This document shows positions 1 to 64,000 of a stretch of DNA of 64,000 bases, piece after piece; position 1 is the first letter of the stretch, and each line of letters opens with the position of its first letter. The stretch is from positions 1-64,000 of the forward strand of contig PLXS01000017.1 of the NCBI GenBank assembly GCA_003151515.1. The letters are read 5' to 3'. Position numbers and translations under genes: made by a program. A model generated the notes under the pieces. The model ran no database searches. It was not told the origin of the DNA and worked only from the letters and a program-made list of their open reading frames with translations. Source of the stretch: Opitutaceae bacterium. Its GTDB lineage: Bacteria; Verrucomicrobiota; Verrucomicrobiia; Opitutales; Opitutaceae.

Positions 1-80
1 GAACCGACGCTTGCCTCAGGCACGTCTCCTGCGGGGCAGGAGCCGCGCCATCGTTAGCGCGGTTCATTAGGACGTTCGGC
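1..80 (+). other. attC: attC recombination site (partial; 5' R'' box lies outside window)
   Basis: Ends in R' core GTTCGGC (74-80); internal hairpin CTCCTGC(26-32)/GCAGGAG(36-42); homologous over about 80 bp to the site at 820-917, sharing CATTAGGACGTT(A/C)GGC at the 3' end. Confidence 0.75.
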
Positions 81-161
81 GCGTATCTGCGGTCGGTAGA
101 TGTTCGTTTCTTGGTTAGGCTACCGTTGACTAGCGGTCTGTGTTGAGCAATCGTTGAGCTC

Positions 162-389
162 ATGAGAACGAGTCGTCAGTTCACTGCTATCATTCAACGC
201 GAGAATGACGGTTTCGTGGCGCTTTGTCCCGAGGTGGATGTGGCAAGCCAGGGGGATTCGGTGGAAGAGGCTCGCTCCAATCTACAGGAGGCGGTCGAAC
301 TGTTGCTCGAAACTGCTTCCCCGGCCGAGATTTCTGAACGGCTGCACGGTGAGACCTACGTCACGCGGCTGGAGGTCGGAGTTGGGTAG
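162..389 (+). CDS. hicB: HicB-family antitoxin
   Basis: 75 aa; FTAIIQRENDGFVALCPEVDVASQGDSVEEARSNLQEAVELLLE is a typical HicB-like fold sequence; located directly upstream of HicA. Confidence 0.88.
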   Translation: MRTSRQFTAIIQRENDGFVALCPEVDVASQGDSVEEARSNLQEAVELLLETASPAEISERLHGETYVTRLEVGVG

Positions 390-606
390 GCTAAGGATCT
401 TCTCAGCGAGTGAACTATGCCGGCTCATGGAGGAGCACGGGTTTCGCAACGTGCGACAAAAGGGCAGCCACATAATTCTTCAGAAGCAGGTTCTCGGAGG
501 AACAGTGACTGTTCCAGTGCCGAATCATCGCGAAATACGTATTGGGACTCTTAAGTCGATTGTTCGTCAATCGAAGCTCCCGAGCGCTCTATTCGAATTA
601 CCCTGA
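382..606 (+). CDS. hicA: HicA-family mRNA interferase toxin (TTG start, overlaps hicB stop)
   Basis: In-frame part of ORF 205..606: SASELCRLMEEHGFRNVRQKGSHIILQKQ...VPVPNHREIRIGTLKSIVRQSKL; contains the GSHIIL HicA signature. Confidence 0.87.
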   Translation: MGRLRIFSASELCRLMEEHGFRNVRQKGSHIILQKQVLGGTVTVPVPNHREIRIGTLKSIVRQSKLPSALFELP

Positions 607-652
607 GACCAAGAATAAGTGGAAGATCCTCGTCATTCAGCAAACTAGCAAG

Positions 653-829
653 ATGGGCTCGGTAAGACTAAAGATAGAGGGTGGGCAGGGCGGCCGGCGT
701 GGTCATTCAAACATGACTCATTGGGTCTCGACGGAAGAGATCAAGAGTGCGGCCAGAATCCGTCGCAGAAGAGAATCAAAGGCGATCATTGCCCGAGAGA
801 CGGTCGAAGCCATTGAGACGCCGAACTAA
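653..829 (+). CDS. small hypothetical cassette ORF
   Basis: MGSVRLKIEGGQGGRRGHSNMTHWVSTEEIKSAARIRRRRESKAIIARETVEAIETPN; stop codon adjoins the attC R'' box, as in many cassette genes. Confidence 0.4.
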   Translation: MGSVRLKIEGGQGGRRGHSNMTHWVSTEEIKSAARIRRRRESKAIIARETVEAIETPN

Positions 830-917
830 CTACCGGATCCGACGTCGCCGTCTGTCACGCCTCCTGCTGGAGCAGGCGGCGCGCCATCCGTCGCCGCGGA
901 TCATTAGGACGTTAGGC
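820..917 (+). other. attC: attC recombination site (98 bp)
   Basis: R'' GCCGAAC 820-826, R' GTTAGGC 911-917, internal stem GCC-t-CCTGCT (859-868)/AGCAGG-c-GGC (871-880). R'' is the exact reverse complement of GTTCGGC at the cassette start (74-80), as expected for a cassette. Confidence 0.85.
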
Positions 918-920
918 ATC

Positions 921-1301
921 ATGAGCTCGCACGTTACCACCCGAAGGCTTTGGACGGAGGTCGTTATCGCAGCGATCTTGGGCTCAGGCGAACTTGTCTT
1001 GATGAATGTGTCGGATACGCATCCCGGAGTCGGTCTTCTCGAGTTCGTCTACCCCCTTGTAGCCGGTTTAGTAATCGGCGCGTTTGGCCGGGGTCCCGTG
1101 TGGATTGTCGGTCCAGCTGCGATGCTAGTTCTCCCCGTTGGGATGCTCGTCGGAGCTGTCACAGGTGGCACTGGGCTGAATCTATGGCCGATCGCTCTGG
1201 TTTATTACGGCATTTTTGCGGTAATCGCTCTCGGCGGAGCTGCCGTTGGTCGCTGGATGGCGCGCCGCTGGAGAAATCGGAGCGTTACAAACGATGCCTA
1301 A
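921..1301 (+). CDS. small integral membrane protein (cassette gene)
   Basis: MSSHVTTRRLWTEVVIAAILGSGELVLMNVSDTHPGVGLLEFVYPLVAGLVIGAF...; several hydrophobic segments; stop overlaps GCCTAAC. Confidence 0.7.
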   Translation: MSSHVTTRRLWTEVVIAAILGSGELVLMNVSDTHPGVGLLEFVYPLVAGLVIGAFGRGPVWIVGPAAMLVLPVGMLVGAVTGGTGLNLWPIALVYYGIFAVIALGGAAVGRWMARRWRNRSVTNDA

Positions 1302-1332
1302 CCAACACCTGAGCACAACCGCGCAAGCAAAA
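1296..1332 (+). other. 5' end of a third attC (R'' GCCTAAC) interrupted by the IS110-type element
   Basis: GCCTAAC 1296-1302 matches the reverse complement of GTTAGGC at the start of this cassette (911-917); the expected attC body does not follow. Confidence 0.6.
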
Positions 1333-2169
1333 TCAGGTGATGGCGAGACGAGTAGCCAGCGATGATTTTTGGCGCTGGAGAGAGGCGAGATAGCGGGCCT
1401 CGTTATAGGGAGCGCGGTCATGCCAGCATCGCCAGAGGATGCGGATCCACTTGAAGGCGAGAGCGCGTAAGGTGGCTTGGTGGTGTTTGCCGGCTGCTCG
1501 TTGCTGTAGGTAGTACGCCTTCGCCCAAGAGCACTTGGGTATGGACTGGCCGGCCCATTCGACGAAGGTCTGGCGCAGGAACTTGGGCGCATTCCATCGC
1601 CAGTGGATCCAGAGCGAGTGGCCGCTTTTCTGCGTAACGGGAGCAATGCCGGCATATTTCTGAAGGCTGCAGGCGTCAGGATAGCGAGAGCGGTCGGTGC
1701 CGAAGGCTGCGAGCAGGCGAGGGGCGGTCGCCGGTCCCGCACCCGGCAGGCCTTTGAAGAGATCTGCCTCGGGATGGGCCTCGAAGGCCTCGGCGATGTG
1801 CTCCTCGATGAGGGAGATGTTTTTCTGGAGGGGCCGCAGGATGTCGACGAGCATTTTCACCTCGAGCATCGCGGGCTCGATGACGGCCCGGTCTTCGGTC
1901 AGCGCGCGTGCCTGGGCAATGAGGGCGAGCCGCTCAGCGACTACGTCAGCGTGCCGTGAGTTATGGGCGGCATAGAAGGCCCGGAGGATTGCGGGCCGGG
2001 CTGCCTTCAGGCTCCTGAGTTCCGGCCAGCGGGCTAGGAAGTCGAGCATCAGGTCGGTGGCCGGTTCGCGTCCGCACAGCTCCAGCGCCTGCGGGTAGTA
2101 GGTCTTGAGCGTGCTGGCCAGTTCGCAGGCTAGTGCTTTGGTGCAAAGGCCGACCCGGTTGCCTCCACG
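1333..2169 (-). pseudogene. IS110-family transposase, 5'-truncated
   Basis: LKTYYPQALELCGREPATDLMLDFLARWPELRSL...FKGLPGAGPATAPRLLAAFGTDRSRYPDACSLQKYAGIAPVTQKSG (Transposase_20 region). The N-terminal DEDD domain is missing; the reading frame hits a stop at 2170-2172 beside the integrase stop. Confidence 0.88.
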
Positions 2170-2189
2170 TCAAAGAATGCTCTCGATAA

Positions 2190-3317
2190 TCAGATTCTCA
2201 CTTTCTTAGCGGCCTCGACCGAATGCTCTTGGCGCAGGTGGCCATAGGTCCGCATCGCCAAAGCACCCCCATCGGCGTGCCCGAGCCAGCGCGAGATGGT
2301 CGGTATATCCACGCCTGACTCGATGCAAAGGGTCGCGAAGAAATGCCGCAGGTCGTGGTGGGTCATTCGATGGCAGCCGGCCTTTTCTGCCGCGCTCGTG
2401 AGCGCCTTTTGCGCCTCGTGAACGCGAAAGATCGAGTCTTCGGGTTTTGGTTTCCGTTCGGCGTGCAGCCTTTCGAGAAGCTGGCGCAGCGCCGGAATCA
2501 TCGGGATAGTCCGGTGGCTGGTCGCCGACTTCTCGCCGGGAATCGTGATTAGCCCCTTCTCGAAGTCCACATGACGCCAACGCAGGAGCGCGGCCTCGCC
2601 GATGCGCGCGCCGCTGTAAACCAACCCCTCGACCAAATCCCCGCAATCGCGACTCTGCCGTGAGCCGGCTGTGCGAACGGCCGCCACCAGTTGTGTGAAT
2701 TGAGCCCGCGATGGTAGTTCGAGTTTCTTCGCCCGGACACGGGCTTTCTCCAAATCAGCGGCTGGATTGCGGTAAATCGCTCCCTTCTCCACGCCGATCT
2801 CGAACAGGCGCCGGACGCAGTCAATGGCACCATTGACTGTCGTGTGACTCGCCGAGAGTCGGCGATGCTTTCCGCCATTCGGCACGAACTGGCTGCCGTT
2901 TGCCGTCAACTTGCGCAGCCACTCCCGGCAATCCGATTCCGAGACCCGCCGAATGTCGGCGAGCCGTAACTCGGGCCATGTTCGATCGAGCAATCGGATG
3001 AATCGCAAACGAAATTCTTTCGACCGCGCCTTGAGCCGGTGATCCGCTTTGACCGCGTCTTCGTAGACCGCGATGGCATCGCCGACGGTCATCTGGCCGG
3101 AATCAACGGCGGCGATGCGGTTGACGGCCCCTTTTACTTCATCTTCGAAATCGCGCAGGCGCAATTTGGCAACAGCCAGGACGGTCGTCTCAAGCGACCG
3201 CCATTTCTGCTTGCCAGCTACTTTCACCCGCCCGTAGTAGCTACCGCTCTGTCGGTTCTTTAACAGATTCGGAACACTGGTCGGAAGCCACCGAGTTTCT
3301 TTCACACTTGAGCTCAT
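2190..3317 (-). CDS. int: tyrosine-type site-specific integrase
   Basis: 375 aa; ...GLVYSGARIGEAALLRWRHVDF...HRMTHHDLRHFFATLCIESGVDIPTISRWLGHADGGALAMRTYGHL contains R...HxLRH...Y catalytic motifs. Confidence 0.93.
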   Translation of the reverse strand: MSSSVKETRWLPTSVPNLLKNRQSGSYYGRVKVAGKQKWRSLETTVLAVAKLRLRDFEDEVKGAVNRIAAVDSGQMTVGDAIAVYEDAVKADHRLKARSKEFRLRFIRLLDRTWPELRLADIRRVSESDCREWLRKLTANGSQFVPNGGKHRRLSASHTTVNGAIDCVRRLFEIGVEKGAIYRNPAADLEKARVRAKKLELPSRAQFTQLVAAVRTAGSRQSRDCGDLVEGLVYSGARIGEAALLRWRHVDFEKGLITIPGEKSATSHRTIPMIPALRQLLERLHAERKPKPEDSIFRVHEAQKALTSAAEKAGCHRMTHHDLRHFFATLCIESGVDIPTISRWLGHADGGALAMRTYGHLRQEHSVEAAKKVRI

Positions 3318-3403
3318 TCGATAGCCAAGAGTGTAGATAATCGGTGTAGAAAATTCAAGCAGTGAAATGAGTCTGTTACGTAAGTAATTGAATATAAGTT
3401 GAT

Positions 3404-3479
<76 letters not shown>

Positions 3480-3520
3480 CTTTAACGTAAGATATTTAAA
3501 ATAAAAACCTTACAACACAA

Positions 3521-3700
3521 TTGTCAGGCCAAGTTTCGCGCATCAACTTGAGTTCAACGAAAAAGAATATCGATGCCCTTTCAGAATTCATCTTCGCGAA
3601 AGAAGAAACGTTGCAATTCGAATTCGAGGATGGTCGATGGCGCGATGCTAGCAAGTTGCCTTTTAGATCGTCTTCATTGGCCGAGGTTGCCCCCGGTTGA
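3521..3700 (+). pseudogene. possible 5'-truncated gene remnant downstream of tRNA-Phe
   Basis: Open frame without ATG: LSGQVSRINLSSTKKNIDALSEFIFAKEETLQFEFEDGRWRDASKLPFRSSSLAEVAPG*; protein-like composition, no family recognised. Confidence 0.3.
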
Positions 3701-4442
3701 AGGCGTAATCATCGATGAAAATCGTGTTGATGTAGGTATCCGCGTAAACTCGGTAGCTGTTCTGTTTCAGAAGTTCGATAATGTTTTCCAATTTCTGCCC
3801 AGTGTTGTTCTCACTGTAGGTCAACGTCTCCACGCAGATAATCTTAGGTCGATATTTTCCAAAATCGAGCGATTGCAAGACGGCGAAATCCAGCCCTTCG
3901 ATATCCAACGACATGATGTCGGGAGCCCGGACAAAATATCGTTCGAGGAGCGTGGTGATTGAAAGCAGGTCTATTTTAAGTATTCGGAGAATTCTCTTGG
4001 AGCCAAGCCTCTCGATTCTGAGCGCTTCCTCTTTTGAAAAGGTGTTCAGCTTGGGATCCGTCATTTCGTAAAAATCTGCTTTTACTTCGTTCTTAAAGCT
4101 GATGCCGATGTTGAGGCAAAGATCCCTATTCCGCCTACGGCGGATTGTTGCATAGAGGGTTGGGTCAGGTTCAACGAGCACTCCCGTGCATCCCCGTTTG
4201 TAAAAGAGGTAAGTATTATTCAATCTGACCGGATCATTGGTTCCGATGTCGAGATAGGTTGGGCAGGCGATATTCAACGACCTGCATACAAAATCCATAA
4301 TCACGTCTTCACCGCATTGTGAATAGCTCGTTGGCGGCCGGTTTGCGCGAGCTTGTCGGAAGCGATCGTAGGTTCCGCGAAACAGTTTCTGGCAGATCGG
4401 ATACAAAAACGTCCGTCTCAGGAGTTGTTTGAGGCAATCCAT
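3663..4442 (-). CDS. FkbM-family methyltransferase
   Basis: SQCGEDVIMDFVC...TYLDIGTNDPVRLNNTYLFYKRGCTGVLVEPDPTLYATIRRRR...DIMSLDIEGLDFAVLQSLDF. Confidence 0.85.
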   Translation of the reverse strand: MDCLKQLLRRTFLYPICQKLFRGTYDRFRQARANRPPTSYSQCGEDVIMDFVCRSLNIACPTYLDIGTNDPVRLNNTYLFYKRGCTGVLVEPDPTLYATIRRRRNRDLCLNIGISFKNEVKADFYEMTDPKLNTFSKEEALRIERLGSKRILRILKIDLLSITTLLERYFVRAPDIMSLDIEGLDFAVLQSLDFGKYRPKIICVETLTYSENNTGQKLENIIELLKQNSYRVYADTYINTIFIDDYAFNRGQPRPMKTI

Positions 4443-4452
4443 AGCGTTTTAC

Positions 4453-4803
4453 TTACTCCCAGTGCATCCGGGTCCAGAACAGTGTTTTCTTTCCGATCAC
4501 GGTACCCTTGGAGGACTCCTCAAGAGCTTCCTTATGCCGCCTATCCGCCAGATTGTGACCTTCGGCATCCCTCTCAATCGCTCGTTGCTCCGCCAGCTCC
4601 TGCATGCGCTCCACCCTGGCTCCCTTCAGCTGGTCCAAAGCGGCCTGCTGGCCATACTCTTTGCACATGTGAATATTCGAAATGGCATAATCAAACATTG
4701 GCACGGACCAGGTCTCAGAGCGTGCAGTCAGCAGGACCATGTCCGGCAGCTTCTGGACGGTGGTGGAGACCTCGATCTTTTCTTGCTCGGTTAGCTCTGC
4801 CAT
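4453..4803 (-). CDS. hypothetical protein
   Basis: 116 aa ORF, charged/helical, starts MAELTEQEKIEVSTTVQKLPDMVLL; no recognised family. Confidence 0.5.
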   Translation of the reverse strand: MAELTEQEKIEVSTTVQKLPDMVLLTARSETWSVPMFDYAISNIHMCKEYGQQAALDQLKGARVERMQELAEQRAIERDAEGHNLADRRHKEALEESSKGTVIGKKTLFWTRMHWE

Positions 4804-4911
4804 TTTGCCCCCCTTCCATGATAGACGGCTAACCCAATGGCAAGTTTGCCCCTGTTCCGTGCCCGATCTGGGCCTGCTAGGGCCACAAGAATGGCTGGGA
4901 CGGGGCGGTGG

Positions 4912-5352
4912 CTACACGGTGTTAACGATCTTCGCCTTAATGGCCTCGTACTCAGAATCAGAAATCAGCTTCTGCTCCAGCATCTGCTTGGCCTGCTGAA
5001 GGCGTTTCACCGGATCAGCCTGCACTCCATTGTCACTGGGGGGCTGCGTCGGCAGGCGTGGGGAGCGCCGCAGTCCTGACCTCATTGGTGATGGGCGGCC
5101 TTTGTTGGGGCACCATTGTCGGCCCCGTGGCCTACCGGTGGCTCGCGGGCCCGGGCCACTAGGCCTGCCGGCTACTTGGGCCCGGCCGGCGCTCATCGAA
5201 GCCTCCGGAGTCTCGGTCAGGTAACCGGAGGCGTACTCCACGAGCCGGTACGCAACGACGAGCTTCCAGCCATCGGCGTCTTGGTGGAACGTCACGGCCG
5301 AATTGTGGACGATCGAATCATCCGCGTGCTGCCACTGGGTGTGGAGCGTCAC
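4912..5352 (-). CDS. hypothetical protein with C-terminal SHOCT-like domain
   Basis: C-terminus ADPVKRLQQAKQMLEQKLISDSEYEAIKAKIVNTV is SHOCT-like; the central part is low-complexity and R/P/G-rich. Confidence 0.55.
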   Translation of the reverse strand: MTLHTQWQHADDSIVHNSAVTFHQDADGWKLVVAYRLVEYASGYLTETPEASMSAGRAQVAGRPSGPGPRATGRPRGRQWCPNKGRPSPMRSGLRRSPRLPTQPPSDNGVQADPVKRLQQAKQMLEQKLISDSEYEAIKAKIVNTV

Positions 5353-5565
5353 GTCGTTCGGCCCGTCGGTTGCATTAGCGCCTGGGAATCCCTCCAGCGA
5401 GCGCGCAGGCCGGCGCTTCGCCCTCCCTCTTTCTTCCCTCTCAGGCCACGCGACGGCCCGGAATGCGCAGCCTTTTGCAACGGATGCGCACGCTGGCGGC
5501 TAGACATGGGCGCCCGGCTGAGGAAGGATTGCTGGAACCTGCGCCCCAGCGCGGGCCCCTCGATC

Positions 5566-6783
5566 ATGAGCAAGACAAGCCATCCCAAGAAAGTCGCTCT
5601 TCTCACCGCCGGCGGCCTCGCCCCGTGCCTAAGCTCCGCCATCGGCGCGCTGATCGAGCGTTACACGGAGATCGCCCCGGACGTGGAAATCATCGCTTAC
5701 AGGAGCGGCTACAAGGGCCTGCTCCTGGGCGACAGCTACCGGGTCACCCCGGAGGTGCGCGCAGGCGCCCGCGCGCTGCACGGCTTCGGCGGGAGCCCGA
5801 TAGGCAACAGCCGCGTGAAGCTGACCAACGTCAAGGACTGCGTGAAGCGCGGGCTCGTCAAGGAGGGCCAGGACCCGCAGAAGGTCGCGGCCGACCAACT
5901 CGTGCGCGACGGCGTCGACGTCCTGCACACGATCGGCGGCGACGACACGAACACCGCGGCGGCCGAGCTCGCCGCTTTCCTCTCCCGCAACGGCTACGGC
6001 CTCGCCGTGATCGGGCTGCCGAAGACGATCGACAACGACGTGTTCCCGATTCGCCAGTCGCTAGGCGCTTGGACCGCGGCCGAGCAGGGTGCGCGGTACT
6101 TCGCAAACGTCGTCGCCGAGCATGGGGCGAACCCGAGGATGCTGATCGTCCACGAGGTCATGGGCCGCAGCTGCGGCTGGCTGACCGCGGCGACCGCCCG
6201 ATTCTACCGCGGCATGCTGGCGGCGCGTGACTTTGTCCCTGGGCTCGGCCTCTCGAGGGAGAGGCTCGACGTCCACGGCGTCTACATCCCGGAGGTCCCG
6301 TTCGACGTGGCCTCCGAGGCGCAGCGCCTCAGGGCCCTCATGGGGCGCCTGGACAACGTGAACCTCTTCGTGTCCGAGGGGGCGGGAGTCGAGAGCATCG
6401 TCGCCGAGATAAAGGCCAGGGGCCAGGAGGTCCCGCGCGACGCGTTCGGGCATGTGAAGCTTGATGCGATAAACCCCGGAAAATGGTTCGGTGAGCAGTT
6501 CGGCAAGATGATCGGCGCCGAGAAGGTGCTCGTCCAGAAGAGCGGCTATTTCGCACGATCCGCCGCCGCGAACGCGGACGACCTGAGCCTCATCAAGGGC
6601 TGCTGCGACCTCGCGGTCGAGTGCGCCCTTCGCCGCGAAAGCGGGGTCATCGGCCACGACGAGGGAAGGGGCGGCGTCCTTAGGGCGATCGAGTTTGAGC
6701 GGATCAAGGGCGGAAAGCCCTTTGACACGCGAACCCCGTGGTATGTCGAGCTTCTCGGGGCGATCGGGCAGCCGGGGCGCTGA
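5566..6783 (+). CDS. 6-phosphofructokinase, probably PPi-dependent
   Basis: Start placed at MSKTSHPKKVALLTAGGLAPC; IGGDDTNTAAAELAAFL (GGDD rather than GGDG), GLPKTIDNDVFPIRQSLGAWTA, VMGRSCGWLTAATA. Confidence 0.9.
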   Translation: MSKTSHPKKVALLTAGGLAPCLSSAIGALIERYTEIAPDVEIIAYRSGYKGLLLGDSYRVTPEVRAGARALHGFGGSPIGNSRVKLTNVKDCVKRGLVKEGQDPQKVAADQLVRDGVDVLHTIGGDDTNTAAAELAAFLSRNGYGLAVIGLPKTIDNDVFPIRQSLGAWTAAEQGARYFANVVAEHGANPRMLIVHEVMGRSCGWLTAATARFYRGMLAARDFVPGLGLSRERLDVHGVYIPEVPFDVASEAQRLRALMGRLDNVNLFVSEGAGVESIVAEIKARGQEVPRDAFGHVKLDAINPGKWFGEQFGKMIGAEKVLVQKSGYFARSAAANADDLSLIKGCCDLAVECALRRESGVIGHDEGRGGVLRAIEFERIKGGKPFDTRTPWYVELLGAIGQPGR

Positions 6784-6792
6784 GGCCGGGCC

Positions 6793-6944
6793 TCACTCGG
6801 CCTCGTCCAGCACCGACCCGACCGTGCTCGGCACGGCCTCCACCGAAAAAGGCTTGGCGAGGAACCGCCTGACCCGCGTTGCGGCGGGCCCCGCCGCCAT
6901 GTTGGAGCAGCCGCTCGTCGCTATTATCCGCAGGCGCGCCCGCA
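6793..6944 (-). pseudogene. remnant of a response-regulator receiver domain C-terminus
   Basis: Minus-strand translation LRARLRIIATSGCSNMAAGPAATRVRRFLAKPFSVEAVPSTVGSVLDEAE*; RIIATSG...RFLAKPFSVEA matches receiver beta4-beta5 (K-P) organisation; not in the ORF list. Confidence 0.55.
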
Positions 6945-7037
6945 GTTGTCTTGTCGGTTGTTGAGGAGGAAGCTTCGGGGCCAGCCCGGGATGCTATTTT
7001 TTCTCGTCTGGACGGTAAAATCTGCAAACAACCCTCC

Positions 7038-8813
7038 ATGCCCTCCGCCATCTCACGCCACATGCGGATCGCCCTGGGATGCGCCACCGCTGTGGCCGCG
7101 GCCCTTCCGGGCTCCGCACGCGAGGTGGTGCTCTCGGGTGACACCAGGGTGGTCGTCGAAAGGAACGTGGAGATGAGCACGCGCGACGGCGTCAAGCTTC
7201 GCGCCGACGTCTACCGCCCCGACGCCGACGGGCGCTTTCCCGTGGTCCTGGAGAGAACCCCGTACGACAAGCGGCTCGAGTCATTCGGCCCCCAGGTCGC
7301 GGCGCGCGGCTACGTCTTCATTGCGCAGGACGTGCGGGGCCGCTTCGCCTCCGACGGGGAGTGGTACCCGCTCAAGCACGAGGCCGACGACGGCTACGAC
7401 GCCGTGGAGTGGGCTGCCGCGCTGCCCTACGCGAGCGGCAGGGTGGGGATGTACGGGCCCTCCTACCTCTCCGCCGCGCAGCTCCTCGCGGCGGTGGCCG
7501 CACCGCCGCACCTATCGTGCATCATGCCCTTCGCCATGGCCTCCAACTTCCACGAGCAGTGGGTCTACCAGGGCGGGGCGTTCTCCCTTGTGCTGAACGA
7601 GGGCTGGTCGAGCGCGGTCTCGATAAACGTGCTCGAAAAGCGGGCGGGCGACGGCGCGCAGCCCTCACGCTGGGACATGAAGCTGCCGCCGATCGGCTAC
7701 CCGGTCCTGGACCTGCCGGCGGCGCAGCAGCTGGCGCCCTACTATTACGATTGGCTCAGGCACCCCGACTACGACGACTACTGGAAGCAGCTGTCCATAG
7801 AGGAGCACTTTGGCCAGATCAGGGTGCCGGCCCTCCACGTCGGCGCCTGGTACGACTACTTCGAGGACGGGCCCGTGCGCAACTTCGTCGGCATCCGCGC
7901 CAGGGGCGGAAGCGAGGCTGCGCGCAGGGGCCAGCGCCTCGTGATGATCGTGGGCGGGCACGCAGGGGCGGGCCCGAAGATCGGCGACGTCGACTTCGGC
8001 AAGGACTCCGTCGTGGACATAGGAGCCCTTGCGCTTCGCTGGTATGACTTCGTCATGAAGGGTATCGACAACGGGATGGCGGCGGAGAAGCCGGTCAGGA
8101 TCTTCGTCACGGGCGCCAACAAGTGGGTCGACGCGGACGATTGGCCCGTGCCCGGGACAAGAAGCGTACGCTACTACATGCACTCCGCGGGCAGCGCCAA
8201 CACGCTCTCGGGCGACGGTGCCCTCTCCACAGAGCCCCCGGGCGCCGAGGCGCCCGACCGCTACGTCTACGACCCGGCCGACCCGGTTCCCACAACGGGC
8301 GGGCCCGCCTTCGGGGACGCTCGGCTGCGGCTGGGCCCGTGCGACCAGCGCGAGGTCGAGAAGCGCGCCGACGTCCTGGTGTACTCGACGCCGGCCCTCG
8401 CCCACGACACCGAGGTGCTCGGGGCGGTCTCACTGGAGCTGGCGGTGTCGTCCTCCGCCGTCGACACCGATTTTACGGGAAAGCTGGTCGACGTCCGCCC
8501 CGACGGGACAGCCATCAATCTGAAGGAGGGCATCATCCGGGCCCGCTACCGCGCGTCGCGCGAGAGGCCCGGGCTCATGCATCCCGGCGAAGTCTGCACA
8601 GTGACCGTCGACCTCGGATCCGCCGCCCACGTGTTCCTAGCCGGGCACAGGATCAGGGTCGAGGTTTCGAGCAGCAACTTCCCGCACTACGACCGGAACC
8701 TGAACACGGGTGCCGGCCCGGGCGATCCCTCGACCCGGGCCGTGGTGGCCGCGAACGAGGTCTTCCACGACGGCGCGCGCCCCTCCGCCCTCGTGGTGGC
8801 GCTGGCCCCGTAG
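7038..8813 (+). CDS. CocE/NonD-family (S15-like) serine hydrolase, signal peptide
   Basis: STRDGVKLRADVYRPDADGRFPVVLERTPYDKR...VRGRFASDGEWYPLKHEADDGYDAVEW...YGPSYLSAAQLLAAVAAPPHL...RIRVEVSSSNFPHYDRNLNTG. Confidence 0.88.
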   Translation: MPSAISRHMRIALGCATAVAAALPGSAREVVLSGDTRVVVERNVEMSTRDGVKLRADVYRPDADGRFPVVLERTPYDKRLESFGPQVAARGYVFIAQDVRGRFASDGEWYPLKHEADDGYDAVEWAAALPYASGRVGMYGPSYLSAAQLLAAVAAPPHLSCIMPFAMASNFHEQWVYQGGAFSLVLNEGWSSAVSINVLEKRAGDGAQPSRWDMKLPPIGYPVLDLPAAQQLAPYYYDWLRHPDYDDYWKQLSIEEHFGQIRVPALHVGAWYDYFEDGPVRNFVGIRARGGSEAARRGQRLVMIVGGHAGAGPKIGDVDFGKDSVVDIGALALRWYDFVMKGIDNGMAAEKPVRIFVTGANKWVDADDWPVPGTRSVRYYMHSAGSANTLSGDGALSTEPPGAEAPDRYVYDPADPVPTTGGPAFGDARLRLGPCDQREVEKRADVLVYSTPALAHDTEVLGAVSLELAVSSSAVDTDFTGKLVDVRPDGTAINLKEGIIRARYRASRERPGLMHPGEVCTVTVDLGSAAHVFLAGHRIRVEVSSSNFPHYDRNLNTGAGPGDPSTRAVVAANEVFHDGARPSALVVALAP

Positions 8814-8822
8814 GCAAGGATC

Positions 8823-11024
8823 ATGCGCGCCGCCCACACCCACGTCGAGAGCCGGCGCAGCCGGCCGGCCACGGCCTGGCAGGTCGCCCGCCTCGGCGCC
8901 CGGGACTCGGTCCCCGCGGCCGGCGACTGGATCCCGGCCTCGGTGCCCGGCGCGGTGCAGCTGGACTGGGCACGCGCACGGGGGCTCCCCGACCCGTACT
9001 ACGGCAGCAACGTCAGGGCCTACGGCGGCCTCGAGGACAGTTACTGGCTCTACCGCACCCAAATCCCCAGGGTCGCCCACCGCTCCAACGAGCGGCTCGT
9101 CTTCGCGTGCGCCGGCGTGGACTACGAGTGCGAGGTGCGCATCGGCGGGACGCACGCCCTGTCGCACAGGGGGATATACACGCCCTTTGAAATCGACGTG
9201 TCGCTCGTCCCGCCGGGAACCGCGCTCGAGGTGCTCCTCTTTCCGGCGCCCAAGCGCCACGCGCTTCCCGCCGACCGCTCCCAGGCGAGCCACGTGACCA
9301 AGCCCGCCGTGAGCTACGGCTGGGACTGGCACCCGCGCCTGATCCCTCTGGGTCTCTGCGAGCAGGCGGGGTTTGAGGTGCGCCCGCGCGTCCACCTGAG
9401 GCACGTCGATTTCGCGTACACGCTGAGCGAGGACCTCTCCTCGGCCGAGTTGAGGGTCTCGGTCGAGAGCAGCGACCCGGCGGCCCGGCACACGTGGCGC
9501 CTGAGCGACCCCCAGGGCGGCGTGGCCGCCGAGGGACGCGGGCCCGGCGGCCGGCTTGAGAACCCGCGCCTGTGGTGGACGCACGACCACGGCGGCCCCG
9601 CGCTGTACACGCTCGAGGTCACCCTCGCCGGGGAGGACACCGTCCGAAGAAAGGTGGGGTTCAGGCGGGTGCGGCTTGTCATGTACCCGGGCCAGTGGGA
9701 CGCCGACAACTCCATGCCGAAGTCGCGCGACAAGCCTCCGGTGACATTCGAGCTGAACGGCCGGCGCATCTTCGCCAAGGGAAGCAACTGGGTCTGCCCG
9801 GACATCTTCCACGGCCGGGTGGACGCGGGCACCTACAGGCCGCTTCTCGAACTCGCCCGCGGCGCGCACTTCAACCTGCTTCGCTGCTGGGGGGGGGCGC
9901 CCGCGCCCAGGGAGGAGTTCTTCGAGATGTGCGACGAGATGGGCCTGCTCGTCTGGCAGGAGTTCCCGCTCGCGTGCAACCTCTACCCCGACGATCCCGC
10001 CTACCTGGAAACGCTCGAGCGCGAGTCCCGGGCGCTCATCCGGCGCGTTCGCCAGCACCCCTGCCTCGGCCTCTGGGTCGGGGGCAACGAGCTCTTCAAC
10101 TCATGGTCGCGCATGACGGACCAGAGCCTTCCCCTGCGCCTGCTCAACCGCAACTGCTACGATCTGGACCCGCTGACGCCCTTCCTGCCGACCTCGCCGA
10201 TCGAGGGCCTGGGTCACGGCGACTACCGCTTCCGAAACCGCGGCCTCGACGCCTTCGAGATATTCCAGAGGGCGAGCTGCAACGGGTACCCCGAGTTCGG
10301 GTGCCCGGGCGCGTCGCCCGTCGAGTACCTGCGAACCTTCATCCCGCCGGAGGAGCTCTGGCCGCCGCGCGAGGGCACGAGCTGGGAGGTGCACCACGGC
10401 CTGCGCGGCTGGGAGGGCGACGCGAACAGCTGGCTCTTCCTGAACACGCTCGAGGACTACTTCGGCCCGTCGGCGTCCCTCGAGCAGATGGTCTCAAGGA
10501 GCACGTGGCTGCAGGTCGAGGGATACCGTTCCCTTTTCGAGGAGGCGCGCCGCCAGCAGCCCCGCTGCTCGATGGCGCTAAGCTGGTGCTACAACGAGCC
10601 CTGGCCGTCGGCCGCGAACAACAGCATTGTCAACTGGCCCGCGCGGCCGAAGCCCTCCTACGGCGCCGTCCAGGCGGCTTGCCGGCCGGTCCTCGCGTCG
10701 GCGCGCATCCCCAGGTTCCAGTGGCGCGCGGGCGAGACCTTCACGGCCGAGCTTTGGATGCTGAACGACTCGGCCGAGGCGCTGCCCGGGGGCACGCTGA
10801 CCGCCGAGCTCGTCCTCGGGGCGGGGCGCTCGCGCCTCTCGCAGTGGACGTTCCCGGGGCTCGCGCCCCAGGAGAACCTGCGCGGGCCCGCCGTGAGCAT
10901 GGAGCTGCCCGGCGCGGCGGCGGCGGAATTTGTCCTTGAGCTTTCCGTGTCGCCCCGCGCGGATTGGTCCAGTACGTACCGGCTGAGCCTGCGCGCGGCC
11001 GGGCTGCCGCCGCTTCCGAAATAA
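8823..11024 (+). CDS. glycoside hydrolase family 2, beta-mannosidase-like
   Basis: SVPGAVQLDW...SYGWDWHPRLIPLGL...NGRRIFAKGSNWVCPDIFHGRVDAGTYRPLLELARGAHFNLLRCWGG...GLLVWQEFPLACNLYP...GLWVGGNELFNSW. Confidence 0.92.
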   Translation: MRAAHTHVESRRSRPATAWQVARLGARDSVPAAGDWIPASVPGAVQLDWARARGLPDPYYGSNVRAYGGLEDSYWLYRTQIPRVAHRSNERLVFACAGVDYECEVRIGGTHALSHRGIYTPFEIDVSLVPPGTALEVLLFPAPKRHALPADRSQASHVTKPAVSYGWDWHPRLIPLGLCEQAGFEVRPRVHLRHVDFAYTLSEDLSSAELRVSVESSDPAARHTWRLSDPQGGVAAEGRGPGGRLENPRLWWTHDHGGPALYTLEVTLAGEDTVRRKVGFRRVRLVMYPGQWDADNSMPKSRDKPPVTFELNGRRIFAKGSNWVCPDIFHGRVDAGTYRPLLELARGAHFNLLRCWGGAPAPREEFFEMCDEMGLLVWQEFPLACNLYPDDPAYLETLERESRALIRRVRQHPCLGLWVGGNELFNSWSRMTDQSLPLRLLNRNCYDLDPLTPFLPTSPIEGLGHGDYRFRNRGLDAFEIFQRASCNGYPEFGCPGASPVEYLRTFIPPEELWPPREGTSWEVHHGLRGWEGDANSWLFLNTLEDYFGPSASLEQMVSRSTWLQVEGYRSLFEEARRQQPRCSMALSWCYNEPWPSAANNSIVNWPARPKPSYGAVQAACRPVLASARIPRFQWRAGETFTAELWMLNDSAEALPGGTLTAELVLGAGRSRLSQWTFPGLAPQENLRGPAVSMELPGAAAAEFVLELSVSPRADWSSTYRLSLRAAGLPPLPK

Positions 11025-11046
11025 CCACAATAACCCCCCACGAACG

Positions 11047-11877
11047 GTGAAAACCGCACGATTTAACCGCCTGTTCAATCCCAGGACCCGCCGCTGCTTC
11101 GACGTGGCCGTCGACCACGGGTTCTTCAACGAGAAGGTGTTCCTCGCCGGCATCGAGAACCTGCCGAAGGCCATCGAGACCCTGGTCGGGGCTGCGCCCG
11201 ACGCGATCCAGCTCACGATCGGGCAGGCCCCGCACCTGCAGGCGCTGCCCCTGCGCCCGAAGCCGGCCCTGGTGCTGCGCACCGACGTCGCCAACGTCTA
11301 CGGCAGCAAGCTGCCGCGAGCGCTCTACTCGCGCATCCTCGAGGACGCCGTGCTGCAGGCCGTGCGCATCGACGCCGCGTGCGTCGTCGTGAACCTGTTC
11401 CGCGTCCCGGACCAGCCGGAGCTCGCCGACCAGTGCATCCAGAACATCATGCGCCTCAAGCCCCAGTGCGACCACTACGGGATGCCGCTCATGATCGAGC
11501 CGCTCGTGTTCCGCCCGAATGAGACCGCGGGCGGCTACGGCGTCGACGGCGATGTCGACAAGATAATCCCGCTCGTGCGCCAGGCGGTCGAGCTTGGCGC
11601 CGACATCATCAAGGCGGACCCGACCGACGACGTGTCGCTCTACCACTCGGTCATAGAGACGGCGGGTGGCATCCCGGTGCTCGTGCGCGGGGGCGGCAAG
11701 GCCTCGGAGAGGGAGATCCTCGAGCGCACGGCGGCCCTCTTGGCGCAGGGCGCCGCGGGGATCGTCTACGGGCGCAACATCATCCAGCACCCGCACCCGG
11801 CGAAGATCACGCGGGCGCTGATGGCCGTCGTCCACGAGGGCGCAACCCCGGCCGCCGCCGCGGCCCTGCTCAAATGA
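11047..11877 (+). CDS. class I aldolase, DhnA/LacD/DeoC-type (GTG start)
   Basis: CFDVAVDHGFFNE...LVLRTDVANVYGS...MPLMIEPLVFRPNE...ELGADIIKADPTDDVSLYHSVIETAGGIPVLVRGGGKASEREILERT. Confidence 0.85.
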   Translation: MKTARFNRLFNPRTRRCFDVAVDHGFFNEKVFLAGIENLPKAIETLVGAAPDAIQLTIGQAPHLQALPLRPKPALVLRTDVANVYGSKLPRALYSRILEDAVLQAVRIDAACVVVNLFRVPDQPELADQCIQNIMRLKPQCDHYGMPLMIEPLVFRPNETAGGYGVDGDVDKIIPLVRQAVELGADIIKADPTDDVSLYHSVIETAGGIPVLVRGGGKASEREILERTAALLAQGAAGIVYGRNIIQHPHPAKITRALMAVVHEGATPAAAAALLK

Positions 11878-13007
11878 GCGCGGCCCCGGCGCCCGTTCGT
11901 GTCGCCGTTGTCGGCGCCGGCCTCATGGGCCGGGAGGTCGCGAGCGCGTTCGGCCGCTGGTTCGCGCTCCTCGACTGCCCGGTGCGCCCCGAGCTCACCG
12001 CGGTCTGCGACCTCAACCCCAAGGCGCTCGACTGGTTCCGCCAGGTGCCGACCGTGCGGCACTTCGAGAGCGACTACCGCGCGCTCCTCGCGCGCCCGGA
12101 CATCGACGTCGCCTACGTGGCGCTGCCGCACGACCTGCACGAGGCCGCCTACCTGGAGGTGATACGCTCCGGCAAGGACCTCTTCGCCGAGAAGCCCTTC
12201 GGCATCGACTTGGCCGCCGCGAGGCGCGTGCGCGACGAGGCGGCCCGCCTGGGCAGGTTCGTGCGGGTGTCCTCGGAGTTCCCCTTCCTCCCCGCGGCCA
12301 ACCGCATGTTCAAGCTCATCAAATCGGGGGAGCTCGGCCGCCTAATCGAGATCCGCGCCGCCTTCCACCACTCGAGCGACCTGGACCCGAACAAGCCCAT
12401 AAACTGGAAGCGCCAGGTCGCGCACTGCGGCGCGGCGGGCGTCATGAACGACCTCGGGATGCATGTCGCGCACCTGCCCCTGCGCCTCGGCTGGAAGCCG
12501 AAGACTGTCCACGCGACCCTGCAGAAGATCTACCGCACGCGCCCCGACGGCCGCGGCGGCACGGCGCCCTGCGACACGTGGGACAACGCCTCGCTCCACA
12601 CGACCGTCGAGATCGGCGGCGAGACGGTGCCCATGACCCTGGAGATGAAGCGCATGGCCCCCACGGAGACGAACACCTGGATATTCGAGGCGCTGGGGAC
12701 CGACCGCGGCGTGCGCCACTCGACGAAGGAGCCGAAGACCCTCTGGACGTACAGCCGCGGCGCCGAGCAGACCTGGACGAAGGTGGACCTGGGCTTTGAC
12801 ACGCCGTTCAAGACGATTACCGGGGCCATCTTCGAGCCCGGCTTCCCGGACGTCCTCATGCAGATGTGGGCGGCGTTCCTCGCCGAGAGGGCCGGGGCCC
12901 TGGGCGGGCGATTCGGCTGCGCGACGCCTGACGAGGCCGTCGCGCACCACGAGATATGGGCGGCCGCGCTCGAGAGCCAGCGCGGTCAGTCGGTCGTGAC
13001 CCTCTAG
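11874..13007 (+). CDS. Gfo/Idh/MocA-family oxidoreductase
   Basis: VAVVGAGLMGREVASAFGRW...AVCDLNPKALDWF...YVALPHDLHEAAYLEVIRSGKDLFAEKPFGIDLAAARRV; ATGA overlap with aldolase stop. Confidence 0.92.
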   Translation: MSAAPAPVRVAVVGAGLMGREVASAFGRWFALLDCPVRPELTAVCDLNPKALDWFRQVPTVRHFESDYRALLARPDIDVAYVALPHDLHEAAYLEVIRSGKDLFAEKPFGIDLAAARRVRDEAARLGRFVRVSSEFPFLPAANRMFKLIKSGELGRLIEIRAAFHHSSDLDPNKPINWKRQVAHCGAAGVMNDLGMHVAHLPLRLGWKPKTVHATLQKIYRTRPDGRGGTAPCDTWDNASLHTTVEIGGETVPMTLEMKRMAPTETNTWIFEALGTDRGVRHSTKEPKTLWTYSRGAEQTWTKVDLGFDTPFKTITGAIFEPGFPDVLMQMWAAFLAERAGALGGRFGCATPDEAVAHHEIWAAALESQRGQSVVTL

Positions 13008-13027
13008 GAGGCCCCAAGGCGAAGCCC

Positions 13028-14041
13028 ATGAGCACAGGCGTTCTTGCGGCTGGGAACTGGATCCGCGACCACGTCAAGACGGTCGACCGGTGGCCCGACC
13101 AGGACGGCCTCTCGATGATCCTGGAGCACGCGGACGCGAACGGCGGGGGGCCGTACAACGTGCTCAAGGACCTCTCGGGGCTCGGCGCGCCTTTCCCGCT
13201 CCTCGGCATGGGGCTCGTGGGCGACGACGACGACGGCCGCGCGATCCTCGCCGACTGCGCCGCCTGCGGGATCGACGCCTCGCGCCTGCGCAGGGATCCG
13301 GTCTCGCGCACGAGCTACACCGACGTGATGACCGTGCGCAGCACCGCGCGGCGCACCTTCTTCCACGACCGGGGCGCGAACGCGCGCCTCGGGCCCGAGC
13401 ATCTCGACTTCGCGGGCACGCAGGCGCGCATCTTCTACCTGGGCTACCTTCTCCTTCTCGACCGACTCGACGCGCCGGGCCCGGGCGGGCGGCCGGCCGC
13501 GTACGGCGTCCTCAAGGCCGCCCGCGACGCGGGGCTGCTGACCGCGGTCGACTGCGTGAGCTCGTCAAGCGAGCGGTTCCGCTCGGTCGTCCTGCCGTCG
13601 CTCCCCGAGATCGACGTCTTCTTCGTGAACGACTTCGAGGCGGAGCAGATAACCGGTCTGTCCCTCGGGCGGGGCCCGTCGCTCAACCGCCGGGCGGTCG
13701 AGGCGGCGGCCCGCGCGCTTGCGGGCTTTGGCGTCAGGCAATGGACGATCCTTCACTTCCCCGAGGGCGCGTGCGCCTGCTCGAGCGCCGGCGAGGTCGT
13801 CTGGCAGCCGTCGGTGCTCGTCCCGCCGGGGCTCATCGCGGGGCCGGTCGGCGCGGGCGACGCGCTGGCCGCCGGCGTCCTTCTGGGCGTCCACGAGCAC
13901 TGGCCGATGGGGCGCGCGCTGGAGCTCGGCGCGTGCACGGCCGCGGTGTCGCTCCTGCACCCGACCTCGTCGGGGAGCATCCGGCCTGCCGCCGAGTGCC
14001 TCGCCTTCGGCCGGCAGCACGGCTTCGTGGCGCCCCCCTGA
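13028..14041 (+). CDS. PfkB-family carbohydrate kinase
   Basis: GGGPYNVLKDLSGLGAPFPLLGMGLVGDDDDGRAIL...FVNDFEAEQITG...GLIAGPVGAGDALAAGVLLGVHE (GAGDA signature). Confidence 0.92.
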   Translation: MSTGVLAAGNWIRDHVKTVDRWPDQDGLSMILEHADANGGGPYNVLKDLSGLGAPFPLLGMGLVGDDDDGRAILADCAACGIDASRLRRDPVSRTSYTDVMTVRSTARRTFFHDRGANARLGPEHLDFAGTQARIFYLGYLLLLDRLDAPGPGGRPAAYGVLKAARDAGLLTAVDCVSSSSERFRSVVLPSLPEIDVFFVNDFEAEQITGLSLGRGPSLNRRAVEAAARALAGFGVRQWTILHFPEGACACSSAGEVVWQPSVLVPPGLIAGPVGAGDALAAGVLLGVHEHWPMGRALELGACTAAVSLLHPTSSGSIRPAAECLAFGRQHGFVAPP

Positions 14042-14048
14042 GCGGGCG

Positions 14049-15800
14049 CTACGGAACGACCGGCACGACCAGGGCCGAGGGGTGGTCGCGGTCGTGGCGG
14101 ATCACGTTCGTCGCCTTCGCGTACGGGCCGCCGGCCTCCGGGCTCGCCCCCGTGTTGGGGTTGCGGTCGAAGCGCGGGAAATTGCCGCTGGCGACCTCGA
14201 CCCGCAGCCTGTGGCCCGCGAGGAAGACGTTCGAGGTCGACCAGAGGTCGACGACGAGCCTGTAGGTCTCGCCCGGGTTCATGAGGGAGGCCCTCTCCAT
14301 GGAGTCGCGGTAGCGGGCGCGCAGGATCCCGTCGGTCAGGTTGATCGCGGTGCCGTCCGGCGCCACGTCCACAAGCTTGCCTGTGAAGTCGGTGTCCAGC
14401 GCGGAAGAGCTCGCGTAGAGCTCGAGGCTCACCGGGCCGGTGACCTCGGTGTCCGCAGCGAAGGGGGCGCTCGTGTAGACGAGCACGTCCCTGCGCGACT
14501 CCACCGAGCGCTGGTCGAGGGGGCCGGCCGGGAAGTTGACCGTGTCGCCCAGGACGCCGCCGCCGTGGGTCGGCACCGGGTCCTCCGGGTCGCAGACGTA
14601 GGAGTCCGCGGGCTCCGAGCCCGGCGCCTCGGTGCTAAGGACCCCGTCGCCCGCGAGGGAGTTGGCCCCCCGGGCCGAGTGCAGGTAGTAGCGCGCCGGC
14701 TCGGCCCTTGCGAGCGGCCAGTCGTCCTCGTCGCGCCACACGTTCCTTCCCATGACGAAGATCCTCACGGGCTTCTCGCGGTCGACGCCGTTGTCGATCC
14801 CCTTCATCAGGTGGTCGTACCAGCGCAGCCCGTAGCCCTCGACGTCGATGGCCGAGTCGGCCCCGAAGTCGACGTCGCCCACCTTGCGCCCCCAGCCGGC
14901 GTGGCCCCCGGGGATGACGATCAGGCGCTGCCCCTTGCGGGCCTCCGGCGTCGCGGCATGGCGCCTCAGGCCCATGTAGTTGCGAATCGAGCCGTCCTGG
15001 AAGATGTCGTACCAGCCGGCGACGTGGACCATGGGCACCGTCACCTGGCCATAATGCGCCTCGATGGACCACTGCCTCCAGTAGTCGTCGTAGGCCGGGT
15101 GGGCGATCCAGTCGAAGTAGTAGTCGGCGACGCCCTCCGCCTTGCCGGGGTCGATTACCGGGTAGGCGCCCGGCGCCTTCATGTAGTCCCAGTGGGCCGG
15201 CACCGCGGACGCCCCCGAGCGACGCTCGAGCACGTTGACCGAGAGCGCGGAGCTCCATGCCTGCGCGAGGAGCTGCATGAACGCCCCGCCCTGGTAGGCC
15301 CAGTGCTCGTGGTAGTTCGAGGCCGTTATGGTCGGGAACATGCCGGCCAGGTGGGGCGGCGCGGCTATGGCCGCCAGCATCTGCGTGGCCCCGACGTACG
15401 AGCCCCCGATCGTGCCCACCTTGCCGTTGGAGTACGGGAGCTTCGCGCACCATTCGACGCTGTCGAAGCCGTCCGCGGGCTCGTACTTGAAAGGGTACCA
15501 TTCGCCCTCGGAGGCATTGCGGCCCCGCACGTCCTCGAGGACGACGACGTAGCCGCGGGCAGCGCCCCTCAGGCCCGAGTCAATGTTGCTGTACTTGTTG
15601 TACGGGGTGCGCTCGAGGAGGACGGGGAACGTCCCGTCGGCCTTCGGCCGGTAGATGTCGGCCCTCAGGGTGACGCCGTCCCTCATGGGGACGGCGACGT
15701 TCCCCTCGTATGCCACGGCGTAGGGGCCATCCTCGGCGCGCAGCGCGCCGGCGAGGATGAGCGCGACGATTGCCGCCACGCGGGTCGATGACGCGTTCAT
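14049..15800 (-). CDS. CocE/NonD-family serine hydrolase, signal peptide (paralogue of 7038..8813)
   Basis: PMRDGVTLRADIYRPKADGTFPVLLERTPYNKY...DVRGRNASEGEWYPFKYEPADGFDSVEW...IGGSYVGATQMLAAIAAPPHL. Confidence 0.88.
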   Translation of the reverse strand: MNASSTRVAAIVALILAGALRAEDGPYAVAYEGNVAVPMRDGVTLRADIYRPKADGTFPVLLERTPYNKYSNIDSGLRGAARGYVVVLEDVRGRNASEGEWYPFKYEPADGFDSVEWCAKLPYSNGKVGTIGGSYVGATQMLAAIAAPPHLAGMFPTITASNYHEHWAYQGGAFMQLLAQAWSSALSVNVLERRSGASAVPAHWDYMKAPGAYPVIDPGKAEGVADYYFDWIAHPAYDDYWRQWSIEAHYGQVTVPMVHVAGWYDIFQDGSIRNYMGLRRHAATPEARKGQRLIVIPGGHAGWGRKVGDVDFGADSAIDVEGYGLRWYDHLMKGIDNGVDREKPVRIFVMGRNVWRDEDDWPLARAEPARYYLHSARGANSLAGDGVLSTEAPGSEPADSYVCDPEDPVPTHGGGVLGDTVNFPAGPLDQRSVESRRDVLVYTSAPFAADTEVTGPVSLELYASSSALDTDFTGKLVDVAPDGTAINLTDGILRARYRDSMERASLMNPGETYRLVVDLWSTSNVFLAGHRLRVEVASGNFPRFDRNPNTGASPEAGGPYAKATNVIRHDRDHPSALVVPVVP

Positions 15801-15810
15801 GAAAGGGCGC

Positions 15811-17226
15811 CTAGGGCCGGTTCCCGGAGACCGAGGCGCGCTCGCCGGCGGCGTTCTCGATTCGGTTCCCGTTGAGCTGGTTGTCGTGGACTACCGCGTC
15901 CCTGACCTTCGGCCCGATGACGATGGCCGTCCCGGGTCCGGCGCCCTTCACGACGTCCGGGTAGATCAGCAGCGAATTGTCGTGGATGTTGGCCTGTCCG
16001 TCCAGGATCTCGACCATGGGTCCGTGCAGCTCCCAGGGCACGAGCCGCGAGTCGGAGACCGAGACCAGGCCGGCGTTCTCCCATTTCACGACCCGGTCGA
16101 GCTCCCCCCAGAAGCTCCCCCCGCGCACGAAGAGGATGACCGAGGTGGGCTCGGTGACCTCGACGCCGTTCAGCGTGCGCACCTGGGAGGCGCCCTGCTC
16201 GGAGCTGCGGCCCCAGATGGCGGTGCGTGTCTTGCCGCGTCCGTCGTTGGCGATCGCCAGGTTGGAGATGGACACGCCCGGCTGCTGGGTTGCGTCCGCC
16301 AGGATGCCGATGTCGACGCCGTCGAAGTCGACCTCCGACATCTGGCCGTTCGTCGCGCCGTCCTTGGACGCCGAAAGCTCCATGCCGACGTGGTAACCCC
16401 AGCTGAAGACGTTTTCGACGACCTCCCAGTCGGCGCGCTGGAATATGAAGGAGGTCGCATGCGCCTCCGTGAAGTCGATGACCTTCTTGTCCTGCGACCA
16501 GAACGGCCAGAAATGGACGTCGTGGATGCGGCCGATGTCGGTGCACCTGTCGACCCAGATCCCCTTGAGCAGGGGCTGGCCGTAGAGCCCGCGGATGTAG
16601 TGGCGCGACCCGCCCATCGTCGCCAGGTCAACCGCCTGGTAGGGGTTGACGAGAAGGACGTCGATCAGCGCCGCCCCGTCGCCGGCACCGCCCCTCACAG
16701 TCCAGGGGTAGGCGACGGGCGCGTCCGCGATCACCTGGTTGGGGTAGAAGACCTTCAGGCCCTGCAGCGTGGAGTTCGGCCCCTGCAGCGTGATGAACGC
16801 CGTGGCGTCGGCCTGCCCGGCGCCCTCGACGGCCAGCAGGGTGGATCCGGGGGCCTTCTCCCTGTAGAGGGTCGGGGCCTTGCCGATGCCAACGAGGGAC
16901 GTCTCCGCGGGCACCGAGAGGTGCGTGCGCACCAGGTAGCTTCCCGCCGGAAGGTACACGACGCCACCGCCGGCGGCGCCCACGGCGTCCAGGGCGGCTT
17001 GGATGGGCGCCGTGTCGTCGCTCCTGCCGTCCCCCTTTGCAAGGTACGGCGCTTTGCGCACGCTCACCCAGCCCGCGTCAGGCGCGTCAGGCTGGCCGGC
17101 CCGCGCGCTTGGCGCCCGGATGACGGGCATGAGAAGCAGCGCCGAGGCGAGCATGAGCGCGCCCCGCGCCGCACGTGACAGGTGACGCGCGAGCGCGGCG
17201 TGACTGGTGTTTGCGGTGGTTGTCAT
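15811..17226 (-). CDS. secreted pectate-lyase-fold protein (Pectate_lyase_3-like)
   Basis: GDGRSDDTAPIQAALDAVGAAGGGVVYLPAGSYLVRTHLSVPAETSLVGIGKAPTL; parallel beta-helix-like repeats. Confidence 0.82.
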   Translation of the reverse strand: MTTTANTSHAALARHLSRAARGALMLASALLLMPVIRAPSARAGQPDAPDAGWVSVRKAPYLAKGDGRSDDTAPIQAALDAVGAAGGGVVYLPAGSYLVRTHLSVPAETSLVGIGKAPTLYREKAPGSTLLAVEGAGQADATAFITLQGPNSTLQGLKVFYPNQVIADAPVAYPWTVRGGAGDGAALIDVLLVNPYQAVDLATMGGSRHYIRGLYGQPLLKGIWVDRCTDIGRIHDVHFWPFWSQDKKVIDFTEAHATSFIFQRADWEVVENVFSWGYHVGMELSASKDGATNGQMSEVDFDGVDIGILADATQQPGVSISNLAIANDGRGKTRTAIWGRSSEQGASQVRTLNGVEVTEPTSVILFVRGGSFWGELDRVVKWENAGLVSVSDSRLVPWELHGPMVEILDGQANIHDNSLLIYPDVVKGAGPGTAIVIGPKVRDAVVHDNQLNGNRIENAAGERASVSGNRP

Positions 17227-17227
17227 C

Positions 17228-17281
17228 CTGGTCGGGGAAGGGAGGCGGGGAAGGGAGGCGGGGAAGTGGGGCGGGGAAGGG
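17228..17281 (+). repeat. short G-rich tandem repeat (about 13 bp unit GGGGAAGGGAGGC)
   Basis: GGTCGGGGAAGGGAGGCGGGGAAGGGAGGCGGGGAAGTGGGGCGGGGAAGGG. Confidence 0.85.
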
Positions 17282-17435
17282 CCGGCACCCGTTGGCGAAT
17301 CCCATTCGCCTCAGGGCCCGTAGGGGTTGCCCGAAACTGCCCGATTCGGCGCCGTTTGTCCATCCCCGGACCGGGCGGCTGCGCGCGCCGCGCCCATGGG
17401 AACAGCCGGGTTGACCTGTCCCGGCGCCGTTCTTA

Positions 17436-18398
17436 GTGCTGGGCGCAATGCCAGAGCCCGGCCCCGCCTGTGTGAGCGTGCGCGACCTGACCAAACGCTA
17501 CGGCGCCGTCGAGGCCGTGGCGGGCGTGAGCTTCGAGGTGTCCGAGGGCGAGGTGTTCGGGATCGTGGGGCCCAACGGGGCTGGGAAGACCTCGATACTC
17601 GAGTGCCTGCTGGGCCTTCGCGCAGCGGACTCCGGCTCGGTCACGATCGCGGGCGTCGACGCCCTGCGCAGCCCGGGGCGCGCGAAGGAGCGCCTGGGAG
17701 CGCAGGTGCAGCTGGGCTCCCTCCAGGACAAGATAACGGCCCGCGAGGCGCTCGGCTTCTTCGCGTCGTTCTACGAGCGCCGCGCCGGCGTCGAGGAGCT
17801 GGTCGGCCGCTTCGGCCTCGGGGACAAGGCCGACGCCCCGTTCGACTCCCTTTCGGGCGGCCAGCGCCAGCGCCTCCTGCTCTCCCTCGCGTTCGTCAAC
17901 AACCCAGAGATCGTGGTCCTTGACGAGCCCACCGCCGGCCTGGACGTGCATTCCCGACGGGAGCTTGGCGGGCTGATCCGCGGGATGCGCGGGTCGGGGC
18001 TGACCGTGCTCCTGAGCACGCACCACCTGGGCGAGGCCGAGGAGCTCTGCGACCGCATCGCCATCCTCGACAATGGAAGGATCATCGCCCTGGGGAAACC
18101 CTCCGAGCTCGTGTCCAGGTCGCGCGCGAGGCCGCGCTTGGAGGTGAAGACCGCCCGGCCCCTTGCGCCCGCGGACGCATCGTCGCTGGCGGGAGTCGTC
18201 GGCAGCGGCGCGGGCGACCAAGCCTGCTGGCTCGAGACCGCCGACGTGGGGGCGACGGTGACGGCGCTCATGGCCCGGCTGGCATCGGACTCGAACGCGC
18301 TCCTGGACATAGCGATCCGGCGGCCGACGCTCGAGGACGTATTCGTCGAGCTGACGGGCCGCTCATTCCCCGCCGCCGGCGCCGAGGGGCAGCCATGA
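17436..18398 (+). CDS. ABC transporter ATP-binding protein
   Basis: GIVGPNGAGKTSILECLLGL (Walker A), LSGGQRQRLLLSLAFVNNPEIVVLDEPTAGLD (signature/Walker B), STHHLGEAEELCDR. Confidence 0.95.
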   Translation: MLGAMPEPGPACVSVRDLTKRYGAVEAVAGVSFEVSEGEVFGIVGPNGAGKTSILECLLGLRAADSGSVTIAGVDALRSPGRAKERLGAQVQLGSLQDKITAREALGFFASFYERRAGVEELVGRFGLGDKADAPFDSLSGGQRQRLLLSLAFVNNPEIVVLDEPTAGLDVHSRRELGGLIRGMRGSGLTVLLSTHHLGEAEELCDRIAILDNGRIIALGKPSELVSRSRARPRLEVKTARPLAPADASSLAGVVGSGAGDQACWLETADVGATVTALMARLASDSNALLDIAIRRPTLEDVFVELTGRSFPAAGAEGQP

Positions 18399-19741
18399 TG
18401 CGGGCATGCATCTATCGCGGCCTGCTGCGGCATTTTGCCCTGACCCTGCGGCTCAATTTCCGCAGCAGGCAGGCGGTCATCTACGGGTTCGTGATGCCGG
18501 TCCTCTTCCTCCTCGCGTTCGCCGGGATCTTCCGCGGGGACACGCCGCTCCTGCAGCACGAGATGGGCCAGCTGCTGACGATCACGATCCTCGGGGGGGC
18601 CTGCTTCGGCCTGCCGACCGCGGTCGTTGCCGAGCGCGAGCGCGGGCTCTGGCGCCGCTACAGGCTCCTGCCCGCCCCGATGGGCGGCATCCTCCTGGCG
18701 ACCCTCGCGGCCAGGCTCGTCCTGCTTGCGGCGGCCGCGCTGCTCCAGGTGGTGCTCGCGCGCGCCATCTACGGGACGCCGCTGCCGGCCGCGCCCGCCC
18801 AGGAGGCCGTCGCGTTCCTGTTCACCTCCTTCTCCTTCCTTGGGCTGGGCCTGCTCGTCACCGCGGTGGCCGACGACGTGCCCTCGGTCCAGGCCCTGGG
18901 GCAGTGCCTGTTCCTGCCGATGATCATGCTGGGCGGCGTTGGCGTCCCGCTCTCGGTCCTGCCGGCCTGGGCGCAGAGGGTCGCGGGCTTCATGCCCGGC
19001 AGATATGCGGTCGGCGTCCTGCAGCGCTGCAGCAGCAGCGCCAGCGGCCTCTCTGGGCAGGGGTTCAACCTTGTCGCCCTCGTCGTGATCGGCGCCGCGG
19101 CCGGTGCCATCGGCGTGCGCCTCTTCAGGTGGGACGCCGGCCGGCGGGCCGGCAGGCCGGCGTGGGCCTGGGTGGCGTCGGCCCTGTTTGCCTGGGTCTT
19201 GGTCGGGGGTGCGGCGGCCGCGACCGGCCGCCTGGGGCCCGCGGCGCCCGGTGAGGACGACTTCGAGTCGATAACGGACGCCGAGGTGGGGGAGGTCACC
19301 TTCGACGACCTTCCCGGCGACAACGAGCTTGCGACGAGGCTCGCCCCACCGTTCGACGCGGCCGAGGCGCAGCACATGGCGGAATTCAGGGGGATGCTCG
19401 AGGCGTGGCCTCCCGGCCGGCTCGAGGACAAGGCGCAGGCGGCCAGGAACCTGCTCAGCGTCGCGGCGGTCGCGGACATAACCGCAAACCTACGGGAGGC
19501 CGAGATCGCGAGGGTGGTGTTCAACGTGCTCGTGGCGCGCAGCCCCCGCGGCGAGCTCGAGCGCATCCTCGCTTGGATCATCCTCAACCCGGAGGGGGGA
19601 AGCGTCGTGAACCATGTCCCCGAGCTGGGCCTGAGGCGCCGCCCCACGGAGGCGATCGTGCGCGAGCGGGTGACCCTGTACGCCAAGAAGCTCCTCGGCA
19701 GGCTCGAGGGAAAAATTCAGGAGGAGTCGCAACAAAGGTAG
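18395..19741 (+). CDS. ABC-2 type permease with extra soluble C-terminal domain
   Basis: LRLNFRSRQAVIYGFVMPVLFLLAFAGIF... six-TM ABC-2 pattern, then about 180 aa soluble extension (GEDDFESITDAEVGEV...KKLLGRLEGKIQEESQQR). Confidence 0.88.
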   Translation: MMRACIYRGLLRHFALTLRLNFRSRQAVIYGFVMPVLFLLAFAGIFRGDTPLLQHEMGQLLTITILGGACFGLPTAVVAERERGLWRRYRLLPAPMGGILLATLAARLVLLAAAALLQVVLARAIYGTPLPAAPAQEAVAFLFTSFSFLGLGLLVTAVADDVPSVQALGQCLFLPMIMLGGVGVPLSVLPAWAQRVAGFMPGRYAVGVLQRCSSSASGLSGQGFNLVALVVIGAAAGAIGVRLFRWDAGRRAGRPAWAWVASALFAWVLVGGAAAATGRLGPAAPGEDDFESITDAEVGEVTFDDLPGDNELATRLAPPFDAAEAQHMAEFRGMLEAWPPGRLEDKAQAARNLLSVAAVADITANLREAEIARVVFNVLVARSPRGELERILAWIILNPEGGSVVNHVPELGLRRRPTEAIVRERVTLYAKKLLGRLEGKIQEESQQR

Positions 19742-19809
19742 ACAACGGGCTGCGGACAGATCATCGAGGACGTTTCCAATCCTCGAACTCCGCCCAGCTC
19801 CCGGCCCCG

Positions 19810-21045
19810 ATGATCGCCCAAGCCCCATCCGACACCCTCGCCAGAATCGAGGCGGACCTGCGAGGGAACATCCTTCCGTTCTGGATCAGGCGCGTGCGGC
19901 TCGGGTCCGGTGGGTTCGTGGGCGCGATGACGAACGACCTCGCCGTGGACGCCTCCGCGGAGCGCGGGGCGCTCCTGACCTCCCGCATCCTCTGGACCTA
20001 CTCCGCGGCCTACGCCCGCTACCGGGACCCGGAATACCTCGCGATGGCGGACCACGCGTACGCCGACCTCCTCTCCGTGTTCCATGACGGGGCGAACGGC
20101 GGATTCTACTGGTCGGTGGCTTGCGACGGCACGGTGCTGCGCGACCGCAAGCAGGTCTACGGGCAGGCCTTCGCCATCTACGCCCTCGCGGAATACCACG
20201 CTGCGACCGGCCGGCGCGAGCCCCTGGACCTCGCCGTGGCGACCCAGGCCCTCGTCGAGGCGCACGCGCGCGACGGGCGCCACGGCGGCTACCTCGAGGC
20301 CTTCGGCCGCGGGTGGGAGCCGATCGCGGACATGAGGCTTAGCGCCGTGGACCTGAACGAGCCCAAGTCGCAGAACACCCACCTGCATGTGATGGAGGCC
20401 TACACGAGGCTCCTGGGCGTCTGGCCGGACGCGGGGCTTCGCGGGCAGCTTGCGCAGATCCTGGAGCTCATGCTCGGGCGCGTCGTGAATCCGCGCACGT
20501 GCCACCTGGGTCTCTTCTTCGCCGAGGACTGGACGCTTCGCTCGGACCGGATCTCATACGGGCACGACATCGAGGCGGCGTGGCTCCTGTGCCAGGCGGC
20601 GGACGCGCTCGGGGATGAGGGACTGAAGGGGCGCATCCGGCCCCTTGCGGTGCGGGTAGCCGAGGTGACCCTCGACCAGGGCGTGGACTCGGACGGCGGC
20701 GTCTACAACGAGGGGGCGCCCTCGGGGCTCACGAACACCAACAAGGAGTGGTGGCCGCAGGCCGAGGCGGTCGTCGGATTCCTGAACGCCTTTCAGGTGT
20801 CGGGCGAGGAGCGCTTCCTCGGCGCCGCGCTTCGCACGTGGGACTTCATCGAGAAGAGGATCATAGACCACAAGGGGGGCGAGTGGCTCAGGGGCGTCAC
20901 GCGCGAGGGACGCGTCCTGGAGGGCGAGCTCAAGGTGGGCTTCTGGAAATGCCCCTACCACAACGGGCGAACGGGCCTCGAGGCCACCCGGCGCCTGCGC
21001 GAGATCATCGCCGGTGGCGCCCACCTCCGAGTTTCCACGCCATGA
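19810..21045 (+). CDS. AGE-family epimerase, cellobiose/mannobiose 2-epimerase-like (cytoplasmic)
   Basis: LLTSRILWTYSAAYARYRDPEYLAMADHAYADL...KQVYGQAFAIYALAEYH...PKSQNTHLHVMEAYTRLL...ISYGHDIEAAWLL...NTNKEWWPQAEAVVGFLNAFQ...FWKCPYHNGR. Confidence 0.9.
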   Translation: MIAQAPSDTLARIEADLRGNILPFWIRRVRLGSGGFVGAMTNDLAVDASAERGALLTSRILWTYSAAYARYRDPEYLAMADHAYADLLSVFHDGANGGFYWSVACDGTVLRDRKQVYGQAFAIYALAEYHAATGRREPLDLAVATQALVEAHARDGRHGGYLEAFGRGWEPIADMRLSAVDLNEPKSQNTHLHVMEAYTRLLGVWPDAGLRGQLAQILELMLGRVVNPRTCHLGLFFAEDWTLRSDRISYGHDIEAAWLLCQAADALGDEGLKGRIRPLAVRVAEVTLDQGVDSDGGVYNEGAPSGLTNTNKEWWPQAEAVVGFLNAFQVSGEERFLGAALRTWDFIEKRIIDHKGGEWLRGVTREGRVLEGELKVGFWKCPYHNGRTGLEATRRLREIIAGGAHLRVSTP

Positions 21046-22307
21046 AAAAGAAGAACCCCGGCGCCCCGCGCCCAAAGACCAAGACAGCCTCGCCCACAAG
21101 GAAGGGGGGCGGGATCCCGGCGGGCGCGCCCGCCGCATGGGCGGCGCGCCTCGCCCGGCTTCGCCGCGACCACGAGAGCTTCCTGTCGCGAAGGAATCCC
21201 GTCGACCCCGATTGGGACAACGGGGTCTTCGAGCGCTTCAAGCACCCCGCGATCACGTACCGCCACGCGCCCATCGAGTGGCGCTTCGACCTGAACCCGA
21301 AGACCAACCCCTTCCTCATGGAGCGCCTGGGCGTCAACGCGACCCTGAACCCGGGTGCGTTCCTCTGGAACGGCAGGCCCCACATGGTGGTGCGCTTTGA
21401 GGGATACGACCGCAAGAGCATCTTCGCGATCGCGGAGAGCCCGAACGGGTTCGACAACTGGAGGTTCTGGGACGAGCCCGTCGACCTGCCCGAGGTCAAG
21501 CCCGAGACCAACGTGTACGACATGCGCGTCACGTTCCACCAGGACGGCTGGATCTACGGGGTCTTCTGCGCCGAGTCCAAGGACCCGGCGGCGAAGCCCG
21601 GCGACCTCTCGAGCGCCGTCGCGGTCGCGGGCGTCGTGCGCACGAGGGACTTCAGGAAGTGGGAGCGCCTGCCAAACCTAAGGACGCCGGCCTCCCAGCA
21701 GCGCAACGTCGTACTGCACCCCGAGTTCGTCGGGGGCAAGTACGCCTTCTACACGCGCCCCATGGACGGGTTCATCGACGTGGGCTCGGGCGGCGGCATC
21801 GGCTGGACGCTCTGCGACGACATCGCGACCGGCGTCACCGGCCCGGAGGCGATCATCGACGGGCGCGCCTACCACACGATCAAGGAGGTCAAGAACGGGC
21901 AGGGGCCGGCGCCGATCAAGACGCCCGCGGGCTGGCTGCACCTCGCGCACGGCGTGCGCGCCTGCGCATCGGGCCTGCGCTACGTGCTCTACATGTTCAT
22001 GACCTCGCTCGAGGACCCGTCCAGGGTCACCGCGCGCCCGGGCGGGCACTTCCTGGCGCCGTACGGCGGCGAGGGCTTCGGCGACGTCTCCAACGTCACG
22101 TTCACGAACGGCTGGGTGGTGCTTCCCGACGGGACGGTGCTCATCTACTACGGGGGCTCCGACACGCGCTGCTACGTCGCGCGCTCGAGCGTCGAGAGGC
22201 TTGTCGACTGGTGCCTGAACACGCCCGAGGACGCGCTCACGACGCGCAGGGCGGTGGAGCAGCGCTTGAAGCTCATCCGCGCCAACAGGGCCGTCCTCGC
22301 CCGCTGA
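21042..22307 (+). CDS. GH130 phosphorylase, 4-O-beta-D-mannosyl-D-glucose phosphorylase-like
   Basis: RNPVDPDWDNGVFERFKHPAITYRHAPIEWRFDLNPKTNPFLMERLGVNATLNPGAF...ETNVYDMRVTFHQDGWIYGVFC...QRNVVLHPEFVGGKYAFYTRPMDGFIDVGSGGGIGW; ATGA overlap with epimerase. Confidence 0.9.
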   Translation: MKKKNPGAPRPKTKTASPTRKGGGIPAGAPAAWAARLARLRRDHESFLSRRNPVDPDWDNGVFERFKHPAITYRHAPIEWRFDLNPKTNPFLMERLGVNATLNPGAFLWNGRPHMVVRFEGYDRKSIFAIAESPNGFDNWRFWDEPVDLPEVKPETNVYDMRVTFHQDGWIYGVFCAESKDPAAKPGDLSSAVAVAGVVRTRDFRKWERLPNLRTPASQQRNVVLHPEFVGGKYAFYTRPMDGFIDVGSGGGIGWTLCDDIATGVTGPEAIIDGRAYHTIKEVKNGQGPAPIKTPAGWLHLAHGVRACASGLRYVLYMFMTSLEDPSRVTARPGGHFLAPYGGEGFGDVSNVTFTNGWVVLPDGTVLIYYGGSDTRCYVARSSVERLVDWCLNTPEDALTTRRAVEQRLKLIRANRAVLAR

Positions 22308-22314
22308 GGCGGCG

Positions 22315-23772
22315 CTAGTTCGGGTCCCTGCCGAAGCGCGCCCGGAACGCCGAGCGCAGCTCCTGCGCCACCTCCGGCGGCGTCCGGGGCTGGCCGCGCA
22401 CGTGCGCCCACCACTCCAGCGCCTTGGCCTCGTTGCCCTGGCTCACGTAGTAGCCGGTAAGCATCGAGATCGCGGCCGGGTTCTCCGGCAGCTTCTCGAG
22501 CGAGAGGTCGAGCGCCTCGAGCGCCTCGCCGGCCCTGTTGATGGAGAAGAGCAGGCCCGCGAGCTGGATGAGCGGGTTGGTGTCGCCCGGGTTCAGCTGG
22601 AAGGCCAGCCTGAACTCGGCGATGGCCTCCTCGCTGCGCGCGGCGCCCACGAGGCGCCGGGCCTCCTCGAAGTGCAGGCTCGCCGCATCCGGGCAGTTCG
22701 CGAGGCCCGAGCGCAGCGCCTGCTCGGCCGCGGCGGTCTCGTGCATGGTTCCCAGGTACTGGTAGAGGAGCAGCCATGCGTCGTTGTCCTTGGGCGATAT
22801 CGCCACGGCCCTTCGCAGGTGCTCGCAGGCCTCGGGCAGATTCTGGTCGTGGGCTAGCAGCACGGCCAGCTGCCTGTGGAACGAGCCGCTCTTCGTTGTG
22901 AACGCGATCGCGCGCTCAAGCAGCTGCTCGGCGCCGGCCCGGTTCCCCGCGGCCTCCTGCACGGCCGCTGCGACGCTCAGCCTGTACGAATCGACGCAGT
23001 CCTCCATCAGCTCGTCCAGCCAGGGATCCTTTATGTCCACGAACTCCCGGGCGCCGATCGTCCGCTTGAGCGCCTCGGCCTCGGGCTGCCTGCCGAGGTG
23101 CTCGTAGGCGGCCGCCAGCGTCTCGAGCCCGCCCACGAATTCCGGATTCTTCTTCAAGCAGCCCTCGAGGCGCTCCCGCGCCTTCTCCCAGTCGCCGTTG
23201 AGCAGCTCGACCTTGGCCAGGCCGAGCTCGGCGTAGGGGTTGCTGGGCTCCCTCTCCAGCACCTGGTTGAAGACCCGGGTGGCGTCGGCCCTCCTGTTGG
23301 CGATCAGCATCTCCTGGCCCAGGCGCACGCGCGCCGCGATGTAGCCGGGAGCCAGGTCGACGGCGAACTGCTCGCGCTCGAGCGCCTCGTCCTGGCGGCC
23401 GAACTGGGAGAGGATGGCGGCCTCCAGGTGGGGCCAGCGCGCATTGCGCGGCTCGAGCGTCCTCAGGGCGCGGTAGCACTGCATCGCCTCGTCGTAGAAG
23501 CTGTTGGCGTGGTAGAGCCTGCTCACCCTGGCGAGGCCTTCCGCCGAATGGAGGTAACTGCGCGCGAGCTGCTCCGAGGCGCCCAGCTCGTCCCCGAGCT
23601 CCGGGGGCATGGCGCTCAGGTCCGGGCGCGCGGGGATGGCCGCAACCACGGCGGCGCGCCTGAGCGCCATCCGCGCGGCCAGCCCGGCGCACGCCACGGC
23701 GACGAGCGCCGCCGCGAGATACAGCGGCCAGCGGCTGCGCCCCGGCTCTACTTCTTGTGAGATTGTCGCCAT
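22315..23772 (-). CDS. membrane-anchored tetratricopeptide-repeat protein
   Basis: N-terminal TM (WPLYLAAALVAVACAGLAARM) then multiple TPR-like helical pairs; start placed at MATISQEVEPGRSRW. Confidence 0.85.
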   Translation of the reverse strand: MATISQEVEPGRSRWPLYLAAALVAVACAGLAARMALRRAAVVAAIPARPDLSAMPPELGDELGASEQLARSYLHSAEGLARVSRLYHANSFYDEAMQCYRALRTLEPRNARWPHLEAAILSQFGRQDEALEREQFAVDLAPGYIAARVRLGQEMLIANRRADATRVFNQVLEREPSNPYAELGLAKVELLNGDWEKARERLEGCLKKNPEFVGGLETLAAAYEHLGRQPEAEALKRTIGAREFVDIKDPWLDELMEDCVDSYRLSVAAAVQEAAGNRAGAEQLLERAIAFTTKSGSFHRQLAVLLAHDQNLPEACEHLRRAVAISPKDNDAWLLLYQYLGTMHETAAAEQALRSGLANCPDAASLHFEEARRLVGAARSEEAIAEFRLAFQLNPGDTNPLIQLAGLLFSINRAGEALEALDLSLEKLPENPAAISMLTGYYVSQGNEAKALEWWAHVRGQPRTPPEVAQELRSAFRARFGRDPN

Positions 23773-25040
23773 ATGACTATCCGGCCCATCCTCTCGAACG
23801 GCGGGTATCCCTCGAAGCCGCAGCTCACAATGCTCGGCAGCCCCGACCCGTCGAGATCGGCGGCCGCGCACGAGATCTGCTCGATCGGCTCGTGGGCGAG
23901 GATATGCATCGTGAAGTTCTGCTTGCCGTCGTTCTTGAAGACCACGAGCGACGCGGCCTTGGGGTTCGTCCAGGTGTTGAACGCGCTCGTGCACACGATG
24001 TCCATAACACCGTTCCCGTCGAGGGAAACCCCGATCGGCGAGTAGGCGCCCGGCAGGTTGCCGATCCGGTGGTACTTGAAGAACCCGTTGCCCAGGTTCT
24101 CGAGCCACTGCACGCCGTGCCATGGGCGTAGCCCCGGGTCCGCATACGCGAAACCGTCCCCGTTGGTGTAGAGGATGTCGGGGCGGCCGTCATGGTTGAT
24201 GTCGCAGAGGCTGATGCCGCTGCTCCCGTAGTCCTCGTTCGTCGAGCCGAACAGCACCTTGTTCGTGAAGTTGCCGCTGCCGTCGTTCTCAAACAGGTAG
24301 ATCTCCTCGTATTGCTGCGAGACCAGCGCGACGATGTCCTGGTGGCCGTGGCCGGTCATGTCCGCGCAGCAGACGTTGATCGTGCCCGGAAGGCTTAAGA
24401 GTATGTGGCTCTCGAAGCGCCAGTTGCCGAGGTTTCGCATCCAGCGGATCTCCCCCTGGGTGTAGCCGAACTGGCCGACCGCGAGGTCGAGCTTGCCGTC
24501 GCCATCGAGGTCGGCGGCCTGCACATCGGTCACCCGCGCGATGTGGTCCGCTATCAGGTGCCTGCTGAAGTGCTGGTGGCCGTCGTTTTCTAGGATGTAG
24601 ATCGATCCTATCTTGTCGTTGTTGGGGAACACCTCGCCCATGCAGGCGACAAGGAGGTCGAGGTGGCCCGTGTGGTTCATGTCGACGGCCTCGACGTGCA
24701 CGACCCCCGGCAGTTGGTCGGCCAGGATCGACTCGGTGAACTTCCCCTTCGGGTACTGCCGCAGCCAGACGATCGCGTTCAGGTGGTCGTCGCAGGCGAG
24801 GATGTCGGGCAGCCCGTCCTGGTCCAGGTCGACGATGCAGACGTGGGACATCCAGGGGTTGATGTCGTAGTGGTCCCCGACCTCCTCGGGCTTGAACCTG
24901 CCGGTGTCCTCGATCGCCTCCGTGCGCGTGACGCTGATGGGCGCCTCTGGGGCGCTCTTGGTGCAGCCGCCCGCCGCGAGGAGGGCGAGGGCCGCGGCCG
25001 CGGCGAGCAGGAAGATTGGGCGACTGTGCGGCAGCGGCAT
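23748..25040 (-). CDS. FG-GAP/VCBS-repeat lipoprotein
   Basis: Lipobox LLAAGGC; repeats such as IVDLDQDGLPDILACDDH, AADLDGDGKLDLAVGQFG, LCDINHDGRPDILYTNGDG. Confidence 0.9.
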   Translation of the reverse strand: MPLPHSRPIFLLAAAAALALLAAGGCTKSAPEAPISVTRTEAIEDTGRFKPEEVGDHYDINPWMSHVCIVDLDQDGLPDILACDDHLNAIVWLRQYPKGKFTESILADQLPGVVHVEAVDMNHTGHLDLLVACMGEVFPNNDKIGSIYILENDGHQHFSRHLIADHIARVTDVQAADLDGDGKLDLAVGQFGYTQGEIRWMRNLGNWRFESHILLSLPGTINVCCADMTGHGHQDIVALVSQQYEEIYLFENDGSGNFTNKVLFGSTNEDYGSSGISLCDINHDGRPDILYTNGDGFAYADPGLRPWHGVQWLENLGNGFFKYHRIGNLPGAYSPIGVSLDGNGVMDIVCTSAFNTWTNPKAASLVVFKNDGKQNFTMHILAHEPIEQISCAAADLDGSGLPSIVSCGFEGYPPFERMGRIVIWRQSHKK

Positions 25041-25188
25041 GGATTTGCGGTATACCGATGCCAGACGGCGGACCCTTGGGGACGGTTGCGGGCGTCCGTT
25101 CGAGATCACCTCGTGGGCTTGATTCGGCGGATTGCCCATTTTTTGACGGCCGCCTTTTTTCGTCAAGACCCGTTCGGGCGCGGGCGCC

Positions 25189-28100
25189 TTACGGGCGCGC
25201 CCCGGCCGGCGGCGGCGAGAGGGCGAGCACGGCGTCGTCCCTGCGAACGGCGGACGCGGAGACCGCCCCCGACGGCCAACGCACGCTCACGGAGATTGCC
25301 GGGTTCGACTCGCTGTATCCGAAAAAGCATGATGCCGTGGACTGGCTGTAGTAGCCGCTGCCGGCGTGGACCTCGCAGGTCTGCGAGCTGCCGTCGGCGA
25401 ACGCCGCCATGACCCTGGCCCCGACAGCGGTCGGGTTGCCCGCGCCGCCGCGAAGGACTACCTTCAGGGGCCTGCGCCCGGGCGCGCCGCCGTTTCGGAA
25501 GAGGAGCGAGGCGGAGCCGTTGCGAGTCACGGCAAGGCTGGGCCAGCCTGCGCCCCCGACGTCGAGGATCACGAGGGCCTTTGCGTCGCCCGGCACGACG
25601 AGGTTGCTCTCGGCCGGGGCGACGGGGTCCAGCCGGCCGCGGCCGTCGCCGCGCAGAAGCTGGCTAAGGCCGCCGTCAAACCGGCCGACGGGCGGGATGG
25701 GTGCGAAGGAGTTCTGCACGGCGTAGACGTCGGCGCGCCCGTCGCCCAGGAGGTCGCCGGCGACCATGCCCTGCAGCGGCGCGACCTGCGCGATCCGCGG
25801 CAGCGGCTCGAAGCGGAACGTGCCGTCCGGCTGGCCCCTGAAGACGCCGCTTTGGAACTGGGTTGCGGCGAACCGGCTCGCCGCCGCCAGCCTGTCGGCG
25901 CCCAGGATCTCCTGGAGCGTTGCCCGGGCGTAGAGGTCATTCCTCGGGTACTTCCTCAAGATGGAGGGAATCACCGCGTCCAGGTCGCGGCGCGTGCGCC
26001 AGGGGTAGACCGCGTCGCCCTCGTAGTAGGCCTCGATCAATTCGCTCGCCCCGTTGCCGCGGAAGTCGCCCGAATAGAGCAGGGCGGGGTGCTGCGTGTC
26101 GGCGCGGTACTGGGTGTTCAGGCCCACGTTGCCCACGATGTAGTCCATGCGCCCGCTTCCGCCCAGGTCCGCCGCGGCGATCGAGGTCCACCAGCCGGTC
26201 CCCGCCTCGGCGAAGCCTGCCCGCTCGGTCCAGTCCTCGAATCCCTTTCCCGCATTGTTGTGGAAGTACCTGACGCAGCCCCACTCGAGGGCGACCAACA
26301 GGTCGGGCCAGCCGTCGCCGTCGACGTCGGTCCACAGGGCTGAGGTCACCATGCCCACGTTTCGAAGGCCCGGGGCCAGGGCGTCCGTAACGTCCTCGAA
26401 GCGCCCGCCGCGGTTGGCGAGGAGCGCGCTTCGCGGCGCCATTGGGTACTGGCCGTTCTGGACCCGCCCTCCGATGAAGAGCCCGAGGCGCCCTTCGTGG
26501 AGGAAGTCGGCCGCGGCGACGGCGCCGGCGCTCACGGGAAGCGGCGGCAGGGTGCCGTCCGGCGCCGGCTTGAAGCCCCCGTGACCGTCGTTCAGGTAGA
26601 GCCTCGGCTGGTATTCCGGCGCGTCGGCGGGAAGCGCGTTTCCACCCTTTGTGACAAGCAGGTCCGTGGTGCCGTTGCCGGTGGCGTCGAAGAGGAGGAC
26701 CGGGCCGTCGTCGGCCCCGTTGGGCGCTGCGATCGCCGACGCGTCGCCGGCCGCGAACCTCCCATCGGGGCCCTGGCGCAGGATCCGCAAGGGGTCGAGC
26801 GTCGTGCCGCCCACGACCACGTCGTCGCGGCCCTCGCCGTACACGTCGCCGACCGCAAGGGCCGGCCCGCGCCGGTTGAGTCGAACCGGGATGAGGCGCT
26901 GCTCGTTCGTCTCGTCCACGATCTCCTCCCTCGAGGCGAGGGCTAGGCCCGCCGCCCCGCCCACCTCCTCGAACTGGTGCCGCGGCGCGACTGCGGCCTG
27001 CGGGGGCGCCGCCCCGGCTGGCGGCTCGGTCACGGTGTAGCGCATGTCGACGGCCAGGTTCTCGAACACCTGCACGCGCCCGGACGGCCAGGTCACGGTC
27101 ATGCGCCTGATGAGCGTGTCCTTGCCGAGCCCGAAGTGCAGCATGGGCTCGCTGCTGGACATGTATCCGTGCGCGAGCCAGAGCTGGCGCACCTGCACGC
27201 CGAGGTCGCTCTCCACCCTGACGACGGAGCCCACGCCGTAGCGGTTGGACGCGCTGCCCCTCAGGTCGACGTTTACGACGTGGCCCGAGTCGCAGTCGTT
27301 GCGCAGGATCGTGACGCCGCCCTGGTAGTTCGAGTAGACGATGTCCAGGTTTCCGTCGCCGCTAAGATCGCCGGTCGCCGCGCCGAAGCTGACGCCCCGC
27401 TGGTCGAGGCCCCACTTCGCCCCGACGCTCTCGAAGCGAAGGTCGCCCATGTTGCGGAAGGCGAGGTGCGTGCTCGCGAGCACCGGGCTGTCGTGCATGA
27501 TCCTTGCCCGCTCGGCCGTCGTCTCGGCGCTCATCTGGCGGTTGAGGATGTCAACGTTGTTCTGTTCGCGGTTCATCCCGTTCGTGACGAAGAGGTCCTG
27601 GCGGCCGTCGTTGTCCAGGTCCTCGAACCGTACGGACCACGTCCAGTCGGTCGCGGCGATCCCGGCGAGCTTCGCAGCCTCGAGGCAGCGGCCGGTCCCC
27701 GTGTTTATGAACAGAGCGCTGAACTGGTACTTGGGCGCCGTGGGCGAACCGTCGGGTACGTCCCGGGTCTTGCTGCGCGACGACGCCTCGGTGCGCTGGT
27801 CCTCCTGGTGTGTCGTTCGCGCCATGTCGGCGACGAGCAGGTCGATCCGCCCGTCGTTCATCACGTCGCCGGTGTCCGAGCCCATCGACGAGAACGAGGT
27901 GTGCGGCACGACGCTGTCTATCACGTCGGTGAACGTGCCATCGCGGTTGTTGCGATAGAGCTTGTCGGGCGTGCCGAAGTCGTTGGCGACGTAAAGGTCG
28001 GGCCAGCCGTCGTTGTCGTAATCCCACCAGGTCGCCGAGTGGCCCTGGGCCACGCCGCTTATGCCCACCCGGGCGGTCACGTCGGTGAACGTCCCGTTGC

Positions 28101-28788
28101 GGTTGTTGTGGAAGAGGTAGTCCTTCTCCCCGTACGGGTTCCTGGCGATGTCCAGGAGGTTGGTGACGATGAAGACGTCGAGCCAGCCGTCCCGGTCGTA
28201 GTCGCAGAACGACGCCTGCACCGAGGCGTCCACGACGTCCAGGCCGTAGGCATGGGCCATCTCCTTGAAGGTGCCGTCGCCCTGGTTGATGAACAGGAGA
28301 TTCGGGGCATTGAAACGGCAGAGGTAGATGTCCAGGAGGCCGTCGTTGTTTATGTCGACGAAGGTCGCGCCGCCGTTCCAGGCGCCCTCGGTGCCGGTGA
28401 TGCCCGCCTTGTCCGTCACGTCCTCGAACTTGTAGCCGCCCAGGTTGCGGAAGAGCTGGCACTTGCCCGTCTTGTTGACGACGAAGATGTCGGGCCGGCC
28501 GTCGCCGTCGTAGTCGCCGATCGCGACGCCTGAGCCGATGGAGCCCACCTCGAACTCCTGGTACAGATCCCCCCACATCCTCGGGTCGTCGTAGGGGTTT
28601 TGGGCGCGAACGCCCGTGTCATCGGGCGAAAGCTTGACGAACATGGTCTTGCCCCGAGGGAACGGGCGGGGGGCCAGCGGCTTCCCTGTGATCGCGCCCG
28701 CGTCGCCCTGCGCGTGCGCCCCCGCGCAGGACCAAAGGATTCCCGCTGCGAAGACGATACGGGAGAGTTGCGCCCAAGCACCTCGCAT
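25189..28788 (-). CDS. CRTAC1-like FG-GAP repeat protein with ASPIC/UnbV-like segments
   Basis: GVAIGDYDGDGRPDIFVVNKTGKCQLFRNLGGYKFEDVTDKAGI...ATWWDYDNDGWPDLYVAND...NRYGVGSVVRVESDLGVQVRQLWLAHGYMSSSEPMLHFGLGKDTLIRRMTVTWPSGRVQVF. Confidence 0.92.
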   Translation of the reverse strand: MRGAWAQLSRIVFAAGILWSCAGAHAQGDAGAITGKPLAPRPFPRGKTMFVKLSPDDTGVRAQNPYDDPRMWGDLYQEFEVGSIGSGVAIGDYDGDGRPDIFVVNKTGKCQLFRNLGGYKFEDVTDKAGITGTEGAWNGGATFVDINNDGLLDIYLCRFNAPNLLFINQGDGTFKEMAHAYGLDVVDASVQASFCDYDRDGWLDVFIVTNLLDIARNPYGEKDYLFHNNRNGTFTDVTARVGISGVAQGHSATWWDYDNDGWPDLYVANDFGTPDKLYRNNRDGTFTDVIDSVVPHTSFSSMGSDTGDVMNDGRIDLLVADMARTTHQEDQRTEASSRSKTRDVPDGSPTAPKYQFSALFINTGTGRCLEAAKLAGIAATDWTWSVRFEDLDNDGRQDLFVTNGMNREQNNVDILNRQMSAETTAERARIMHDSPVLASTHLAFRNMGDLRFESVGAKWGLDQRGVSFGAATGDLSGDGNLDIVYSNYQGGVTILRNDCDSGHVVNVDLRGSASNRYGVGSVVRVESDLGVQVRQLWLAHGYMSSSEPMLHFGLGKDTLIRRMTVTWPSGRVQVFENLAVDMRYTVTEPPAGAAPPQAAVAPRHQFEEVGGAAGLALASREEIVDETNEQRLIPVRLNRRGPALAVGDVYGEGRDDVVVGGTTLDPLRILRQGPDGRFAAGDASAIAAPNGADDGPVLLFDATGNGTTDLLVTKGGNALPADAPEYQPRLYLNDGHGGFKPAPDGTLPPLPVSAGAVAAADFLHEGRLGLFIGGRVQNGQYPMAPRSALLANRGGRFEDVTDALAPGLRNVGMVTSALWTDVDGDGWPDLLVALEWGCVRYFHNNAGKGFEDWTERAGFAEAGTGWWTSIAAADLGGSGRMDYIVGNVGLNTQYRADTQHPALLYSGDFRGNGASELIEAYYEGDAVYPWRTRRDLDAVIPSILRKYPRNDLYARATLQEILGADRLAAASRFAATQFQSGVFRGQPDGTFRFEPLPRIAQVAPLQGMVAGDLLGDGRADVYAVQNSFAPIPPVGRFDGGLSQLLRGDGRGRLDPVAPAESNLVVPGDAKALVILDVGGAGWPSLAVTRNGSASLLFRNGGAPGRRPLKVVLRGGAGNPTAVGARVMAAFADGSSQTCEVHAGSGYYSQSTASCFFGYSESNPAISVSVRWPSGAVSASAVRRDDAVLALSPPPAGARP

Positions 28789-28915
28789 CGTCGGATTTCT
28801 TGCTTTCTCGACAGCGAACATGGAGTGGGCCATGGGACGAACCGCCATTGGGTTAGTCAAGGCAGGTTTGGGCGCCGCAGGCAATCGGGGCTGTTCTTGG
28901 CGCATTCTTGTTGGT

Positions 28916-31378
28916 ATGGGTTCGCGCGTGTCTGCGAAATCCGTGGCAAGCCAGACCGCACCCGTGAACAGCACGCGCCGGATTCCCGGCTGGGCGTGGG
29001 TCCTTGTCCCTATCCTGGCCGCGGCGTTCGCCATTGCGACAACGACCCTGCGCATCCAGCGGGTGCGTTACGTCTCCGGGCTCGCGGGATGGTCCGCGAC
29101 CGCATCACAGGGAGGATCGGCGGCCTCGCAGCCGCAGCTTGTCGTCCCGGGAAACCAGGACTCCAGTTTCGAGTGGCTTGACCAGACGCGCCTGATGCTC
29201 GTCACGGGCCAGCTCAGGATCCGCCACGTGGACTACGAGAACGCCCCTTTCGGGCACGACGTGCGCCATCCTTCGCCCTACCGCTGGTGGCTGGGCGCCC
29301 TCGCCTGGGCCTTCCACAAGGTCTCCGGTCAGCCGCTGGGCGCCTCGCTGGAGATGGCCTCCCTCCTTGCCGATCCGTTCCTCTACGCCCTCCTGCTTGC
29401 GGGCACGGCCGGGTTTGTCGCGTGGCGCTTTGGGCGCGCTGCGGCGGCGGTTGGCGCCGCGGCGCTGGCCGCACTGTACCCGCTGGCGGTCGATTTCTTG
29501 CCGGGGGCGCCCGACGACCAGGGACTCTGCCTGATGGCCGTTCTCTGGAGCATCCTGCCCATCCTCGCGGGACAGGCATCCAAGGCACACCGCAAGCACT
29601 GGTTCCTGGCGGCTGGCGTGGCCGGTGGCATCGGACTCTGGCTCGGGGTCGTCTCCCAGGTGCCCGTCATTGTCGGGATCGGATTGGGGGGCCTTCTTGC
29701 GGCGTGGGTTGCGCGCCGGGACGGGCTGCAGGACGGCCCGGACGTCCTGCCCTGGAAGACCTGGGCAGGCGGAGGCGCCGCCGTCACCCTTCTGGCATAC
29801 CTTTGCGAGTACTTTCCGTCGTACCTGGGCTCATGGGACGTGCGGGCAGTCCACCCGCTTGAGGGGATTGCCTGGCTTGGATGGGGCCAGCTTGTCGCGA
29901 CACTGGCCCTGCTCATCCAGGGAGGGCGCCCGGCCTCGCGGGCCCGCGAGGCCTCCCTTTCGCTCCTTGCCCTGGCGGCTATCGCCTCCCTTCCCGCGGC
30001 CGTATGGTTCACTCGCGCCAGGGGGTTCATATCCACCGACATATCAACGCTTAAGTTAACACGCCTTCCGGGCGGAGCAGCGTCCCAGAACCTGCTGACG
30101 CTCGTGATCCACGAGGGCTTCAGCCCGCTTGTCCTGGGCACCATCCTGCCGGCGCTCCTCGCGTTTCCCGCGATCTGGATTCTGATGCGCCGCGCCCCCG
30201 GCTCGGCCTCGCGCCGCGCCGTTGCCGTCGCCCTTGGCCCCGTGGTCGTCGCCCTTGGCATCGCCCTCTTCCGGCTCAGCTGGTGGAGCGTCTTCGACGC
30301 GGTCCTCGTGGGGCTGCTCGCGGCCGAGACCGCGGCGCTTCACGTCGGGGAGGCGCCCCGCCTGATGCGCAGCGCCTGGCTCGTCCTTCTCGCGGTGCTG
30401 CTCATCCCCGGGGCGTCGCAGGCGTGGCCGCGCGTCGGAACCGAGGACAAGAACGCCCTCCTGGAATCCGAGGTCATCGGGCTCATAGAGAGGGACCTCT
30501 CCCGATGGCTCGCGGGCCATGCGTCACCCGGGGGTGACATCGTCCTTGCGCCCCCAAAGGCGACGACCGCGCTCTATTACTATGGGGGGCTGCGGTGCCT
30601 GGCGACCCTTGACCTGGAGAACCAGGAGGGGATACAGGCGGCGGTGCGCATGGTGAGCGCCACCTCGTTCGACGAGGCGCTCGACCTATTCGGCAGGCGC
30701 AATGTCACCTGGGTGGTCATACCTTCATGGGACACCCAGCTGGACACGTTCGCGCAGCTCGGCCTAGGGCAAATCGAGAGGTCGTTTATCAACAGTCTCC
30801 ATCATTGGTCGCTGCCACCCTGGCTGCGGCCTGTGGCGTATCCGCTGCCGGCAATTGGGGGCTTCGAGGGGCAATCGGTGGTTATAATGAAAGTAACTGA
30901 AGATCAGGACGATGCACTTCTAATGAGCCGGATTGCGGAATACATGATCGAAACCGGCAACCTGGGCCTTGCCGGATCCGCGGGCAACGCCCTGCGCCGC
31001 TTCCAGGCGGACCTGGGCGCCCTCGTGGCCCGCGCCCAGGTCGCGGTCGCCCGCGGCGAGAACGACGAGTTCATGCGGGTGCTGGCCTCGCTCTTGTCCC
31101 GCCTGTCTGGCGAGGGGGAACGGGCGCTGCCCTGGGACCGCCGGGTCAGCCTGGCCGTGGTGCTTGCCCAAGGGCAGCACCTTGACCGCGCCCGCGACCA
31201 GCTCAGGAAATGCCTTGCCGAGGTGAATGAAGAGAAGCTCCGCTCCCTTACGACCGGGTCGCTTTACCACTTCGAGGTGCTGGAAAGAGTTCTGGGCATG
31301 GAGATTTCCGATCCGGCTCTGCGTCAACTCGCGTTAAATCTGCTGCCGCCGGAAATGGCGAAACGCTTCGAAAAATGA
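28916..31378 (+). CDS. polytopic membrane protein, STT3/AglB-like GT-C fold candidate
   Basis: N-terminal TM; IRHVDYENAPFGHDVRHPSPYRWWLGALAWAF (acidic loop-1 motif); LPGAPDDQGLCLMAVLWS at the position of the STT3 DHH-type motif; more than 10 hydrophobic segments, soluble C-terminus. Confidence 0.6.
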   Translation: MGSRVSAKSVASQTAPVNSTRRIPGWAWVLVPILAAAFAIATTTLRIQRVRYVSGLAGWSATASQGGSAASQPQLVVPGNQDSSFEWLDQTRLMLVTGQLRIRHVDYENAPFGHDVRHPSPYRWWLGALAWAFHKVSGQPLGASLEMASLLADPFLYALLLAGTAGFVAWRFGRAAAAVGAAALAALYPLAVDFLPGAPDDQGLCLMAVLWSILPILAGQASKAHRKHWFLAAGVAGGIGLWLGVVSQVPVIVGIGLGGLLAAWVARRDGLQDGPDVLPWKTWAGGGAAVTLLAYLCEYFPSYLGSWDVRAVHPLEGIAWLGWGQLVATLALLIQGGRPASRAREASLSLLALAAIASLPAAVWFTRARGFISTDISTLKLTRLPGGAASQNLLTLVIHEGFSPLVLGTILPALLAFPAIWILMRRAPGSASRRAVAVALGPVVVALGIALFRLSWWSVFDAVLVGLLAAETAALHVGEAPRLMRSAWLVLLAVLLIPGASQAWPRVGTEDKNALLESEVIGLIERDLSRWLAGHASPGGDIVLAPPKATTALYYYGGLRCLATLDLENQEGIQAAVRMVSATSFDEALDLFGRRNVTWVVIPSWDTQLDTFAQLGLGQIERSFINSLHHWSLPPWLRPVAYPLPAIGGFEGQSVVIMKVTEDQDDALLMSRIAEYMIETGNLGLAGSAGNALRRFQADLGALVARAQVAVARGENDEFMRVLASLLSRLSGEGERALPWDRRVSLAVVLAQGQHLDRARDQLRKCLAEVNEEKLRSLTTGSLYHFEVLERVLGMEISDPALRQLALNLLPPEMAKRFEK

Positions 31379-31780
31379 GCCTTTCGTGTTGCGGTTCCGG
31401 CCCCGGGTTCGAGCTGGTTTCGGGGTGCGCGACCGGGCCTAGAGATACCGCCGGGCGCGGGCTCTGGAAGCCATTCCGCCGTTGCGCCGGCGCCGCATCG
31501 GATTGGCCACCTAATTCCTCGTCTACCGAGCAAATTGCTATGACGCGGGAGTGTCACAAAGCGTTCATTAATGGCAAAGGAGCTTAATTCGCGTATAACA
31601 AAACTCATTCACATTCGCTAGCGTAGTAAGTATAACTCCGCCTGCTTTCACCACGCGTCGTCCCCAGGTTCACCCCTTGGGGCAGACTTTTCACCCCGTA
31701 AGACGGACAATTCGCCTACAAGCTAATAGTCCTTTCAGACCAAACCTGAATCGTAAGTAAGATCCTAAAAAAACATACAA

Positions 31781-34700
31781 ATGCCTGCTCTACGAAATCT
31801 GTTGCTGCGCGCGCTTACCATCGCGTCAGCACTTTGTTTTGCGGTTGTCCCGCGGATAGCGTTTGCCCAGGCGGCAGCGCCGGCCACGGACCAAACGACC
31901 ACTACCACGACGACGTCGACCGTGACGCCTACGACGACGGCCGGGAATGAGGAGGAGGCAGTCGTCCTCTCCCCCTTCGTCGTCGACGCAGCCGAGGAAA
32001 AAGGCAGTTACAAGGCCAACAGCACGTTGGCCGGCACGCGCGTGCGCACCGACCTGGGTGACGTCGCATCGGCGCTCTCCGTTGTCACCGCCCAATTCCT
32101 GCAGGACACCGGCGCGACCAACTCGCAGGACCTGCTGATCTACACCCCGAACACGGAAGTCGCGGGCCTGAACGGTAACTTCTCGGGACAGGCGGGCAAC
32201 GCCCAGTACAGCGAGAATCTCCTGACGCCCTCCACGACGACCCGCGTCCGCGGCCTGAGCGCGGCGGACAACACACGCGACTACTTCCTGACGGACATCC
32301 CGTGGGACAGCTTCAACGTCGGCCGCGTCGACCTGCAGCGCGGACCCAACTCGATCCTGTTCGGCGTCGGCAGCCCCGGTGGTATCATCAACAATGACGT
32401 CAACGACGCTGAGTTCACGAATGCGAACAACATCACGGACCGCTACGGCAGCTACAACTCGATCCGCAATTCCGCCGACTTCAATTACGTCCTGATACCG
32501 AATCAGCTGGCGATCCGCGTGTCCTGGGTGAACGACGAGGAGAAATACCAGGAGCGCTACACGTTCGACAACCAGACCCGCTACTTCGGCGCGGTCCGCT
32601 GGGATCCGAACCTGTTCGGCAAGGACAGCCACACGTCGATCCGGGCGAAGTTCGAGAAGGGCACGGTCTCCTCGAACAATCCGAGGACGCTGCCTCCGAT
32701 TGACGAGATCACGCCGTGGTTCGCATTCGGCAAGCCCCTCGACAACGAGTGGTCGCCCGGCTACGTGAACAATTCGACCACACAGAAGGCCATCCCGCTC
32801 CTCGGCATCGCCGACATCGGTGGATGGGCCCAGGGCCGCACCTACTGGCAGGACGTCTTGAGCTACTACAACGGCGTCCAGGGCGGCGCCAACATGAACG
32901 CCGGCAACACGCCGAGCTACGTCGAGTCGGGCATGATCAACAACACGGTCCTGAACGCGACCCAGATCGGCGTGAACCAGGGCACGGGCGTCGGCGACCT
33001 GCCGTTCTACCGCCCGATCGGCGTGCCGGACTACAACCTGTATGCTGTGAACGCCGGTGTCCCAGGCGGCTCGTACTACTCGGACAGGGTCCTCACGGAT
33101 CCGTCGATCTTCAACTACTTCGACTCGACCCTTGACGGACCGAACGAGCGCCAGTGGCAGGGCTGGACGGCGGCGAACTTCTCGGTTTCGCAGACGTTCT
33201 TCAACGACCGCCTCGGCTTCGAGCTCGTCTACGACCAGCAGCGCTACAACAACGGGCAGATCGGCAGCATGGGCGGCCCGAACTACGCGCTCACCGTCGA
33301 CGTGAACGAAACCTATGCGGACGGCTCGGCCAATCCGAACTTCGGGCGGCCCATGGTCGCCAACTCGGATGCCTACGGCAACAACTCGTCCGTGATCGAC
33401 CGCAACAGCCTGCGCTTCACGGCGACGGCTGAGCTGCGTACGTCGGACTTCGTGGACAAGAGCTCATGGCTCAACCGGATCTTCGGCCACCATGCGTTCA
33501 CGTTCCTGGACGAAGAGGACCATAGGAAGGAGCAGGACATTCAATGGTCGCAGTACGCGACAACGGCTGACTGGGAAACCCTGAACGATGTCCCGCTCTC
33601 AACCGCCATCACGAACAACCGCCAGTATGACTGGGCGGTTTACGTCGGCCCGAACCTGCTCGGCAACTCGTCGGCCTCCGGCCTCAACGCCAGCCCGATC
33701 AGCTTCATCCTGACGCCTGGCGCGCAGTCGATTGTCCGCAACTTCAACGCGACATGGAATAACCCGAACATCAGCCCGACGGCTCCGTACAACTACACCG
33801 ACCCGACGACCGCCACGCTCGACGTGAGCACGCAGGTCGCCAACCCTGCCAACTACGTTGGCTGGCAGAGCGTCCCGGTGCAGTGGTTGAACGCCAACAA
33901 CGCGGCGGACTTCCCGAGCCTCGTCACGGGTGGCCAGAAGACCTCCTACGTGGACGCCTCTCAGGGCTTCACATGGCAGGGCAGCATGCTTGACGACACA
34001 TTTGTGCCGACCTTCGGCTGGCGCAAGGATCACGTCGTCAACTACCAGACGCAGGCGCCCGAGGAGGCCTCCAATCCGTTCGTGGCGACGGACTACGGCC
34101 TAAATCCGAACACACGCCGCGAGGCGATCGGCGAGACGAAGGCCTACGGTGCAGTGTACCACTTCCCGAAGTTCCTGACGAGCTGGATAGGAGGCGGAAC
34201 GACATTCAGCCTGTTCTTCGACCATAATTCGAACTTCGAGGCGCAGGCGCCGCGCATCAGCCTGACGGGCACCACGCTGCCGAACCCGACCGGCAAGACC
34301 AAGGAGTACGGCTTCACCATCACGACCCTGAACGACAAGATCACGTTCAAGGTCGACTGGTACCGCACCCAGATCCAGAACGCCACGCTGGACGCCTCCA
34401 ACGACGGCGGCCTGGGCGGAAACGGCTACCAGATCTGGGCCCTCCCGGCCTGGGGCTATCAGTATGCGACGGATCTGCAGATGGGCATCAATGGTCAGGA
34501 CAATCCGAACAACTACTCGTACAACTGGAACTACGCCTGGCAGGACCAGCAGTCCGGCATCGCCGGCCACACTGGAAACACGCAGTACACGCAGAACCCG
34601 AACGACCCCGACGTGGCGCTTGAGCAGAGCATCATCCAAGGATGGCTCAACACGCCGATCCCGGCCGGATTCTTCGCGGCCTACGGCCTGCACCCGAACG

Positions 34701-35476
34701 AGATCAACCCGGCCCTCGCCAAGGCGTCCGGCCAGCTCGTCGACGGTATGGGCGGCCTGAGCCAGTACAATCCGAACACTGGGACTGGATCTGACCAGCC
34801 GGGTTCGCTCAACCCCGTTACCACGGTGGACACGCTCTCCCGGGGCGAGGAGTTTGAGCTCAGCGCCCAGCCGCTGCGCAACTGGAACATCACGGTCAAC
34901 TACTCGCGCACGTTCGCGACACACGATAACATCGATGCGCTCACGGTCGGCCTGATGAACCAGATCACCACCTGGTTTAACGGCCCGGCCGGCCAGCTTC
35001 GCCTGTGGGGCTCCGGCGGTTCGCCGATCGCCACGAACTGGGTCGACTACGTGTGGAACCCATACCTGGTCGAGGTCAACTCGTCCGGGCAGTCCGCTCC
35101 CGAGGTCTCCCCCTGGAGGCTCAACCTGATCACGACCTACACGTTTGACCGCGGCAAGCTGAAGGGCTACTTCATTGGCGGCGCGGTACGCATGGAGGCC
35201 GGCCGCATCGAGGGTTACCAATACGATCCGACGCTCGGCACGCTCGACGTGACCAAGCCTTGGAACGGCCCGAATGATGAACACTACGACCTGTGGTTTG
35301 GTTACTCGCGCAGGATCTTCGCAAACAAGATCAACTGGCGCATCCAGGCCAACATCCACAACGTGCTCAACAAGACGGAACTGGTTGCGGCACAGTACGA
35401 GCCTGACGGCAGTCTCGCCCTGGCCCGCATTCAGGACGGCATGAGCTGGCAGCTCACGAACTCGTTCGACTTCTGA
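31781..35476 (+). CDS. TonB-dependent receptor (large, verrucomicrobial type)
   Basis: VVLSPFVVDAAEEKGSYKANSTLAGTRVRTDLGDVASALSVVTAQFLQDTGATNSQDLLIYTPNTEV (plug), RVDLQRGPNSILFGVGSPGGIINN; ends SWQLTNSFDF. Confidence 0.93.
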   Translation: MPALRNLLLRALTIASALCFAVVPRIAFAQAAAPATDQTTTTTTTSTVTPTTTAGNEEEAVVLSPFVVDAAEEKGSYKANSTLAGTRVRTDLGDVASALSVVTAQFLQDTGATNSQDLLIYTPNTEVAGLNGNFSGQAGNAQYSENLLTPSTTTRVRGLSAADNTRDYFLTDIPWDSFNVGRVDLQRGPNSILFGVGSPGGIINNDVNDAEFTNANNITDRYGSYNSIRNSADFNYVLIPNQLAIRVSWVNDEEKYQERYTFDNQTRYFGAVRWDPNLFGKDSHTSIRAKFEKGTVSSNNPRTLPPIDEITPWFAFGKPLDNEWSPGYVNNSTTQKAIPLLGIADIGGWAQGRTYWQDVLSYYNGVQGGANMNAGNTPSYVESGMINNTVLNATQIGVNQGTGVGDLPFYRPIGVPDYNLYAVNAGVPGGSYYSDRVLTDPSIFNYFDSTLDGPNERQWQGWTAANFSVSQTFFNDRLGFELVYDQQRYNNGQIGSMGGPNYALTVDVNETYADGSANPNFGRPMVANSDAYGNNSSVIDRNSLRFTATAELRTSDFVDKSSWLNRIFGHHAFTFLDEEDHRKEQDIQWSQYATTADWETLNDVPLSTAITNNRQYDWAVYVGPNLLGNSSASGLNASPISFILTPGAQSIVRNFNATWNNPNISPTAPYNYTDPTTATLDVSTQVANPANYVGWQSVPVQWLNANNAADFPSLVTGGQKTSYVDASQGFTWQGSMLDDTFVPTFGWRKDHVVNYQTQAPEEASNPFVATDYGLNPNTRREAIGETKAYGAVYHFPKFLTSWIGGGTTFSLFFDHNSNFEAQAPRISLTGTTLPNPTGKTKEYGFTITTLNDKITFKVDWYRTQIQNATLDASNDGGLGGNGYQIWALPAWGYQYATDLQMGINGQDNPNNYSYNWNYAWQDQQSGIAGHTGNTQYTQNPNDPDVALEQSIIQGWLNTPIPAGFFAAYGLHPNEINPALAKASGQLVDGMGGLSQYNPNTGTGSDQPGSLNPVTTVDTLSRGEEFELSAQPLRNWNITVNYSRTFATHDNIDALTVGLMNQITTWFNGPAGQLRLWGSGGSPIATNWVDYVWNPYLVEVNSSGQSAPEVSPWRLNLITTYTFDRGKLKGYFIGGAVRMEAGRIEGYQYDPTLGTLDVTKPWNGPNDEHYDLWFGYSRRIFANKINWRIQANIHNVLNKTELVAAQYEPDGSLALARIQDGMSWQLTNSFDF

Positions 35477-35507
35477 GCTAGCCCAAGAAGCACACAGTCA
35501 CAATTCG

Positions 35508-35541
35508 AGGCCCGGCAGCCAAAAGCTGCCGGGCCTTTTTT
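35508..35541 (+). terminator. rho-independent terminator
   Basis: AGGCCCGGCAGC-CAAAA-GCTGCCGGGCCT-TTTTT, perfect 12-bp stem, 32 bp after TonB receptor stop. Confidence 0.95.
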
Positions 35542-35628
35542 GCGGTTTCAGAGAGCCCTGCGGCGCGGCCGCTTCCCCGGGCTTTTCGGTTTGAGGAGGG
35601 CGCCGCGTTCGGTTGCCCTAGGGCCACC

Positions 35629-36711
35629 ATGAAGCTTGAACTTCTCTGCGGCGCCCTTGCGGCCATGGCGGGACTGGGTGGTCGCGCCTGCGCGGCGGAG
35701 GCCCTGCCGCTTGTCGCGGCGGGCGATGACTCGGTGCGCTACGAGGGCCGGTATGCCCCGGGCCCTGGCGGGTCGGTGCGCCTCGGCTATCCGGGCGTCA
35801 CAGCGCACCTTCGGTTCCGCGGCAGGGCCCTTTCCCTGCACGCCCGGGCGTCGGCCGAGGTGTTCCTGGACGTCCTCGTGGACGCAGGGAAGCCGCGGCG
35901 GGTCCGTCTCGGGGCGGGCGAGGGCACCTGCGAGATCCTGCGCTCGCCCGAGGCGTCCGAGCACACGGTTGCGATTGTCCGGTGCAATGAGAGCTGGCAG
36001 GGCACGTGCGAGTACCTGGGATTCGTGCTCGACGCGGAGGGCAGGCTGCTTCCCGCGCCGGAGCCGCCGCAGCGCCGCCTCATGTTCATCGGCGATTCCG
36101 TCACGTGCGGCGAGCTGACGGCCTGGCTGCCCGGTGGTGACACCAAGGACAGGGCCAACGCGAACGCGCGCCTGTCCTACGGAATGATCCTTGCCCGCAG
36201 GCTCGGTGCACAGTGCCACCTCGTGAGCTACGGCGGGCGCGGGATCGTCCGGGACTGGCAGGGTATCCGGGACACGAGGAACGCTCCGCAGTTTTACGAG
36301 CTTGCCCTTCCCGACGATCCCTCGGCCGCGTGGCGGCATGCGGACTACGTGCCCGACGCGGTTGGGATCCAGCTCGGCACAAATGACTTCAGCCAGGGCA
36401 TACCCGACCAGAACGAGTTCGTGAACACCTACGTGGAATTCGTGCGCAAGGTGCGCCGCGACGCCCCGGGAGCGCTGATCTTCCTGATGGACTCGCCCAT
36501 ACTCGCGGACGATCCGGCGCGCGGGCCGCGGCGCTCGGCGCTGCACGCCTACCTGGCGCAGGTGGTCGAGCGGGCCGCCGACCCCAGGGTCGTCCTTGCC
36601 GGGTTGGGCCATTACCCGGGGGTTCCCGGAAACGGCCACCCGACAGGGGCCGAGCACGTCGCGATGGCGGACGAGCTCGAGCCCGTCCTTCGCAGGGCCC
36701 TGGGCCGGTAA
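35629..36711 (+). CDS. SGNH esterase, CE2-like (acetyl esterase), signal peptide
   Basis: Jelly-roll N-terminus (VRYEGRYAPGPGGSVRLGYPGVTAHLRFRG) plus RRLMFIGDSVTCGELTAW, SYGGRGI, GIQLGTNDFSQG, GVPGNGHPTGAEHVAMADEL. Confidence 0.85.
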   Translation: MKLELLCGALAAMAGLGGRACAAEALPLVAAGDDSVRYEGRYAPGPGGSVRLGYPGVTAHLRFRGRALSLHARASAEVFLDVLVDAGKPRRVRLGAGEGTCEILRSPEASEHTVAIVRCNESWQGTCEYLGFVLDAEGRLLPAPEPPQRRLMFIGDSVTCGELTAWLPGGDTKDRANANARLSYGMILARRLGAQCHLVSYGGRGIVRDWQGIRDTRNAPQFYELALPDDPSAAWRHADYVPDAVGIQLGTNDFSQGIPDQNEFVNTYVEFVRKVRRDAPGALIFLMDSPILADDPARGPRRSALHAYLAQVVERAADPRVVLAGLGHYPGVPGNGHPTGAEHVAMADELEPVLRRALGR

Positions 36712-36741
36712 GCCCAAGAGCTGCGCGGCCCCGCGAGTGGC

Positions 36742-39183
36742 TCATCTGCCGCCCGCCGGCCGCCCGAGCATCTGCCTGGCGAGCTCGAGGTTCCTGAACG
36801 CGTCCGGATAGCCGGGCCGGATCCTGAGCGCCTCCTCGAAGTGCGCGACGGCCTCCGAAAGGAGCCCGGGCGTGCCAGCGAGGGCGATGCCAAGGTTGTT
36901 GTGCAGCTCGGCGTTGGCTGGGCTCAGCCGAAGCGCCGCCTCGAACTCGGAGACGGCCTGCGGCAGCCGCCCCGGCGCCTGCGAAAGCGCGAGGCCCAGG
37001 TTGTTGCGGGCCTCGACGTAGTCCGGCTTGAGCCGCACGGCCGCCTCAAAGTGCCCTATCGCCTCGTCCAGCCGGCCCGGCTGGACGGCGAGGGCGAGGC
37101 CCAGGTTGTTGTGCGCCTCCGGGTAGCCGGGCCTGGCGCGCAGCGCCGCCTCGTACTCCCGGATTCCGTCCGCGGCGCGCCCGCTGGCGGCGGCGAGGGC
37201 CACGCCCAGGGCATTGTGCGCCGGCGCGAAGCCGGGATCGGCGCTGATGACCGCCCGGTACTCGGAGATGGCCTGCGCGAGCCCGCCGGGGCTCCTTGCG
37301 AGGGCTATGCCGAGGTTCGTTCGCGCGTCGGAGTAGCCGGGGTCGATGGCCAGGGCCTTCCCATACTGCGAGATGGCGTCGGGCAGGCGCCCGGGGACGC
37401 CCGCGAGCGCGACGCCCAGCGCGTTGTGCGCCTGCGGGAAGTCGGGGTCAATCCGGATGGCCTCCTCGAACTGGGCGATCGCCTCGCCCAGTCGCCCCGG
37501 CTGGCCGGCGAGGGCGAGCCCGAGGTCGTTGTGCGCCGGAGCATACCCCGGGTCGATGCGCAGCGCCTCCTCGAACTCGGACACCGCGTCGGGCAGCCTC
37601 CCGGGGATGCCCGCCAGGGCCGCTCCAAGGCTGTCGTGCGCCCGGACGAAGCGCGGGTCGAGGCGCAGCGCCTCCTCGAACTGGGCGATCGCCTCCGGGA
37701 GCCTCCCCGGGGTCTGCGCGAGCGCGATGCCCAGCTTGTTGTGGGCGTCGACGTACCCGGGGTCCAGCCGCACGGCGGCCTCGTACTGCTCGATGGCGCG
37801 GGGGAGGCCCCCGGGCCTCTGCGACAGGACGAATCCGTAGGCGCAGTGGGCCCGCACGTTGCCTGGGCGCCTCGCAAGGGTGTCGGTCCAGATCGCCTCC
37901 TCGCTGCGGTAGTCGCCGTTGCGCAGGTGGGTGATGCAGGCGAGGAGGAGCACGGCCGCGACAAGGGGCAGGGCGCACCAGCGGCCGAGGACGCGATGGA
38001 GCACGAGGACGGCCGCGCAGGCCGCGGCGGCGAGCGCCAGGTAGGCCCTGTGCTCGGCCATGGGCTGGGCGGCCACCGGGATGAAGCTCGTCGTCGGGGC
38101 AAGGACGATGAAGAACCAGGCGAAGAGGAAGCCGGCGGCGGGGCGCCGCCAAAGGGCGAAGGCCCCTGCCGCGAGGAGCGCGACGACGAGCAGGCCCTGC
38201 GGCCAGACCTCGGCGGGGCTGCGGACGGCGTCCATGCCGTAGTCAAAGACGAGCGGGTGGGGCCAGAAGGCCAGGCCGATGTAGGTCGCCAGCGAGCGGC
38301 AGGAGGTGAGCGCGTAGTCCCACGGCCCGATCCCCAGCCCGAAGCCGACGCCCCGGCTGCCGTGGCCGCGGGCAAGGAGCGCTAGGGGAATCCAGGTGGA
38401 GGCTGCGGCCGCGAGATAATAGCGCCAGCGAAGCCGCAGGGCGGCGCGCAGGGAGCCTGCGAGGAACGTGCGGTCATAGAGAAGCAGGAGGAGGGGCGCC
38501 GTGGCGATCACCTCCTTGGTCAGGGCGCCCATGAGGCACGCGAGGACCGAGCCCAGGCGCCACCAGCGGGCCGAGGCCGAGGCGTCGGCCGCCACGAACA
38601 GGTAGAGGGCCAGCAGGCACAGCAGCCCCGCCAGCGACTCGGCCCGCTGCGAGACGTAGGTCACCGCCTCGGTCTGGAGGGGATGGACCGTCCAGAGGAG
38701 GGCCGCAAGGAGGGCGAGGAGCGGGCCGTCCCGGCCGTAGCGGCCGGCGAGCACCCGAAGGGTGAGCGTGCGCCGAACGATCCCCAGAAGGGCGAGGCCG
38801 GCCGACACGTGGATGAGGAGGTTGAGGGCGTGGTAGCCCCAGGGCTGCTGGCGGCCGAGGGCGTAGTTGGCGGCGAACGAGAGGTTAAGGAGCGGCCGTC
38901 CGCTTACCGGGGTCCCGGGCGGGGGCGAAAGGGCCCTTCCCAGGCTCCTCACGGAGGGGTTGGTCGCGATGGCGGCCGAGTCGTCCAGGAGGAAGGGGAC
39001 GGCGAAGCTGTTGGCGTACGCGGCCAGGGCCGCGAGGGCGACGGCCGCCGCGGCCAGAAGGCAGCCCCGCCGGCCCTGGAGCAGGCCGGGCGCCCGGGCC
39101 GGCGGGCCTGCCGCGGCCCCGCCGCCTTGGATTTGTGTGGCCACCGCACGAGCCCAATCCGCGCGGGATGGGTCGGCAACCAT
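36742..39183 (-). CDS. TMTC-like membrane protein with C-terminal TPR array
   Basis: FLLDDSAAIATNPSVRSLGRAL...GRPLLNLSFAANYALGRQQPWGYHALNLLIHV...LLWTVHPLQTEAVTYVSQRAESLAGLLCLLALYLF (GT-C/TMTC-like), then ten 35-aa TPR units. Confidence 0.87.
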   Translation of the reverse strand: MVADPSRADWARAVATQIQGGGAAAGPPARAPGLLQGRRGCLLAAAAVALAALAAYANSFAVPFLLDDSAAIATNPSVRSLGRALSPPPGTPVSGRPLLNLSFAANYALGRQQPWGYHALNLLIHVSAGLALLGIVRRTLTLRVLAGRYGRDGPLLALLAALLWTVHPLQTEAVTYVSQRAESLAGLLCLLALYLFVAADASASARWWRLGSVLACLMGALTKEVIATAPLLLLLYDRTFLAGSLRAALRLRWRYYLAAAASTWIPLALLARGHGSRGVGFGLGIGPWDYALTSCRSLATYIGLAFWPHPLVFDYGMDAVRSPAEVWPQGLLVVALLAAGAFALWRRPAAGFLFAWFFIVLAPTTSFIPVAAQPMAEHRAYLALAAAACAAVLVLHRVLGRWCALPLVAAVLLLACITHLRNGDYRSEEAIWTDTLARRPGNVRAHCAYGFVLSQRPGGLPRAIEQYEAAVRLDPGYVDAHNKLGIALAQTPGRLPEAIAQFEEALRLDPRFVRAHDSLGAALAGIPGRLPDAVSEFEEALRIDPGYAPAHNDLGLALAGQPGRLGEAIAQFEEAIRIDPDFPQAHNALGVALAGVPGRLPDAISQYGKALAIDPGYSDARTNLGIALARSPGGLAQAISEYRAVISADPGFAPAHNALGVALAAASGRAADGIREYEAALRARPGYPEAHNNLGLALAVQPGRLDEAIGHFEAAVRLKPDYVEARNNLGLALSQAPGRLPQAVSEFEAALRLSPANAELHNNLGIALAGTPGLLSEAVAHFEEALRIRPGYPDAFRNLELARQMLGRPAGGR
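36790..37839 (-). repeat. ten tandem 35-aa (105-bp) TPR units, consensus LGIALAGxPGRLPEAIxxFEEALRIDPGYAxAHNN
   Basis: Direct reading of the 36742..39183 translation; each unit carries a PGRL insertion in the helix A/B region. Confidence 0.85.
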
Positions 39184-39201
39184 TATGAGGGCGGCTGCTC
39201 C

Positions 39202-41031
39202 CTAGCTGGCCTTCTCCAGCCGGTCGTACCAGTTGTACTTTATGTACGTCGAGGTGGCGACCAGGAGCGCGAATATCGCGCAGGCCCAGGACCACTGCTT
39301 GAGGACGATGTAGACCGCGAGCGTCACCAGGCACAGCTGCCAGACGATGCCCACGGCGACGTTCGTCAGGTCGCGCGCCGCGCTGCGGTTGGGCACGAAC
39401 GACGGGTCCTCGAGCATCACCTTCTCGCGGATGGGGCCCCACCAGCCCCAGGGGTTGACGCTCTTGTAGAACTTTTTCAGGACCTCGTCGTCCTCGGCCG
39501 TACTCATGAAAGTCCCGGCGAGGCAGCCCGCCAGCGAGATGACGAGCAGGAACGGGAACGTGTAGAGGGCGTTGAAGCTCCTGCCCGTCGCCTTCTCAAG
39601 GAGCAGGAACAGGATGGCGCCGGCGATGCCGCAGACCATCCCCCAGAAGTACCCGTAGCCATTGAACCGCCACCAGTACCATTTGAGGACGTTCGCGGCG
39701 ACGAAGGCGCTGTAGAGGGCTCCGACGAGCCACATCATGACGCTCGTGATGCTTGTCGTCAGCAGGCCGCAGACGATCCCGATCACGAGGAAGACGATCG
39801 AGAAAATGCGGCTTAAGGCCACCTCGTGCCTGCCCCCGGAGTTGGGGTTCATGAAGCGCTTGTAGATGTCGTTGACGACATAGGCTGGGGCCGCATTGAG
39901 CGTGGCCGCGAAGTTGGACATGAACGCCGCGGCGAGTCCCGCAAGGAGAAAGCCGACGACGCCCGACGGGACGTGGCCCAGCGCAATGGGGAGGATCTTC
40001 TCGAAGTCGGGGGCGGCCTGCGACTGCAGCTGCGGCATGCAGAAGGCGAGGGCGAGGACCGTGATCCCGGCGATCATCATGTAGCGCGGGAACATGAGGA
40101 CGACGGTCACCATCCCGTTCATGAGCGAGGCCTCGCGCGGGTTGCGCGTCGCCAGGATGCGCTGCATGTCGTAGTTCGGGGCCGGCCCCGCGAGGCTCGC
40201 GAGGACGCCCTTGAAGGTCATCAGGCAGAAGATGATCGTGAAGAGGTCGTTGCCGTCGCTCGTGATGGAGGCGTTCGCGGTCTTGAGGATCCCGTCCCAG
40301 TTCAGCCCGAGCCTCCAGCCGAAGAAGGGGTTCATCCAGCCGGCCGGGATGCTGTGCGCGATCATCTCGGGCGAGACCTTGACCAGGGCGATGATGCCTA
40401 GCGTGAGCGCCGTGAGCGTGAGGATCGTGAACTGCGCCACCTCGGTGATGACGACGCTCACCATGCCGCCCTTGATCGCGTAGAGGGACGTGAGCCCGAG
40501 CAGGATGATGGCGTAGATGTTCTCGTCGGCGAAGACGCCGCTCGCCTGGTTCGTGAAGCGCCACGGCAGCAGGACGACCGCGAACTTGCCGATGCCCTTG
40601 AAGGCGTAGGCCAGGAGCCCGACCACGTTGACGAGCGCGAACACGACGACGCTCAGGTGCGCGAGCGTGGCGCCGCGGTCGTTGCCGAAGCGCGTCTGCA
40701 TCCACTGCGCGCCCGTGAGCACGTTCGAGCGCCTCAGCCAGGCGCTCATGAACATCATCAGGAAGATCTGGTTGAACGTCGGCCAGACCCAGGGCAGCCA
40801 GATGCTCTTGAGGCCGTAGATGAAGAGCGCGTAGACCAGGTACATGGTGCCGCTGATGTCGAACATCCCGGACGCGTCCGAGACGCCGAGCATGAACCAG
40901 GGCAGCTTTTTTCCGCCGAGAAAGTAGCCGTCCAGGTCCTTGGATCCCTTCCGGGAGACCCACAGGCCGATGGCGACCACGGCCACGAAGTAGCCGACGA
41001 CGATGCTGATGTCTAGGACGTGCAGCTGCAT
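39202..41031 (-). CDS. sodium/solute symporter (SSS family)
   Basis: GYFVAVVAIGLWVSRKGSKDLDGYFLGGKKLPWFMLGVSDASGMFDISGTMYLVY...; about 13-14 TM; adjacent to GH/AGE genes. Confidence 0.92.
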   Translation of the reverse strand: MQLHVLDISIVVGYFVAVVAIGLWVSRKGSKDLDGYFLGGKKLPWFMLGVSDASGMFDISGTMYLVYALFIYGLKSIWLPWVWPTFNQIFLMMFMSAWLRRSNVLTGAQWMQTRFGNDRGATLAHLSVVVFALVNVVGLLAYAFKGIGKFAVVLLPWRFTNQASGVFADENIYAIILLGLTSLYAIKGGMVSVVITEVAQFTILTLTALTLGIIALVKVSPEMIAHSIPAGWMNPFFGWRLGLNWDGILKTANASITSDGNDLFTIIFCLMTFKGVLASLAGPAPNYDMQRILATRNPREASLMNGMVTVVLMFPRYMMIAGITVLALAFCMPQLQSQAAPDFEKILPIALGHVPSGVVGFLLAGLAAAFMSNFAATLNAAPAYVVNDIYKRFMNPNSGGRHEVALSRIFSIVFLVIGIVCGLLTTSITSVMMWLVGALYSAFVAANVLKWYWWRFNGYGYFWGMVCGIAGAILFLLLEKATGRSFNALYTFPFLLVISLAGCLAGTFMSTAEDDEVLKKFYKSVNPWGWWGPIREKVMLEDPSFVPNRSAARDLTNVAVGIVWQLCLVTLAVYIVLKQWSWACAIFALLVATSTYIKYNWYDRLEKAS

Positions 41032-41192
41032 GAGGTTTCTCGGTCGGGCGGCCGGGTTTGCGCTTGGTGCCTTGGGGATATCGCAGCCGCGAACAGGGCC
41101 AAAATGCTTGGGGCAGCGCCCCGGCAGGGCAAACAAATCCCGATGCGGGCGCGGGTTGCGCACCGGCCCTTTGTCCGCCATGCTTCGTGCCG

Positions 41193-42539
41193 ATGACTAC
41201 CCCACGAACCCTCCTCGGGGGCCTGGCCCTTGTGGCGTGCACCTGCGCCGCGGCCGCCCCCGCCGCGACCCCGGCGCCGGCGGGGGCGCAGGCCCAGCTC
41301 ACCCGCCTCGCGTCCGACGCCGAGGCCGAGCTGCGCGGCGACATCCTGCCGTTCTGGCTCAAGCACGCGCGAGACACCGAGCACGGCGGCTTCCACTCGT
41401 TCATAGGGGAGGACATGTCGGTGCGCGACGACCCGGTCCCGCACGGGGCGCTCCTGACGAGCCGCATCCTCTGGACGTTCTCGGCGGCGTACCGGCTCTA
41501 CCGGGACCCCGCGTACCTCGAGATGGCGCGCTGGGCGTTCAAGGACCTGGCCGGGCGGTTCACGGACCCGCAGTACGGCGGGCTCTACTGGTCGGCGCGC
41601 GCCGACGGGACGCCCGTGGACGCGCACAAGCAGGTCTACGGGCAGGTCTTCGGCATCTACGGCCTTTCGGAGTACTACAGGGCCACCGGCGACAGGGCCG
41701 CACTCGACCAGGCGATCGCGATCTACCAGCTGATCGAGAAATACGCGCACGATCCGGTGAATGGCGGCTACTACGACTCGCTCGCGCGCGACTGGAAGAA
41801 GGGGGACTCCGACAAGGCTGAACTCCTCGGGGGCGCCCCCAAGTCACAGAACTCCCACATCCACATCCTCGAGGGCTTCACGAACCTGCTGCGCGTCTGG
41901 CCGGACGAGGGGCTGCGCTCGCGCGAGCGCGAGCTGGTCCTACTGGTGATGACGCGCATCATCGACCCCAGGACCCACCACCTGGTCCTCTTCATGAAGG
42001 ACGACTGGACGCCGATCGGCGACGACGTCTCGTACGGCCACGACATCGAGCTGAGCTGGCTCCTGGTCGAGGCGACCCGGGTGCTGGGAGAGCCCGCGCT
42101 CAGCGAGCGCGCGCGAAGGCTCGCCCTGCAGATCGCGGACGTGACGCAGGCCCAGGGCGTCGACGCGGACGGCGGCGTCTACACCGAGGGCGGCCCCAAG
42201 GGCCCGACGAACACGGACAAGGAGTGGTGGGAGCAGGCCGAGGCCGCCGTGGGCTTCCTGAACGCCTACCAGATCTCCGGCTCTCCGGCGTACCTGGCCG
42301 ACTCGCTCAGGAGCTGGAGCTTCATCCAGGACAGGCTCGTGGACCGCAAGAACGGGGACTGGCACAACATGCTGCGGCGCGACGGCACGCCCATCCTGGA
42401 GTACAAGGGGCGCGACGGCCGCACGTTCCCGAGCGCGAAGCTGAGCGTCTGGAAGTGCCCGTACCACAACAGCCGCTCGTGCATGGAGCTGATCGAGCGC
42501 TCGCGCGAGATGGGCGCCGGTGCGCCCGCCGCCCCCTAG
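41193..42539 (+). CDS. AGE-family epimerase (cellobiose 2-epimerase-like) with N-terminal signal/lipobox
   Basis: MTTPRTLLGGLALVACTCAAAA signal with LVAC lipobox; body LLTSRILWTFSAAYRLYRDPAYLEMARWAFKDLAGRF...KQVYGQVFGIYGLSEYY...PKSQNSHIHILEGFTNLLRVWPD...FWKCPYHNSR-like end. Confidence 0.9.
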   Translation: MTTPRTLLGGLALVACTCAAAAPAATPAPAGAQAQLTRLASDAEAELRGDILPFWLKHARDTEHGGFHSFIGEDMSVRDDPVPHGALLTSRILWTFSAAYRLYRDPAYLEMARWAFKDLAGRFTDPQYGGLYWSARADGTPVDAHKQVYGQVFGIYGLSEYYRATGDRAALDQAIAIYQLIEKYAHDPVNGGYYDSLARDWKKGDSDKAELLGGAPKSQNSHIHILEGFTNLLRVWPDEGLRSRERELVLLVMTRIIDPRTHHLVLFMKDDWTPIGDDVSYGHDIELSWLLVEATRVLGEPALSERARRLALQIADVTQAQGVDADGGVYTEGGPKGPTNTDKEWWEQAEAAVGFLNAYQISGSPAYLADSLRSWSFIQDRLVDRKNGDWHNMLRRDGTPILEYKGRDGRTFPSAKLSVWKCPYHNSRSCMELIERSREMGAGAPAAP

Positions 42540-43636
42540 CCCGCGAGGAGCAGCTCGAGCATCCGGCGGTCGAGCTTGTGGCCCTCGAAGTCCTCGTAGC
42601 GCACGTCGGCCCTGCCGCTGTCGACGATCCCGAAGGGGCCGCGCAGGTTCCACATGGACCAGCCCCAGCCGGCCTCCCTCCAGAGGGCCAGCAGGTCCGT
42701 CATCCAGCCCAGGCAGGCGCCGTGCGGGGTCCTGGAGAAGCAGCCCCACTCGCCGACGTGGACGGGGACGCCGAGCTCGACGAGCGCCCTCCACTTCGTG
42801 ATCAGCTCGGCGCGCAGCTTCGCGCGGTCCCAGGTGACCCCGTTCTTGTCCACCATGGGCCAGGTGGGCGTCGCGAGCGACTCGAACTCGCGCGGCGGGA
42901 CCCAGTCGGCGGTGTAGTGGCTCACCATCTTCGGCAGGTAGCCGCGCGTGCTCTGGACGATGCCCTGGTCCGCGAGGCCCATGACAGGGGTCTGGCCGAT
43001 GTCGGCGCCGTCGGCGACGATCAGGCGCCCGGGGCTTGTCTCCCTTATGGTCGCGATCAGCGCCCGGGCCACCTCGACGTAGCGGGACTGGTCGGCCATG
43101 AACGGGGGCTCGTTGAACAGGTCGAAGCTCAGGCGCGAGCTCGGGATGTCCCCGTAGCGCAGGGCCAGGTGGCGCCAGTGGTGGCGCGCGGCCTCCAGGG
43201 CGCGGGCCATCGAGTCGGGCGGGCTGTCGAAGAGCTGGTGGGGCTCGAGCTCGCGCCCGTTCACGCAGTAGCCCGGTATCCGGTGCAGGCAGAGGTTGAG
43301 GTAGATGCCGTGGCGCCGGCCCATCTCCATCGCGGCGTCCAGGGGCTTGAGGGACTCCTCGTCGATCCTCATCCAGTCCTTCGGGTCCGACCAGGACCAG
43401 TAGGAGACGGGAAGGCGGGCGAAATTGAAGCCCCAGCGCGCCATCCACTCGAAGTCGCTCTCCCTGTAGGCGAGCGCGCGGGAGCCGCGCGAGGCCCCCT
43501 GGATGTTGAAGCCGCGCCAGAGGGGTATCTTGGGCTGGGGGCGCGGGCCGGGGGCCTCGGCGCGGCCGAGGCCGGGAAGGATGGCCCCCGCGGCCGCGGC
43601 GGCCGAGGCGCCGATGAATGTTCTGCGTGTGATCAT
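42536..43636 (-). CDS. GH5-family glycoside hydrolase, Tat-type signal
   Basis: MITRRTFIGASAAAAAGAILPG (Tat); IPLWRGFNIQG...FNFARLPVSYWSW...LSFDLFNEPPFM...VPVHVGEWGCFSRTPH...WGWSMWNLRGPFGIVDSGRADV. Confidence 0.9.
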   Translation of the reverse strand: MITRRTFIGASAAAAAGAILPGLGRAEAPGPRPQPKIPLWRGFNIQGASRGSRALAYRESDFEWMARWGFNFARLPVSYWSWSDPKDWMRIDEESLKPLDAAMEMGRRHGIYLNLCLHRIPGYCVNGRELEPHQLFDSPPDSMARALEAARHHWRHLALRYGDIPSSRLSFDLFNEPPFMADQSRYVEVARALIATIRETSPGRLIVADGADIGQTPVMGLADQGIVQSTRGYLPKMVSHYTADWVPPREFESLATPTWPMVDKNGVTWDRAKLRAELITKWRALVELGVPVHVGEWGCFSRTPHGACLGWMTDLLALWREAGWGWSMWNLRGPFGIVDSGRADVRYEDFEGHKLDRRMLELLLAG

Positions 43637-45054
43637 AGGCTTGGGCGGATGAGCCGCGCCTCGGCGCCCGGGTGGGCCGCCTCGCCGGCCAGGCCGGAGT
43701 CGTCCAGGCCGGGGCATCCCGCGGCGTCGAGCGCATGCTCGAAGTAGGCCGGCGGGTTCGGGCCCCAGGTGACGCTGCAGTCGCGAAGGCTGACCCGGGC
43801 GGCGCCGCGCAGCAAAAAGCCGCTTGTCGCCATGCGGGGCAGAGCGTCGCCCTCGCTCGGCCGCAGGTCCTGGCGCCCGCCCTCGAAGGTGCCAGGCCTG
43901 ACGATTCGGATGGAGACCCCCTCGAAGGAGATCCCTTCAATGTGGCCGGGCTGCGCGGCGTAGACCATGGCTCCGTTCTCGCAGGTGCAGGTGAGGTTCG
44001 AGAAGCGCACGTCCCTGATGACGCCGAGCCGGGTGTCCTTGGTCCACGGAAGTGCCAGGACCTGGATCGGCTCGCCGCGCCCCCACCACATCGAGTCGAA
44101 GATCCTGGTGGAGATGACAAGGTCAGAGAAGAGGACGTGCTCTATCGTGCCCCCGAGGCTCAGGCGCACCGCCACGCCGCGATGGCTGTCGCTGATCACG
44201 CAGCCGCTGACGATCACGTTGCGGATCGGGCCCGCGGCGTCGCAGCCCAGGACGACCCCGCACGAGCGCGTGACGAGCGTGCAGCCGGTGATGACGATGT
44301 TCTCGCAGGGCCGGCTCACGCCCTCGCTCAAGGGCGCCGTCTTGAGCGAGATGCAGTCGTCGCCGGTCGTGATGTGGCAGCCGCGCACGCGCACGTTCGA
44401 GGACCAGTCGATGTCGAGGCCGTCGTTGTTGGGCATCAGCAGGTCGCCGTCTATGCGCAGCGAGTCGGCGGTCACGTCGTCGCAGCCGAGCAGCCTCAGG
44501 GTCCAGAACGCCGAATTCGTGAGGGAGAAGTCCCGCAGCAGCACGTGCGTGCACTCCTTGAGCACCATCGTGAACGGGCGCAGGCCGACGCAGGTGTAGA
44601 TGTACGGCCCGACCTTCGACACGTAGGCCATCCCGTTGCCGTCTATCCTCCCCGGGCCCGTGACGGCGATGTCGTCGGCCTTCTCCGCGTAGACGATGAC
44701 GCCCATCATCGGCACCGGGCCGGGGTCGAACGACACGGGCGGCGGCGCGAAGCGCGTGAAGTCCGCGTGGCGGGGGCTGCCCTGCAGGAGCGACCCGCGC
44801 CCGAGGTGAAGCTCGACGTGGCTCTTGAGGACGACCGTTCCGATCGTCAGGCGCGTCCCCGGGGGCACCTCCACGCGGCCTCCCCCCTGGGCGGCGCAGG
44901 CGTCAATGGCGCCCTGGATGGCCGCGGTGTCGGCCTGGACGCCCCGACCCGTGGCCCCGTAGTCGACGACGCTGAAGATGCCCGGCGGGGACGCCATGGC
45001 GCAAAGCGGCACCAGGAGGGTGGCGAGGCCTCGCAGGATCGGGGCGCGTGACAT
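43633..45054 (-). CDS. GH28 polygalacturonase-like, signal peptide
   Basis: FSVVDYGATGRGVQADTAAIQGAIDACAAQGGGRVEVPPG...NNDGLDIDWSSNVRVRGCHITTGDDCISLKT (NxD..DD GH28 motif); ATGA overlap with GH5 downstream. Confidence 0.92.
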   Translation of the reverse strand: MSRAPILRGLATLLVPLCAMASPPGIFSVVDYGATGRGVQADTAAIQGAIDACAAQGGGRVEVPPGTRLTIGTVVLKSHVELHLGRGSLLQGSPRHADFTRFAPPPVSFDPGPVPMMGVIVYAEKADDIAVTGPGRIDGNGMAYVSKVGPYIYTCVGLRPFTMVLKECTHVLLRDFSLTNSAFWTLRLLGCDDVTADSLRIDGDLLMPNNDGLDIDWSSNVRVRGCHITTGDDCISLKTAPLSEGVSRPCENIVITGCTLVTRSCGVVLGCDAAGPIRNVIVSGCVISDSHRGVAVRLSLGGTIEHVLFSDLVISTRIFDSMWWGRGEPIQVLALPWTKDTRLGVIRDVRFSNLTCTCENGAMVYAAQPGHIEGISFEGVSIRIVRPGTFEGGRQDLRPSEGDALPRMATSGFLLRGAARVSLRDCSVTWGPNPPAYFEHALDAAGCPGLDDSGLAGEAAHPGAEARLIRPSL

Positions 45055-45057
45055 GCT

Positions 45058-45113
45058 TGGGGGCAGGGGTTTGGGGGATGTCGGGGCGCCCCTGGGGGGC
45101 CGGGGGGCCGCCT
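45058..45113 (+). repeat. G-tract cluster (G-quadruplex motif)
   Basis: TGGGGGCAGGGGTTTGGGGGATGTCGGGGCGCCCCTGGGGGGCCGGGGGGCC, immediately upstream of GH28 start. Confidence 0.75.
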
Positions 45114-45343
45114 CCTAGACGGTTCAGATTCCGCGCGAAGTCAAACCTCGGGCCCCGGAGGGATCCGGGCGCCCCATGCGGCTGCGGGAGGGCATAACTG
45201 CCTTCTCAACAACTTGGCAAAGGTTCTCATTAACACCGGCTGCCGTTGAGGATACGGTTGCCCCCGGTCCCCCGGCTTCTCTGGAAGAACCCCCTGTCAG
45301 CCTGAGCCTTCCAATGGCTGCCGCATGCGATTACCCATTCACA

Positions 45344-46333
45344 ATGAAGCTAAAGATTGAAGGTCCAGCGCTCCCGAACATCCCGTGGCAGCCCAGGCCC
45401 ACGAACAATGCCGACACCGCCTGGCGCTACAGCGGCAACCCGGTCGTGGGGCGCCGCCCCCTGCCCAGGGTCACCGGAATCTACAACAGCGCGGTCGTCC
45501 CATGGAAGGGTGGCTTCATCGGCGTGTTCCGCACCGAGGGCATGGACCGCATACCGCACCTGCACGTCGGGCGCAGCAAGGACGGCTTCAAGTTCACATT
45601 CGAGCCGAAGCCGATCGACCTGGAGTGCGACGACCCCGAGGTGCGCAGGTTCGAGTACGCCTACGACCCCCGCGTCACGCCGATCGACGGCGTCCACTAC
45701 GTCACCTGGTGCAACGGCTACCACGGCCCGACAATCGGGATCGCGAGGACCAGGGACTTCGTGCGCTTCGAGCAGCTGGAAAACGCCTTCCTGCCCTACA
45801 ACCGAAACGGCGTCCTCTTCCCCCGCAGGTTCGACGGCAAGTTCCTCATGCTCAGCCGCCCCTCCGACACGGGCCACACGCCCTTCGGGGACATATTCAT
45901 AAGCGAGAGCGAGGACCTGGTCCACTGGGGGCGCCACCGCCACGTGATGGGGCGCGGAGGCCCGTGGTGGCAGGGGACGAAGATCGGCGCGGGCCCGTCG
46001 CCCATCGAGACGAGCGAGGGCTGGCTCCTCTTCTATCACGGCGTCACGACCACCTGCAACGGATACGTGTACGCGATCGGCGCGATGCTGCTCGACCGCA
46101 AGGAGCCATGGAAGGTCATCGCCTGCGCCGACCAGCCGCTCATCAACCCCGAGGCGCCCTACGAGGTGTCGGGCTTCGTCCCGGGCGTCTGCTTCCCCGT
46201 GGGCTGCCTGTGCGACTCCGCCACCGGCCGGATAGCGATCTACTACGGGGCCGCCGACACCTTCACCGCGCTGTGCTTCTGCGACGCCAACGAGGTCGTC
46301 AGGTTCATCAAGGACCACCCTCTCGCGAGATGA
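45344..46333 (+). CDS. GH130 phosphorylase, second copy (mannooligosaccharide-type candidate)
   Basis: TAWRYSGNPVVGRRPLPRVTGIYNSAVVPWKGGFIGVFRTEG...FEYAYDPRVTPIDGVHYVTWCNGYHGPTIGIARTRDF...KIGAGPSPIETSEGWLLFYHGV. Confidence 0.92.
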   Translation: MKLKIEGPALPNIPWQPRPTNNADTAWRYSGNPVVGRRPLPRVTGIYNSAVVPWKGGFIGVFRTEGMDRIPHLHVGRSKDGFKFTFEPKPIDLECDDPEVRRFEYAYDPRVTPIDGVHYVTWCNGYHGPTIGIARTRDFVRFEQLENAFLPYNRNGVLFPRRFDGKFLMLSRPSDTGHTPFGDIFISESEDLVHWGRHRHVMGRGGPWWQGTKIGAGPSPIETSEGWLLFYHGVTTTCNGYVYAIGAMLLDRKEPWKVIACADQPLINPEAPYEVSGFVPGVCFPVGCLCDSATGRIAIYYGAADTFTALCFCDANEVVRFIKDHPLAR

Positions 46334-46386
46334 GCGCCCGCTAGGCGGCGCTTGCCACCGGTAGGGGTTGGACGCACTTTCTGCCC

Positions 46387-47625
46387 GTGAAAGCCCACGT
46401 GCTCCTGGTCTTCCTGACCCGCTTCGAGGAGAGCATGGCGATGCTCAAGGGGATCGCGCACTTCGAGCGCACCCACCACCTCTGGACGGCGTTCCACGAC
46501 GACCAGGCGCGCAGCGAGCAGGACCCCCACTGGGTGCGCAGCAAGAAGTGGGACGGGGTCATCAGCCGGCACACCACCCCGCAGATGGTGAGCGCCTGCG
46601 CCGAGCGCAAGATCCCGCTCATAGACCTGAACGACTGCCCTCCCTATCCCGGGGTGCCGAAGATCCGGCCCGACAACACGGCCATGGGCCACATGGGCGC
46701 CGAGCACTTCATCGAGAGGGGATACCAGAAGTTCGGCTTCTGCGGCTTCTCCAACGCGAGCTGGTCGCGCGAGCGCCGCGACGGGTTCGTCGAGGCCATC
46801 AAGCTGGCGGGTCGCCAGTGCTCGGTCTACGACGTGAGCTACCGCGGGGACACGACGCCCCTGGAGTGCGCCATCTACGACGTCGACTACCCCGGCGACA
46901 TGACGCCCTTCTGGGACGACGAGCAGATCAGCAAGCTCGCGGCCTGGATCGACCGGCTGCCGAGGCCCATCGCGCTCATGGCGTGCAACGACATGCGCGC
47001 GCAGCAGGTGATCAGCGCCGCGCGCTCGAAGGACATCCTCGTCCCCGAGGAGGTCGCCGTGCTCGGGATGAACAACGACACGATCCGCTGCGAGCTTTCC
47101 GACCCGGCCCTCTCGAGCGTGGCGCCGAACGCGTTCCAGTCCGGCTACCGCGCCGCCGAGCTGCTGGGCGAGATGCTCGCGGGGCGCGCCCCGAAGGAAC
47201 TCGACCAGCGAGTCGAGCCGGTCGGCGTCGTTACCAGGCATTCCACGGACGTCCTGGCCGTCGAGGACCGCAACGTGGCCGCCGCCCTGAGCTTCATCCG
47301 CGAGAACGCGTGCAACGGGATTACGGTCGAGCAGGTGCTGCAGCACGCGCACGCCTCGCGAAGCCAGATCGAGCGCAAGTTCCGCCAGCACATCGGCCGC
47401 TCCCCCCAGGCCGAGATCCGTCGCGTGCAGCTGCGCAAGATCCGCCAGCTGCTGATGGAGACCGACTTCCCCCTGAAGCGCATCGCCGAGCTCACGGGCT
47501 TCGAGCACATGGAGTACATGTGCGTGCTCTTCAAGCGCATGACGGGGATCTCCCCCGGGATCTACAGGGCGAAGATGCAGGACAAGACGATCGTTGGGTC
47601 CGCCGCCGCGCCGCAGGGCCAATGA
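46387..47625 (+). CDS. XylR-type regulator: periplasmic-binding-like domain plus AraC HTH
   Basis: N-term LacI-like DNTAMGHMGAEHFIERGYQKFGFCGFSNASWSRERRDGFVEAI; C-term RSQIERKFRQHIGRSPQAEIRRVQLRKIRQLLMETDFPLKRIAELTGFEHMEYMCVLFKRMTGISPGIYR. Confidence 0.95.
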   Translation: MKAHVLLVFLTRFEESMAMLKGIAHFERTHHLWTAFHDDQARSEQDPHWVRSKKWDGVISRHTTPQMVSACAERKIPLIDLNDCPPYPGVPKIRPDNTAMGHMGAEHFIERGYQKFGFCGFSNASWSRERRDGFVEAIKLAGRQCSVYDVSYRGDTTPLECAIYDVDYPGDMTPFWDDEQISKLAAWIDRLPRPIALMACNDMRAQQVISAARSKDILVPEEVAVLGMNNDTIRCELSDPALSSVAPNAFQSGYRAAELLGEMLAGRAPKELDQRVEPVGVVTRHSTDVLAVEDRNVAAALSFIRENACNGITVEQVLQHAHASRSQIERKFRQHIGRSPQAEIRRVQLRKIRQLLMETDFPLKRIAELTGFEHMEYMCVLFKRMTGISPGIYRAKMQDKTIVGSAAAPQGQ

Positions 47626-49718
47626 CCCCGCCCGGCCCCCCGATGCGCCTGCGCCGCCTGCTGATCGCCCCCGCCTGTGCCCTTGCCTTCGCGGCCGCCC
47701 AGGGCGGCCCGAAGCCGATCGAGTTCGACTTCGTCGCGCCCGTGAGCGACGTCGCGAACCCGTACTCGCGCGAAATCTGGGCGAAGGTGACGACGCCCTC
47801 CGGCCAGACGCTGACGCTGCCGGCCTATTACGCCGACATGGGCCTATACGCCGTGCGGGTGCGCCCCGACGAGGCGGGGACCTACCGCTTCGGGGCGGTC
47901 TCGGAGACGACAAAGGGGGTGCGCTCGAGCGACCTCGTCGTCAGCCTGATCCCGCCGGCCGAGGTTGCGAACACCGCCCGGACGCGCCTGCCCGCCATCA
48001 TGAGGAACGCGGGCGAGCCCCGGCTCCTGCAGCGCTCGGACGGCCACCCTTACATACCGGTGGGCGCAAACCTCGCCTGGGCGCCCGACGAGAGCCCCGA
48101 CACGGTCGCCTTCTACCAGAAGGCGTTTCCGGCCTTCGCCCGGGCGAACCTCAACTGGATGCGCGTGTGGATGGCGGACTGGGACGGCCTGGACCTGGAC
48201 TGGCTTCCCGCCAGCATGGGCCCTTCGCCCAAGCCCGGGAGGCTGAGCGAGGACGTCGCCGAGCGCTGGGATAGGATCATCGAGTCGGCCGAGGAGAACG
48301 GGGTGTACGTGCAGGTGGTCCTGCAGCACCACGGCCAGTACACCACCTACAACGACTCAAACTGGGCCCAGAACCCGTGGAACGCCGCGAACCCCGGCGG
48401 ATTCCTGCGGTCGCCGACGGACTTCTTCACCGACCCGAACGCCCGGCTGATCACGCTGCTCAAGTACCGCTACATCGTCGCCCGGTGGGGCTGGTCGCCG
48501 GCGGTGCTGGCCTGGGAGCTGTTCAACGAGGTGCACTGGACGAACGCCATGAGGGAGGGGCACGAGGCCGACGTCGCGCGCTGGCACTCGGCAATGGCGG
48601 ACTACATCCGCTCGGTCGACGCCTACGGCCACCTGATAACGACGAGCACCGAGAACCTCCGAAGCCCCGTCTACGAGAAGATGGACTACTGCCAGCCGCA
48701 CCTCTACGCGTCCAACATGGTCGCGGGGGCGCGGGCCTTCGCCCAGGGCTACGCGTCGCTCGGCAAGCCCGCGTTCTACGGCGAGGCGGGCAACGATCAC
48801 GAGGCCGTGCCCGCCGAGGCCATCAAGGCGGGACTGGACCTCGTGCCGCCGGTGTGGGCGAGCATCATGGGCCAGGGGGACCTTGCCGCCCAGCCGTGGG
48901 ACGGGTGGAACGTCCTCGGGACGAACCGGCTGGGGGAGCTGGGATCGGTCATCCGCTTCCTCGCGGTGAACGGGGTCGCCGCGCAGAGGGGACTCGGGCC
49001 CTTTTCGTGCGTTGTCGAGTGCGCCGCCCGCGTGCCGCTCAAAATCGTCGCCGGCGAGGTCTGGCAGCGCCGCGCCCCGCTGGAGACCGAGTACCCGCTT
49101 GACGGCAGGGAGCCGATCGAGGCGGCGGAGGTCGCCGCAACCCTCGTGGGCAACCGCGCGAGCGTCGCCGACGGTTACCCGGACCGCGCGACCTACCGCC
49201 TGGACATGCCGCGCGACACGACGATGCGCGTGCGCGTCGATTCCAGGGCGGAGGCGGGCGGAGGCCTGCGGGTGAGCCTGGACGGCTCGATCGTGGCGGC
49301 CCACCGGTGGGCCGGGGGAACGGCGCCGATGGATCCGGTTGTGCTCGAATTCCCCGTCGCCAAGGGCAGGCGCACGCTCCTTCTTGAGGATCCGGGCCCG
49401 GACTGGATCGGCATTGCCGAGATCGACACGGGGCTCGACCAGCCGGCCCTGGCGCTCATCGGACGGCGAAACGAGCGCTTCATCGAGGCGTGGATCTGGA
49501 ACCGCGCGGGGCTGTACGCCCTGGGCCAGCCCAAGCCGGTGGCCGGAACCGCGGCAATCGACAACGTGGCCGCCGGAACGTGGAAGGTCACCTGGTGGGA
49601 CGCCGCGAGGGGCGCCCCCTCCGGCACGCTCGTCGTGAAACATCCGGGCGGGACCCTCAGGCTCGAGACCCCGCCGATAGGCCGCTACGCCGCGGTCGCG
49701 CTCTCCCTCGTGCCCTAG
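47622..49718 (+). CDS. secreted glycoside hydrolase with DUF5060-like N-terminus and GH5-like barrel
   Basis: FDFVAPVSDVANPYSREIWAKVTTPSGQTLTLPAYY...HPYIPVGANLAWAPDE...NLNWMRVWMADW...AVLAWELFNEVHWTNAM...FYGEAGND; ATGA overlap with regulator. Confidence 0.82.
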   Translation: MTPPGPPMRLRRLLIAPACALAFAAAQGGPKPIEFDFVAPVSDVANPYSREIWAKVTTPSGQTLTLPAYYADMGLYAVRVRPDEAGTYRFGAVSETTKGVRSSDLVVSLIPPAEVANTARTRLPAIMRNAGEPRLLQRSDGHPYIPVGANLAWAPDESPDTVAFYQKAFPAFARANLNWMRVWMADWDGLDLDWLPASMGPSPKPGRLSEDVAERWDRIIESAEENGVYVQVVLQHHGQYTTYNDSNWAQNPWNAANPGGFLRSPTDFFTDPNARLITLLKYRYIVARWGWSPAVLAWELFNEVHWTNAMREGHEADVARWHSAMADYIRSVDAYGHLITTSTENLRSPVYEKMDYCQPHLYASNMVAGARAFAQGYASLGKPAFYGEAGNDHEAVPAEAIKAGLDLVPPVWASIMGQGDLAAQPWDGWNVLGTNRLGELGSVIRFLAVNGVAAQRGLGPFSCVVECAARVPLKIVAGEVWQRRAPLETEYPLDGREPIEAAEVAATLVGNRASVADGYPDRATYRLDMPRDTTMRVRVDSRAEAGGGLRVSLDGSIVAAHRWAGGTAPMDPVVLEFPVAKGRRTLLLEDPGPDWIGIAEIDTGLDQPALALIGRRNERFIEAWIWNRAGLYALGQPKPVAGTAAIDNVAAGTWKVTWWDAARGAPSGTLVVKHPGGTLRLETPPIGRYAAVALSLVP

Positions 49719-51310
49719 GGGGCCCCTTCCAAGGGCCCCTGGACCAGGTGGCCGCGCCCGTTCAGGTAGATCGGCAGCGCATAGTCTCCCACATACTCCT
49801 TGCGCCAGTAGTTGCCCGTCCTGCGGTAGGTCGCCAGGTCCGTGAAGCTGAACACGTAGACCGGCATGCGCACGAGCGTTGGCGGCCTGTCGGCGAAGGG
49901 GTCGCCCCTGAACAGGGCCATGACGTCGGGGTTGCGCAGGATCAGGAGCGCCGCGACCCTCGGAATCACCGTGGTCTGGGGCACGTTGACGGCAAGCTGC
50001 AGCCCCGCCTCGAACCGGTCGAACCAGGGGGCGACGTGGCGGCAGATCTGGTCCTCGTGCTGGGGCTTGTAGCGGAACTCGAAGCTGCGCCAGGTCCTGC
50101 CGCCGTCGTTCGACCCCTCATACTCGACCTCCAGCTTGGCCCGGGGGAAGGAGACGTAGGGGATGTAGGCGTTCGCGCTCTCGAAGTCCCTGAAGAGGTA
50201 GTCGACGGGCCGGGATTCGAAGCTCGGGATGCTCCTTAACGTCTTGTCCATCGCGGCAGCCACGAAGAAGTACACGCCCAGGAAGAAATGCACGCCGAGA
50301 AGCGCCCGCAGGCCGTAGACGCGCCACGCCGAGCACGCCGCGCGCGTCTGGCTCGCCGTGCACACCGCGATGGCGCCGGCCACGCGGGACAGGCGCAGCC
50401 GCTGCGCCGCCGCCGCGAGCATCTGGTCGTCCAGCAGCGCGGCCCCCAGGGCGAGCGCCGCCGTGTTAAGCCAGCCGAAGCTCGTCGTCAGCTGGATCCC
50501 CGACTGGAAGGCGACCCAGGCCGCGAGCGCAAACCAGCGCCACCGCCGGGCGCAGAACATCGCCAGGAGGGGCCCCGCGATCTCCGCCGTGAACGTGAGC
50601 GCGATCTCGAACACGTGGTACGCATGGGGCATCTGGTGGTCGAGGTAGCCCAGGAAGGTGGGCAGCGGGCTCGTCTCGTACATGACATCCATCGCCGTCA
50701 GGTCCCGCCAGCGGGGGTCGCCGTTGATCAGCTTGATGATGCCCGCCTCGAACATGATCCTCACGAGCAGCCACCGCACCGTCAGGACCGCGATGGGGCG
50801 CGGGGGCGACGAGGCTCCGAGGCCCGGGCGCAGCCCGGCCGGCGCGAACGGGATGAAGAGGAGCGCCGTCTCGAGCATGAGCTTGTCGACTATCGTCGAG
50901 GAGAAGATCCCCCACGCGGACACGAACGATAGGAGCGCGAGCCAGCACGCGAAGAGCGCCATCCTCGGCCAGAGGTTGAGGACAAGGGCGACCGCCGCCG
51001 CCATGCCGAGCCACTCGAGGGCCGTGATCGCCGCAGTGCCGGTGCCCAGCCAGAAAAGGCTCGGCGCCCGCAGCAGCCTCTCGGCGGCGCCCGGGAAGAG
51101 CCCCCGGAGTGTGTGGAAGTACTCGGAGGCCGGGGCGATGCCGGCGGGGCCGATCAGGGCGCGGCCCTCGACGATGATTCCGGCAAAGACGATGATGAAG
51201 ACCAGGCCTATGCAGCGAAGCAGGAACCAGCGCGGCCACAGGTAGGTGGCGCCGCCCGCCAGACCGAAGAAGTCCCTGAGGTTGCGCCAGGCGCCTCCGA
51301 GAAGCCTCAT
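49715..51310 (-). CDS. lipase maturation factor (LMF1)-family membrane protein
   Basis: YLWPRWFLLRCIGLVFIIVFAGIIVEGRALIGPAGIAPASEYF...IVDKLMLETALLFIPFAPAG...VRWLLVRIMFEAGIIKLINGDPRWRDLTAMDVMYETSPLPTFLGYLDHQMPHAYH. Confidence 0.85.
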   Translation of the reverse strand: MRLLGGAWRNLRDFFGLAGGATYLWPRWFLLRCIGLVFIIVFAGIIVEGRALIGPAGIAPASEYFHTLRGLFPGAAERLLRAPSLFWLGTGTAAITALEWLGMAAAVALVLNLWPRMALFACWLALLSFVSAWGIFSSTIVDKLMLETALLFIPFAPAGLRPGLGASSPPRPIAVLTVRWLLVRIMFEAGIIKLINGDPRWRDLTAMDVMYETSPLPTFLGYLDHQMPHAYHVFEIALTFTAEIAGPLLAMFCARRWRWFALAAWVAFQSGIQLTTSFGWLNTAALALGAALLDDQMLAAAAQRLRLSRVAGAIAVCTASQTRAACSAWRVYGLRALLGVHFFLGVYFFVAAAMDKTLRSIPSFESRPVDYLFRDFESANAYIPYVSFPRAKLEVEYEGSNDGGRTWRSFEFRYKPQHEDQICRHVAPWFDRFEAGLQLAVNVPQTTVIPRVAALLILRNPDVMALFRGDPFADRPPTLVRMPVYVFSFTDLATYRRTGNYWRKEYVGDYALPIYLNGRGHLVQGPLEGAP

Positions 51311-53115
51311 CGGGCGGCGGTGGCCCCGGCCTGGCGCCCCGCGAAAAGGGCGATGGCGAGGAGCTGCTCGCCCGGGGCCTGGGCGGCGGCGTCCTCGAGC
51401 CCGTCCGAGAGGGCCGAGGCGACGCGCTCGGAGCTTCGGGAGCCGGCTGCGATGGCAAGGCTCTCGGCCGATGGCGGGTCGCCCCCGGCGAGCGGCCTCA
51501 GGAAGAGGCCCGCCGGCACTGGCGAAGCGCAGGCATAGTAGCATCCGGACGGATCGAGGAAGGTGGCGTCCAACCGGTCAAGGAGCCGGTCGGCAAGGGC
51601 GCCGGCCTCCCGGTCGCCTGCGGAGGCCGCAAGGTCCCGGCAGCCGAGCGCCAGCGCGGCGTAGTCCTCCGGGGCCGCGGGCGTCGCCGCGCCCTCGAAC
51701 CGGAGCAGTGAGCCGTCCGGCGCCAGGAAGCGCCCCCTCACAGCCCGCAGCGCCTGGCGGGCGGCGTCAAGGTAGCGCTTCTCGCCAAGCTGGACCCCCG
51801 CGCGCGAAAGCGCGCTCAGGAGCAGGCCGTGGGCGCCGGCTGTGGCCCTCTCGTCCCTCGGCGGGGCGGGGCGGCGGTCGCGCAGCGAAAGGAGGCGAGC
51901 TTCCGCCGCGGACGGCCATGCGGCGTCGGCCGGGCAGCGCAGGAAGTTCCTGCCGGCATAGGTGCCGGCGGGGTCGTCGTCCTGGGGCACGTTACCGAGC
52001 GCCTGCACTGCGTGGGAGCGCTCGAACGCCGCCGCGCCGGCGCCAAGGGCCGCGTCGATCTCCCCTTGAGTCCACGCATAGTAGCCCGAGTGCTCCTCGG
52101 CGGTGGCGTCCACCGTCGCCGCGTAGGTCCCGTCGGGGCGCGCCAGCCGGCCGAGGGCGTAGTCAAGCGCGCCGCGGGCGCACGCTCCGAAGGACGAAGC
52201 GTCGGAGAGCCGGGCCCCCTCCAGGAAGGCCAGGGCTATGCGGGCCTGGTCCGAAAGCGTCTTCTGGGGGTAGGGTATGCGCCAGGCGGCGTCGTTTGCA
52301 TAGCGGAAGAAGCCCCCGTCGAGAGGGTCGCGCACCGCGCCCGCCGCGATCGCGCGCAACGTGAGGAGAGCCGCGTCGCGGTCGCCGGCCGACTGCCCGA
52401 GCAGGAAGCGAAGGAGCTCGGGCTCCAGCGTCCTGGGTGGGTCGCCGAAGCCGCCGTGCTGGGCGTCAAGCGCAGAGCGCCACGCGGCTGAGGCCGCAGA
52501 GAGCCTGGCCGCCGCCTTCTGGGCGCTCCAGGCGTGCCCGGCCGCCCCGGCGCCCTCCGCGAGCTGGCCCCGGGCCTCGGCCGCGTGCCTGCGGCATGCG
52601 GCGGGGTTCGCCTCCCACGCGCCCGCCGCCTGGCCGGCCAGCTTGAGGAATCCCGGGGCCCCCCAGTCCTCGGACGGCGACAGGTAGGTTGCGCCCTCGT
52701 AGGGAAGCAGTTCCGGCGTCAGCCACACGTTCAGGGGCCAGCCCCCGAGCTGCTTAACCTCGCCGACATACCTCTGGTAGAGCGCCGCCACGTCGGGCCT
52801 CTCGTCCCGGTCCACGATCACGCAGACGAAGCGGCTGTTGAGCCACTCGGCGCTCTTCGGGTTGGCGAAGGTCTGGCGGCGCATGGCGCCGGCGAGCTCG
52901 CTCTCGAAGGACCCCACGAAGAGGAACACCGGCTTCTGCTCGGCCTTCGCGCGGGCAAACGCCGCCTCGCCCCAGGGCATCCAGTCGACGGGGCTGTCCG
53001 CGTTCTCCCGCAGGAACGCCGACGCCTCGCCCCGGAGGCGCTCCGCGGCGTGCGCCGCGGTCGCGCATGCGCCGATTGCCGCAATGAGGATGGCGGGGCC
53101 GTGTCGGAGGGGCAT
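51307..53115 (-). CDS. DUF255/YyaL-like thioredoxin-domain protein lacking the CxxC motif
   Basis: LRENADSPVDWMPWGEAAFARAKAEQKPVFLFVGSFESELAGAMRRQTFANPKSAEWLNSRFVCVIVDRDERPDVAALYQRYVGEVKQLGGWPLNVWLTPELLPYEGATYL; then (alpha/alpha)-type helical region. Confidence 0.88.
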   Translation of the reverse strand: MPLRHGPAILIAAIGACATAAHAAERLRGEASAFLRENADSPVDWMPWGEAAFARAKAEQKPVFLFVGSFESELAGAMRRQTFANPKSAEWLNSRFVCVIVDRDERPDVAALYQRYVGEVKQLGGWPLNVWLTPELLPYEGATYLSPSEDWGAPGFLKLAGQAAGAWEANPAACRRHAAEARGQLAEGAGAAGHAWSAQKAAARLSAASAAWRSALDAQHGGFGDPPRTLEPELLRFLLGQSAGDRDAALLTLRAIAAGAVRDPLDGGFFRYANDAAWRIPYPQKTLSDQARIALAFLEGARLSDASSFGACARGALDYALGRLARPDGTYAATVDATAEEHSGYYAWTQGEIDAALGAGAAAFERSHAVQALGNVPQDDDPAGTYAGRNFLRCPADAAWPSAAEARLLSLRDRRPAPPRDERATAGAHGLLLSALSRAGVQLGEKRYLDAARQALRAVRGRFLAPDGSLLRFEGAATPAAPEDYAALALGCRDLAASAGDREAGALADRLLDRLDATFLDPSGCYYACASPVPAGLFLRPLAGGDPPSAESLAIAAGSRSSERVASALSDGLEDAAAQAPGEQLLAIALFAGRQAGATAAR

Positions 53116-53254
53116 CGTGTTCTTGGGCGTTGCGCCGCCCCGCGGGCGGGGTCGTCGGGCGTCCATGTTGGATGCCGGGGCGCGCCATCGCAACCCTGTG
53201 CTCGGGCGAGTGCGGGTTTGCCCTCGGCTTAAATTGTTGGTACCGCTCGCCCCC

Positions 53255-53902
53255 ATGAGGATCCACGAAGGCCAGCGCGTGCTCAGGGCAGGCACACCCC
53301 TGCGCACCGCCCGTGCGGCCGTCATCCTCCTTCATGGCCGGGGGGCCACGGCCGAGGACATCCTCTCGCTTGGCGAGCAGGCAATCGAGGACGTCTCGTG
53401 CGTCTCCCTGCTGGCGCCGCAGGCCTCGGGCAATGCCTGGTACCCGCTGCGCTTCCTGGCGCCCCTGGATCAGAACGAGCCTCACCTGGGCGCCGCTCTG
53501 GGTGTCGTCGCCGGGCTCGTGCGCGAGGTCGAATCCGTGGGCCTGGCGCTCTCAAGGATCGTCCTGGCGGGCTTCTCGCAGGGCGCCTGCCTGGCGCTTG
53601 AGTACGCGGCGAGAAACCCGGGGCGCTACGCGGGCGTCCTGGGGCTGAGCGGGGCCCTGATTGGCCCGCCTGGCACCCCCCGCAGCCCGAAGGGCGGCAT
53701 GGCCGGGACCCCCGTCTACCTGGGCTGCAGCGACAGGGACCCGCACATCCCGCTCCCCAGCGTCGAGGAGACCGCCGCTTTCTTCCGCGGCCTTGGCGCC
53801 GAAGTCGACAAGGCCATTTTTCCCGGCATGGGCCACACGGTGAACGCGGAGGAACTCGCGGAATTCCAGAGTCTTGTGAGCGCCGCCGCGGCAGCGGCCT
53901 GA
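53255..53902 (+). CDS. phospholipase/carboxylesterase-type alpha/beta hydrolase
   Basis: AAVILLHGRGATAEDILSL...IVLAGFSQGACLALEYAARNP (GFSQG nucleophile elbow)...PVYLGCSDRDPHIP...FPGMGHTVN. Confidence 0.92.
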   Translation: MRIHEGQRVLRAGTPLRTARAAVILLHGRGATAEDILSLGEQAIEDVSCVSLLAPQASGNAWYPLRFLAPLDQNEPHLGAALGVVAGLVREVESVGLALSRIVLAGFSQGACLALEYAARNPGRYAGVLGLSGALIGPPGTPRSPKGGMAGTPVYLGCSDRDPHIPLPSVEETAAFFRGLGAEVDKAIFPGMGHTVNAEELAEFQSLVSAAAAAA

Positions 53903-54015
53903 CACGCGGATTCCGGGGGTCGGCGCTTGCGGTTGGCCGCCGCGGACCTAAGATTGAGAGTCCCCCCGGGCCCTTTCCGGCCGGGGGCTTTCAAAGCAGG
54001 AGAACCCCCATCAAC

Positions 54016-55545
54016 ATGCCCTCAGAAACCCTCGCAATGCTGTCCTCCCATCTAGGCCTGCTGCCCTCGGTATGCTGCGCCTTCGCCCTCGGGGCGATGA
54101 CATCGGCCCGCGGGGCCGACGCCTCGGGGCAGGTGGGGGTCTTCGAGCAGCACGGCGACATAGGCGGCGTCGCCATCCCCGGCACAGCCGCATACGACGC
54201 CGACACCCAGGAGTACGCGGTGTCGTCATCCGGGACGAACATGTGGACGGACCACGACGAGTTCCAGTTCGTGTGGAGGAAACTCAAGGGGGACTTCATC
54301 ATCCAGGCCTCGACGGAGTTCCTGGGCGCCGGCAGCAACGCGCACCGCAAGATGGGCCTGATCGTGCGCGCAAGCCTCGACCCGCGCTCGCCCCATGTGA
54401 ACGCCTGCCGCCACGGCAGCGGGCTGGCGGCGCTGCAGTTCCGCAAGACCCAGGGCGGCCCGACCGAGGAGATCCGCCTCAAGGTCGACGGACCCGACGT
54501 GCTGCAGCTTGAGCGCTCCGGCAAGAAGTTCACGATGTCGGCCGCGCGCTTCGGCGACACATACACGAGCCAGGACCTGGACGGCGCCGACCTTCCCGAC
54601 GAGGTCTATGTGGGCATCTACGTCTGCGCGCACAACAACACGCTGGTCGAGAAGGGCATCTTCAGGAACGTGCGGCTGGTCCAGCCCGCGAGGCCCGACT
54701 TCCGGCCCTACCGCGACTACATCGGCAGCGACATCGAGCTGCTCGACGTCAACACGGGCGTGCGCCGGACGATCTACCACGCGGATGACTCGCTGCAGGC
54801 GCCGAACTGGACGCCCGACGGCAAGCGCCTCGTGTACAACCACAACGGGCGCATGTTCAGCCTGGAGCTGGCGACGCGCGAGTCCTCTGCCATCGACACC
54901 GGGGACCAGGTCCACTGCAACAACGACCACATGCTTTCCTTTGACGGGAGGATGCTTGGGATCAGCAGCGGCTCCCCGTCGATCGTCTACACGCTGCCCG
55001 TCGGGGGCGGGGTGCCGAAACAGATCACGCCCACCGGGCCGTCCTACCTGCACGGCTGGTCGCCCGACGGGAAGTTCCTCGTCATCACGGGTGCCCGCAA
55101 CGGCAACCTCGACATCTACAAGGTCCCGGCCGACGGCGGCCCCGAGGTGCGCCTGACGACCGCCAAGGGCCTGGACGACGGCTCGGAGTACACCCCGGAC
55201 GGGGGCACGATCTTCTTCAACTCGGAGCGCTCGGGCAAGATGCAGATCTGGAGGATGAACGCGGACGGATCGGAGCAGACCCAGGTCACGAACGACGAGT
55301 ACAACAACTGGTTCCCGCACGTCTCGCCCGACGGAAAGACGATCCTTTTCATCACCTTCCCCCCGGAGATCCCCTCCGGCGAGCACCCGTTCTACAAGCG
55401 CGTCTACCTGCGAAAGATGCCGGTGGACGGCGGCAAGCCGACGGTCGTCGCCTACGTGTACGGCGGGCAGGGTTCCATCAACGTGAACTCCTGGTCGCCG
55501 GACTGCAGGACCATCGCGTTCGTCAGCAACTCGGGCTCCTTCTGA
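54016..55545 (+). CDS. secreted TolB-like/PD40 beta-propeller protein with DUF1349-like N-terminal region
   Basis: APNWTPDGKRLVYNHNGRMFSLEL, LHGWSPDGKFLVITGARNGNLDIYKVPADGGPEVRLTTAKGLDDGSEYTPDGGTIFFNSERSGKMQIWRMNADGSEQTQVT. Confidence 0.88.
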   Translation: MPSETLAMLSSHLGLLPSVCCAFALGAMTSARGADASGQVGVFEQHGDIGGVAIPGTAAYDADTQEYAVSSSGTNMWTDHDEFQFVWRKLKGDFIIQASTEFLGAGSNAHRKMGLIVRASLDPRSPHVNACRHGSGLAALQFRKTQGGPTEEIRLKVDGPDVLQLERSGKKFTMSAARFGDTYTSQDLDGADLPDEVYVGIYVCAHNNTLVEKGIFRNVRLVQPARPDFRPYRDYIGSDIELLDVNTGVRRTIYHADDSLQAPNWTPDGKRLVYNHNGRMFSLELATRESSAIDTGDQVHCNNDHMLSFDGRMLGISSGSPSIVYTLPVGGGVPKQITPTGPSYLHGWSPDGKFLVITGARNGNLDIYKVPADGGPEVRLTTAKGLDDGSEYTPDGGTIFFNSERSGKMQIWRMNADGSEQTQVTNDEYNNWFPHVSPDGKTILFITFPPEIPSGEHPFYKRVYLRKMPVDGGKPTVVAYVYGGQGSINVNSWSPDCRTIAFVSNSGSF

Positions 55546-55562
55546 CCGGAGCCGAAAAGAAG

Positions 55563-55586
55563 GCCGCCCGGCCTTCGCCGGGCGGC
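55563..55586 (-). terminator. hairpin terminator between convergent genes
   Basis: GCCGCCCGG-CCTTCG-CCGGGCGGC; on the minus strand it is followed by CTTCTTTTC, so it best serves the TonB receptor. Confidence 0.75.
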
Positions 55587-55612
55587 AACCGCGGGGATGG
55601 CTTCCCCCGGGC

Positions 55613-58090
55613 TTAGAACTTGTACTTGAAGGTCGCGAACCCCTCGATCCCGGCGTCGGACACGATCCCCTCATACGCATAGGTCGCGTCCGAGGGCGTC
55701 CAGTTGTGCTGGTTCGTGAGGTTGGTGATCGTGACCTTTACCTCCCACCTCTTCGTCTTGTAGAAGACGCTGGCGTCGAGCGAGTACTGCCAGGGGATCA
55801 CGAGGTTCCCTTGGTAATCCGCGTTCATCGGGCTCGTTACAAGGACGTTTGCCTCGGCCCCGAACCCGCTGTCGGCCGTGTACGAGGCCAGCGCGTTGAT
55901 GATGTCGAGCGGCTGGCCCGGGGCGCGAAGCTTGCCCGTCGTCTGCGCGAACGTGAAGGGCGACGGCGGGCCGCCAGGGATCTGGTTGGTGTCATAGGCC
56001 TGGAAGGGCGCCGGGGCGGGCGTGGCGCCGTTGACCCATGAGTAGCCGAGGGTCGCGAACAGGTTCTTGTTGGGCTGGTAGTTCGCGGATATCTCGGCGC
56101 CGTAGAAGCGGTACTGGATGACAGGTGACGCCTGCGGCTTGTACTGGCGCGACTGGTCAAAGACGTCCGTGCTCAGGAAGAGCGTGTTGTTGAGCACCAC
56201 GAACTTCCAGCCGTACTCGAAGAGCTGGCTCTGCTCGGAGAACAGGCTTCGCGGAAGCGTGGGGTTGCCCGTGTTCGGGTCCGTGTATATCCCGAAGCCG
56301 CCGCCGTCCGCGAGCTCGCCCGTGTAGTTCTGGCTGTAGTTATACGTGGCGTACGTGGACGCCATTGGGGAGACCTTGTAGACCAGGCTCACGTTCGCGT
56401 TGGGTTCGCCCACGCCGACCGAGGCCTCGGTGTTCGGTGTGAACGGGTCCTTGGACTCGACGTGCATCAGGTCCAGGCGCGCCCCCGACACGAGGTCCCA
56501 CGCGTCGTTGATCTTCCAGGTGGCCTGGACGAAGGGAGAGGCGGACGCGGCCTCGGACTGGTTGGTGTCGTTGTTGACGATGCCCGCCGTGGCGTAGCGC
56601 CCCGGCCAGCCCGGCACCTGGACGCCCGCGTACCCGCCGTAGCCCGGGGCCAGCGTGTAGTTGATGTTGGGCCGCAGGTTGTCCGATGAGAGATCCCAGA
56701 CGTTGACGGGCTCGAAGAAGAAGTCGTCGTAGGCGTTGACGCTCTGGAACTTCTCCTCGACGCCGGTATTCACGGTCAGCTTCGGGAGCGTGAAGATGAA
56801 CTCGGTGCGGTTGTCAAGGAACCAGACCGGATCGATGATCTCGCTGTAGCCGTTCGAGTTGAAGGTGTCCCTCTTCGTGTAGCTGAACATCGTGTTGTCC
56901 ACGACCTTGAACTCCGACGAGACGAGCAGGGTCTGGATCACCTGGGCGTTGTATTCCTGGCCGTGGGCGTGGCTGGCGGGCCCCTGGGCGGTCTCGTGGT
57001 AGTTGATCGGGACCAAGGGGCCCCAGTCGATCGTGTCAACGCCGCTCGCGGCCTGCTGGATGTTTGTCGCATTCTGAAGGTTTCCCGGCCCGGCGGAGGT
57101 CCCATTGTTGATGTTCGTTCCGGACTGGTAGAGGCCGTTCGAAATCAGGGCCTGGGTCGGGCGGTTGATGCCGAAGTTCTCCCTGTAGTCCGCCCAGAAC
57201 CCCTTCGCGTCCGCAAACAGCTCGTAGCTCTTGTTCGGGCGCCATGTGATGGCGCCGTAGAGCGCGGTCGTCTCCTTGATCCAATTGTCCCAGTACCCGT
57301 CGCTGTCCTCGCCCGAGTAGCTGAACCTGTAGGCGAGGGTGGGGCTGATCGGCCCGCCCAAGTCGATGTTCCAGCGGTTGGTGTCGTAGGAGCCCACGGT
57401 GTAGCTGACCGAGCCCTTCGGGGCGTCGAAGAACGGCTGCTTGGAGATGAGGTCGACGAAGCCTCCGACGTAGGCGGAGGCGCCCTGCACGGCCGTGGCC
57501 GGCCCGGGCACGATGTTCACCGACTCCACGAAGTTGAAGTCGACGGGCATGCCGTCGCCGCTCTCGCCGATGCGCTGGCGGATCCCGTTCATGAAGACAT
57601 CGGCCGACTGCCCGCGGATCGTCGGGTTCGCAGGCGAGCCGAAGTTCGAGTCCGTGTAGGAGCTCGAGGTCAGCTTGCTGAACTCGGTGACGTCCTGGAT
57701 GTCAATGACGTCCATCTGCGCGCGCGAGACGATCGTCACGTTCCTCGGTATGTCCATGATGTTGTCATCGGTGCCGAAGACCGAGGTGAAGGGGCGCGAG
57801 GTCGGCAGGATCTGCTGCTCGATCGGGACGTCGCTCACCTGGTACTTCTCCATCTGCACGGCGGCCTGCGTGCTTGCGGCGGACGTGCTTGTGGCGGCGG
57901 CCGCCTCCTGTGTCTGGCTCGTCGTGGGCACCGCAGTCGCCGGGGCGGCCGCTGGAGCAGTTGCAGGTGCTGTTGCCTGGGCGTCGTCCGAGGCCTGGGG
58001 CTGATTTGCGGCTGTCTGCGCCAGCGCAACGGGTGCTAGGGCCGCCAGGCAAAGCCCGGCGACCACTCTCAGGTGGTTGGTGTAGGTCAT
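55613..58090 (-). CDS. TonB-dependent siderophore-type receptor
   Basis: IPRNVTIVSRAQMDVIDIQDVTEFSKLTSSSYTDSNFGSPANPTIRGQSADVFMNGIRQRIG...VNIVPGPATAVQGASAYVGGFVDLISKQPFF; terminal FATFKYKF. Confidence 0.92.
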   Translation of the reverse strand: MTYTNHLRVVAGLCLAALAPVALAQTAANQPQASDDAQATAPATAPAAAPATAVPTTSQTQEAAAATSTSAASTQAAVQMEKYQVSDVPIEQQILPTSRPFTSVFGTDDNIMDIPRNVTIVSRAQMDVIDIQDVTEFSKLTSSSYTDSNFGSPANPTIRGQSADVFMNGIRQRIGESGDGMPVDFNFVESVNIVPGPATAVQGASAYVGGFVDLISKQPFFDAPKGSVSYTVGSYDTNRWNIDLGGPISPTLAYRFSYSGEDSDGYWDNWIKETTALYGAITWRPNKSYELFADAKGFWADYRENFGINRPTQALISNGLYQSGTNINNGTSAGPGNLQNATNIQQAASGVDTIDWGPLVPINYHETAQGPASHAHGQEYNAQVIQTLLVSSEFKVVDNTMFSYTKRDTFNSNGYSEIIDPVWFLDNRTEFIFTLPKLTVNTGVEEKFQSVNAYDDFFFEPVNVWDLSSDNLRPNINYTLAPGYGGYAGVQVPGWPGRYATAGIVNNDTNQSEAASASPFVQATWKINDAWDLVSGARLDLMHVESKDPFTPNTEASVGVGEPNANVSLVYKVSPMASTYATYNYSQNYTGELADGGGFGIYTDPNTGNPTLPRSLFSEQSQLFEYGWKFVVLNNTLFLSTDVFDQSRQYKPQASPVIQYRFYGAEISANYQPNKNLFATLGYSWVNGATPAPAPFQAYDTNQIPGGPPSPFTFAQTTGKLRAPGQPLDIINALASYTADSGFGAEANVLVTSPMNADYQGNLVIPWQYSLDASVFYKTKRWEVKVTITNLTNQHNWTPSDATYAYEGIVSDAGIEGFATFKYKF

Positions 58091-58184
58091 AGGTTTAGGA
58101 AGCAGTCAAGCATCCTACGTGCCAAACGGTGGTTGGGAAGGGCATTCGCAACCCTCCCCGCGGCCCACCTCCGGCGCTTCCTGC

Positions 58185-59651
58185 CTAATGCGCGACGACC
58201 TTGCCCGGGGCGGGCAGGTCCGCGGCTGTCCAGCCGCCCCCGGTCGCCTGGATAAGCTCCACGCTCGCCAAAAGTTCGGACTGGATGATGGCGAGCGCCG
58301 CCTCCCTGTTCGACAGCTCGATGACCTGCGCCGTGACGACGGTAGTGAAATCCACGGTGCCTGCGTTGTACTCGTTCAGGGCGATCTGCGCCGCCTGCGC
58401 GGCCTCGACCACCGCGTCCTGCTCGACCTTGGCCTGCGTCTTGAGGATGCGAAGCCCCGACAGGCCGTCCTCGACCTGCTGCAACGCGGCCAGCACCGTC
58501 TGCTTGTAGTTGTCGGCGGCCGCCTGGTAGGCGGCCTTGGCGGAGAGCACCTGGTCGCGGCGCTGCCCCCAGTCGAGGATGGCGTCCGTCGCCTGGGCGC
58601 CGAGGGTCCAGAACCTGAACGGGGTCGTGAACAGACTGTGGAGCGGCGACCCCTCGTAGCCGGCGTCGCCCGTGACGCTGAACGAGGGGTAGTAGGCGGC
58701 CGTCTGGATTCCCACCCGCGCGTTGGCGGCCGCGGCCTGGCGCTCCGCCGCCGCGACGTCGGGCCGGCGCTCGAGCAGGCTCGACGGCATCTGCGGCGGG
58801 ATCTCCGGCGTCGCGATCGCCAGGTCCGGCCTGCGCTCGATCGCGAAGTCCGCGGGCGCCTTGCCCAGGAGGACGGCGATAGCGTGCTCGTACTGCGCCC
58901 GCTGGACACCCGCGCCGATTAGCTGGGCGCGCGTGCTGTCGAGCTGGGTCTGCGCCGTGATGACGTCGCTTCGGGCGGCGACTCCGACCGAGTACTTGTT
59001 CTGGGTGATGACGACCGTTCGCCTGTAGGCCTCGACCGCGTTCTCAAGGAGCCTGATCTGGTCGTCGGCGACGCGCAGCTGGATGTAATCCTCGGCGACG
59101 AGTGCCTGCTCCGAGAGGCGGGCGACCGCGAGGTCGGCTGCGCTCGCCTGCGCGGCCTCGACGTCGGACTCGACCGTCCTGCGGATGCGGCCCCAGAAGT
59201 CGGGCTCCCACGAGGCGCCGAGGTCGGCGGTGAAGGTCGAGGCCGTGAGCCCGCCCTGCGGCACCGGCGCGCGCGCGCGCTGCGCGGCCCCCGTCGCCGC
59301 GATGGTCGGCAGGTAGCCCGTCCTGTCGGCGCGGGCGACCTGGCGGGCCTCCTCGTAGTTCGCGACGGCCTGGGCGATCGTGAGGTTCGAGCGCTCGAGC
59401 TGCGCCTCGAGGCCGTCCAGGACCGGATCCCCGAAAAGCTTCCACCAGGGGCCCCGGTACGCCTGCTCGTTCGGGGTCGCGACCTTCCAGCCGGGGTTCT
59501 CCTTGAAGGCGGCGGGCAGCGCGACCTCGGGCCGTTTGTAGTCGGGCCCGACGGCGCACCCGGCCAGGACGGCGAGCGAGGTCGCGGCCAGGAGAATGAG
59601 GGAGGGGCGCGTGTCTGCCCGCGGGGGGGCGCTTTGGATCGGGGCCGTCAT
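58185..59651 (-). CDS. NodT-family RND efflux outer-membrane lipoprotein
   Basis: Lipobox VLAGCAVGPDYKRPEVALPAAF...PWWKLFGDPVLDGLEAQLERSNLTIAQAVANYEEARQVARADR...LLERRPDVAAAERQAAAANARVG. Confidence 0.95.
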   Translation of the reverse strand: MTAPIQSAPPRADTRPSLILLAATSLAVLAGCAVGPDYKRPEVALPAAFKENPGWKVATPNEQAYRGPWWKLFGDPVLDGLEAQLERSNLTIAQAVANYEEARQVARADRTGYLPTIAATGAAQRARAPVPQGGLTASTFTADLGASWEPDFWGRIRRTVESDVEAAQASAADLAVARLSEQALVAEDYIQLRVADDQIRLLENAVEAYRRTVVITQNKYSVGVAARSDVITAQTQLDSTRAQLIGAGVQRAQYEHAIAVLLGKAPADFAIERRPDLAIATPEIPPQMPSSLLERRPDVAAAERQAAAANARVGIQTAAYYPSFSVTGDAGYEGSPLHSLFTTPFRFWTLGAQATDAILDWGQRRDQVLSAKAAYQAAADNYKQTVLAALQQVEDGLSGLRILKTQAKVEQDAVVEAAQAAQIALNEYNAGTVDFTTVVTAQVIELSNREAALAIIQSELLASVELIQATGGGWTAADLPAPGKVVAH

Positions 59652-59677
59652 GGGTGCGGGTTCGTGTATCCTTGGTG

Positions 59678-62600
59678 TCAAACGTGCGCGAGTCCGGGCT
59701 CCTCGCGGGCCTGCGAAAATCCAAGCCGAACGCGCGTGCGGCGCAGCCAGTTGCGGGCCTGGTCGATGTACAGGTAGACGACGGGCGTCGTGTAGAGGGT
59801 CAGGAGCTGGCTCACGAGGAGCCCGCCCACGATCGAGATCCCGAGCGGCCTCCTCAGCTCCGCGCCGTCCCCGAACCCGACGGCCAGGGGAACCGCGCCC
59901 AGGATGGCCGCCATGGTCGTCATCAGAATGGGCCGCAGCCTGAGCTGGCACGCCTTGAATATCGCGTCCCTCGGGCTCAGGCCCTCGTTGCGCTCGGCCT
60001 CGATAGCGAAGTCGATCATCATGATCGCGTTCTTCTTGACGATTCCGATCAGAAGGAAGACGCCGATCAGGGCCATCAGGCTGAGCTCGACGTTGAAGAC
60101 GATGAGGGCGAGAAACGCCCCGACGCCCGCCGACGGCAGGGTGGAGAGGATCGTCAAGGGATGCGCGTAGCTCTCGTAGAGGATCCCCAGGATGAGGTAG
60201 ATCGCGGTGATCGCCGCCAAGATGAGGACGGGCTCGTTGGAGATCGACTGCTGGTACGTTTTGGCCGTCCCCTGGAAGCTGCCATGGATCGTCTTTGGCA
60301 TGTGGATCGATGCCGCCTGACGCTCGATCGCCTCGACAGCCTCGGATATCGAGGCGTCGGGGCTCAGGTTGAACGAGATCGTCCCGGCGACGAAAGACCC
60401 CTGGTGGTTGACGGAAAGGGGCGTCGTCCCGAGCTGGTAGTGCCCGATCGCCGAGAGCGGGACCATGGTCTCGTAGACGGTGCTCACGGACTGGCCGGTC
60501 GAGGCCGCGCCGTGGCCGGTCGTCGCAATGGAGTTCATGCTGGCGTTGCGGGCCGTGTCCGCCGCGACGGAGTTGGCGTTCAGCTGGCCCGAGCCCCTCG
60601 AGGCGCCCGTGGCCGCGGAACCGTAGACGGTACCCGCGACCGCGTTCGTGAGCTGCGTCCCGTTCACGACGCCTCCCGTGGAGCTCACGTAGATGTCCTT
60701 GAGCGCCGAGGGGTCCTGCCAGAAGCGGGTCGCGACGACCATGACCACGTGGTACTGGTTGAGCGACTCGTAGATGTTGGACACCTGCCGCTGTCCGAAC
60801 GCGTCGTAGAGCGTGTTGTCGATCTGGGCCGCCGTCAGGTTCAGGCGGGAGGCCGTGTCGCGGTCGATGACGAGCTCGGTCTCAAGCCCCTTGTCCTGCT
60901 GGTCGGAATTGAGGTCCGTGAGGACGGGCTCCTGCTTGAGCGCCTCGAGCAGTTTTGGGGTCCAGGCGCGCAGGTCCTCCAGGTTGTCCGCCTGGAGGGT
61001 GTACTGGTAGAGGGAGAAGCTCTGCCGGCCGCCCACGCGCACCTCCTGCTGCGGCGCCATGAAGAGGGTGGCGCCCGCAACGTGCGCCAGCTTGGGGCGC
61101 AGGCGCGCCATGATCTGCTCGGTCGAGTCCTTGCGCACGCCGAGCGGCTTGAGGGAGATGAACATCCTGCCGGAGTTGCCGCCGCCGCCGCCCGCCCCCG
61201 TGAATCCGACGGCCTCGTCGACGTCCTTGTCGTCCTGGACGATCTTCATGTACTGGCGCAGCTTGTCGGAGATCCGCTGGAACGAGGTGCTCTGGTCGGC
61301 CTGGATGAACCCGAACATGCGGCCGGTGTCCTGCTCAGGGAAGAACCCCTTGGGTATGATGATGAAGAGCCAGACAGTTAGCACCACGGTCGACAAGAAC
61401 ACCATCAGCATCGGGAACTTGTGGTCCAGCACCCAGGCCAGCGATTTCCTGTAGTCGGCGAGTATCGTCTGGAAGCCGCCTTCGCTCAGGCGGTGGAATG
61501 CGCCCCTCTCCGATATGGGCCTCTGGACGCTCAGCAGCCGCGCGCACATCATCGGCGTCGTTGTGAGGGAGATCACCATCGAGATCAGGATGGCGATCGA
61601 GAGGGTGACCGCGAATTCGCGGAAATAGAGCCCAAAGACGCCTCCCATCAGCAGGATCGGGATGAACACCGCGATCAGCGACAGGCTCATCGAAAGCACC
61701 GTGAACCCGACCTGACGGACGCCTATCAGGGCGGCCTGGAAGCGGGGGACGCCCGCCTCCATGTTGCGCACGATGTTCTCCATGACGACGATCGCGTCGT
61801 CGACGACGAAGCCGGTCGCGATCGTGAGCGCCATGAGCGACAGGTTGTCCAGGCTGTAGCCAAGCAGGTACATGGCGCCGAAGGTGCCGACCAGCGACAC
61901 GGGCACCGCGACGGCCGGCACGAGCACCGCCCTTCCGTCGCGCAGGAACAGGAACACGACGATGACGACAAGGATCATGGCGATCGCCAGGGACGTCTCC
62001 ACGGCTCTGAGCGAGGCCCTGATGACGGTGCTTCTGTCCGAGGCGATGACGAGCTCGGTGGCCGGCGGGATGTTGGTCTTGAGCCTCGGCAGAAGGGCGC
62101 GGACGCGGTCGACCGTGGCGATGATGTTGGCCTGGGGCTGCCTTGATATGGCGACGATCACGGCGGGGTGGCCCTTGGACAGGCCCGTGTTCCTGATGTC
62201 CTCGATCGAGTCGCTTATGTCGGCGACGTCGTGCAGCCGCACGGGCGACCCGTTGCGGTAGGCGACCACCAGGTCGCGGTAGTCCTTGGCCGAGCGGGAC
62301 TGGTCGTTGTCGTAGATCTGCCAGTGCATCCGCGAGTCCTCGATCGCGCCCTTCGGGCTATTGGCGTTGGCCGCGGAGAGCGCCGCCCGCACGTCCTCGA
62401 GCCCGACGCCGTACTTGAACAAGGCCGACGGGTTCATCTCGACGCGCACCGCTGGCAGCGAGCTGCCCCAGACGTTGACGTCGCCCACGCCGTCGACCTG
62501 GAGGAGCTTCTGCTGGAGGATGGTCGACGCGGCGTCATAGAGCTGCCCCTGGGTCAGCGTCTGAGACATGAGCGCCAGGATCAGGATCGGCGCGTCCGCG

Positions 62601-63001
62601 GGGTTCGCCTTCCTGTAGGTCGGGTTGCTCCTGAGCGCCGTGGGCAGGTCCACGCGCGCCGCGCTTATGGCCGCCTGGACGTCCCGCGCCGCGCCGTCGA
62701 TGTTGCGGCTGAGCCCGAACTGCAGCGTTATCTGGGTACTGCCGACTGAGCTGGAGGAGGTCATCTCGGTCACGTCGGCGATGGTGCCCAGGTGGCGCTC
62801 AAGGGGGGTGGCCACCGTGGTCGCCATCGTCTCGGGGCTCGCGCCCGCCATGTTGGCGGACACCGATATCGTGGGCAGGTCAACCTGAGGGAGCGGGGAG
62901 ACAGGCAGCTGGATGAACGCGGCCGCACCCGCGAGCACGATGCCTGCCGTGAACAGCGTCGTCGCGACGGGCCTGCGGACGAACAGCTCGGAGAAGCTCA
63001 C
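59678..63001 (-). CDS. RND efflux permease (MdtC/AcrB-like) with central low-complexity insertion
   Basis: [113 protein letters not shown]. Confidence 0.95.
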
Positions 63002-64000
63002 GTGAGCGCCTCCCTCGCGGCGCCGGCCTCAGGCTGCGCCTTCCTGAAGCGCGCGGCGATGCGGTCAAACATGAGGTAGATGACCGGCGTCGTGAAGAGG
63101 GTCAGGACCTGGCTCACGATCAGGCCCCCAACGATCGTGATGCCGAGCGGGTTGCGGAGCTCCGAGCCCATCCCGGTGCCGAGCATGAGGGGAACGGCGC
63201 CGAGGATCGCCGCCATGGTCGTCATGAGGATCGGACGGAACCGCAGGAGCGATGCTTGATAGATGGCGTCGCGCGGGGCCAGGCCCTCGTTGCGCTCCGC
63301 GTCCAGGGCGAAGTCGATCATCATGATCGCGTTCTTCTTCACGATGCCGATCAGCAGGATGATCCCGATGATCCCGATGACGCCCAGGTCCTTGCCCACG
63401 AGCATGAGCGCGAGCAGAGCCCCTATGCCCGCCGACGGGAGCGTCGAGAGGATCGTTATGGGGTGGATGAAGCTCTCGTAGAGGATCCCCAGGATGATGT
63501 ACATTGTCAGCACCGCGGCGCCCAGCAGGTAGAGCTCGTTCGAGAGCGACGATTCGAACGCGGAGGCCGCCCCCTGGAAGCTGGTCACGATGCTCGCGGG
63601 CATCCCGATCTCGCGCTCCGCCTTGTGGATGGCTTTGACCGCGCTGCCGAGGGATTCGCCATGGCGCACGTTGAAGGAGATGGTGTTCGCCGGAAACTGG
63701 CCCATGTGGTTCACAAGGAGCGACGCCGGCCGCTCCTGGATGCTGGCGATCGCGCTCAGCGGGACCTGCCCACCCGCGGCCGACGGCAGGTAGATCTGGG
63801 AGAGCGAGGCCGGCGAGCGCTGCAGCTCGGGGTTCGCCTCCATGATGACCCGGTACTGGTTGGACTCCGTGAATATCGTGGAGATGATCCGCTGGCCGAA
63901 GGCGTCGTAGAGGGCGTTGTCGATCGTGGCCGCCGTGATGCCGAACCTCGCGGCGGTGTCGCGGTCGATGTTGACGAAGGCGGCAAGGCCGCCCTCGGAC
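62998..64000 (-). CDS. RND efflux permease (MdtB-like), N-terminal part outside window
   Basis: Frame stays open from 62998 to the window edge: [53 protein letters not shown]...[57 protein letters not shown]. Confidence 0.93.

What the first reader, a model, noticed from the sequence alone, without database searches (positions are those of the whole stretch)
1..1302. Integron-type gene cassette array carrying a HicBA toxin-antitoxin cassette
Two homologous sites end in the attC R' core (GTTCGGC 74-80, GTTAGGC 911-917) with the shared flank CATTAGGACGTT. The cassette between them starts TTCGGC, and its own attC begins with the exact complement GCCGAAC (820-826). The next cassette starts TTAGGC and ends with GCCTAAC (1296-1302). 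This pairing rule is the hallmark of circularisable cassettes. The central hairpins differ in sequence but keep pairing (CTCCTGC/GCAGGAG versus CCTGCT/AGCAGG), a compensatory pattern. No IntI integron integrase is visible in the window.
Basis: partly seen in the sequence, partly recalled or inferred. Interest (0 to 1): 0.72.

Follow-up and report, generated by a model that had tools for sequence, protein, structure and literature searches.

The report
Integron cassettes, one cut by IS110
A bacterium of the Opitutaceae carries a stretch of a gene-capture array (an integron) holding a toxin-antitoxin cassette, and the join of its second cassette was hit by an apparently RNA-guided jumping element that repeatedly lands at exactly this kind of site in related bacteria.

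Summary
The finding is confirmed. A covariance model built only from other genomes finds attC at 820-917 (96 bits, E 9e-22) and a 5'-truncated attC at 1-80 (66 bits), on the bottom strand, the strand that folds. Both cassettes obey the R''/R' rule 7/7. The first carries HicB-HicA, the second a membrane-like ORF. The window starts at a contig end. More attC lie near the ends of contigs C41 and C10 and inside C34. 57 of 150 family genomes hold such sites; 14 of 24 attC-positive ones have IntI above cut-off, and three same-genus genomes a divergent IntI. None was found in this assembly, so here it is a CALIN or a broken array.

Relatives show the same junction in other cassettes, an empty site, and a 5' noncoding RNA with bridge-RNA-like loops matching attC. 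attC-targeting by IS1111 elements is published; I found no report for an IS110-type element with the guide upstream of the transposase. The integrase at 2190-3317 is a tRNA-Phe island integrase, not IntI.

The parts
1..80 (-). attC site, 5'-truncated by the contig start (R'' missing; R' GTTCGGC 74-80). Bottom strand is the folded strand
   Evidence: R2 65.8 bits, E 4e-14; bottom strand fold z -5.1
75..911 (+). Gene cassette 1 (TTCGGC ... attC), HicB-HicA toxin-antitoxin cassette
   Evidence: R' 74-80 and R'' 820-826 complementary 7/7
162..389 (+). hicB-like antitoxin ORF, 75 aa
   Evidence: Pfam DUF7387 E 2.9e-4, below that family's cut-off; assignment rests mainly on position before hicA
382..606 (+). 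hicA toxin ORF, 74 aa, TTG start overlapping the end of hicB
   Evidence: PF07927 HicA_toxin E 5e-18, 65.4 bits, cut-off 27
653..829 (+). small ORF of unknown function (58 aa), end overlapping the R'' box; may not be a gene
   Evidence: no Pfam or NCBIfam match
820..917 (-). Complete attC site (R'' GCCGAAC 820-826, R' GTTAGGC 911-917)
   Evidence: R2 96.1 bits, E 9e-22; bottom strand z -3.8, top strand z -0.4
912..1304 (+). Gene cassette 2 up to R'' GCCTAAC (1296-1302) plus CA (1303-1304); the rest of its attC is separated by the IS110 insertion
   Evidence: R'/R'' complementary 7/7; same junction in G072
921..1301 (+). ORF of 126 aa, membrane-protein-like, stop codon inside R''
   Evidence: no NCBIfam match
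1305..2136 (-). 3' part of an IS110 element (right end at 1305; transposase stop at 1333-1335; N-terminal part and the 5' noncoding RNA region lost)
   Evidence: Transposase_20 E 9e-15; NF033542 IS110 RNA-guided transposase E 4.5e-23; 77-78% identity to the intact element in G072
2190..3317 (-). Phage-type tyrosine recombinase of a tRNA-Phe island, not IntI
   Evidence: PF00589 E 1e-19; TIGR02249 only 51.9 bits, best stretch limited to 66 C-terminal residues, cut-off 265; relatives mostly lie beside tRNA genes
3404..3479 (+). tRNA-Phe(GAA), probable island attachment site
   Evidence: 5'-half tRNA fragments in relatives

Best explanation
Positions 1-1304 are part of an integron cassette array of the bacterium's own lineage type (Opitutaceae, Verrucomicrobiota), without an integrase in the assembled genome (a CALIN, or an array broken by assembly). 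Shown: attC sites and cassette boundaries. Inferred from relatives: an IntI of the divergent genus type would fold the bottom strand of attC and cut between G and TT of R', so each cassette can circularise and be re-inserted. The HicBA cassette would act as an ordinary toxin-antitoxin module that penalises its own loss (inferred, untested). The array stops after the second cassette because an IS110 element inserted right after its R'' (RYYYAAC^CA). The intact relative carries upstream of its transposase an RNA with two stem-loops; one has a left guide TCCGGTAGA matching 8 of 9 bases of the attC L'' side and a right guide AACCA that pairs with the TG core plus the GTT of R'', and the other matches the element's own ends. 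The element therefore probably homes to attC by a bridge RNA and, by separating R'' from the rest, locks the cassette in place (inferred). Later the copy in the window lost its 5' part and now abuts the integrase of a tRNA-Phe island.
For: attC: (independent model E 9e-22). Family-wide distribution and IntI; genus IntI resembles IntI4 (PDB 2a3v, E 6e-49) and keeps the IntI-specific insert. IS110 in attC: right-end junction CTCAGGTG[T/A]-TG-GTT of R'' in window, G072, G061, G074, G150; left end TG-TAT in G072, C41 end, G061, G074. Different cassettes, so separate insertions. Empty site: the same cassette is intact with its attC in G114 and split in G150, alignment starting exactly at TG. G072, G074 and G150 elements sit in attC arrays by the models. 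Bridge-RNA features: 5' noncoding region folds at z -5.95 into two stem-loops; inside the target loop the attC target scores 13 of 14, reached by 0 of 6648 other TG sites of the window; guide changes TCCGGTAGA to TCTGGCGAG go with target changes TCCGGTAGT to TCTGGCGGC. Nearest solved structures: IS621 and ISCro4 transposases.
Against: No IntI in this bin, so activity here is not shown; the genus IntI is below the TIGR02249 cut-off and lacks 3 residues near the catalytic patch. When the whole noncoding region is scanned freely, 101 of 3000 random targets reach the same guide score, so the guide assignment leans on the predicted loop. The C41 copy has guide TCCGGTAGA but its target side matches only 4 of 9. 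The window copy itself lacks the RNA region, so the guide is read from G072 and C41. HicB is supported only weakly.
Confidence: 0.88

Rival explanations
1. The sites are not attC but an intergenic repeat or REP-like hairpin family, and the boundary complementarity is coincidental.
For: The sites are similar in sequence to one another.
Against: R''/R' pairing, strand asymmetry of folding, different ORF between each pair of sites, arrays beside IntI in complete relatives such as G075 (14 sites ending about 1 kb from IntI).
Confidence: 0.03
2. The array is intact in the cell and has its own IntI; the missing integrase and the contig end are assembly artefacts of a metagenome bin. (A version of the main explanation, not of a different system.)
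For: Window begins at the contig end; C41 and C10 also end at attC sites or inside the IS; three genus members have IntI on short contigs; completeness 92%.
Against: No IntI anywhere in 3.6 Mb; some attC (C34, 174.9 kb of C41) are solitary or degenerate, which suits decayed CALINs.
Confidence: 0.5
3. The IS110 insertions are not guided to attC; attC regions are merely tolerant, non-essential places where random insertions survive.
For: Cassette arrays are dispensable; the C41 copy matches its left guide poorly.
Against: The junction is at the same base relative to R'' (TG-GTT) in five of five copies of the clade with a readable right end, in different cassettes and attC types; more distant relatives have other targets, and in G080 the right-guide position matches its own target over 8 bases.
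Confidence: 0.06
4. The tyrosine recombinase at 2190-3317 moves the cassettes (a substitute for IntI) or targets attC.
For: A homologue on C10 ends next to a degenerate attC.
Against: Of 16 homologous loci only that one has an attC above background, while ten have a tRNA gene close to the recombinase. The best match to the IntI model is limited to 66 C-terminal residues.
Confidence: 0.04

Closest known systems
Sedentary chromosomal integron cassette arrays and CALIN elements (reviewed in PMC8618304, which lists Verrucomicrobiota and toxin-antitoxin cassettes)
   Same: attC architecture, R''/R' rule, short cassettes, TA cassette, integrase sometimes missing
   Different: attC sequence type of this family; genus IntI is divergent (240-256 bits against a cut-off of 265)
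IS1111-attC group elements (ISKpn4, ISPst6, ISPa25, ISPa21; Tetu and Holmes 2008 and Post and Hall 2009, cited in PMC11187229 and PMC11616780)
   Same: DEDD-type transposase family that inserts at one end of attC under guidance of a noncoding RNA
   Different: Those have the noncoding region downstream of tnp and tnp of 330-350 aa (PMC11187229); here it is upstream (about 300 nt), tnp is 417 aa and the left (bottom-strand) guide precedes the right (top-strand) guide, as in IS110. An 8-bp subterminal inverted repeat GGTTGTGC/GCACAACC is nevertheless present
IS621 and other IS110 bridge-RNA elements (PMC11208160)
   Same: 5' noncoding RNA with a target loop and a donor loop, guides around a 2-bp core, long left end and short right end
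   Different: Target is attC; core appears to be TG; longer subterminal repeats

Membership tests
Integron gene cassette / attC | R'' RYYYAAC and R' GTTRRRY, complementary within one cassette | tested here: met
   Both cassettes 7/7
Integron gene cassette / attC | Imperfect bottom-strand hairpin conserved in structure | tested here: met
   z -3.8 and -5.1 bottom, -0.4 top; covariation in 50 sites; R2 hit E 9e-22
Integron gene cassette / attC | Recombined by IntI | not testable with these tools
   needs an assay
Complete integron | intI gene and attI beside the array | tested here: not met
   No IntI in window or bin; present in three same-genus genomes. The bin is incomplete
CALIN | attC cluster without a nearby IntI | tested here: inconclusive
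   Two attC plus one split site in the window, no IntI, but the contig ends at position 1
HicBA toxin-antitoxin | HicA domain protein | tested here: met
   PF07927 E 5e-18
HicBA toxin-antitoxin | HicB antitoxin next to hicA | tested here: inconclusive
   75-aa ORF in place, only DUF7387 E 3e-4, no NCBIfam match
IS110 group (bridge RNA upstream of tnp) | DEDD transposase with Transposase_20 domain | tested here: met
   for the remnant; NF033542 E 1.7e-38 (132.6 bits, just under its cut-off of 140) for the intact copy
IS110 group (bridge RNA upstream of tnp) | Long left end with two-loop RNA, short right end | tested here: met
   301 nt against about 30 nt in G072; fold z -5.95. Not testable in the window copy, whose 5' part is lost
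IS110 group (bridge RNA upstream of tnp) | Guides match target and donor | tested here: met
   Target: 8/9 + 5/5, 0 of 6648 controls inside the predicted loop; donor loop CTCAGG and CAATACA read by eye. The C41 copy fits less well (4/9)
IS1111-attC group | Noncoding guide region downstream of tnp | tested here: not met
   upstream in G072, G061, G074
IntI for the recombinase at 2190-3317 | TIGR02249 above cut-off, IntI-specific insert | tested here: not met
   51.9 bits against 265

The most novel reading that the evidence does not exclude
A clade of true IS110-type elements (guide RNA upstream of the transposase, 417-aa enzyme) in Opitutaceae has its bridge RNA programmed to the universal part of integron attC sites (AAC of R'' plus a CA core, with a variable L'' half), so that it can home to many different cassettes and freeze them; this would be an attC-homing solution independent of the known IS1111-attC group.
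Probability: 0.7. Interest if true: 0.55.

Novelty: new variant of a known kind. Interest (0 to 1): 0.43.

Why it matters
The cassette array itself adds a well-supported case of integrons in Opitutaceae, with attC models that transfer across the family and a divergent IntI in the window's genus. The element in the attC would be a second, architecturally different group of RNA-guided elements that homes to integron recombination sites. It gives a natural series of guide and target pairs (G072, G061, G074, C41) to test how much of the guide matters, and a possible natural way in which integron cassettes become immobile.

Tried and rejected
Rfam found no RNA but the tRNA. A link between the phage-type recombinase and attC was tested and dropped: 1 of 16 homologous loci has an attC, most are tRNA islands. 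A tRNA-Phe 5'-half (island end) was looked for in window 1-3395 and not found, so whether the array lies inside the island is undecided. A first idea that CCTAAC in the noncoding RNA is the right guide was replaced by AACCA on the 3' side of the loop, which fits the fold and the other copies. NCBIfam gave nothing for HicA or HicB; Pfam did for HicA. The HicBA cassette was sought in 252 family genomes: only partial 71-72% matches in two genomes of another genus. The far boundary of the second IS (364-aa transposase) on C41 was not resolved.

Full report
The window is bases 1-64000 of contig C18 (74,943 bases) of a 42-contig, 3.6 Mb genome bin, 92% complete. A same-genus genome, G072, corresponds to the record 'Opitutaceae bacterium isolate bog_1449', so the organism belongs to the Opitutaceae, Verrucomicrobiota.

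Observation. Folding gives the strand asymmetry expected of attC: the bottom strand of 820-917 has z -3.8, the top strand -0.4; the bottom strand of 1-80 has z -5.1. Model R1, from four sites of this genome, finds further sites at C41 175.5 kb, C34 32.0 kb and C10 54.5 kb, with weaker ones on either side of the C41 site. To avoid circularity I built R2 from 50 sites of other genomes; it scores the two window sites 96.1 and 65.8 bits (E 9e-22 and 4e-14) and, apart from their opposite strands, nothing else in 64 kb below E 1. On those 50 sites 95.7% of pair cells are standard pairs and 17 of 28 pairs show changes on both sides, against 28-40% of cells for slid versions (the alignment was fitted to the structure).

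What the array is. Cassette 1 (75-911) encodes a HicB-like ORF, HicA (PF07927, E 5e-18) and perhaps a 58-aa ORF. Cassette 2 (912 onwards) encodes a membrane-like 126-aa ORF. 57 of 150 family genomes have matching attC, up to 27 in one genome; 14 of 24 attC-positive ones have IntI over the TIGR02249 cut-off, for example G075 with 14 attC ending about 1 kb from IntI. G072, G114 and G131, of the window's genus, have a divergent IntI at 240-256 bits; in G072 and G114 attC lie on the same short contig. The G072 protein is closest to IntI4 (2a3v, E 6e-49), keeps the IntI-specific insert, and lacks three residues near the catalytic patch. No IntI was found in the window's bin. Integrons in Verrucomicrobiota, TA cassettes and CALINs are all known (PMC8618304).

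Why the array stops. After R'' of cassette 2 (GCCTAAC 1296-1302) the expected L'' half is missing. From 1305 follows the right end of an IS110 element whose transposase reads leftwards and is broken near 2136. An intact 1.57-kb relative (tnp 417 aa) lies in G072 between IntI and two attC, with the same right junction and, on its other side, the L'' half CTACCGGATCCGACG. The first 186 bases of such an element also end contig C41, inserted in another attC of the window's genome (89% identity). Relatives in G061, G074 and G150 give the same right junction, TG followed by GTT of R''. For G150 an empty site exists: the same toxin-antitoxin-like cassette in G114 has an intact attC, and the alignment of the two starts exactly at TG. 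The G072, G074 and G150 elements lie in attC arrays.

How the element finds attC. IS110 elements are guided by an RNA whose target loop has a left guide pairing the bottom strand and a right guide pairing the top strand, both overlapping the core (PMC11208160). The G072 5' region (301 nt) folds at z -5.95 with two such stem-loops. In the target loop, TCCGGTAGA matches 8 of 9 bases left of TG, and AACCA pairs fully with TGGTT; no other TG site of the window (0 of 6648) does as well inside that loop, although a free scan of the whole region gives such scores for about 3% of random sites. In the donor loop CTCAGG and CAATACA match the element's own ends (read). In G074 guide and target changed together (TCTGGCG in both), and in G080, a more distant relative with another target, the right-guide position matches that target over 8 bases. 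The C41 copy is the exception: 4 of 9 on the left. The guide order (left before right) and the upstream position are those of the IS110 family, not of IS1111 (PMC11187229), whereas all published attC-homing elements I found are IS1111; a full-text search for IS110, attC and bridge RNA together returned one paper, which cites the IS1111 work. The library lacks most subscription papers, so absence of a report is weak evidence.

Right border. The integrase 2190-3317 is phage-type; homologues mostly lie beside various tRNA genes, and G148 has one beside tRNA-Phe in the same layout. tRNA-Phe 5'-half fragments occur in G131 and G148, suggesting islands on the 5' side of tRNA-Phe. No such fragment lies in window 1-3395 or elsewhere in the bin, so the cassettes may be cargo of this island, but this is not shown.

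Shown: attC, cassettes, IS110 junctions, relatives, empty site. Inferred: IntI-mediated mobility, TA function, bridge-RNA guidance, locking of the cassette.

Noticed in passing
L016:11702-12796 (G000:C41:176705-177796), minus strand: A second, different IS110/IS1111-family transposase (364 aa) sits in the L' side (CATCGTTAG|ATGACATG) of an attC that already carries the 5' end of the attC-homing IS110; two elements in one attC. Its far end was not resolved.
   Followed up: partly
L144:1342-2397 (-), L145:1055-2080, L146:388-1407, L082:1423-2583 (-): Divergent integron integrase lineage in the window's genus (and a second copy in G034) with the IntI-specific insert but a 3-residue deletion between ATH and LGHS.
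   Followed up: partly
window 2190-3479; L223, L222, L224: tRNA-Phe seems to be an island insertion site entered from the 5' side; 5'-half tRNA fragments occur three times upstream of tRNA-Phe in G131:C58.
   Followed up: partly
L015:8452-8547: Degenerate attC on C10 whose R' end overlaps the stop codon of a homologue of the window's phage-type integrase.
   Followed up: partly
L017:9980-10075 (C34:31980): Solitary attC after a nucleotidyltransferase-like ORF, with no second good site nearby.
   Followed up: no
L145:221-890 and L225 downstream of the IS right end: A toxin-antitoxin-like cassette shared by two genus members, first cassette next to IntI in G114. Assignment of its ORFs was by eye only.
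   Followed up: partly
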